Source: a virus. From it: a stretch of 30,826 bases of DNA. The position numbers and the translations under genes were made by a program. The notes under the pieces were generated by a model. It was not told where the DNA came from, did not search any database, and saw only the letters and a program-made list of their open reading frames with translations. The stretch spans positions 1-30,826 of the IMG/VR virus record IMGVR_UViG_3300043392_000051; one strand, 5' to 3'. The first letter of the stretch is position 1. Each line of letters opens with the position of its first letter. Below, one piece after another: positions 1 through 30,826 of this stretch.

Positions 1-791
1 GCACCATGTTCAGCGGCCAGCAATGCGGCCAACTTGAAGCCGCCCAGGTGGTGCAGACTGAGCATGCCCGGTGCCATCCATGGGATGCCGCGCAATTGTT
101 CGCCGCGCTCGACCTTGAATGCGTGGATCACATCTTGCATTGGCAGACGGATGCGCTGGCGGTTGCTGTTGGCACCGTCATTGGGGTGCGCGGCAAAAAT
201 GTGCAGGGCTACCGGCCTGCGGTAGGTGTCAACCTCAACGCCCATGATGACCGTGTTGGAGCCGTAGCGGCCATTGAACGTGGTATCAATTCGGTCAACG
301 TCGATGATTTGAATGGCGAAATTGAATTTGTTGCCAGCATCGGCACCGCGCACCAGGCGCACCAAAAATTCACCATCGCAAGTGAGGCCGCCAGTCAGCG
401 TTTCACACATGTCGCGGAAATGCTGATGGCCGGTCAGGTCGGCCACATACTGCCATTCGCGCCACGCCGATTCGATTGCCATGTTGGCAAGTCGATCCGG
501 TTTTCCGGGGCTGTCTTCAATGCGAACCTGCAAGCGGATGCCAGCGGGGCCAATGATGTTGTTTTGCACCATGTCGCGGAATTTGCGCGCATAGTCGTTG
601 TTGTTCGCCAGATCGCGGCCACGGGCACGAAGCCTGTCCAGATCGCCGCGCAGCTCTTCATTGATGGATTGCTGAGTGCCAAGCCAATCGGCTGCCAGTC
701 GATCAATCCGGGCCGCCTGGAAACGGCGCACCTGCATGGTGGATTGAGGTGAACGGCGAACGCCATTCCAAATTCGGGCCAGTAAATTCAT
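1..791 (-). CDS. Phage portal protein, lambda gpB family (3' end cut by the window edge)
   Basis: The portal forms the dodecameric ring at the capsid vertex through which DNA is packaged and to which the tail attaches. Reverse translation from the ATG at 791 gives an open frame of about 263 codons running off the left edge. It begins MNLLARIWNGVRRSP and contains the lambda-portal-like stretches ANNNDYARKFRDMVQNN (about residues 60-77) and GEQLRGIPWMAPGM near the edge. The start overlaps the previous stop by an ATGA, which implies translational coupling. The family is typically about 500 residues, so roughly half is present. Its position after the terminase genes matches lambda-type packaging modules. 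The call is strong; the missing C-terminus cannot be judged. Confidence 0.93.
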   Translation of the reverse strand, partial: MNLLARIWNGVRRSPQSTMQVRRFQAARIDRLAADWLGTQQSINEELRGDLDRLRARGRDLANNNDYARKFRDMVQNNIIGPAGIRLQVRIEDSPGKPDRLANMAIESAWREWQYVADLTGHQHFRDMCETLTGGLTCDGEFLVRLVRGADAGNKFNFAIQIIDVDRIDTTFNGRYGSNTVIMGVEVDTYRRPVALHIFAAHPNDGANSNRQRIRLPMQDVIHAFKVERGEQLRGIPWMAPGMLSLHHLGGFKLAALLAAEHG

Positions 792-1342
792 TGACCAAAC
801 CTCACATAAACACGGCTGTTGTCAGGCAGGCCAGAGGCAATGCGGCCAGCCTGTTCCTCTTTGCCGACCTCAATGCGCAAGCGGTCACGGTGCGCCCAAA
901 GTTCGGGCAGCGAATACCGCTTGAGCTTGCGCCCCTGAATCTCATATTCGGAGGCGGCAAGATTGGTGGAGTTGGACAGATAGGCTTCGACAGCCTCAAG
1001 CGCCTTGCGGGCTTGACTTCGGTTGTCCAGCGTGTTGCCCGAGAAACTTGGCTGCACAGTGATGCGGCCTTCGCCCACCGTGAACACATCGCCCGCCTTG
1101 GAGGCCTGAGCCCGGTAGTCGTAGATCCCGGAAGTCCATTGGCTTGATGTGGCCGCTGATGCTTGAATCAGGTGCGAATCACCGCTGGCCGTGCTGGTCA
1201 GCGTGATTTTTGAGGCGGCATTGATGAGGATGTAGGTGATCATCCAGCCCTGACTGGCCGGGTAATCCGTCAGGGTTTTGAGCCAGCGTACTGTGTCACC
1301 GGCATTGATGGATGATGGTTCGATTGTTGAGATTTCTGGCAT
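788..1342 (-). CDS. Head or head-tail joining protein with gpW/DUF6148-like C-terminus
   Basis: A protein of about 184 residues lies between the Mor-like gene and the portal, where lambda-like phages carry the small head-completion protein gpW. The C-terminal 60-70 residues (helix ARKALEAVEAYLS, then YEIQGRKLKRYSLPELWAHR and a final helix) follow the helix, beta hairpin, helix pattern of gpW/DUF6148-type proteins. The N-terminal half is beta-rich, about 110 residues, and is not recognised; it may be a fused domain. The chosen start is the ATG at 1342. A TTG at 1357 in frame is also possible and neither has a clear ribosome binding site. The stop overlaps the portal start. The role is inferred from position and weak pattern similarity. 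Confidence 0.5.
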   Translation of the reverse strand: MPEISTIEPSSINAGDTVRWLKTLTDYPASQGWMITYILINAASKITLTSTASGDSHLIQASAATSSQWTSGIYDYRAQASKAGDVFTVGEGRITVQPSFSGNTLDNRSQARKALEAVEAYLSNSTNLAASEYEIQGRKLKRYSLPELWAHRDRLRIEVGKEEQAGRIASGLPDNSRVYVRFGQ

Positions 1343-1417
1343 GGTTGGCGGACGCAAAAGCGCCAGGGTTTCGCCAACTGTGCCGATGGATGTATGACAT
1401 CAACAAGGCAAACGATG

Positions 1418-1777
1418 TCACACGCCACCATCAATGATGCGGTAAATTTGCCGCGCTGAAAGCTGAAATTTACGCTCTAAGTACGACACACGCTCACCCG
1501 ATTGGTGCAGCCGCCTGATTTCTTCATTTCTTTGGCTGGTGCCTTCGCCAGGACGCCTTGCCACATAAAGCCGGTCACCTCCAAAGACTTCGCGCACCTG
1601 TTTTTCTGCCGCTTCAATGATGGCCTTTTCAAGGCGTGGCGTGAGGGCCAGAACGCACCGCAAGGTGTATTCCACAACGTCATCGGTGTGCCTGACCAAA
1701 TGCAGTGCATCGAAGTCAATCACGGCATGCTCTGTGGCCTGATTTTTGGGGGTGCGCGGGGTTGTTGTCTTCACCAT
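1418..1777 (-). CDS. Mor-like transcriptional regulator
   Basis: The protein has 119 residues. Its C-terminal third (RNEEIRRLHQSGERVSYLERKF followed by QLSARQIYRII) is a clear helix-turn-helix of the Mor/phage middle-operon activator type: NxxIRxxxxxGxxxxxLxxxFxLSxRxIxxII. The preceding EVFGGDRLYVARR segment also fits the Mor fold, where a beta strand precedes the HTH. Mor-family proteins bind phage middle or late promoters as dimers and recruit RNA polymerase. The gene overlaps the end of the large terminase gene by 7 bp, so it is co-transcribed with packaging genes. It may regulate late transcription or serve in packaging; the target promoter is not identifiable here. Confidence 0.7.
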   Translation of the reverse strand: MVKTTTPRTPKNQATEHAVIDFDALHLVRHTDDVVEYTLRCVLALTPRLEKAIIEAAEKQVREVFGGDRLYVARRPGEGTSQRNEEIRRLHQSGERVSYLERKFQLSARQIYRIIDGGV

Positions 1778-3714
1778 ATTCTTGACTGCTGATTGGGTCG
1801 GCGTGTTTGCCGGTTAAGGATGGAGTTGTTTTTTTGCGGTGTTGGCTGCGGAGCTGGTGCCTCTGAGGCCTCAGGCATTGCGGGCACTTCGGAGCTGGTC
1901 TGTTTTCCGTCCAGATAGGCTTCGATCCGATCCCAGTCCGTTTTGGTTGCCCTGTGCAATCGAAGCTCGGGATGGTGCGCGGCTGCAAACGCATAGACCC
2001 ACGTGTCAAGCGGCTCATTTCGAGCGCCACGGCGGTTTTCAAATCGGTTTTTGCTGGGGTTGTAGATTTCGCCCACCAGGCCGGTGAAGAACTCCGGTTG
2101 GAGCTGGTCACTGAAATGCGTCATGCGGTCTTCGGGTTGCTTGTCGGCATCGGCGCTCAGGCGGCTGTAGAGCCAATGCTTTGCGCCCACGGTGCCCACG
2201 TGGTAGACCATCACCCCCTTTTTGTCGCTTCGGCCCTTGAAGTCAATGTCGTGCAGCTTGCCTTTGCTCAGGATGGGCGCATTGTTTGGCACCGCTCCAA
2301 AAATCGCCATGGGCCGTTTGACGCGCCTTTGGCGCACAAAGTTTTTGACCGCCTCAGTCCTGTGGCCGCCAGCGTCTTGGCACATGGCCTCTACACGCAT
2401 GGTGCCGCCGCCTTCGCGCTCAATGGGCCGGTTGAGCAGATCGGCCAATGACGCCCACACGGGTTCATCGGCTGGATCGCCTGGAAGCTCGATGTAATCC
2501 AGCGTCCAAAACGACAGGCCGCGCCCCCAGCCAACAATGTGCACAGCCAATCGGTTGTCTTGCGTGTCAACGCCAGCCGTGACCACCAACGCACCGCGCG
2601 GAGCCACGCGCAATGGGTAGGCTTCGGCGCGGTCTGCAATGGCGTTATGGCGCACGGCCCGCATGGCTGCATCCTCCCAGGGCTCAGCAAGCCGGTCATT
2701 GATGAATGTCTTGAGCCGCGCGGGATCGTTTTGAATTTCTCGCCAGGTCTCGACCAGATCGGCCCAGCGTGGCCCCAGGCCAAATTGGTAGTAGAGGCAG
2801 TTGATGTGGTAGCCGCGAATTTTTGAGCCGGGATTGGTTGGCCGCCATTCACCGGCCCGGATCATGCTGGTTTTGTGGTGTTCATCAATCTGTGCGCCGC
2901 ATTCCTGACAGGTGTACCAAACCTGTGAGCCGTCAGCACTCCAATGCAGGCCACCCCATTCCAGGTACTGCATGTGTTCGCAATGCGGGCATGGCACAAA
3001 GTACCGGCGCTGATCGCTTTTATTCCAAAGCGATTCAATGCGGCTGATGCCTTTGATGGTGGGTGTGCTGATGTAGAGGCGTTTGTAGGTTGACGGGAAT
3101 GCGCTGGTGCGCCCTTCCAGCATCGCCAAAGGATCGTCGCCACCGGACAAGTTGTTGCTGAATTCGTCAACCTCATCCACGATCAGTTTTTGCACCGTGG
3201 TGGATTTCAGGCGGCTTGGGCTGCCTGCGTGTTCGATGTAGAGCTGCCCGCCCGCAAAGTCTTTGAATGTCCGGGTGTTGGATGAATCGCGGCTGGCAAC
3301 GCTACTCAGTGCGCGTTTCATGGCCGGTGTCTCTTCAATGGTCGGGGTGAGCTTTTGAGACACCCATTTGTTCATCGAGACTTCGCCGGGAAGGCAAACC
3401 ATGATCGGGCCGGGGTCGTGATCCATGGTGTAGCCCAGCGAATTCACGGCCACCTCTGTTTTGCCAAACTGGATGGGGAACATCAAAGCGGTGTCATGCA
3501 CGGCGCTGCGGGCGCTCATGCAATCCATGGGCTCCCTCAGTGGTGGATTGTTTTCGGTGACCCATTGACCGGCCTGTGCGCTGCCCTTGCTGGATAACCT
3601 GCGCTCAAGGTCTGCCCACTGGCTGACCGTCATGGGCTTGCGCGGTGCAAGCGCACGGGCCAAGGCTTTGAAGCCAGCAACGCAAGGGTTTGCGAATTTG
3701 ACCTGATCAAACAT
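1771..3714 (-). CDS. Terminase large subunit, lambda gpA-like
   Basis: This is the ATPase and nuclease that cuts concatemeric DNA and drives it into the prohead. The 647-residue protein starts at the ATG at 3714, overlapping the small terminase gene by 8 bp. Motifs in order are a Walker A-like loop (FPIQFGKTEV, about residues 79-88), Walker B (KLIVDEVDEF, about 176-185), a two-pair cysteine motif (CPHC and CQEC, middle of the protein) and a nuclease motif (GVDTQDNRLAV). These match the GpA family (PF05876). The Pro/Gln/Asn-rich tail after residue about 610 looks disordered. The frame is open further upstream to 3888, but that part duplicates the small-terminase coding region in another frame and is unlikely to be translated. 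Confidence 0.94.
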   Translation of the reverse strand: MFDQVKFANPCVAGFKALARALAPRKPMTVSQWADLERRLSSKGSAQAGQWVTENNPPLREPMDCMSARSAVHDTALMFPIQFGKTEVAVNSLGYTMDHDPGPIMVCLPGEVSMNKWVSQKLTPTIEETPAMKRALSSVASRDSSNTRTFKDFAGGQLYIEHAGSPSRLKSTTVQKLIVDEVDEFSNNLSGGDDPLAMLEGRTSAFPSTYKRLYISTPTIKGISRIESLWNKSDQRRYFVPCPHCEHMQYLEWGGLHWSADGSQVWYTCQECGAQIDEHHKTSMIRAGEWRPTNPGSKIRGYHINCLYYQFGLGPRWADLVETWREIQNDPARLKTFINDRLAEPWEDAAMRAVRHNAIADRAEAYPLRVAPRGALVVTAGVDTQDNRLAVHIVGWGRGLSFWTLDYIELPGDPADEPVWASLADLLNRPIEREGGGTMRVEAMCQDAGGHRTEAVKNFVRQRRVKRPMAIFGAVPNNAPILSKGKLHDIDFKGRSDKKGVMVYHVGTVGAKHWLYSRLSADADKQPEDRMTHFSDQLQPEFFTGLVGEIYNPSKNRFENRRGARNEPLDTWVYAFAAAHHPELRLHRATKTDWDRIEAYLDGKQTSSEVPAMPEASEAPAPQPTPQKNNSILNRQTRRPNQQSRIW

Positions 3715-4315
3715 TTTCAGCCTCACCGGCCATGCGGTTAAATTTGTCGGCCAGGTCAAGCAACAGGCGCTCGACCTGATCGGCCAGCGTGGCCCTGATG
3801 GCGTTTTCGTCTCGCCCAACCAGTTGCGGTGGTAATGTGGCTGTCCAGGCTTCAAGCCTTCCGCGCAGTGTTGCACCGGCATCGGCAAATGAGGCCACCA
3901 CCTCTGTTTTCTCCATCAGTTCACCGGCCTCTTTGCGCCAAGAGGCATGCTCACGCTCAGCGGCCCAATGCTCACGTTTGGCCTTTGCGGTTTGAAAGTC
4001 GTATGACCTACCGCCCTGCCTTGCGTCTTGCTCTTCGCTTGACTCTGTGGCTGCCTCTTCATCGTCACCAGTGGTGGCCGCATGGCCGGTCATGGCTTGT
4101 GCGCCACGCGCATTGGCATGCCGAATGGCAACGCCCGATTTGGATGGATCGCGGGTTTCTGCAATCCGTGCAATGCTTTCGGCAACGCGCACCCGCTTGC
4201 CGTCATCGGTCAAGACAAGTCGCCCTTCCTTTTTGAGCTGGTAGGCATACGTGCGCTTGCATCCGATGTATTCGGAAAACTCAGGAACTGACAGCGTTTC
4301 TGGTCTTGAATTCAT
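3707..4315 (-). CDS. Terminase small subunit (Nu1-like)
   Basis: The protein has 202 residues and is positioned directly before the large subunit. The N-terminal 50 residues (LSVPEFSEYIGCKRTYAYQ with a GKRVRV wing) form a winged helix-turn-helix like lambda gpNu1, which recognises the cos or pac site. A charged linker rich in Glu, Asp and Ala follows (about 75-100). The C-terminal half is helical (AKAKREHWAAEREHASWRK and later helices) and would mediate oligomerisation and contact with the large subunit. Start and stop overlap both neighbours by a few bases. The recognition site is not visible with certainty. An origin-like repeat array lies about 1 kb upstream, but cos could equally lie outside the window. 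Confidence 0.85.
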   Translation of the reverse strand: MNSRPETLSVPEFSEYIGCKRTYAYQLKKEGRLVLTDDGKRVRVAESIARIAETRDPSKSGVAIRHANARGAQAMTGHAATTGDDEEAATESSEEQDARQGGRSYDFQTAKAKREHWAAEREHASWRKEAGELMEKTEVVASFADAGATLRGRLEAWTATLPPQLVGRDENAIRATLADQVERLLLDLADKFNRMAGEAENV

Positions 4316-5022
4316 TTTGCTGTAGCCAATGCCTTGTCAATTTCCTGATAAAGGATTTGGTTGAATTTGGCTTCGACCACCGGGCCTGCAATGGCTTCCA
4401 TGTCCAATTTCTTTTCGTACTTTGCGGGTGTGTCTTCAAACACGATCACCGGGATCAACTTACCCGGCCCCCCTGAGCTTCCTGGAATGCGCCGCCAAAT
4501 TCCGAGTGGCGCGTTTTCCCAGCCAGCACCACGGGGAACGCCGAAGAACAGTTGCAGCGGCTGGCCTTTTTGCCCTTTTCGGCGGTTGGTACCGCCAGCG
4601 CCGATTCGCCGCGCAAGGGCCGCGCTGAGTTGCCCGTTTTCTGCTGCATCCTTGAGCTTGGTAATGATGCCGCGCGGGATGTTCCCGAAGGCATTGAGTT
4701 GGATGTTTCCGGGCAACCTGATGCCAGCTTCATGCGGGTCATAAATGCCGCCAGACTCTTGCATTGCCAGGTACTTGGCTTGGATTTCTTTGAACCCCAC
4801 TTCGGCCACCAGCTCTTCGCGCGTGGCCCGTTTCGTGTAGGTACCGTTTTTGGTGAATGGTGTTGGCCGGTCAAAGGCCTTGTCCAGCTCGCCTGGAATG
4901 GCTTTTCTGACTTCAACGGCTGTCTTGGTCAGCGCGGATGCAACCGCGAACTTGACCTGTTTGAGGCTGGTGGCCATGGCGGCTTTGACTTTGGCGTCAT
5001 TGACATCAACTTTGATCTTCAT
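4312..5022 (-). CDS. Putative minor tail / head-tail completion protein (gpZ-like)
   Basis: The protein has 236 residues. The N-terminus (KVKAAMATSLKQVKFAVASA, then LTKTAVEVRKAI) is a long amphipathic helix as in phage tail-completion proteins of the lambda gpZ/HK97 gp10 type. The middle is basic and Gly-rich (RRIGAGGTNRRKGQKGQ). The C-terminus has a beta strand (LIPVIVFEDT) followed by a helix, as in gpZ. No catalytic motif is visible. The odd point is its place: gpZ-like genes usually lie between head-tail joining and tail tube genes, whereas this one precedes the terminase. It overlaps both neighbours, so it belongs to this operon. The family call is a weak pattern match, and the protein should be treated as unknown if that fails. 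Confidence 0.4.
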   Translation of the reverse strand: MKIKVDVNDAKVKAAMATSLKQVKFAVASALTKTAVEVRKAIPGELDKAFDRPTPFTKNGTYTKRATREELVAEVGFKEIQAKYLAMQESGGIYDPHEAGIRLPGNIQLNAFGNIPRGIITKLKDAAENGQLSAALARRIGAGGTNRRKGQKGQPLQLFFGVPRGAGWENAPLGIWRRIPGSSGGPGKLIPVIVFEDTPAKYEKKLDMEAIAGPVVEAKFNQILYQEIDKALATAK

Positions 5023-5267
5023 GGCTTGCTTTCAGTTTTTGGGGCCGTGGAGGCGCTTTTCTCGATCAGGGCATCCAACCCCTTGGACAACTCTTTTTCA
5101 TCGCCTGTGAGCGTGATTTGCATTGCCCTGAGGCCGGGGAACAGGTCTTGTTCCTGCAAAGACTTCACCAGATCGTGCAATTCAGGCCAGGACTTGACCA
5201 CCTCTTGAAACTTTTTGGCGTTTTCAGGGGTGCAGCGGATCAAGGCAGTTTGTTTTTTTCCATCCAT
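5019..5267 (-). CDS. Small hypothetical protein next to the origin-like array
   Basis: The protein has 82 residues, starting MDGKKQTALIRCTPE, with a helical middle (NAKKFQEVVKSWPELHDLVK) and a beta-like MQITLTGD. It overlaps the next gene by ATGA. I do not recognise it. The same frame is open upstream to an ATG at 5555 that overlaps the primase stop codon, giving a 178-residue alternative. That extra N-terminus would be a low-complexity His/Thr/Cys translation of the repeat array and has no protein character, so the start at 5267 is preferred. An AAGAAAG stretch lies directly before this ATG as a weak ribosome binding site. Confidence 0.6.
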   Translation of the reverse strand: MDGKKQTALIRCTPENAKKFQEVVKSWPELHDLVKSLQEQDLFPGLRAMQITLTGDEKELSKGLDALIEKSASTAPKTESKP

Positions 5268-5277
5268 CTTTCTTTTT

Positions 5278-5523
5278 GTGCGGTATGTGGGGTGTGAAGT
5301 GCGGTATGGCCGATGACGTAAGTGGTTGATTTGATTGGCGTGTGCGGTATGTGCGGTATGTGAGGTATGGGTACACACATGCACATGCACACGCACACGC
5401 ATGCACACACATGTGCGCCTGTGCGTCCGTGTAAGGATTGATACCGCACATACCGCACAAGCCTTGAAAATCAATGGTTTGATGGCGCACGGGATACCGC
5501 ACGGGATACCGCACATACCGCAC
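5278..5523. repeat. Inverted iteron array, candidate replication origin
   Basis: Between the primase gene and the 82-residue gene lies a 246-bp block built from copies of a 10-bp unit, GTGCGGTATG. On the left half it reads forward at 5278, 5299, 5342 and 5351, with a variant (GTGAGGTATG) at 5360. On the right half it reads in reverse (CATACCGCAC or GATACCGCAC) at 5440, 5449, 5493, 5505 and 5514. Several copies are spaced exactly 9 bp apart. The two arms are nearly symmetric around position 5400, where a purine-pyrimidine alternating core lies. Iterons next to a primase-helicase gene are typical of phage and plasmid origins. Origin function is inferred; the repeats and symmetry are seen directly. 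Confidence 0.7.
5371..5418. other. 48-bp alternating purine-pyrimidine tract (Z-DNA or easily melted core)
   Basis: Every base from 5371 to 5418 alternates purine and pyrimidine (mostly CA/TG steps with some CG, and GCATGC near the centre). Such tracts can adopt left-handed Z-DNA under negative supercoiling. It sits between the two arms of the inverted iteron array, where an initiator-bound origin would be expected to distort. It is far too regular to be coding. Confidence 0.75.
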
Positions 5524-5551
5524 AGAGCAGGCCGAGACAGGGTGCATTCGG

Positions 5552-7897
5552 TCATCGCCCGACACCTCCCATGCCCTTGAAGTCCTTGAGCGCCATCTTG
5601 AAGACGCCAACCCGCTCACCAATCCATTCGCTCTCGCCCCTGCCTGGTGGCAGCTCGTGCCCGCCTTTGAGAAAGGCGATGGCCGATGGCCCTTTGAGGC
5701 CAGATTCACTGTCGTAGCGCTTGCGCTCTACCGCCGCCCCATGCTTGCGCTTGAGGGCATTTGCAAAGCGTGGCTGGTTGAGCGCTTTGAGGCCAACACG
5801 ACCACACCATGCGTGGTAGAGGTCAAACAGGTCTTGACTCAGGCATGGCGACAGCAGCTTTGGGGTGTGTTTTCCGGGGAAGCCTTCGACATCGCCAGCC
5901 TCAAAGGCCAGCATGAATCGGCTTGGACTGTCCAGGCTCAGGTCAATCAGCTCACGTTTCGCATCGGTCATGGGCGGCAGCGTGGCCGCATTGAAGTCAC
6001 CCAGGTCAAGGTGCAGAAGGTAGTCATGCAGGGCCGCCACGCCATTGCCATCAATCTCAGCCTTGACGCCTGCATAAAACTCACGACTGAGCTTTTCGGG
6101 CGTCCAGATCACCGCATGCCTGCGGTCATCCTCTTCCAGCACCACCGGCATGGCCTCATTCGACAGGAAAACCATGTTCACATGGTTTTTCTCTTCGTAG
6201 GCCGCCATGTTTTTGGGGTTGATCCGAATCCACTCCCCGGTGATGAATGCCTTGAGCTTGTTTTTGATGTGGTACAGGTCAGACCGCGCCACCACTTCAT
6301 CGGCAATCAGGAACAATTTTCGACTGGCCCAGTCGTTGAATTTGTCTTCAATGGCCGACTGATCAATCACACGGCCATACGGGCCGTATATGCCCATGAT
6401 GGCTTCAAAAAACATGTTTTTCCCGGTGCCTTGAGGGCCATGGATCACCAGCGTTGTTTTCATCTTTGCGCCGGGATGCTGGATCGGGTAGGCCAGCCAT
6501 CGGATGCACCACTGGAAAAGCTCTTCGGGTCTGCTGTCGCCTGCGCACATGTAGCGCAGCAAGTCCAACAGGTTTTCGCAATTGCCTGACTTTGGCGTGG
6601 TCGGCCATCCTGACCACAAGTTGCAATGAATGCTTGGATCGGTGCAGGCCGGGTCAAAGCCTACCTCTTGCACTCGCACCAAATGCCGGTCTGGATGCTC
6701 AGCCCATGACCGATGCAGCTCACGGGCCACACACGCATCGCGCATGTCGCTCAAGGCGACAAGGCAATGCTCCTGGTGGTCAAACACCGTGCCGCCTTGG
6801 CCGTACACCAGCGAAAAGCGCTCCAACAACTCATCCAGTGAATCAATGGGCCTGAGGGGCTGTTTTTCCGCGCTCCCCTCCCCCTGTGCTGTGCTATCAC
6901 GCGCAGCGGCTGGGCCAACTGTCCACCCCAATTCCGAGATGCGGCCTTGCACCTGAGCGCGGACAACATGCAGTCCTTCGGCCAGGTGCAGGTCATTGAA
7001 GTCAGTGATCTTGATGCCCTTGGACTCATAGGCTTCGCGCCTTGCCACTTCGTCAGCGAAAACGGGAGCAACGTATGCGCCGCCAACCTCAAGCGCGGCA
7101 GCACTTGCGCATGTCACGCCCGGATTGCCCTGACTGAAAACGTCATCGTCGGCGCAGATCAGCATGCGGGTTTTTTTGTATCGCTTGCGAAGTGCCGCGG
7201 CCACGGGTGCCAGGTTGCCTGCGTCAAACGCCACGGCCACCGGAATGCCTGTGGCCTCATAGAGGCTGGCCGCTGTGGCGTAGCCCTCAGCAATCAGCAT
7301 CAACGGCCCAGGCATGCCGATCAGGTGGAAGTGGGCTTTCTTGATCAGGCCAGCGGGCCAGAATTCCTTGCCCAGTTTGCGCTGGCCGTTTTGCTTGCCG
7401 CGAATGATTTGCAGGCCATGGATGTTGTTGGCCGTGTCCAGCATGGGAATGACCATCGAGCCATTCGGACTGAAACGGATGCCGTGCGCTCCCACCCCCT
7501 TGCGGTGGAGGTAATCGCAATCGCCATCTTCAACGCATTTTTTCCAGGCTGCGGTGGCCCTTCGTGCCGCCCGCTCCGCATCGGCCTTGCGCACCAGTTC
7601 GGCCCGCTTGCTGTCTTCGGCCAGTCGCCTGCGAAGGCTGGCCCGTTGCTCTTGGCTGATTTCGGACTGGCGAATGTCGATTTTGACGGCGTTGTTTTCG
7701 GCTCCGCGCCAAATGCCATAGCTGCCAACGATCAGGTCATCGCCGTTTGCCAGGCGAATTTCATGCACGTGATACCAGCCGCGCTTTTCGCGCGTCCCTT
7801 CGACCCGGCAGCGGGTGAGTTTGCCGACCTCTAGGGACTGGACATCCAGGCCCGCTGAGCGCAGTTGGCTCAGCACATCATCGTAGTTCGAAGCCAT
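5552..7897 (-). CDS. Replication primase-helicase (Toprim domain plus SF3-type helicase, DUF5906-like)
   Basis: This large 781-residue replication protein has an N-terminal region of about 190 residues with charged helices, then a Toprim-like domain. The Toprim acidic residue lies in LMLIAEGYATAASL (Glu204), followed by MLICADDD and KITDFNDLH. The second half is a superfamily 3 helicase/ATPase with Walker A GPQGTGKNMFFEA (about 487-499) and a Walker B-like LFLIADEV. Such fusions prime and unwind phage DNA, often as the only replication enzyme encoded. The start (ATG 7897) overlaps the previous stop as TGATG. The stop is followed directly by the iteron array, which supports an initiator or replicase role at that site. 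Confidence 0.9.
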   Translation of the reverse strand: MASNYDDVLSQLRSAGLDVQSLEVGKLTRCRVEGTREKRGWYHVHEIRLANGDDLIVGSYGIWRGAENNAVKIDIRQSEISQEQRASLRRRLAEDSKRAELVRKADAERAARRATAAWKKCVEDGDCDYLHRKGVGAHGIRFSPNGSMVIPMLDTANNIHGLQIIRGKQNGQRKLGKEFWPAGLIKKAHFHLIGMPGPLMLIAEGYATAASLYEATGIPVAVAFDAGNLAPVAAALRKRYKKTRMLICADDDVFSQGNPGVTCASAAALEVGGAYVAPVFADEVARREAYESKGIKITDFNDLHLAEGLHVVRAQVQGRISELGWTVGPAAARDSTAQGEGSAEKQPLRPIDSLDELLERFSLVYGQGGTVFDHQEHCLVALSDMRDACVARELHRSWAEHPDRHLVRVQEVGFDPACTDPSIHCNLWSGWPTTPKSGNCENLLDLLRYMCAGDSRPEELFQWCIRWLAYPIQHPGAKMKTTLVIHGPQGTGKNMFFEAIMGIYGPYGRVIDQSAIEDKFNDWASRKLFLIADEVVARSDLYHIKNKLKAFITGEWIRINPKNMAAYEEKNHVNMVFLSNEAMPVVLEEDDRRHAVIWTPEKLSREFYAGVKAEIDGNGVAALHDYLLHLDLGDFNAATLPPMTDAKRELIDLSLDSPSRFMLAFEAGDVEGFPGKHTPKLLSPCLSQDLFDLYHAWCGRVGLKALNQPRFANALKRKHGAAVERKRYDSESGLKGPSAIAFLKGGHELPPGRGESEWIGERVGVFKMALKDFKGMGGVGR

Positions 7898-8085
7898 CAG
7901 TAACTTGCGCCTCGACTGACTACAAAGCTATCGCGCCGCGAATGACCCTCATTATTTTTAGAGGGGGAAGAACCTAACCCGGGGGGGTTCCAAACCTGTG
8001 CGTCAGTAAGAGGCTTTGTCAGTTGACATGCCGCATGCGCGATGACCCCCATGTGGGGAGCGGGGTTGCGTGTGCGCCTGGTCAT
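7897..8085 (-). CDS. Small hypothetical protein upstream of the primase
   Basis: The 62-residue frame begins MTRRTRNPAPHMGV. It is linked to both neighbours by ATGA/TGATG overlaps, which is the main argument that it is translated. It is rich in Ser, Pro and Arg, has no hydrophobic core and matches nothing I recognise. It may only serve to carry ribosomes to the primase start. Confidence 0.4.
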   Translation of the reverse strand: MTRRTRNPAPHMGVIAHAACQLTKPLTDAQVWNPPGLGSSPSKNNEGHSRRDSFVVSRGASY

Positions 8086-8294
8086 GCGTTGCGCCCCTCT
8101 TCGGGACTATTGGCACCCGTTGACTTACAGCACTCCGGGTCGATATTCCCGTACATGTGCCGACGAACTATCACTCGAATCAACTCGCTGAGCTTGCGGT
8201 CTTCCCGCGCGGCCAGCTTGGTGAGGTCTACCAGCTCACGCTCGGTGAACCATGCCTTGATGGGTTCGGAATGCTTGCGATCATCAATTGTCAT
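8082..8294 (-). CDS. Ribbon-helix-helix-like small protein
   Basis: The 70-residue protein starts at the ATG at 8294, which has a GGAG 8 bases upstream. ERELVDLTKLAAREDRKLSELIRVIVRRHMYG looks like the two helices of a ribbon-helix-helix DNA-binding protein (strand KAWFT, helix A ending AAREDRK, helix B starting at S-E-L-I). The tail is polar. It is the first gene of the leftward replication-packaging operon. It could autoregulate that operon or bind the origin. The start at 8366 seen in the longer frame lacks a ribosome binding site. Confidence 0.6.
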   Translation of the reverse strand: MTIDDRKHSEPIKAWFTERELVDLTKLAAREDRKLSELIRVIVRRHMYGNIDPECCKSTGANSPEEGRNA

Positions 8295-8479
8295 TTTTAT
8301 GCTCCATGGTGAAAAAATCCCCGCCGATCCAAGCTCAGCACTGTCCGATGGAGTAACGGACGCCAACGCACAGACCAGCGCGAACGGTCACGCCAACATG
8401 GCGGGGAAAACGGGCGACCCGGCCCTGACTCCTAGAATGAAAGTCCCTCAACAAAAATCCCACGAGAAAGGGCCAGGTC
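8295..8479. promoter_or_regulatory. Divergent intergenic region
   Basis: These 185 bp separate the leftward replication operon from a rightward small gene and must hold their promoters. Visible structure: an inverted repeat CCCCGCC (from 8320) with GGCGGGG (8400-8406), and a tighter one, GTCCG then CGGAC nine bases apart (near 8343-8361). I see a -10-like TAGAAT at 8433-8438 facing right but no convincing -35. Confidence 0.35.
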
Positions 8480-8701
8480 ATGAACAAAGAACAGATAGAA
8501 GTGCTGACAGCCATGCACGAAGTCATGCGAGGCGTGGTGTGCACGATTGCGGCGCTGAATCCAGAGCGAACAGCGGACGTACAAACCATGCTTGCAACTT
8601 TTGCCGAGCAACCGGGTCTGGAACCCATTGCTCGAAAAATGCTTTTGGATCTGTCCGAAGGGCCGGGGATTCTGGTGTCGGGCACTCACCGCAAGCAGTG
8701 A
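8480..8701 (+). CDS. Small hypothetical phage protein
   Basis: The 73-residue protein has an AAAGG about 10 bases before its ATG. It is predicted all-helical (KEQIEVLTAMHEVMRGVVC, then DVQTMLATFAEQPGLEPIARKMLLDL). I do not recognise the family. It sits alone on the plus strand between two leftward genes and converges on the Cro-like gene, with about 50 bp between their stops. Confidence 0.6.
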   Translation: MNKEQIEVLTAMHEVMRGVVCTIAALNPERTADVQTMLATFAEQPGLEPIARKMLLDLSEGPGILVSGTHRKQ

Positions 8702-8750
8702 ACAGAGGGCGCGATGCCCATGCCTCAAGCGCATTGATTGTTTTGCTCAT

Positions 8751-9038
8751 TCAGGTCTCCGAGGTTTGTGGCTGGTTCATGCTGGCCCGCACTGAGCGCA
8801 CCAGGTCGGTGGCAGTGGTGTCGGCCAGCTCGGGCCAGATGTGGGCGAAGTCTTCGGGGCGCATGTCGCGGCGTGTCACCGCGCCTTCGGTGAAGACCTC
8901 GATTGCGGCCATGTGCACCAGTGGGATGGGTTTGTCACGGCTGATCCAGTCGGCCACTTGTGGCGGCTTGATGCCCAGGTGGCGGGCGAGTGCCGCCTGC
9001 CTGCCGTGTTCTTGCTTGAGCCAGTCTTGTAAGTCCAT
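8751..9038 (-). CDS. Cro-like DNA-binding protein, YdaS family
   Basis: The 95-residue protein carries a helix-turn-helix in its first 60 residues: MDLQDWLKQEHGRQAALARH, then LGIKPPQVADWISRDKPIP, ending PEDFAHIWPELA. This is the typical YdaS/Cro pattern (PF15943), used by lambdoid phages as the lytic-side repressor. It is transcribed divergently from the CI-like repressor. A near-consensus promoter (TTGACA, TAATAAT) ends a few bases before the ATG at 9038, so the mRNA is probably leaderless; upstream in-frame ATGs lie inside the promoter and are rejected as starts. Confidence 0.8.
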   Translation of the reverse strand: MDLQDWLKQEHGRQAALARHLGIKPPQVADWISRDKPIPLVHMAAIEVFTEGAVTRRDMRPEDFAHIWPELADTTATDLVRSVRASMNQPQTSET

Positions 9039-9045
9039 GGTAGGC

Positions 9046-9074
9046 ATTATTAGCCACGACATAAGCACTGTCAA
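9046..9074 (-). promoter_or_regulatory. Leftward lytic promoter of the immunity region
   Basis: On the minus strand, TTGACA (9074-9069) is followed after 16 bp by TAATAAT (9052-9046). Both hexamers are at or near sigma-70 consensus. The expected transcription start is at about 9040, right before the Cro-like ATG. The operator-like GTGGCTA overlaps the spacer and -10 box. Confidence 0.75.
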
Positions 9075-9105
9075 TAGCCTTAGATGAATTCCATTGTTTA
9101 GCCAC
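9051..9105. promoter_or_regulatory. Operator-like repeats (TAGCCAC) of the genetic switch
   Basis: TAGCCAC occurs at 9051-9057 and 9099-9105, with a related TAGCCT at 9075-9080, roughly 24 bp apart. Reverse complements of the same word (GTGGCTA at 10075, ATGGCTA at 10100) flank the next rightward promoter. The spacing and recurrence at both switch promoters suggest binding sites for the repressor and/or Cro-like protein. Binding is inferred. Confidence 0.55.
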
Positions 9106-9124
9106 AGACTATTTAATTACGGCG

Positions 9125-9508
9125 ATGCAAACCATTGACCAAACCAGACGCCAACGCCTTGACATGCTCATCAGAAAGCATGGTGGCATTGCGCCGCTGA
9201 ATGAGGCCATTGGATTAGCTAGAACTGATGCAACAATTTCTCAAATTAAAAACAAATCAGTTCATTCAAAGACTGGGACGCCGAGGGCTATGGGAGATTC
9301 ATTGGCGCGAAGGATTGAAGTTGCGCTTGGCCTGCCAACGGGATGGATGGACACACCTCCAACCGATGCGGAGCTATCTGGTGTTGAGGATCGGAGGCAC
9401 AAAGCCGCTCAGATCATGAATGCCTTGGATGATTCTCAATTGGATGTAGCTTTACGCTTGCTTGATGCGCTTGCGAAACCAGCCGAAGGCAACGGCACCA
9501 GCAATTGA
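9125..9508 (+). CDS. CI-like repressor without a peptidase domain
   Basis: The 127-residue protein faces away from the Cro-like gene. Residues 5-80 form a helix-turn-helix region (RQRLDMLIRKHGGIAPLNEA, TDATISQIKN, then SLARRIEVALGLPTGWMD) as in N-terminal domains of phage CI repressors. Such repressors usually continue into an S24 self-cleavage domain of about 130 residues; here a short helical tail ends the protein instead (HKAAQIMNALDDSQLDVALR). A TATTTA box ends about 10 bases before the ATG and there is no ribosome binding site, so translation may be leaderless. The centre of the gene is AT-rich relative to its neighbours. The repressor role is inferred from position and HTH. Confidence 0.7.
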   Translation: MQTIDQTRRQRLDMLIRKHGGIAPLNEAIGLARTDATISQIKNKSVHSKTGTPRAMGDSLARRIEVALGLPTGWMDTPPTDAELSGVEDRRHKAAQIMNALDDSQLDVALRLLDALAKPAEGNGTSN

Positions 9509-9573
9509 GCGCAGAAGTGCGGTGATCCTCAGGTTCCCAGGCAAGCCCAGAAAAAAACCCGGAGATTGATGTG

Positions 9574-9963
9574 ATGCCTGAGTTTGAATTGATCATGAAG
9601 TCCATCCAGTCTCTGGTGGACATAGCCGCATCGGGAAAAATCCACGCCAAGCATCTTGATCTGTTGAGGGCTCAGGTATCGGATGCGCAACAAAGACACG
9701 CACAAGCTGAGGCACTGGTACATGAGCTTCAATCGAAGTGCCTTGCACTTGAGCAATCCCTTGAGCAATGCCAACTCAAGCTGAAACGCTTTGCCAATGA
9801 CAACCCGTTTGGACATCGCTGTGACCATTGCGGCGGCGTTGATCTGCGCCTGACCGGACAACAACCCGCCCAGACTGGTGCCGAGTTCGGATTGCGTGAT
9901 GGCATCTATCTGTGCCGTGTTTGTCAGCACACCAGCGTCCACGCAATGCCGCCACCAGGCTGA
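9574..9963 (+). CDS. Coiled-coil protein with zinc-ribbon-like C-terminus
   Basis: The protein has 129 residues (130 from the GTG at 9571), with GGAG upstream. Residues 30-75 form a coiled coil (LDLLRAQVSDAQQRHAQAEA and onward). The C-terminus has two Cys pairs, CDHC and CRVC, about 30 residues apart, consistent with zinc binding. It follows the repressor gene in the same direction and is followed by terminator-like hairpins, so it is probably expressed from the repressor transcript in the lysogen. Function unknown; a superinfection or lysogeny accessory role is only suggested by position. Confidence 0.65.
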   Translation: MPEFELIMKSIQSLVDIAASGKIHAKHLDLLRAQVSDAQQRHAQAEALVHELQSKCLALEQSLEQCQLKLKRFANDNPFGHRCDHCGGVDLRLTGQQPAQTGAEFGLRDGIYLCRVCQHTSVHAMPPPG

Positions 9964-9979
9964 CAGCCATGGGGCTCTA

Positions 9980-10004
9980 GCGGCCTGATCTGGCCGCACG
10001 TTTT
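9980..10004 (+). terminator. Possible terminator hairpin
   Basis: GCGGCC (9980-9985) pairs with GGCCGC (9992-9997) across a 6-base loop, followed three bases later by TTTT. It lies just after the coiled-coil gene. Confidence 0.45.
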
Positions 10005-10026
10005 CGTCTTCCATGTGATTCCTTGA

Positions 10027-10057
10027 AGCACCCGCCAAGCGCGGGTGTTGCTATTTT
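10027..10057 (+). terminator. Terminator after the repressor operon
   Basis: CACCCGC (10029-10035) pairs with GCGGGTG (10041-10047) around a 5-base loop and is followed by TTGCTATTTT. It would insulate the early operon from the repressor transcript. Confidence 0.6.
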
Positions 10058-10074
10058 CCCAAAATAATTACGTT

Positions 10075-10110
10075 GTGGCTATTGCTTTATGCTTGCGCCA
10101 TGGCTAAGAT
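10075..10110 (+). promoter_or_regulatory. Early rightward promoter with operator-like sites
   Basis: TTGCTT (10082-10087) and TAAGAT (10105-10110) are separated by 17 bp, a good sigma-70 arrangement. GTGGCTA (10075-10081) abuts the -35 and ATGGCTA (10100-10106) overlaps the -10. These match the operator-like words in the switch region, so the repressor probably silences the accessory operon from here. Confidence 0.6.
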
Positions 10111-10143
10111 TTGCTCATTCGCAATCATTCAAGGAGATTTCGC

Positions 10144-10281
10144 ATGAGCCCTTACCTGTTGGAAAACCTCTATCACCGCCTTGGCCGACCCGCTTGGTTT
10201 TGGCCCAGCGTCCTGACCGCATTGCTGGTGCTGATCGTGATCGGCTCCAGTGTCAGCCCCGAATTTGAGTTGCTGGCCTGA
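10144..10281 (+). CDS. Small single-pass membrane protein
   Basis: The 45-residue protein is preceded by a perfect AAGGAG 8 bases before the ATG. It starts MSPYLLENLYHRLG and has a hydrophobic span, PSVLTALLVLIVIGSSVS, long enough to cross the inner membrane once. It is the first gene of the early operon and starts 34 bp after the promoter. Its role is unknown; small early membrane proteins of phages often alter the host envelope or exclude other phages. Confidence 0.7.
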   Translation: MSPYLLENLYHRLGRPAWFWPSVLTALLVLIVIGSSVSPEFELLA

Positions 10282-10290
10282 GTCCATCGC

Positions 10291-10575
10291 ATGGACAAGC
10301 TGCCGCCTCCAACGTGTGAGCAGTTGCACCGCGCCTTTGAGCAGTTGGCCGCCAGATGCAAGGAACTCAAGCCCCTGAATTTTGCGCAAGCCATGGAGCA
10401 CCCCACCTGGTCACGGGTGGTGCGTTGCAAGGCCAGTGCAGACCGCAAGGCCGAGTTTGTGCGCAACACCACACGGCGCGTGAAGCTGGTGCGGCGCGTG
10501 AACCCAGCCACCGGCCAGTGGGCCACCCAGCGAGTCCCCGGCGATTTCGATACCGATCAACCCCAGATTTTTTAA
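10291..10575 (+). CDS. Hypothetical basic early protein
   Basis: The 94-residue protein starts MDKLPPPTCEQLHRAFEQLA. The N-terminal half is helical; the C-terminal half is strongly basic (RRVKLVRRVNPATGQW). No known motif is seen. It lies 9 bp after the small membrane protein, in the same operon. Codon use and spacing support it as a real gene; nucleic acid binding would fit the charge but is speculative. Confidence 0.6.
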   Translation: MDKLPPPTCEQLHRAFEQLAARCKELKPLNFAQAMEHPTWSRVVRCKASADRKAEFVRNTTRRVKLVRRVNPATGQWATQRVPGDFDTDQPQIF

Positions 10576-10590
10576 CCACCACCCAAGACC

Positions 10591-10938
10591 ATGAAAGCCT
10601 TTTCCGTTTTCCTTCAAGACCTCAATTTGGGGCAGACCCATTCACTTTTGACGCAAGACCTGCACGACCTGTTGCAGACCGTCAAAAACACCGGGCGCAG
10701 TGGTGCCCTCACGCTCAAGATCAAGATTGCACCGGCCACCCGCGCGGGCGATGTGGACAAGGTGACGATTTCCGCTGACCGCAAGCTGGAATTGCCCAAG
10801 CCCGAGCAACCCACCGATTTCTTTTGGCTCACCGACGAAGCCGAGCCGACACGCCAGCACCCCCGCCAGCACGACCTGGACTTGCGCGATGCCAAGACCG
10901 CCCAGGACGAGCGCCCCGCCACCTTCAAAACGGCCTGA
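10591..10938 (+). CDS. Hypothetical protein upstream of DUF2303 gene
   Basis: The 115-residue protein starts MKAFSVFLQDLNLGQTHSLL. Its core has a beta-rich stretch (SGALTLKIKIAP, VDKVTISAD) followed by FFWLTDEAEPTRQHPRQHDL. Proteins of this layout commonly precede DUF2303 genes in proteobacterial prophages. No catalytic residues can be assigned. The antisense frame (441 residues on the minus strand) is a codon-bias shadow. Confidence 0.65.
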   Translation: MKAFSVFLQDLNLGQTHSLLTQDLHDLLQTVKNTGRSGALTLKIKIAPATRAGDVDKVTISADRKLELPKPEQPTDFFWLTDEAEPTRQHPRQHDLDLRDAKTAQDERPATFKTA

Positions 10939-10994
10939 GCTGACGCCCAGCCGCTTCCCGCATTCCCATTCACCCACCACAAACCAAACCAACC

Positions 10995-11840
10995 ATGAGC
11001 AACGAAATCACCATGCAAGACACGCCCGAAGTTTTCGACATTGCCCAGCACATGCTGGATCAAGCCGCCGCCGCACTCAAGCCTGAGACCGTGCGCGATG
11101 CCGTTTTTGTGACCGTGCCACCGGGGTATGCCCACAAGGATGTGACCGAGCTGGTGCGCAAGGCCGCGCCCGCACCTGTTCGCAAGCAAGGCGTGATTGA
11201 GCTTGCCAGCGTGGACAGCTTTGTCACTTTCTGCAAAGAGCAACAGGCCGAGGCATCGGGCTACATCTACGCCAACCCGGACACGCGCTCCATGGTGGCT
11301 GTGTTCAACGACAACCGCGCGGCCAGTGCAGGATGGCGCGATCATCAGGCCAAGTTTCATGCCAAGTTCACGCCTGAATTCCAGCGCTGGCTGGAAAACA
11401 ACGGCCACCTGAGGGCCAAGACCCAGACCGACTTTGCCGAGTTCATTGAAGACAACTTGGCCGACATCACCGAGCCAGCGGCCCAGCAATTGCTGGAGAT
11501 TGCCACCACCATTCAGGCCAAGACGGACATCAATTTCAGCAGTGCCAAGCGCCTGCATGACGGCCAGGTGCAACTGGGCTACACCGAGACGATCAACGCC
11601 AGCGCCGGGGCCAATGGTGCGCTCCAAATCCCCAAGGAATTCGCGCTTGGCTTGCGCATTTTCAAAAACGGTGAAGGCTACAAGCTCCGCGCCCGCCTGA
11701 AATACCGCCTCAACAGTGGTCAGGTCAAGTTCTGGTATGAGCTGGATCGACCCGAGCGGGCAGTTGAAGACGCTTTTGCCGGGTACGTGGAAACCGTGTC
11801 CAAGCAAAGCGGCTATGTGGTGTTGCTGGGCAGTGCGTGA
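10995..11840 (+). CDS. DUF2303 family protein (YfdQ-like)
   Basis: The 281-residue protein matches the phage DUF2303/YfdQ family in length and pattern: an N-terminal VFVTVPPGYAHKDVTE, a central SGYIYANPDTRSMVAVFNDN, the WRDHQAKF segment and a C-terminal FWYELDRPERAVEDAF. The family is widespread in prophages of Proteobacteria, usually in early operons near recombination or nucleotide-metabolism genes. Its biochemical role is not established. No enzyme motif is visible to me. Confidence 0.85.
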   Translation: MSNEITMQDTPEVFDIAQHMLDQAAAALKPETVRDAVFVTVPPGYAHKDVTELVRKAAPAPVRKQGVIELASVDSFVTFCKEQQAEASGYIYANPDTRSMVAVFNDNRAASAGWRDHQAKFHAKFTPEFQRWLENNGHLRAKTQTDFAEFIEDNLADITEPAAQQLLEIATTIQAKTDINFSSAKRLHDGQVQLGYTETINASAGANGALQIPKEFALGLRIFKNGEGYKLRARLKYRLNSGQVKFWYELDRPERAVEDAFAGYVETVSKQSGYVVLLGSA

Positions 11841-11847
11841 GGCGGTC

Positions 11848-12156
11848 ATGACCAAACCTAAGGCCCGCACCGTCACCACCATTTCAGCACCCGCCCTCAT
11901 GGGCAAGGCGCGTGACCACATGGAGGCCCGCGCCTCCACCTATGACCAGCCAGGGGGCGAACGCTCCATGGGTAAGGCCGTGGCGGCATTCAATGCCATC
12001 ACGGGCCGTGCAATGGCCGAGTCCGAGGGCTGGCTGTTGCTTCAATTGCTCAAGGATGTGCGCCTGTTTCAGCGCCCGGGCTACCACGCCGACAGCGCCG
12101 AAGACTGCATTGCCTATGCCGCACTCAAGGCCGAGGCCAAAGGGGCTGGCCGATGA
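11848..12156 (+). CDS. DUF6378-like phage protein
   Basis: The 102-residue protein starts at the ATG at 11848. The segment HMEARASTYDQPGGERSMGK followed by AVAAFNAITGRAMAESEGWL and YHADSAEDCIAYAAL is a pattern I associate with DUF6378 domains of phages, in which conserved RxxxYDxPxGERS and DSxxDxxxYAxL elements occur. The fold is thought to be helical; function is unknown. It ends in an ATGA overlap with the next gene. Confidence 0.7.
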   Translation: MTKPKARTVTTISAPALMGKARDHMEARASTYDQPGGERSMGKAVAAFNAITGRAMAESEGWLLLQLLKDVRLFQRPGYHADSAEDCIAYAALKAEAKGAGR

Positions 12157-12635
12157 GCCGCATGACCGATTCGCAAGGCGGGTTGCATGTGCGTGTGTCG
12201 GCCCAGCGCAAGACGGACAGCATGCGCAGTCGCGTTGAGGCTGAAATCCTCAATGCCCATGAGCCGATCAGCGCCGAGCGCATTGCCGTTCGCTTGAGTG
12301 AAGAGACCATTTATGTGTCTCGCGCCATCAATGCACTCATGGCCCAGCAACGGGTCTATGCGGCTGGCCGCAAGGGCCGCGCCTGTCTCTACATGTGGGG
12401 CCGCGACCCCAACGGCAACACCGGCAAGGTGAAAGCCCGCATTGGAGGCGATGGCGATGTGATGACGCGCCCATCCTATGACGGTGCCGAGCTTCAACGC
12501 CTGCCCTTGCCCGCTGAGCGGTATCGGGCCTATGAGTTGCCCAGCCTGGTCAATGGCAAGCAGGTGCCGCCGCGCGGCATTCGCGCCCAGTGCGTGGGCA
12601 CTCCGTTCAAACATGACTTGAGCCGGGGCACGTAA
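12153..12635 (+). CDS. Putative winged-helix DNA-binding protein
   Basis: The 160-residue protein has, at residues 25-75, RVEAEILNAHEPISAERIAV, RLSEETIYVSRAINALMAQQ and a short VYAAGRKGRACLYMW wing. This is a winged helix-turn-helix of the sort found in MarR-like or replication-linked proteins. The C-terminal half is Pro/Arg-rich and unstructured. It overlaps both neighbours (ATGA, TAATG) within the early operon. It is probably a regulator or host-takeover DNA-binding protein; the target is unknown. Confidence 0.6.
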   Translation: MSRMTDSQGGLHVRVSAQRKTDSMRSRVEAEILNAHEPISAERIAVRLSEETIYVSRAINALMAQQRVYAAGRKGRACLYMWGRDPNGNTGKVKARIGGDGDVMTRPSYDGAELQRLPLPAERYRAYELPSLVNGKQVPPRGIRAQCVGTPFKHDLSRGT

Positions 12636-13180
12636 TGCGCAAGCAATCGGCCTATGCCAGAAAACGCAAGCAATCGAGCATGCCGCCCTGCACCTACAGC
12701 GTGTTGAGCGAATTGAACGAAAGCCCGACAGAGCCAATGTCGCTGTCGCGCCGGTCTTACCAGCTCACGCGCATGTGGAGCGGCCTGACGGCTATCGAAC
12801 GTGCGCCAGAGCCAACAAAGGATGACTGGCGCGTTTGCAGTGATGCCGTGAACCTGATGGAGACCCTGATTACCACCAATGGCGGGCACTGGCCCGACTG
12901 CGATGGTGATCTGGTGCAAATCCAGGATTCTCAAGGCTTGCTGTCGGATGCGATTGCGGCGCTGGCAATGGCTGGAAAACGAAACCTTGACGGCAAGCAT
13001 ATCCGCCTGGACGCCCGGGGGATCGTCGCCATTCGCGGGATTTTGGAGGACTACCAGACCGTTTTGGAGACCTTGCCCGCGCGGGTGGTGGTCAGGGCTC
13101 ACCGGCTCACTGAAAAGCGCTTGCACGAAATTTTGCGGGGCCGCACACAGCCCCATGACGTTGAAATCATCGACCTTTGA
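12635..13180 (+). CDS. Hypothetical early phage protein
   Basis: The 181-residue protein has a very basic N-terminus (MRKQSAYARKRKQS) and a largely helical remainder, including DWRVCSDAVNLMETLITTNG and VVRAHRLTEKRLHEILRG. Proteins of similar design occur in early operons of Burkholderiales phages. I cannot assign a function. The start overlaps the previous stop (TAATG), and the dUTPase gene follows after 8 bp. Confidence 0.65.
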   Translation: MRKQSAYARKRKQSSMPPCTYSVLSELNESPTEPMSLSRRSYQLTRMWSGLTAIERAPEPTKDDWRVCSDAVNLMETLITTNGGHWPDCDGDLVQIQDSQGLLSDAIAALAMAGKRNLDGKHIRLDARGIVAIRGILEDYQTVLETLPARVVVRAHRLTEKRLHEILRGRTQPHDVEIIDL

Positions 13181-13188
13181 GGAAAACC

Positions 13189-13644
13189 ATGTTCATCAAA
13201 ACACAAAAAACCCACCCTGACGCTGTGTTGCCCATCTACGGATCGGGCGGCGCTGGGTGCTTTGACCTGACCGCTGTTGAAGTCAATGGCGGCACCGATC
13301 CTGTCAACGTGCTGTGCGGTGCGCCCGTGCTGTGCAATGTGGGCTTGGCATTTGAAATCCCGGTGGGCCATGTGATGCTGATTTTCAGCCGAAGCGGCCA
13401 CGGCTTCAAAAACGCCATTCGCCTGAGCAATTGCGTGGGCGTGATCGACAGCGACTATCGCGGCACGGTGCAGGTCAAGCTGACCATGGACGCCAGCCAG
13501 GATTACAGGCCCATCCAGATCAAGCCGGGTGATCGAGTGGCCCAGGCCATGATCATCCCCGCGCCTTACGTGCACTTTGAGCTGGCCGAAGAGCTTGGCG
13601 AGACCGAGCGCGGTGAAGGCGGATTTGGGAGCACGGGCGCATGA
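13189..13644 (+). CDS. dut: dUTP diphosphatase
   Basis: The enzyme hydrolyses dUTP to dUMP and PPi, keeping uracil out of phage DNA and supplying the dTMP precursor. The 151-residue length is typical of trimeric dUTPases. All five motifs are recognisable: AGCFDLTA (motif 1), FSRSGHGFKNAIRLSN (2), GVIDSDYRG (3, with the catalytic Asp), GDRVAQAMI (4) and the C-terminal RGEGGFGSTG arm (5). GAGG upstream of the ATG at 13189 selects this start over a TTG 12 bases earlier that overlaps the previous gene. Confidence 0.93.
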   Translation: MFIKTQKTHPDAVLPIYGSGGAGCFDLTAVEVNGGTDPVNVLCGAPVLCNVGLAFEIPVGHVMLIFSRSGHGFKNAIRLSNCVGVIDSDYRGTVQVKLTMDASQDYRPIQIKPGDRVAQAMIIPAPYVHFELAEELGETERGEGGFGSTGA

Positions 13645-13892
13645 GTAAGGCAACCGTTTTGGCCTGTGCTGGGCTGAGCCCAGACAACGCAAAGCCGCTG
13701 TGTGAACGCCATGAGGAATGCGCCCACCATGAGGAATGGTGGTCTTGCGTTGGCGAACGCAAATGGTCTATGAATCTGTGCACTCAGGCCGGTGGCGAAT
13801 TCAAGATGTTCACCGCCTGGAGAAAGTTGATCCAAGAAGGCGTGAAGGTTGAATTTGCCATGCGCACCGCGCAAGGGGAGTTGTTTGCATGA
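13641..13892 (+). CDS. Small His/Cys-rich hypothetical protein
   Basis: The 83-residue protein is coupled to dut by an ATGA overlap. It carries LCERHEECAHHEEWWSCVG, with clustered Cys and His that could bind a metal. No family recognised. Confidence 0.6.
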   Translation: MSKATVLACAGLSPDNAKPLCERHEECAHHEEWWSCVGERKWSMNLCTQAGGEFKMFTAWRKLIQEGVKVEFAMRTAQGELFA

Positions 13893-14281
13893 ACGATTGG
13901 AGCTGTTGCAATCCAGCCGGGAAGTGTGAGCAAGGCCCAGGCTGTCCGGCTGGTGGTGCATGCCACTCCATGCCTGGATGCGCTGACACGCAATGCCCGG
14001 GTCATCCAGGCGGCGCGAAGGTTGCCAAGGTCAAGCGCCAGTACAAGGTCAGCCAGCCCAAAACGCCGGTTGCCGCCGCGACATCCCGCGCATACCTGAA
14101 ATACCTTGCGCGGGCCATGCTGATGTTTTTGGCTGTGGCTGGTGTGTGCGCTGTGGCCGTCTCGCTGATTCCGCGCGAAGCACCCAAAAGCGATTGCGCA
14201 AAGCTGATGCAAATGTGGGGAGGAAACCCGCCCGCGCATGTTCGGCTTAGGTGCGCCAGTGCAGTGGAGGCCAGGCCATGA
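13889..14281 (+). CDS. Cys-rich protein with one membrane segment
   Basis: The 130-residue protein has nine cysteines in its first 40 residues (CCNPAGKCEQGPGCPAGGAC and onward), a basic linker, and one membrane span at about 80-97 (AMLMFLAVAGVCAVAVSLIP). Overlaps link it to both neighbours. A membrane-anchored metal-binding or disulfide-rich protein is plausible, but I do not recognise the family. Confidence 0.6.
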   Translation: MNDWSCCNPAGKCEQGPGCPAGGACHSMPGCADTQCPGHPGGAKVAKVKRQYKVSQPKTPVAAATSRAYLKYLARAMLMFLAVAGVCAVAVSLIPREAPKSDCAKLMQMWGGNPPAHVRLRCASAVEARP

Positions 14282-14460
14282 CGCCAATGCCAGCCGCTTA
14301 CAACCGATGCAGGCCAGTAGAGGCATCCGCGCGGTGCCGCAACTGCAAACGCTGGATCGACCACCCTGACCAAACCACTTGGAATGTTGTCCCGCTGGTC
14401 AACGTCCAAAACCATCAAAGCAAGGCATGTGTGCATGTGCCAATTTCAAGGATGCAATGA
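14278..14460 (+). CDS. Small Cys-containing hypothetical protein
   Basis: The 60-residue protein starts at the ATG at 14278, overlapping the prior stop. It contains CRNCKRW and two further cysteines, suggesting a small zinc knuckle. Unrecognised. Confidence 0.5.
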   Translation: MTPMPAAYNRCRPVEASARCRNCKRWIDHPDQTTWNVVPLVNVQNHQSKACVHVPISRMQ

Positions 14461-14461
14461 C

Positions 14462-14683
14462 ATGAGCGAACACAAAACATTTCAAACCAGAAAACCGACT
14501 TGCCCGCATTGCGGCCATGCCATGACCGATGACGAAATGTTGCAAGACCCGGGCGACCTGTACCGCTTGCCGTGGCTTGAGGGCACCGGGTCAACAACGT
14601 GCCCCAAATGCGATCAGACCTATCACGTGCAGGGTGGCTATATCCCGCACTACACCAGCGCAAAAACGGAGGCTGAGCTGTGA
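14462..14683 (+). CDS. Small zinc-ribbon protein
   Basis: The 73-residue protein has two CxxC knuckles, CPHCGH and CPKCDQ, about 35 residues apart, typical of zinc ribbons that stabilise small nucleic-acid-binding phage proteins. The start is the ATG just after the preceding stop. Function unknown. Confidence 0.6.
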   Translation: MSEHKTFQTRKPTCPHCGHAMTDDEMLQDPGDLYRLPWLEGTGSTTCPKCDQTYHVQGGYIPHYTSAKTEAEL

Positions 14684-15252
14684 CCATGCAATCACTTAAC
14701 CCAGAGGTGTTTGCGGCCATTTGCTTGGCGCTGTGGCACCACCAGGGCGGCAGTTCGCCAGTGGGCCAGCCCTTGCGGCCAATGCTGGGCCTTGGGCAGC
14801 ACGACCACATGACGCCTGAGCAGATCGAGGCGGCGAAACGACTTCACAAACTTTTTCAATCGGAGACCGACATGACCACCAAAAATGACCCCTATGCAAG
14901 CGAAGAAGACACACTCGCATTGCTGAATCGAAACAAGCGCACGGACGCCGAAAAACGCCTTGAGGCCATGCTTGAAGATCGCTTTGCAAATGAGCAAGGC
15001 GTGGAGCTGGAGGGCCGTTTCAACATCTTGCGCCAGATTGCGCTGGAGCTGTTGGAGCCAAAGTCCTGTCGCTTCCCCGCTGAGTCCTCGAAATTCAAGG
15101 ATTGGTATGACGCATGGTGGCTTGGAGATGGATTCCAGGCCGAAAGCATCCCAGGCTATGAAGACCCAGATTTCCCCAAATACCTAAATGGCTACACGCT
15201 GGCGTTTGGTGCGTGGATGGCCGCAAAACATGATTCCAACGTGAAGGGATGA
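14680..15252 (+). CDS. Hypothetical early protein
   Basis: The 190-residue protein starts at GTG 14680 (overlapping the stop of the zinc-ribbon gene, with GGAGG about 7 bases upstream) or ATG 14686. N-terminal part: FAAICLALWHHQGGS and an EQIEAAKRLHKLFQSE helix. The C-terminal half carries WYDAWWLGDGF and YTLAFGAWMAAK, resembling short conserved phage modules (W-x-x-A-W) whose function is unknown to me. It may be a fusion of two small proteins around the ATG near residue 65 (MTTKNDPYAS). Confidence 0.6.
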   Translation: MTMQSLNPEVFAAICLALWHHQGGSSPVGQPLRPMLGLGQHDHMTPEQIEAAKRLHKLFQSETDMTTKNDPYASEEDTLALLNRNKRTDAEKRLEAMLEDRFANEQGVELEGRFNILRQIALELLEPKSCRFPAESSKFKDWYDAWWLGDGFQAESIPGYEDPDFPKYLNGYTLAFGAWMAAKHDSNVKG

Positions 15253-15254
15253 CC

Positions 15255-15689
15255 ATGAGCCCCGAAGAATTGAAAATGATTTTGGACACCGTGAAATCGG
15301 TGGCCGATACGGCTGGTGTTGCTGGCATCACATGGATTTGCATCCATTACGCCACCATCGCCATCAGTCACATTGCCGTGCCTTTTGCGTGGGCCGGTGG
15401 CTTGATCATGGTGGCCCGCTATGGCTCCAAGTGGTTGACCGAATCAGACCGCAGAAATGGCGAAATCAAGCAACTTGCCAGCGCGGACGAAGTTGAGAAA
15501 ACCAAACGCGCCGCCATTGGTCTTGAGCAGGCAAAGGAAGAGCTTGAAAAGGCCAAGGTCAGTGCCGCCAGTAGCGAGGCGACCATGCAATTGAAAGCCA
15601 TTGCACTTGCCGCTGGTGTCCCGCCTCCGGTTTATGGCGGCCTTTATTCAAAAGAGCTGAATGCCGTATTGGAGCGATTGAAAAAATGA
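15255..15689 (+). CDS. Membrane-anchored coiled-coil protein
   Basis: The protein has about 144 residues. Two hydrophobic stretches near the N-terminus (VAGITWICIHYATIAISHIA and VPFAWAGGLIMVARYG) are followed by a coiled coil (ASADEVEKTKRAAIGLEQAK, EELEKAKVSAASSEA) and a short Gly/Pro tail. AAGGG precedes ATG 15255 by 7 bases, better than the in-frame ATG at 15249. It resembles holin-adjacent or exclusion proteins only superficially; unrecognised. Confidence 0.6.
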   Translation: MSPEELKMILDTVKSVADTAGVAGITWICIHYATIAISHIAVPFAWAGGLIMVARYGSKWLTESDRRNGEIKQLASADEVEKTKRAAIGLEQAKEELEKAKVSAASSEATMQLKAIALAAGVPPPVYGGLYSKELNAVLERLKK

Positions 15690-15925
15690 AGATTGTCATT
15701 TACACAAAATCCAATTGCCAAAATTGCGTTTCTGCAAAGCAATTGATCAAACGACATGACTTTGAATTCACTGAATACAGCATGGACGATTCAGAGGTGA
15801 GCCACAACTTTGAAATCAAATACCCCGGCATCCGACAAATGCCGCAAATCTGGATTGATTCTCAGCATGTCGGCGGGCTGGCCGGTCTTCGCGCGGCGCT
15901 TGAGCAAATGGGGATGGCGATATGA
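15686..15925 (+). CDS. Glutaredoxin-like protein
   Basis: The 79-residue protein has the thioredoxin-fold order of phage glutaredoxins: KIVIYTKSNCQNC with the redox CxxC at Cys11/Cys14, a helix, then MPQIWIDSQHVGG with the conserved cis-Pro and GG. It would donate electrons to ribonucleotide reductase or other thiol targets in the cytoplasm. ATGA couplings link it to both neighbours. No ribonucleotide reductase gene is visible in the window. Confidence 0.88.
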   Translation: MKIVIYTKSNCQNCVSAKQLIKRHDFEFTEYSMDDSEVSHNFEIKYPGIRQMPQIWIDSQHVGGLAGLRAALEQMGMAI

Positions 15926-16191
15926 GCATTTTCAATTTTTGCGAGACGCCACGCACCATGGCGGAAATCCTTGAAGAAGGTTTCACGCGCGATCAGGTTT
16001 ACAACAATGTCAAGCGCGGGCGGCTGGTGAACTTGTTGAGCCGAGACGCATGGGGAAGATCGGTGCATCAACGGCGCGGCCTCTTCCAGTCATCCGGGCA
16101 TTGGGATGGGGTCTTTGGAGTCCGGGCGCATGGCGTCAAACCAAGATTCGATTCAAGCGCATTGGTTTCTGTATGGGGAGGCGCATCATGA
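15922..16191 (+). CDS. Small putative HTH protein
   Basis: The 89-residue protein begins MSIFNFCETPRTMAEILEEG with a following FTRDQVYNNVKRGRLVNL that looks like a helix-turn-helix and wing. The remainder is Gly/Arg rich without recognisable structure. Overlaps both neighbours. Might be a small regulator; uncertain. Confidence 0.5.
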   Translation: MSIFNFCETPRTMAEILEEGFTRDQVYNNVKRGRLVNLLSRDAWGRSVHQRRGLFQSSGHWDGVFGVRAHGVKPRFDSSALVSVWGGAS

Positions 16192-16460
16192 ACACCACTT
16201 TTTTGCTGATGGCCCAGTACAACGCCAAGGCCGTCATCCCGGTTGATGTGGTTTGCAAGGACTATTTCCCCCACCTGGACAGCGCCAAGTTTGTGCGCAA
16301 GGTCAGTGCTGGTGAAATCAAGATTCCGCTTGTGCGAATCGAGGGCTCACAGAAATGTGCCAAGGGTGTGCACTTGCAGGACTTGGCCGACTACCTGGAC
16401 ACGCGAAGGGCGGCGGCGATCAAAGAGTGCGACCAGCTTGCAGGCGTGTCCAGACAATGA
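16188..16460 (+). CDS. PrtN-like pyocin activator family protein
   Basis: The 90-residue protein has the typical pattern of the pyocin activator PrtN family (PF11112): start MNTTFLLMAQYNAKAVIPVD, then YFPHLDSAKFVRKVSAGEI, then KGVHLQDLADYLDTRRAAA. PrtN of Pseudomonas activates pyocin (phage tail-like) genes. In phages the homologues are found near integrases and are thought to bind DNA. The gene lies at the end of the early operon, just before the integrase, so it may act as an excision or late-gene regulator here; that role is inferred. Confidence 0.85.
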   Translation: MNTTFLLMAQYNAKAVIPVDVVCKDYFPHLDSAKFVRKVSAGEIKIPLVRIEGSQKCAKGVHLQDLADYLDTRRAAAIKECDQLAGVSRQ

Positions 16461-16482
16461 AATTTCAACTCAGGAAAAAGAC

Positions 16483-16743
16483 ATGAATCTCAAATCTCAA
16501 TCAATGAATTTCGTCATGGAGACGATGCAGGATGTTCTAAAAAAATGGACGATTGACACGCTGGAAGGACAAGACACAAGCCAACATATCAACCCCTCCG
16601 CGCCAATGATTGTCCAAGTTGGCGACTATGGATATGAGGTGCAATCATGCGGTGGTGATGGCGAAATCGAGGGCTTTGTCATCATGTGCAAACCCGATCC
16701 GGTGTGCAAGTGGGATGGCCTTGAGTTCATCAGACTGGAATGA
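16483..16743 (+). CDS. Small hypothetical protein, last gene of early operon
   Basis: The 86-residue protein starts at ATG 16483, preceded by AGGAAAAAG. N-terminal helix (MNFVMETMQDVLKKWTID), then a beta-rich part (MIVQVGDYGYEVQ, EGFVIMCK). The family is not recognised. A strong terminator follows 32 bp after its stop. Confidence 0.6.
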   Translation: MNLKSQSMNFVMETMQDVLKKWTIDTLEGQDTSQHINPSAPMIVQVGDYGYEVQSCGGDGEIEGFVIMCKPDPVCKWDGLEFIRLE

Positions 16744-16775
16744 ACAGGCGACATCACTGCATCACCCAATATTGC

Positions 16776-16800
16776 AACGGCCTCATTTGAGGCCGTTTTT
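16776..16800 (+). terminator. Rho-independent terminator of the early operon
   Basis: AACGGCCTC (16776-16784) and GAGGCCGTT (16789-16797) form a 9-bp stem with loop ATTT, followed by a run of T. This is a textbook intrinsic terminator closing the rightward accessory operon. Confidence 0.9.
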
Positions 16801-16856
16801 CATTGTCGCAATCCGTCCAGCGTTTTGATGGGTTCAATGGGAGCTATGGCGAAAAA

Positions 16857-17112
16857 GTGCAACATTCAGTGCAACATGCACTACCACAAATACCGCAAGC
16901 ACTTGATTTTTATGGCGTTTTCAAGATTTGTCGCATCAGTCCATCATCGGCGCAACCGACAAACGCCACATCGTTGATTTCAAAGGATTTTCAGGAAAAT
17001 CAACGACTTGCGCGGGCTTTTTGTCTGTCTCGTTTGTTGTCATTCAATGCGTTTTTGGTCTATTTGGTGCAACGGTGCTACATTTCGGTGCTACAAATTT
17101 CAGATGTTGCAC
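16857..17112. repeat. Repeat cluster upstream of integrase, candidate attP or Int/Xis control region
   Basis: The 320-bp gap before the integrase (from 16801) has no gene. It holds repeated octamers GTGCAACA at 16857 and 16869, GTGCAAC at 17067, GTGCTACA at 17075 and 17088, and the reverse TGTTGCAC at 17105. They fall in two clusters about 190 bp apart, on either side of an inverted repeat. This layout resembles arm-type integrase sites around an attachment core. No tRNA-like sequence is visible as a core. Function inferred. Confidence 0.5.
16971..17006. repeat. 10-bp inverted repeat upstream of integrase
   Basis: TCGTTGATTT (16971-16980) and AAATCAACGA (16997-17006) are perfect inverted copies, 16 bp apart. 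No T-run follows, so it is not a normal terminator. It may be the attachment core, an excisionase site or an operator. Confidence 0.55.
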
Positions 17113-17119
17113 CGAAGCC

Positions 17120-18262
17120 ATGGGAACCATTACAGCACGAAAGCGCAAGAACGGGTCAACCGCCTATCTGGCCCAGATCAGGGTCAAGGCCGGGGGCAAG
17201 GTGGTGCACACCGAGTCCCAGACCTTTGACCGCCAGCCTGCCGCCGCTCAGTGGCTTAAGCTGCGCGAACGTGAGCTGGCCCAGCCAGGGGGACTGGATG
17301 CCGCCAAATCAGGCGACCCCTACTTGGCCGATGTGATCGACAAATACATCAAAGAGTCACGGCGCAACTACGGCAAGACCAAAAAACAGGTACTGGCAAC
17401 CATCAAGGCCGCGCCCATCGGCAAGCTGCGTTGCTCAGAGATCGGCAGCCCCGAGCTGATGGCCTTTGCCAAATCCATTGGCGGCCACCCATCCACCGCT
17501 GGCAACTACATGAGCCACCTTGCCTCTGTCTTTGCCATCGCCAGACCGGCATGGGGCTACCCTCTGGACAAGCAAGCAATGGATGACGCCAGAACCGTGG
17601 CCGACAGGCTTGGCGTGATCGGACGATCCAGCCGCCGCGACAAACGCCCCAACATTGAAGAGCTGGACAAGCTCATGGCCTATTTCGCGCTCTACGAGGC
17701 CAAAAACGCGCCCAAGGCCTACCCTATGCGCCATTTGATCGGGTTCGGGATTTTCAGCACCAGGCGGCAAGAGGAAATCACGCTGTTGGAGTGGGATGAC
17801 CTGGACGAGGCCAAATCCACCATCATCGTGCGCAACATGAAGCATCCAGGCGAAAAGATCGGCAACGATGTGCGCGTGGACATCCCGCCCGAGGCCATGG
17901 CCATCATTCGCTTGCAGCCGCGCACCAGCCAATTCATCTTTCCCTACCAGTCCAAGACGATCAGCTCATATTTCACCAGGGCATGCAAGGTGCTGGGGAT
18001 TGTTGACATCCGATTTCATGACTTGCGCCACGATGGGATTTCGCGCCTTTTTGAGCTGGGCAAGACCATCCCCCAGGCCGCATGCGTTTCAGGGCACCGG
18101 AGCTGGGTTTCTTTGCGCCGGTACACCCACATTGAGCAGACTGGCGACAAATACGCCGAATGGCCGTGGATCAGGGAGATTTGCCAGCAAGCTGCGCAGC
18201 TTGATCAGTCAATGCGTGGGAGTGGCTCGAAATCGTCAAATCTGCCCGCCTCACGCTCATAG
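17120..18262 (+). CDS. int: Tyrosine recombinase (phage integrase)
   Basis: Site-specific recombinase for integration and excision. The start is placed at ATG 17120, giving 380 residues with the usual N-terminal beta region (MGTITARKRKNGSTAYLAQI) that binds arm or core DNA. The catalytic set is complete: Arg215/216 (STRRQEEITLLEWDDL), His300 and Arg303 (HDLR), His326 (SGHRSW) and the nucleophile Tyr335 (RRYTHI). The upstream frame to 16928 is open but runs through the repeat region and is unlikely to be translated. The gene converges on the lysis cassette and its 3' end overlaps that last gene by 58 bp. Confidence 0.95.
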   Translation: MGTITARKRKNGSTAYLAQIRVKAGGKVVHTESQTFDRQPAAAQWLKLRERELAQPGGLDAAKSGDPYLADVIDKYIKESRRNYGKTKKQVLATIKAAPIGKLRCSEIGSPELMAFAKSIGGHPSTAGNYMSHLASVFAIARPAWGYPLDKQAMDDARTVADRLGVIGRSSRRDKRPNIEELDKLMAYFALYEAKNAPKAYPMRHLIGFGIFSTRRQEEITLLEWDDLDEAKSTIIVRNMKHPGEKIGNDVRVDIPPEAMAIIRLQPRTSQFIFPYQSKTISSYFTRACKVLGIVDIRFHDLRHDGISRLFELGKTIPQAACVSGHRSWVSLRRYTHIEQTGDKYAEWPWIREICQQAAQLDQSMRGSGSKSSNLPASRS

Positions 18263-18387
18263 CGCTCCGCCAGGTCGCGGGCCTCAGCCCTGTCTGCGCC
18301 CACCCGGCGCTCAATCAGTTGCCTGAGACGCTTTTTGCCGTTTTCCCTGCGCCAGTCGCCAACGTCTTGGTCAGGGCTTTTGTGCAT
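18205..18387 (-). CDS. Small charged hypothetical protein after the spanins
   Basis: The 60-residue protein starts at ATG 18387 with GAAGAGG about 7 bases upstream. MHKSPDQDVGDWRRENGKKR and a following LIERRVGADRAEARDLAE are strongly charged and helical. It overlaps the i-spanin end by 17 bp and the integrase end by 58 bp on the other strand. Not recognised. Confidence 0.5.
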   Translation of the reverse strand: MHKSPDQDVGDWRRENGKKRLRQLIERRVGADRAEARDLAERYEREAGRFDDFEPLPRID

Positions 18388-18874
18388 GCCGCGCCTCTTC
18401 AATGTCAAGGATGGCGTTGAGTTGGTCGGCCAGCTCCGCATGCGCCGCGCGGCAGACCGCTATTTGCTCCGCAAGGTCTCGATTGGTGCTGAATCTGAGC
18501 CCGTGGCCTGGATTGCTGGCAATGGCTGTGGCCTGATCCGCAGATTGGCTGGCAGCGGCTGGCAAGGTGGTGCCGATGGCGTTGAGCATGCCGACAGTGC
18601 CAGGGTCAAGGCAATCACGGCGGGTGAGCTGAGAAATTCGCGCATGGGCGGCTCCAAGTTGCTTGCTGAGGTTGCGGATTTGTTCGGCGTGACCGATGGC
18701 CCGCTGGTCGGCCATGTCCTGCATGGCCTGACGGCTTTTTTCGGCGGCTTGCTGAGCCTCAATTTGAGCCCTTGCAGCGATTCCCGCATGCCACTGATAC
18801 CCGAGCCACGCCCCAAGCAAAAAAACGCCCAGAACGGCCATTGAGCGCCATGGGATGGCGGCAAAAAAAGGCAT
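18371..18874 (-). CDS. Inner-membrane spanin (Rz-like)
   Basis: The 167-residue protein has an N-terminal membrane anchor (SMAVLGVFLLGAWLGYQW, about 11-28) followed by a periplasmic helical, Gln/Ala-rich region (RAQIEAQQAAEKSRQAMQDM) expected to form a coiled coil. This is the usual i-spanin layout. With the o-spanin it fuses inner and outer membranes in the last lysis step. It starts in a TAATG overlap with the DUF5675 gene and carries a second gene in another frame. Confidence 0.8.
   Translation of the reverse strand: MPFFAAIPWRSMAVLGVFLLGAWLGYQWHAGIAARAQIEAQQAAEKSRQAMQDMADQRAIGHAEQIRNLSKQLGAAHARISQLTRRDCLDPGTVGMLNAIGTTLPAAASQSADQATAIASNPGHGLRFSTNRDLAEQIAVCRAAHAELADQLNAILDIEEARHAQKP
18460..18645 (-). 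CDS. Outer-membrane spanin lipoprotein (Rz1-like), nested in the i-spanin gene
   Basis: The 61-residue protein, in a different frame and entirely inside the i-spanin gene, starts at ATG 18645. It has a short signal (FLSSPAVIALTLALSAC) with lipobox LSAC, so Cys would be lipidated, followed by a Pro-rich chain (STPSAPPCQPLPANLR). This is the classic Rz1 pattern. The longer frame upstream (to 18864) is not needed. The nested arrangement itself is good evidence for both genes. Confidence 0.82.
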   Translation of the reverse strand: MREFLSSPAVIALTLALSACSTPSAPPCQPLPANLRIRPQPLPAIQATGSDSAPIETLRSK

Positions 18875-19317
18875 TATGCAAACTCCGTTGGGTTTTGAAT
18901 GTCAATTTCGACAATTTCGCCGCGCTCGATGGCGTCTTTGACCTTGGCTTTGACCAGTTCGACAGCGGGCCGACTGGTGCCGCCCACCAGGCTCACATCG
19001 GTGGCCCGCATGCCCAGCAGCAGGCAGCCTTCGGTGTCTTGCGCGGTGTTGCCCGCATGGATTCGGATGAATTCAAAGCCAGGGACATCCAGCAGCGTGA
19101 GCGTGTCGCGGCCAAAGCGGGGGGAGTTTTGGAGCGTTATCCGGTAGGTGCCCGATGGAATGGCTGTGTTGCCCTTGATTTTCCATTCGTGCACTGGTTG
19201 GCCCGGTATTTCGCGCACCTCATCTTCAAGGGTGTTGCACGTGAAAGCGCCATCAATGTAGAGCTTGCCAACGGTGGCCCCGCCAAAGCTGGGGTGACGC
19301 AAGACGGTGAGTTTCAT
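18874..19317 (-). CDS. DUF5675 family protein in the lysis cassette (possible peptidoglycan-active enzyme)
   Basis: The 147-residue protein matches DUF5675 (PF18925): MKLTVLRHPSFGGATVGKLY, TLEDEVREIPGQPVH, AIPSGTYRITLQNSPRFG and FIRIHAGNTAQDTEGCLLLG. The His-x-Gly-Asn ... Gly-Cys segment resembles the catalytic HxG...GC of L,D-transpeptidase-type domains, which would suit a cell-wall role. It sits between the holin-like genes and the spanins, where an endolysin is expected, and no other endolysin is seen. Catalysis is inferred, not shown. Confidence 0.75.
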   Translation of the reverse strand: MKLTVLRHPSFGGATVGKLYIDGAFTCNTLEDEVREIPGQPVHEWKIKGNTAIPSGTYRITLQNSPRFGRDTLTLLDVPGFEFIRIHAGNTAQDTEGCLLLGMRATDVSLVGGTSRPAVELVKAKVKDAIERGEIVEIDIQNPTEFA

Positions 19318-19320
19318 GGC

Positions 19321-19644
19321 TCAGCCCTCTTTGATTCTGGTTCGGATGATCAGCACCGCAAAACCGGCCATGACGGCGGTTTCGGCCAGCGTTGGATGTT
19401 CCACCCTCATGAGCGTGCCAGCGGCAAGCTGGTCAATACCAAGCAACGGCAAAACAGGCGAAATCACCCCACCGCCAGCGCCCAGGGCCAGCAGGCACCA
19501 GGCAGTGGCCTTGAGGCCATCGACGATGCGCGTGTGCATGTCAATTCCGGGCCTGAATGGAGCGGTGCGCTCCAACTTGTTGAGCCCTTCGGCCAGCACG
19601 ATCATGGCGGCCATCCAGTGCAGACATTGCATGATGGATTCCAT
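19321..19644 (-). CDS. Holin-like small membrane protein
   Basis: The 107-residue protein starts at ATG 19644, one base after the preceding stop. Hydrophobic segments: CLHWMAAMIVLAEGLN, GLKATAWCLLALGAGGGVIS, and TAVMAGFAVLIIRTR. Size, two to three membrane spans and place in the lysis cassette suggest a holin or antiholin partner of the following 131-residue protein. The longer frame to 19767 overlaps the other holin gene and is rejected. Confidence 0.6.
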   Translation of the reverse strand: MESIMQCLHWMAAMIVLAEGLNKLERTAPFRPGIDMHTRIVDGLKATAWCLLALGAGGGVISPVLPLLGIDQLAAGTLMRVEHPTLAETAVMAGFAVLIIRTRIKEG

Positions 19645-19645
19645 G

Positions 19646-20041
19646 TCAGATGCTCCCAGCAGACTTTTCAGAACCAAAACGGGTGATGGCGGTGCGCAGC
19701 ACATGCTGGGCACCAGCCCCAACGGCAAATGCGCCGCCGAGAAACAGGGAGTCAGGCATGTTGCCAATCATGAGCGCCAAGGGCGTGAGGTATCCCGCAG
19801 TGAGGGCGCTGGCAAGCACCACGGCCATGCGCCGCAAGGTGGTGCTGATAAGGTGTTGCCAGGTGTCACCAGACGATGGGACGCTGTTGAGCAGGATGAT
19901 GGCAACCAATGAGCCAGCAAACCCGGCCAGCAGCACATCCGGGCGCAGCCCAAGCGGCACACCAAAGGCAATCAATGACGGCACTGTGGCAGTCGCTGCC
20001 ACCATGGTGACGGTGGCGGATGTGGTAGCTGGCTCAGCCAT
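19646..20041 (-). CDS. Putative holin
   Basis: The 131-residue protein has AAGGG 7 bases before its ATG. Three hydrophobic spans are visible: VLLAGFAGSLVAIILLNSV, MAVVLASALTAGYLTPLALMIG and SLFLGGAFAVGAGAQHVL. The N-terminus is Thr/Ala-rich. It opens the lysis cassette after the DGR. Holins accumulate in the inner membrane and time the release of the lytic enzyme. No named holin family is certain. Confidence 0.65.
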   Translation of the reverse strand: MAEPATTSATVTMVAATATVPSLIAFGVPLGLRPDVLLAGFAGSLVAIILLNSVPSSGDTWQHLISTTLRRMAVVLASALTAGYLTPLALMIGNMPDSLFLGGAFAVGAGAQHVLRTAITRFGSEKSAGSI

Positions 20042-20073
20042 CGGAAACCCTTAAAGCAGTTTGAGTGGTTGGT

Positions 20074-20496
20074 TTACAGGCCCAGGGCGGCTTTTTGAGC
20101 GCGGCCCCATGCGCGGCAGTCTTCAACAAAGTCATTCCACGCGCTGGTCTCCGAGCTGGGGGCAATGCGCAGCAGCTTGATTTCATCGTCAATGGAATAG
20201 CGCGAACGGATTTGCTCGACCACCTGACGGTCAATCAGTTGCACTTGCGGGCTGGCTTGGCAAATGGCATCGCGCAGCATTTCAGGCAGCGGGCTTGGCT
20301 GTGTTTCGATGCTGTCCACGATTTCTGCGGGCTGGTCTTGCGGCAGCACGGCATCACCGGGAAGGCTCACGTAAGTGGTGCCGTCAATGGTTGCCAGTTC
20401 AGTGCCAAGGCGCTGGCGGTTTTCGCCCTCAGGCAACACCAGCTCTTTGGTGGTCAGTTCGTTGATAAATTTTCGGTAGGAGACGATAGAGGTCAT
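20074..20496 (-). CDS. Hypothetical tail-associated protein downstream of the DGR
   Basis: The 140-residue protein starts MTSIVSYRKFINELTTKELV, with AAAGGA before the ATG. The C-terminal IDDEIKLLRIAPSSETSAWN plus FVEDCRAWGRAQKAALGL resembles short C-terminal modules of tail fibre chaperones. A fibre assembly role would suit its place between receptor-binding protein and holin genes but is a guess. The start lies 68 bp inside the RT reading frame, which shows that the DGR RT gene ends in sequence belonging to this gene. Confidence 0.55.
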   Translation of the reverse strand: MTSIVSYRKFINELTTKELVLPEGENRQRLGTELATIDGTTYVSLPGDAVLPQDQPAEIVDSIETQPSPLPEMLRDAICQASPQVQLIDRQVVEQIRSRYSIDDEIKLLRIAPSSETSAWNDFVEDCRAWGRAQKAALGL

Positions 20497-21460
20497 GGTT
20501 GTTTTCCTTTACGGTTGAGATGAGGTGTTTGAGGCTGCATGTATTTCGGGCATGACCCAAAATTGAGGTGATCGGCGCCAGATTGCTTTCGCGAACGGCC
20601 CGACCGAATTTGAAGAGGCTGTGCTTTCGGATGTACCGGCGTGTGCGCCAGGTGCGGTATCCCACAAAATTCAATCCGCGCTGGGCTGGATGAATGCTGT
20701 ATCTCGAAAGCTCAAGATTTAATTTTTCGGCCAAAAATGTTTTGATTTGTTCGAGCGCATCAATGCACTCTGAGCGAGTCCAGCCAAAGACCACGAAATC
20801 ATCGACATAGCGGCAATACAGGCTGGCTTTCAATTCCCTCTTGATGAAGTGATCAAGCGGGCTCATGTAGATCAGCGCGTAAAGCTGGCTCAGCAAATTG
20901 CCAATTGGGATGCCAAGCGGTTCCGTGCGGGGGTGTCCATATTCAGCAAATTGCAGCATGACGCCGACAAAGCGACGATCCTTGATCCGGTGTTCAATCA
21001 AGCCGCGCAAAATATCGCGGTCAATTCTGTAAAAAAACTTTCTGATGTCGAGTTTCATCACGCACGTGCCGGGATCAATGGAGCGCAATGATTGCTGCGC
21101 ATAATCGGCGGCCTTGTGTGTGCCCTTTCCATGGCGACATGCAAATGACTGGTCAATAAATCCAGCATTGAAAATCGGGTAGGCCAATCGGTAAATGGCA
21201 TGCTGCACCACAAGATCGCGGAATGCCGGTGCATAAATGATGCGTTTTTTGGGCTCATAAACGTGAAATTCGATGTACGGCGTTGGCCTGTATGTGCCGC
21301 CATTGAGTTCGTCATAGAGCGCATCCAGATTGCTGGCAAGCCTGCGCGAAAACTCAAGGCAGGCGCGTTTTTTCATCTTTCCATGGCTGGCATCAATCCA
21401 TGCCTGATACAGGGATTCACGGCTGAAAGCCTGATCGAACAAATTTCCAATGCGCTTCAA
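20429..21460 (-). CDS. DGR reverse transcriptase
   Basis: The enzyme copies the TR RNA into cDNA with errors at adenines. The 343-residue size is typical for DGR RTs. Catalytic acids: Asp138 (MKLDIRKFF) and the YVDD box at 218-221. The DGR-specific SQ-containing motif is seen at 183-192 (GIPIGNLLSQ, instead of the QG of many retroelements). The start is TTG at 21460 with GGGGG about 8 bases upstream; no in-frame ATG is nearby. A thumb region follows (FVGYRTWRTRR) and the last ~20 residues are read through the start of the downstream gene. The adjacent TR, avd and VR confirm the class. Confidence 0.96.
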   Translation of the reverse strand: MKRIGNLFDQAFSRESLYQAWIDASHGKMKKRACLEFSRRLASNLDALYDELNGGTYRPTPYIEFHVYEPKKRIIYAPAFRDLVVQHAIYRLAYPIFNAGFIDQSFACRHGKGTHKAADYAQQSLRSIDPGTCVMKLDIRKFFYRIDRDILRGLIEHRIKDRRFVGVMLQFAEYGHPRTEPLGIPIGNLLSQLYALIYMSPLDHFIKRELKASLYCRYVDDFVVFGWTRSECIDALEQIKTFLAEKLNLELSRYSIHPAQRGLNFVGYRTWRTRRYIRKHSLFKFGRAVRESNLAPITSILGHARNTCSLKHLISTVKENNHDLYRLLPKIYQRTDHQRAGVA

Positions 21461-21602
21461 GATGCAACCCCCAGGCTTTCGACGGCCATTTGGCCGCTAC
21501 TAGGAAAGAGGTGTGCGGCAGATTTCGCGCTGGGTTGCCCCAATCGCGGGAAAACGTCTCCCTTGGAGCCACCATCCACTTGCGTGGTGCGAGGTGAATC
21601 CG
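21461..21602 (-). ncRNA. Spacer of the DGR RNA between TR and RT
   Basis: This is 142 nt between the TR 3' end and the RT start, free of a credible gene. In the Bordetella DGR a spacer of similar length, downstream of TR, is part of the RNA that primes and templates cDNA synthesis. Here it contains CGGCC-(4)-GGCCG (21483-21496), a GC hairpin, near the RT start. The RNA role is inferred from the known system; the transcript ends are not known. Confidence 0.6.
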
Positions 21603-21720
21603 AGTCCGAGCGGAACCCGTAGTTATCGTTCGAGTTCGCCCGCGAATTGTTCAAATTCAACGACCAGACACCCGCATTCGACGAGTTGTCCCAGTTGCCG
21701 CCACAATTCGGACACATGTC
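21603..21720 (-). repeat. DGR template repeat (TR)
   Basis: The 118-bp sequence matches the VR at 22202-22319 without gaps. All 18 mismatches are at T on the plus strand, that is adenine in the coding-sense TR (26 such positions); the other 92 bases are identical. Read in the VR frame it is rich in AAC/AAT codons (10 Asn in about 38 codons), exactly the codons that adenine mutagenesis can spread over many residues. It begins two bases inside the avd stop codon and ends 142 bp before the RT start. Confidence 0.97.
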
Positions 21721-22174
21721 AAGACGCCTCCCCGGTTGCCCCGGCCATCCGGGTTGCCTTTTCTGGCTTTGATGGTGTGGCCTCACGCTCACGCTCAAAC
21801 ATGAGCCATCCACCAATCATTCGGCCCAGCTCATCGACCATGCGGCTGATTGCCATGTACCGATGCTCAGCCATGCCCATGGGCTTGGCCTTGGCCTGTT
21901 CGCCATCCTTGAAGCTGAAATAACCCAGCTCAAACGCCAATCGGATGAACATGCGCAATTGCTCATGCGCAATGTCCAGATTTGTGAGCGTGGTTTTCTT
22001 GTGGTAGCGCTTTTGAGCCTCCACGATGAGGCCGTAGCACTCATACGCCTTGCGCCTGATTTCCTGCGCAAGCCCGTATTTTTCGTGCTTTGGAAAGTGG
22101 TTCAAATACAGGTTCATTTGCTTGGCAAATTCCGTGAATTTGGCATCCAGCTTTGCTTCATCGTGAAGGCCCAT
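21719..22174 (-). CDS. avd: Accessory variability determinant (Avd)
   Basis: The 151-residue, helical, positively charged protein (KFTEFAKQMNLYLNHFPKHE, YGLAQEIRRKAYECYGLIVE, YHKKTTLTNLDIAHEQLRMF) fits the Avd four-helix-bundle family, which forms a pentamer, binds the DGR RT and TR RNA and is required for mutagenic homing. Its place between the target gene and TR copies the Bordetella phage BPP-1 order (target, avd, TR, RT). The last residues (about 130-151) are low-complexity and the stop overlaps the TR start by two bases. Confidence 0.92.
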   Translation of the reverse strand: MGLHDEAKLDAKFTEFAKQMNLYLNHFPKHEKYGLAQEIRRKAYECYGLIVEAQKRYHKKTTLTNLDIAHEQLRMFIRLAFELGYFSFKDGEQAKAKPMGMAEHRYMAISRMVDELGRMIGGWLMFEREREATPSKPEKATRMAGATGEAS

Positions 22175-22190
22175 CGCTATCGCTCAGGCC

Positions 22191-23558
22191 TCAAAGATAC
22201 AAGGCCGAGCGGAACCCGTAGAGAGCGCCCGAGCTCGCCCGCGAATCGCTCAAAACCAACGACCAGACACCCGCAGCCGACGAGTCGCCCCAGGAGCCGC
22301 CACAACTCGGACACATGTCCGCTGTGCTGTAGTCATACAGGATGTCATTGCCAAACTGGTTGGAGCCGCCAGAGACCAGGGGGATGCCCGCCGCAGTCAT
22401 TTGCCAAGCGGTGCCACTGGTGGCGTTGCTCAGAACTTGGCTTGCGCTGCCCATGGTGATGGCGCGGTCACTGAAGTTGACGGCGTAGCCGGTAAAGCTG
22501 TTCATGACGCCCAAATCGTCATACAGGGCAGCCAGGCCGGTAGCGCCCCAAAGGTCAGTCGCCAACGAGTTGCCGCCCGTGACGGCTGCCATGTTGGCCG
22601 AGGTCTTGAGGACGTAGAAGCGGCCCGTTGAGGGATCGCTTGCGCTTTGCGTCAGGCCGGGGGTGATTTCCCAAACAATGCCGTTGAGGTCAACCACGCC
22701 GCACATTTGGCCGTTGTGCGCGGTTTTCGCCATGAAGTTGGCCGAGCCAGTCTTGCCGCAGTTGTATGTGCCGTTGCCATCGTTGACATAGGCAATGGTG
22801 GCGTCTTGCGCATCGCCAAGGGCGTTGTTGTTGCAGCCCTTGGGGAAGTTGGTGGAGCCGCTTGAGTACCAGGCATTGAACGTGGTGGAGGTGCTGGCAC
22901 TGCCATGGGCGGTGGACAGCAAGGCCAGCATTTTGAAAATGAAGATGCTGGAACAGAAGAAGTTTGACCCACGGGTTTTTGCGGCTGCAATGGCCCCATA
23001 GAAAGCGTTGGCCGGTGAGCCGGTCAAGCTCGAAAACGCTGTGGCCGCAATGGAGCCGCGCTGCGCACTGGACAGCACGATGCCATTTTTGAGCGAACTG
23101 GCAACACCGCTGTTGTTCGAGCAAAGGTACTTGTCAACGAAAACACCAGGGCGGATGGTGCCGTTGTTGTAGAAGGCGCGGTGCAAAGCATAACCGGCGG
23201 CATTGGCATCGGCCACGCTGGCATAAGTGGCAAATGGCTTGACATCAATCACGTTGATGGCAAGGCCGTTTGCGCCGGTTCCGACCTTGTAATAAAAGGC
23301 AGGCACGTACACCATGACCGAGCCATCGGTGTAGACATAGTTGCCGTAATTTTGGCTGGCCGGGTCTTCGGTACCGTAGAGTTTTGCCATGCCAGACGGC
23401 AGCTCAGGCGCGATGCCAACGCCGAAGCCTTGCTGGCCTGGAACACCAATGTTGTTGACGATGCCAGCGCCACCGGCTGAGCCAATGCGGATGCCATAAG
23501 GGAAGTTGACGGGTGAACCGTCCGGGGTGCGGACTTCGCGTGCGATTAAGTTGCTCAT
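22191..23558 (-). CDS. DGR target: variable receptor-binding tail protein with C-type-lectin-like C-terminus
   Basis: The 455-residue protein is the presumed receptor-binding protein at the tail tip. The N-terminal part (LIAREVRTPDGSPVNFPYGI, then Gly/Asn-rich beta sequence) probably attaches to the tail. The last ~40 residues lie in the VR and follow the known DGR lectin-fold pattern: GGSWGDSSAAGVWSL, SRASSG and the terminal YGFR. Variable residues alternate with invariant Trp, Gly and Tyr scaffold residues. Start and stop are normal (ATGA overlap upstream), so the allele is intact and usable. Confidence 0.93.
   Translation of the reverse strand: MSNLIAREVRTPDGSPVNFPYGIRIGSAGGAGIVNNIGVPGQQGFGVGIAPELPSGMAKLYGTEDPASQNYGNYVYTDGSVMVYVPAFYYKVGTGANGLAINVIDVKPFATYASVADANAAGYALHRAFYNNGTIRPGVFVDKYLCSNNSGVASSLKNGIVLSSAQRGSIAATAFSSLTGSPANAFYGAIAAAKTRGSNFFCSSIFIFKMLALLSTAHGSASTSTTFNAWYSSGSTNFPKGCNNNALGDAQDATIAYVNDGNGTYNCGKTGSANFMAKTAHNGQMCGVVDLNGIVWEITPGLTQSASDPSTGRFYVLKTSANMAAVTGGNSLATDLWGATGLAALYDDLGVMNSFTGYAVNFSDRAITMGSASQVLSNATSGTAWQMTAAGIPLVSGGSNQFGNDILYDYSTADMCPSCGGSWGDSSAAGVWSLVLSDSRASSGALYGFRSALYL
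22202..22319 (-). repeat. DGR variable repeat (VR)
   Basis: The 118-bp 3' end of the target gene aligns with TR at a fixed offset of 599 bp. It encodes 13 substitutions relative to TR, for example Asn to Ser, Asp, Ala, Val, Gly and Leu. The GC-rich 3' end of the repeat (CGGGTTCCGCTCGG in coding sense) is invariant, as expected for the initiation-of-mutagenic-homing (IMH) element; past it, TR and VR diverge at non-A bases. Confidence 0.97.
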
Positions 23559-24007
23559 TGGATGCTCCAGGTTGCGTTATCAGAAACGGTGACGGTGACG
23601 CCATCCGCAATGGTGATTGGGCCGGTGCTGGCTGCGTTGTAGCCGCCCGCCACGGTGAAATCGGCAGTGATCGTGCTGGGGTTCAGCCTGATTGGACTGT
23701 CCGGGTTGGTTGCTTGCGCTTGGCTGGCATAAATGGCAGCTTGCGCGGCACTGTTGGCAGCGGCCTGAGCGTTTTGCACAGGGCTTTGCGCAGCCACGGC
23801 GGCTGCGGCCTGATTTGCCAGAATGCGGTCTGCCTGAGCTGCGGATGCGCTGACAGCGGCTGCGGATTGCTTGGCATTGACATCGGCTTGGAGTGCATTG
23901 GCCTCTGTTGCAAATGTCGGCAGTGCGCTCATGAACGCATCGCCACGCGCCGCAAAGTTGGTTGGATCGCTTCGGCTTGGAGGGGTTGGCAGCGGAGTAA
24001 TTGGCAT
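23555..24007 (-). CDS. Alanine-rich tail fibre-like protein
   Basis: The 150-residue protein has a Pro-rich start (MPITPLPTPPSRSDPTNFAA), a long Ala/Gln coiled-coil stretch (about 38-95: AKQSAAAVSASAAQADRILA and similar), then a beta-rich C-terminus ending TVTVSDNATWSIQ. This head-to-tail order is typical of short trimeric tail fibres or connectors to receptor-binding proteins. It is coupled to the neighbours by TGATG and ATGA overlaps and probably links the tail tip to the DGR target protein. Confidence 0.7.
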   Translation of the reverse strand: MPITPLPTPPSRSDPTNFAARGDAFMSALPTFATEANALQADVNAKQSAAAVSASAAQADRILANQAAAAVAAQSPVQNAQAAANSAAQAAIYASQAQATNPDSPIRLNPSTITADFTVAGGYNAASTGPITIADGVTVTVSDNATWSIQ

Positions 24008-24894
24008 CAGATCAATCCTTCGATTTCAAGGGAACAATAGGACTTGGTTGGATATGCGACATCAATCGTGAAATCACGGTAGAAGCCATAAACGACCAGT
24101 GGCGAATACATCTCGCCATCAGCCCCAATCCAGACGGCGGGGGTGGCGCGAATATCGGACAGCACACGCTGCACCTTGTTCATTTGCATGGCATCGAGCA
24201 TCAGCCGAGCGGTCATGCGCTTGCTGTATGCCCTTTGCACAAATGTCGTGACGCCAAATTCATCGGTGTCTTTGCGGCTGTAATCAATGATCCCCGCCGA
24301 TGCGCCATATTCGGCATCGCCAAGCTCATAGAAGGTGCCAAATGAAAGCTGGCCGATTGCCACGTTTCCAGAACCCGACAAAGTGAATGTCATCCGGGCG
24401 CTGCTGTATGGCGGAATGTCCGTCAACACGACTTCACCAATTTGGGTAAATGGCTCGAAAAAGTACATGTACCAGTCGTACACATAGCTGCCATCCAGAT
24501 TGATAGTGCGGCTGTAAACGTTTGGCCCGCCTGCACCATCCGTGATGCTGATGACGGCTTGATTGCCCACCAGGCCAAGCAATGCAATGCTGTTCATCAA
24601 ACCAGGCGTCATGACCACGATCAACGGGGTTGAGCTGACAGTGGCCGTGCTGATTTGATCGTCAAACATGGCATGAGCGTTGTCAGGCCCGATCAAAATC
24701 CAGAATGTTGGGCTGGTTGTTGGCGTGTTTCCGGTGTTGCTGTTAACCAGGCTTTCATAAATGTGAGTGCCGTAGTCAACGCGAGCGCCCTTTGCGTAGG
24801 TGGTTGCTGCGTTGTATGCGGCATACGGCTCCACCGCATTGGTGCTGACCAAATGCGTTGCTTCGACAAACGTGGTTGGCTTAATGACTTTCAT
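24007..24894 (-). CDS. Tail tip protein with carbohydrate-binding-like repeat
   Basis: The 295-residue protein, immediately after the tape measure gene, has near its N-terminus YNAATTYAKGARVDYGTHIY and a following ESLVNSNTGNTPTTSPTFWI, the pattern of small carbohydrate-binding modules (CBM5/12-like) common in tail proteins. The rest is beta-rich (DWYMYFFEPFTQIGEVVLTD, FTLSGSGNVAIGQLSFG). It has no visible enzymatic motif. It could combine distal-tail and sugar-binding roles; no lambda-like gpJ, gpL or gpM is present beside it. Confidence 0.65.
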   Translation of the reverse strand: MKVIKPTTFVEATHLVSTNAVEPYAAYNAATTYAKGARVDYGTHIYESLVNSNTGNTPTTSPTFWILIGPDNAHAMFDDQISTATVSSTPLIVVMTPGLMNSIALLGLVGNQAVISITDGAGGPNVYSRTINLDGSYVYDWYMYFFEPFTQIGEVVLTDIPPYSSARMTFTLSGSGNVAIGQLSFGTFYELGDAEYGASAGIIDYSRKDTDEFGVTTFVQRAYSKRMTARLMLDAMQMNKVQRVLSDIRATPAVWIGADGEMYSPLVVYGFYRDFTIDVAYPTKSYCSLEIEGLI

Positions 24895-24903
24895 GCCCGT
24901 CCC

Positions 24904-27900
24904 TTATGCGGCTGCCACGGTTTGCATGGCGTCACCGTTTTGTGTGACGCGCTCCCACAAGCGCTGCGATTTGCCGGTGTTGACTGCGGTAGCTCTGGTT
25001 TCGGCCCGCAGATCGGTGACTTCGGCCCGAAGTGCGCCAAGCTCTTGCACCATGGCGGCCAAGTAAATCGACTGATCGGCTGTGCCTTGCTGGCTGTAAA
25101 TGAAGCTGGGCAGCGCACGGACACCCAGGGCACCATCGGCCATGCGCTCAAGCGGCATAACCGCCTCAGGCCCAGCCTCACCCATGACGCCAAGTTGGCC
25201 GCCATTGAACATGAACGGCGTTGGCGTGTTGTAGATGCCTTGACCGCCAAAGACGCCGCCCGATGCAAAGCCAAAAAAGCTCAGCACCTTGCCAATGAGG
25301 CCGCCGCCACCGCTTGACTGGTTGACCACCACCGGATTGGCCGCTGTTTTGGCGGTAGAAGCGTCGATGTTTCTGAGGTAGTCCGTCATCGGCTTCAAGT
25401 AATCCAGCGTGGCGGCTGTGTTCTTTGAGACGGCCATGAGGCCATCGTTGTTCATGAACACCAGCGCTTCAATTTGCTTGGTTGCTGCCTTGAGTGCGGA
25501 TGCGGTGTTTTCCATGGTGCCGCCGCTGTATTCGCCAACGGTGCCCATCGTTTCATTGATCAACTGCAATAAGTGCAACGTTTCTTGCTGATACCCCGTG
25601 ACGGCTGGAAGCCCAGAAACTTCCGCGCTGATCTGCGCCACGATGGCCGCAAATTGCGCACCGCTGGTGGCTTGATTTTTTGCCGCTGCAATGTACTGAT
25701 CGGCCATGCCCGTGATCGAGCCCAGGGCGGACTGATCGTTGGCCCGCGCCAGATTCAGGGTTTGCAGGTACTGCGTCCGCGCGGCAGACATCGACACCGA
25801 AGGTGAGCTGGTGCTGATCCTGAGTGCTGTGAGCCATTCACTGATGCTCTTGCCGCTGGCCCGCAAAGCGTTGATCTTGGCTTCGGCTTCTTTTTGGGCG
25901 GCATCGGCAGTTGCCATAGCCGCCTTGGTGACTTCGGAGAATGCCGGGGCCAGTTGCAACAACACGGCATATTGCTGCCTGCCAACTTCGGTGTTGAGGT
26001 CTTGGGCATCCACAAGGGCTTTGTAGGCCTCCAACGTGCGCGGCAAGGCCGTGCCACCAAATGCCTGAGAAAACGCCTTGGTGAGCTGTTCCTGCGTCTT
26101 TGCCAGCCGCTCTTCCTGCGTGTAGATCGACTGGTAGTAAGCCGTAGTGAGCGTGGAAAACGCCTCTGTGCCGCCGACCAGATCAAGCAGCTTGCTTGCT
26201 GCATCAGCGCCCATGGCGCTGGTTGCCAAAAGGCTTTGGTTGAGGGTGCCAAGCACCTGATTGACCGCCATCAGGCTATTCCCAAGGCGGGCCAGGGTGA
26301 CGGAGGCCGATTCGCCCTCTTTGGCAAACATCGCAAGCGTTGCACCGTAGGCCGTTTGGGCCATGGCATCGCCAAAGCCCGTGATGGCCGCTGCGATCGC
26401 TTTTTCTTTGGCCGCATCGTCCAGGCCTTTGAGGCTGATGCTGATCGACTTGGAGAATCCGTTGACCGCATCGGCGCTCAGGCCGATGGCGCTAGCATAA
26501 GCCCGAGTGGCCGAGGTTGTCATGCCGACAGCACCATTGAGGAATTTTCCAAGCTCCGCATTGATGGCCGCATAGTCGGTACCGGATTTGTCTGAGCGGA
26601 ACCATCCTCCCTCTTGGTACCAGCGGCTGTACTGGCTCAAGTTGGCCCCTGAGGCCGTGAACTGGCCCGACAAGCCGTAATCCTGTGTTTCCTTAGCCCC
26701 CATGCCAAATGCACGGTTGACCAAGCCGCCAATGGCACCGCCGATGGCCGCACCAATGGGGCCAGCAATGACAGCGCCGATGGCTGTGCCCGTGACAGTG
26801 GCAATGTTCTTGTTGCCGAAGGCTGCGTATTGGCCGCTGATAGCCGTGCCAATGCCGTACCCGGCCAAAGCGCCGCCCGCATACGATGCCGCAGTTCCCA
26901 GTGCGCCCGCCGAAGACATGAGCGAAGAGCCTGCCTGATTCAAAACGCCCGTGGTGTTGTTGACCAGCCAAGCGCCAATGTCCTGCGCAGCAAATGCCAC
27001 CTTGTCGCCCAGCATGGCAAAGCCGCCAACAATGTTGTCGTACACGCTTTTGATGGTGCCGATCATGCCCAGAGAAGACCCGGAGACACCGGCTGCCTGT
27101 GCACCGGACGCGCCAAATGCAGAGGCCATACCAGCGCCAAGCGGGCTGATGATGGCCTGGATCACGGGCCGCAAAATCATGGTCTTGAACATGTTGACGA
27201 TGGTGTCGCGCATGTTTTTGGCGAAATCCTTGCCGGACTCAAAGCCGCGCATCAGCGCATCCACGATGCTGTCGTTGATCTTGTTGGCCGTGCGCTCCCA
27301 TTCATCAGCAGCTTTTTTGGCGGCTTTTTCATTGGCGTCCAGCACCTCACCGTTTTTCATGGCTTTGATCAGACGCTTTTGAGCGTCAATGCGCGACTCC
27401 AGCGCTTTCACATAACCAGGGATGACGTTTTCAGTGGCCTCAAGCGCGGCCAACTGGTTTTCCATTTCGGCCAGCGTCAATTCGGCCAGGGCTGATTTGC
27501 CTTGTCCGTAGGTGGCGTTTGCCATTTCCTGAGATTTGGCCTGCGCTTCAATGGCGTCCACCTGTTTCCAGGCTTCGCCCAAAGTCTTTGCCATTTCGTC
27601 ATTGATTTGCTTTTCCAGCTTGGCCCGATCCTCAGCCGCTTTTTTCATGAACGGCTGTTGTTCCAGCAGCAGGCGCTGCGCATCGGTCAACTGGTCAACT
27701 GTCAGCTTGCCCGCTTTGTAGGCGGCATTGAGGCTGTTCCATTTTTCAAGGAAATCACCCGATAAACCGCTGTCCACCTGCGTCAGGCTGGAATAGAGCT
27801 TTGCGCCGCTGTCGGCCAGTTTGGCCGCCTCTTCGGCCAGCTTTTGCGCAGCTTTGGCCGCCGCCTCTTGCGCCTTGATATCCAGCTTGGAGGCATCCAG

Positions 27901-28968
27901 CACAGGTTTTGCGGCTTCGGCCACCTTGGCCGTGGCCTCAATCTCTTTCATCCTGTCGCGCAGCCGCTGGCCCAGCATCTTGTCATCAAACATGGTGGTC
28001 ACTTCTGACCACCCGTTGGAAAACGCTTTGCCAGCCCGCATGAAGTTGCCTTGGGCCATTTCGTATGCGCCCAGGGCCAGGGTGCCGAGCGTGGTGATCA
28101 GCACACCAAACACCCGGATCAGGAATTGCGCACCATCGGCCACATAGCTCAGGCCAATGATGGCCGATTGCGTCCAGCGGGCAATGGTGCCGTCTTTGCT
28201 GAGTTTGGCAATTTCATCGCGGACGCCACCGCTGCCATTCATCACATCCAGGAAGGCTTGCGTTGCCAGGTCAAGCGCGGGCACCATGCCCATGCTCACT
28301 TGTTTTTGCCATGCCTCACTGGTGGCTTTTGCGCGGGTCAGGTTGTCGGTGAAGTTGTCCGCAGCCTCAGCCTGTGCTGTGGTGGTTTTGGCTTGAATCT
28401 CACCAGCCAGCGCCAGGTCTTTCATCATGGGCAGCAGCTTTGCACCCTCTTTGCCAAAAATCGCCATGGACACGGCAGCTTTGCCTGCGCCGTCCTGGTA
28501 TTCGCCCAGGGTGCGGGCCAGCAGCATGAATTGCTCATCCGGGGCCAATTTCTGGAATTCGCGCACATCCAGGCCCATGGCCTGCAATGCAAAACCAGCG
28601 CCCTTGCCTTCCTCTGTCACGCTGGTGAGTGAGCGCGTCATGCGGTTCATGGCCGCAGCGATGCTCTCAGCATTTTGCCCGCTGTATTTTCCGACAGCGG
28701 CCAAACCGCTCAAAGATTCAACAGTCACTCCCGCCTGGATTGCCAGATCATTGAGTGCGGCAGCGCTTTCGATGCTGCCCATGACCATGTTTTTTGCCCA
28801 ATTGACGGACATCCCAATGCCCAGCAGTCCAAGGGCTTTGGTGGCGATGCCAGCGGCCAGCTCAATGCGCTTGGACATGCTTTGCGCCATTTGCTCGACC
28901 TCAGCGAATTTACGCTGCACATCGGCAATGTCGGCCATGAGTTTGATGTTGACGGCACCGGCCTGCAT
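24904..28968 (-). CDS. Tail tape measure protein
   Basis: The 1354-residue protein has long helical and coiled-coil stretches, several hydrophobic spans (for example ATKALGLLGIGMSV near the start; AVIAGPIGAAIGGAIGGLV past the middle) and a C-terminal GEAGPEAVMPLERMADGALG, a conserved feature of lambda-group tape measures. It sets tail length and helps DNA entry. Using the known ratio of about 0.15 nm per residue, the tail would be near 200 nm (an estimate). It starts 2 bp after the chaperone frame ends. Confidence 0.95.
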   Translation of the reverse strand: MQAGAVNIKLMADIADVQRKFAEVEQMAQSMSKRIELAAGIATKALGLLGIGMSVNWAKNMVMGSIESAAALNDLAIQAGVTVESLSGLAAVGKYSGQNAESIAAAMNRMTRSLTSVTEEGKGAGFALQAMGLDVREFQKLAPDEQFMLLARTLGEYQDGAGKAAVSMAIFGKEGAKLLPMMKDLALAGEIQAKTTTAQAEAADNFTDNLTRAKATSEAWQKQVSMGMVPALDLATQAFLDVMNGSGGVRDEIAKLSKDGTIARWTQSAIIGLSYVADGAQFLIRVFGVLITTLGTLALGAYEMAQGNFMRAGKAFSNGWSEVTTMFDDKMLGQRLRDRMKEIEATAKVAEAAKPVLDASKLDIKAQEAAAKAAQKLAEEAAKLADSGAKLYSSLTQVDSGLSGDFLEKWNSLNAAYKAGKLTVDQLTDAQRLLLEQQPFMKKAAEDRAKLEKQINDEMAKTLGEAWKQVDAIEAQAKSQEMANATYGQGKSALAELTLAEMENQLAALEATENVIPGYVKALESRIDAQKRLIKAMKNGEVLDANEKAAKKAADEWERTANKINDSIVDALMRGFESGKDFAKNMRDTIVNMFKTMILRPVIQAIISPLGAGMASAFGASGAQAAGVSGSSLGMIGTIKSVYDNIVGGFAMLGDKVAFAAQDIGAWLVNNTTGVLNQAGSSLMSSAGALGTAASYAGGALAGYGIGTAISGQYAAFGNKNIATVTGTAIGAVIAGPIGAAIGGAIGGLVNRAFGMGAKETQDYGLSGQFTASGANLSQYSRWYQEGGWFRSDKSGTDYAAINAELGKFLNGAVGMTTSATRAYASAIGLSADAVNGFSKSISISLKGLDDAAKEKAIAAAITGFGDAMAQTAYGATLAMFAKEGESASVTLARLGNSLMAVNQVLGTLNQSLLATSAMGADAASKLLDLVGGTEAFSTLTTAYYQSIYTQEERLAKTQEQLTKAFSQAFGGTALPRTLEAYKALVDAQDLNTEVGRQQYAVLLQLAPAFSEVTKAAMATADAAQKEAEAKINALRASGKSISEWLTALRISTSSPSVSMSAARTQYLQTLNLARANDQSALGSITGMADQYIAAAKNQATSGAQFAAIVAQISAEVSGLPAVTGYQQETLHLLQLINETMGTVGEYSGGTMENTASALKAATKQIEALVFMNNDGLMAVSKNTAATLDYLKPMTDYLRNIDASTAKTAANPVVVNQSSGGGGLIGKVLSFFGFASGGVFGGQGIYNTPTPFMFNGGQLGVMGEAGPEAVMPLERMADGALGVRALPSFIYSQQGTADQSIYLAAMVQELGALRAEVTDLRAETRATAVNTGKSQRLWERVTQNGDAMQTVAAA

Positions 28969-28970
28969 GC

Positions 28971-29456
28971 TCAGTGATCCTTTCGTGCGGCTTGCGCACG
29001 TGCGCCAAAAATAGAGCGGACGCCATCAGAGACGGCTTGCCGGTGATCGTTGGCGGGTTGTTCGATGAAGAATGGCGGGCAATCGACTTGCTGTGCATCC
29101 TGACTGGCGACAACATAGGCCGTGCTGAGACGGCGCAAGGCCCGAGCCTCCCACGCCTGCAATTCAACCCCGGTGTTGATCTGCCAAGCCATCAGGTCGG
29201 CATGAGACATGGGGATTGGCCCCATGACTCCATGCGAGACCGGCCCGGCATCAAACAGGTAGCCAATGAGGTGTCCAGCCGCTCCAACGGGCGGCAAATC
29301 GGGAGTGCGTCCCGCATTCTCGATTTGCTGCATTCTGGTCATTGGTTTATCTGTTGCCTTTTCTGACTTGAGGTTTTTGCTTTTTGGTTGAGGTGCCGTT
29401 TGAAGCCAAGCGGTCTGCTGTACGTAGACCGTCAGGTCATCAATCAGGCGCTCGTA
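28971..29456 (-). CDS. Tail assembly chaperone second frame (gpT-like), translated by -1 frameshift
   Basis: This frame is open from the slippery site to a stop 2 bp before the tape measure gene. It carries YERLIDDLTVYVQQTAWL, then PMTRMQQIENAGRTPDLPP and a C-terminal helical region. In the -1 frame there is no stop in the roughly 110 bp between the end of the first ORF and the ATG at 29342. The expected G-T fusion would be 287 residues (126 from the first frame, 161 from this one), the gpGT-type long chaperone that binds the tape measure. Independent start at 29342 cannot be excluded. Confidence 0.72.
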   Translation of the reverse strand, partial: YERLIDDLTVYVQQTAWLQTAPQPKSKNLKSEKATDKPMTRMQQIENAGRTPDLPPVGAAGHLIGYLFDAGPVSHGVMGPIPMSHADLMAWQINTGVELQAWEARALRRLSTAYVVASQDAQQVDCPPFFIEQPANDHRQAVSDGVRSIFGARAQAARKDH

Positions 29457-29833
29457 AAATTTGCCCAGTCCCCAATGGCTTTGCCGACCTGATCGGCAAT
29501 GAAGCCAATGGACGGATCGTTGTATGCGGCCTCAAATGCCGTGCTGTCGCCCTGGTAGGCCCAGCCGTTGAAAGACACGGTGCAAGCGGCCAGGAATGCT
29601 GCGTTTTCGCGCTGTTGCTCATCGGCGCTCAGCTTGACCTTGCCCTTTTTTGCCATCCGATCCAGCATGCGCTGGGTGCGCTGGGAGTTGGCTTTCTGAT
29701 ACGCCTTGCTGCCAGGGCCATACACGGTGACGCTCAAGGGCTTGCCGTTGCCATCCAGCAGCGGTTCATCGTTGCCATTGAGCAGCTCAAGGGTGAATGT
29801 GTCTTTGGCGGCCAGAGTGGTGATTTCAAACAT
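29444..29833 (-). CDS. Tail assembly chaperone (gpG-like)
   Basis: The 129-residue protein starts at ATG 29833, which has AAGGAAA about 6 bases upstream; the in-frame upstream part is rejected. MFEITTLAAKDTFTLELLNG is the N-terminus of a phage tail chaperone, followed by a helical region with KANSQRTQRMLDRMAKKGKV and VGKAIGDWANFTSA at the end. Gene order (tail tube, chaperone, frameshifted second chaperone, tape measure) is the classical long-tail arrangement. The frame crosses a slippery sequence three codons before its stop. Confidence 0.8.
   Translation of the reverse strand: MFEITTLAAKDTFTLELLNGNDEPLLDGNGKPLSVTVYGPGSKAYQKANSQRTQRMLDRMAKKGKVKLSADEQQRENAAFLAACTVSFNGWAYQGDSTAFEAAYNDPSIGFIADQVGKAIGDWANFTSA
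29456..29462 (-). promoter_or_regulatory. Programmed -1 frameshift site A AAT TTT
   Basis: In the first chaperone frame the codons read GCA AAT TTT ACG, an X XXY YYZ heptamer (A AAT TTT). A -1 slip gives AAA TTT TAC GAG and enters an open frame that runs to the tape measure gene. The site is 12 bases before the first frame's stop triplet. The pseudoknot or stem usually found downstream was not assessed. Confidence 0.75.
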
Positions 29834-29884
29834 TTTTGGTTTCCTTTTGCGGGGAGTTGATGAGGTCATGGGAAATTGCCCTTA

Positions 29885-29927
29885 CTTGGCCCAGCCGCTT
29901 CCCGCAAAAGAAGCGAACCGGGCCAAG
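29885..29927 (-). promoter_or_regulatory. Hairpin between tail tube and chaperone genes
   Basis: In the 111-bp gap, CTTGGCCC (29885-29892) pairs with GGGCCAAG (29920-29927), and an inner CGCTT/AAGCG pair makes a second stem. No T-run follows on the minus strand, so it is more likely a partial terminator, RNA-stabilising or processing element that raises tail tube protein relative to downstream genes. Confidence 0.5.
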
Positions 29928-29944
29928 CAGGTGCACGAAGGGGC

Positions 29945-30406
29945 TTAGGCAGCCAACGACTCAACCACGCCAACGCCAGCGCTGTTGGTGGTCAATTCCA
30001 GGGTCATGGTGGCGCTGGTCACGCTGTCCACGGAGCCAACGCCCACCTTGAACGACATGACTTTGGCTTGGAAGTAGTACTTGTCACCGTTTTGAGTGGT
30101 GATGACAAAGCTGTAATCGTTGTCAGACAGTGCGCCTGCCTTGGCAAGAATTTGGCCCGCATCGTCGGTGTCCAGGCCGAGCTGCACATTGATGGAGCCT
30201 TCGTTGAAAGAGCCTTTGAGCTTCACCGTGCCACGCGAACCGATGGGGTTGTGCGTGATCAGGTTGAATTCGCGGCCAAACTCGCCCAGGTCGGTCACTT
30301 CACCAACGGTGGTGAACGTCAGGGCGCTGTAGCCCGCGGCATCAAAGGTTGCGGGTGCGGCAGCGCTGATTTTCAGCGAGGTACCAGCAGAGGAACGAAC
30401 GGTCAT
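29945..30406 (-). CDS. Major tail tube protein
   Basis: The 153-residue protein, beta-rich, matches the gpV-type tail tube: LTFTTVGEVTDLGEFGREFN, ITHNPIGSRGTVKLKGSFNE and YYFQAKVMSFKVGVGSVDSV with a final TMTLELTTNSAG. Such proteins stack in hexamers to form the tail lumen. No sheath gene is visible, supporting a non-contractile tail. It lies directly after the head-tail joining gene. Confidence 0.88.
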   Translation of the reverse strand: MTVRSSAGTSLKISAAAPATFDAAGYSALTFTTVGEVTDLGEFGREFNLITHNPIGSRGTVKLKGSFNEGSINVQLGLDTDDAGQILAKAGALSDNDYSFVITTQNGDKYYFQAKVMSFKVGVGSVDSVTSATMTLELTTNSAGVGVVESLAA

Positions 30407-30424
30407 GATTTTTTCCTTTCGGGG

Positions 30425-30721
30425 TTAATTCAACAGGTCAAGAATGCAAACTCCGGTGCCGTCATGGCGGGCATTGGCAATGCGGTAAGTGCCAGCAGCG
30501 GGGCCGCTGGTCACCACAAGGCTTTTGCCCTCAGGCTGTGCCGGGACGCTGGCCGATGGCAGCGTGAAGGTTGGCGATGTGCCAGCCGTCACGCCAAAGC
30601 CATCGAGACTTGCGCCCTGGTAACCGGGCTCCATGACACCAATGACCGTGACCCCATCGAGCGTGGCCGTGTCGGCCAGCTCGTTCGCATTGAAAAATGG
30701 GCTCAGGTCTTCGGTGAACAT
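30425..30721 (-). CDS. Head-tail joining protein (gpFII-like)
   Basis: The 98-residue protein starts MFTEDLSPFFNANELADTA, with GGAAAG before the ATG. Its pattern (FFNxxELADxATLDG, VTVIGVMEPGYQ, then small beta strands) fits the phage head-tail joining/attachment family (PF05354). It would bridge the portal or connector to the tail. Lambda order would next have gpZ and gpU, but here the tail tube gene comes directly after. Confidence 0.75.
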   Translation of the reverse strand: MFTEDLSPFFNANELADTATLDGVTVIGVMEPGYQGASLDGFGVTAGTSPTFTLPSASVPAQPEGKSLVVTSGPAAGTYRIANARHDGTGVCILDLLN

Positions 30722-30744
30722 GGAGCGTTTGCTTTCCGTCAGAC

Positions 30745-30825
30745 TCAGGCGGTGATGGCGTCCACCATGGTGGCGAACGACTCAGCGTGACGGATGGCGA
30801 CATCAACGTCTTGCAGGGCCACCAC
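30745..30825 (-). CDS. C-terminal end of an upstream head protein (5' end outside the window)
   Basis: An open frame enters at the right edge and ends at the TGA at 30745, 24 bp before the head-tail joining gene. The visible tail reads VALQDVDVAIRHAESFATMV. The position is that of a gpFI-like or head-completion protein. Too little is visible to name it. Confidence 0.6.
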   Translation of the reverse strand: MVALQDVDVAIRHAESFATMVDAITA

Positions 30826-30826
30826 G

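Follow-up and report, generated by a model that had tools for sequence, protein, structure and literature searches.

A two-arm iteron array beside a phage primase-helicase gene: a probable replication origin resembling those of phage satellites

A two-arm array of 9-bp iterons lying immediately 3' of a primase-helicase gene is very probably the replication origin of the phage that carries it, with the adjoining primase-helicase as its initiator. Judged by comparison of sequences, the array appears to be a phage-borne variant of an origin design known from phage satellites, its origin function being suggested by its position, its conserved geometry and the way in which its repeat word and the C-terminus of the primase-helicase change together.

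The array was studied in a virus contig from IMG/VR, record IMGVR_UViG_3300043392_000051, and "the window" refers here to the whole stretch of 30,826 nt. The window is probably a fragment of a genome. Its phage is temperate and integrase-bearing, with genes for TerS, TerL, head-tail joining, tape measure and tail proteins and for an integrase. The window also holds a diversity-generating retroelement at 20429-23558, comprising a reverse transcriptase (20429-21460, minus strand), a template repeat (21598-21720) and a variable repeat (22197-22319) located 3'-terminally in a 455-aa ORF; 18 of the 20 differences fall at template adenines.

Position and geometry of the array

Repeats are found on both strands at 5278-5523, as the original prediction had it, in the following setting.

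5019-5267, minus strand: orf5019, a small conserved ORF of 82 aa just past the array
5233-5277: A/T-rich flank just outside the distal arm (AT 0.62 vs 0.43 for the locus), overlapping the ribosome-binding region of orf5019
5278-5368, plus strand: distal arm, read towards the centre, with iterons at 5278-5286, 5287-5295 (decayed), 5299-5307, 5342-5350, 5351-5359 and 5360-5368 (one mismatch)
5319-5331, minus strand: distal-arm site with perfect IHF consensus, AATCAACCACTTA, flanked by outer and inner iterons
5369-5440: 72-bp centre between the two arms
5441-5523, minus strand: primase-proximal arm, read towards the centre, with iterons at 5441-5449, 5450-5458, 5482-5490 (decayed), 5494-5502, 5506-5514 and 5515-5523
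5469-5481, plus strand: proximal-arm site with perfect IHF consensus, AATCAATGGTTTG, flanked by outer and inner iterons
5552-7897, minus strand: primase-helicase, 781 aa, with Toprim (residues about 200-308) and SF3/DUF5906 helicase (about 461-597) domains
5570-5845, minus strand: predicted C-terminal winged-helix domain of the primase-helicase (residues about 685-776), the proposed iteron reader

Ten copies had been described, and these correspond to nine exact copies of GTGCGGTAT, placed by a 9-mer scan at 5278, 5299, 5342 and 5351 on the plus strand and at 5441, 5450, 5494, 5506 and 5515 on the minus strand, and to one copy with a single mismatch (GTGAGGTAT, plus strand, 5360). Two decayed copies with two mismatches each, GTGGGGTGT at 5287-5295 and ATGGCGCAC at 5482-5490, stand in register with better-kept sites of relatives, and the full design of 5278-5523 therefore comprises 12 iteron positions (6+6) rather than 10. 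The two opposed arms that had been placed around 5400 are indeed present, with a symmetry centre at about 5405, and the exact 9-bp tandem spacing claimed for several copies recurs in both (9, 9, 43, 12 and 9 bp in the distal arm; 9, 12, 12, 32 and 9 bp in the primase-proximal arm). The array starts 28 bp past the stop codon of the primase-helicase gene, and its position between the replication gene and the packaging genes also held, with the primase on one side and orf5019, a minor-tail-like gene and the terminase genes on the other. Chance is excluded, since the nine copies of one 9-mer compare with at most three in 2000 dinucleotide shuffles of 5201-5600 and with at most three copies of any 9-mer in every other 400-bp stretch of the window.

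The centre contains an unbroken 48-nt alternating purine-pyrimidine run (5371-5418, GC 0.57), and only 0.2% of locus windows show alternation as high. Among relatives, the centre mostly stands within the top 1-2% of windows at its locus in purine-pyrimidine alternation, which is weaker in the GTGCAGGGT class (median 4%). The centre of the window array is not AT-rich (AT 0.43, equal to the 0.43 of the locus), and across 23 loci the mean AT of the centre is 0.375 vs 0.379 for the loci; the flank outside the distal arm tends towards A/T-rich in relatives. Perfect IHF sites number 21 in 9.9 kb of arrays vs 6 in 344 kb elsewhere, and these ratios are not probabilities because the sequences are related and non-independent. 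Within a wider array set the GTGCGGTAT class holds 21 of the 27 IHF sites, and IHF binding as a general array feature was rejected, the sites being nearly absent outside that word class. Elsewhere in the window, two more perfect IHF consensus sites lie 100 bp apart by the integrase gene (16896-17010), which is possibly the attP region.

Relatives of the array and its likely reader

Primase relatives were found in virus contigs (37) and genomes (7), and nearly all of them (about 40) have a two-arm array immediately past the primase stop codon. The spacings agree and the words vary, these being GTGCGGTAT, GTGCGGCAT, GTGCGGGAT, GTGCCGGGT, GTGCAGGGT and GTGCAGCTT. A comparison of repeat layout in relatives, proposed with the original prediction, thus came out in its favour in that the two-arm geometry is kept, the word itself differing and being changed in nearly all copies together. 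More distant phages have GTGTTGGGT-type or TGTTGCGGT-type words, and PG1, pAN, Turba, Mcat9, H4907, PS3 and LPPA36 show related layouts with other words, as judged by eye and repeat count only. The primase is present in L036/L037, where no clear array was found, which counts against the origin reading.

Pattern scans of IMG/VR with four of the words, covering contigs that may overlap those of the primase-relative search, returned 202 stretches, including 118 two-arm arrays. Within 350 bp 3' of a homologous primase-helicase lie 100 of these 118, and 8 of the other 18 are near contig ends. Same-strand spacings among the 90 distinct arrays peak at 9 (314) and 12 bp (113), and at 11, 21, 32 and 43 bp. 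A two-arm array of the same words occurs in L084 (1036-1284) beside an 813-aa protein unmatched by the primase profile, and others occur in L121, L122, L141, L153 and L201, with no recognised primase beside the L121 group, a further point against the origin reading. In Stenotrophomonas phage S1 (L051, 2454-2804) the annotated gene gp2 spans the iteron array, and gp2, at least in its first part, is probably non-coding.

The arrays point inward in 87 of the 90 distinct cases, the first iteron running along the primase gene and the last pointing back, and this constancy speaks against an operator or autoregulatory site through which an RHH-like or Cro/YdaS-like regulator, or the primase, would control transcription. 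Such a site is suggested by the location of the array between operon segments, by the RHH-like and Cro-like genes upstream of the primase, and by iteron plasmids, in which autoregulation is common. However, the RHH-like gene is present in only 5 relatives, and twelve mirrored sites over 250 bp downstream of a replication gene would make an atypical operator, so that we hold this explanation to be very unlikely.

Regarding the initiator of the probable origin, two candidates had been named, the 781-residue protein and the RHH-like protein. The latter was rejected as reader, as tblastn finds it in only 5 fetched relatives while the array is near universal. The former is favoured by a close pair of relatives, L014 (GTGCAGGGT) and L020 (GTGCCGGGT), whose words differ by one base in 11 of 12 copies, L014 retaining one old copy at the outer end of its array. 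Between the two, identity is about 98% in the primase core and 96.3% in TerS. Codon changes in the primase amount to 4 nonsynonymous and 60 synonymous in residues 331-640 and to 17 nonsynonymous and 21 synonymous in residues 701-790 (Fisher p = 1.6e-4 for residues 701-790 vs 1-640), and the changes at residues 705, 708, 722-728, 733-734, 738-739 and 742 map to the recognition-helix start and the wing of the predicted winged helix. The four word classes compared (few sequences) have A, G, R or T at position 739. The L014 sequence has some N bases, and a tail-like gene between orf5019 and TerS differs in this pair too.

The joint change of word and C-terminus suggests that the primase-helicase itself is the likely reader of the iterons, through its C-terminal winged helix, and that the array is its origin. 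This assignment comes mainly from the one close pair because the cross-clade correlation is not specific: relative to iteron word, divergence of the C-terminal domain leaves a residual of 8.6 points and that of TerS nearly the same (6.9), and the correlation was dropped as proof of the reader. The divergence of orf5019 among relatives does not track the word.

The protein combines Toprim and SF3 (DUF5906) domains, as in the definition of an SF3/D5-type primase-helicase, and its predicted structure best matches the NrS-1 primase, followed by ASFV PrimPol, poxvirus D5/E5 and PriRep1, a SaPI Rep. For its C-terminal domain, prediction gives a winged helix (pLDDT about 90), and the model shows weak structural matches (Z <=5.4) to the origin-binding winged helices of Orc1/Cdc6/ORC and to the AsfvPrimPol C-terminus; the structural matches listed for this domain include neither the P4 alpha DNA-binding domain nor the SaPI5 Rep chain, an absence that carries no weight. 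At the sequence level, comparison with the PDB gave only a sub-threshold match, to the C-terminus of 7ola ('DNA primase', E 0.38).

Packaging and known replication origins compared

In many relatives the array lies between the primase and terminase genes, in some directly before TerS, and TerS divergence too tracks the iteron word across clades, all of which would suit a role in packaging, as a cosB or pac site recognised by the small terminase subunit, the gene for which is about 1 kb away. We give this explanation very little credence. TerS remains 96.3% identical in L014/L020 despite the changed word, and the PG1, pAN and Turba arrays follow the primase, not the terminase, with other genes between. 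Moreover, several independent virus contigs and the linear S1 record have conserved ends in a block upstream of the primase (GGGTCCTCCC...GCGGGTAATTCG...TGTGTAGTCAG, about 7898-7990), 31-95 bp upstream of the primase start. These ends suggest that the block is a probable cos site, and their clustering would place packaging about 2.4 kb from the array, which disfavours cosB or pac. The primase gene and the array would thus probably lie between cos and the terminase genes. A 62-aa ORF at 7897-8085, which overlies the probable cos block, is probably not a gene.

For the array as a probable origin, no named family with this design had been recognised, but this does not stand, as the SaPI/PICI origins and P4 crr are close. 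In SaPI/PICI origins two iteron sets flank a central region immediately 3' of rep, with an AT-rich region between the sets in the Gram-negative PICIs, an organisation described as unique to PICIs (PMC6092414). The SaPI, SCCmec and PICI Reps bind iterons 3' of their own gene and, in the cases tested, do so by the C-terminal domain (PMC7581432, PMC6092414), as for SaPI Rep and SCCmec Cch2 (PMC7581432). The putative Cch2 origin is similar in that a D5-type helicase recognises short iterons downstream of its own gene through its C-terminal domain, whereas this origin has three direct iterons only and no two-arm symmetry (PMC7581432). The arrays described here share with SaPI/PICI origins the location of the iterons immediately 3' of a primase/helicase initiator gene, the two sets around a central region, words that differ between elements and, as the predicted winged helix and the L014/L020 pair suggest, a C-terminal helicase domain as reader. 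However, the window array is not a PICI, because it belongs to a phage that encodes terminase, head-tail and tail proteins itself and is no satellite. It also differs in the fusion of a Toprim primase to the SF3 helicase, in its 12 sites with near-mirror spacing, in a centre that is alternating purine-pyrimidine instead of AT-rich, and in the IHF consensus sites of its arms.

P4 alpha is a primase-SF3 helicase with a C-terminal DNA-binding domain, and the window protein gives a weak match to the P4-type primase model TIGR01613 (24.5 bits, below the curated cut-off of 108.7). P4 (NC_001609) likewise has 9-bp-spaced repeats in both orientations just 3' of its primase-helicase gene, whereas its crr consists of two 120-bp direct repeats with AT-rich cores, its ori is distant, and the window has one array with a different repeat word. 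By analogy with P4, where crr, with its type-1 repeats, lies just 3' of alpha and the annotated origin is a separate locus, the array could be an auxiliary site that aids replication, with initiation at a second origin elsewhere. This reading appears very improbable, as a PICI replicon was maintained with rep and the equivalent site (PMC6092414), and as neither the window nor the complete S1 genome shows a second iteron cluster or separate ori; the window being probably a fragment, a second site could lie beyond it. Cumulative GC skew, which had been put forward as a check on the origin, counts neither for nor against it: neither the window nor phage S1 shows a turn at the array, and the S1 skew says nothing on the origin because it climbs along the whole record.

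Among eukaryotic viruses, SV40 large T antigen and papillomavirus E1 are SF3 initiators for which opposed sites load two hexamers at origins with AT-rich melting elements. The window array resembles these in pairing an SF3 initiator with opposed sites, and differs in its host, in its centre and in the position of the proposed origin-binding domain, which is N-terminal in large T and E1 (PMC7581432).

Proposed mechanism and significance

The view of the array as a candidate origin is well supported by comparison, as the array follows the primase, its geometry is kept and the C-terminal domain changes with the word in one close pair. Initiation could then proceed as follows. The C-terminal winged helix would bind the 9-bp iterons, as comparison strongly suggests, and each six-site arm may load one SF3 hexamer to give two head-to-head hexamers across the centre, a step proposed from the symmetry, the site number and the SaPI/SF3 precedent. 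IHF-type bends between outer and inner iterons could fold each arm, the sites for this being found mainly in the GTGCGGTAT clade. The duplex might melt at one of two places: the alternating purine-pyrimidine centre, which could pass from B- to Z-DNA under negative supercoiling, or the A/T-rich flank beyond the distal arm. The helicases would then part and the fused Toprim domain lay primers, leading to bidirectional theta replication of the circularised genome.

More tentatively, these arrays may represent a widespread type of phage origin whose architecture stays fixed while its code changes freely: the 9-bp word, in nearly all twelve copies, and its winged-helix reader would be rewritten together to yield mutually blind replicons, and a GC-rich, Z-prone alternating purine-pyrimidine centre would open in place of an AT-rich unwinding element; we regard this wider proposal as possible but rather doubtful.

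A type of origin that in 2018 was described as unique to phage satellites would thereby reach temperate phages with packaging and tail genes of their own, which bears on the source of the satellites' replicons. The natural series of words, with C-terminal domains to match, lends itself to studying how specificity changes jointly in an initiator and a dozen sites, and raises the question of why origins might have to be mutually blind in phages with a common host. How such origins melt is likewise a testable question, prompted by the recurrence of the alternating purine-pyrimidine centre.
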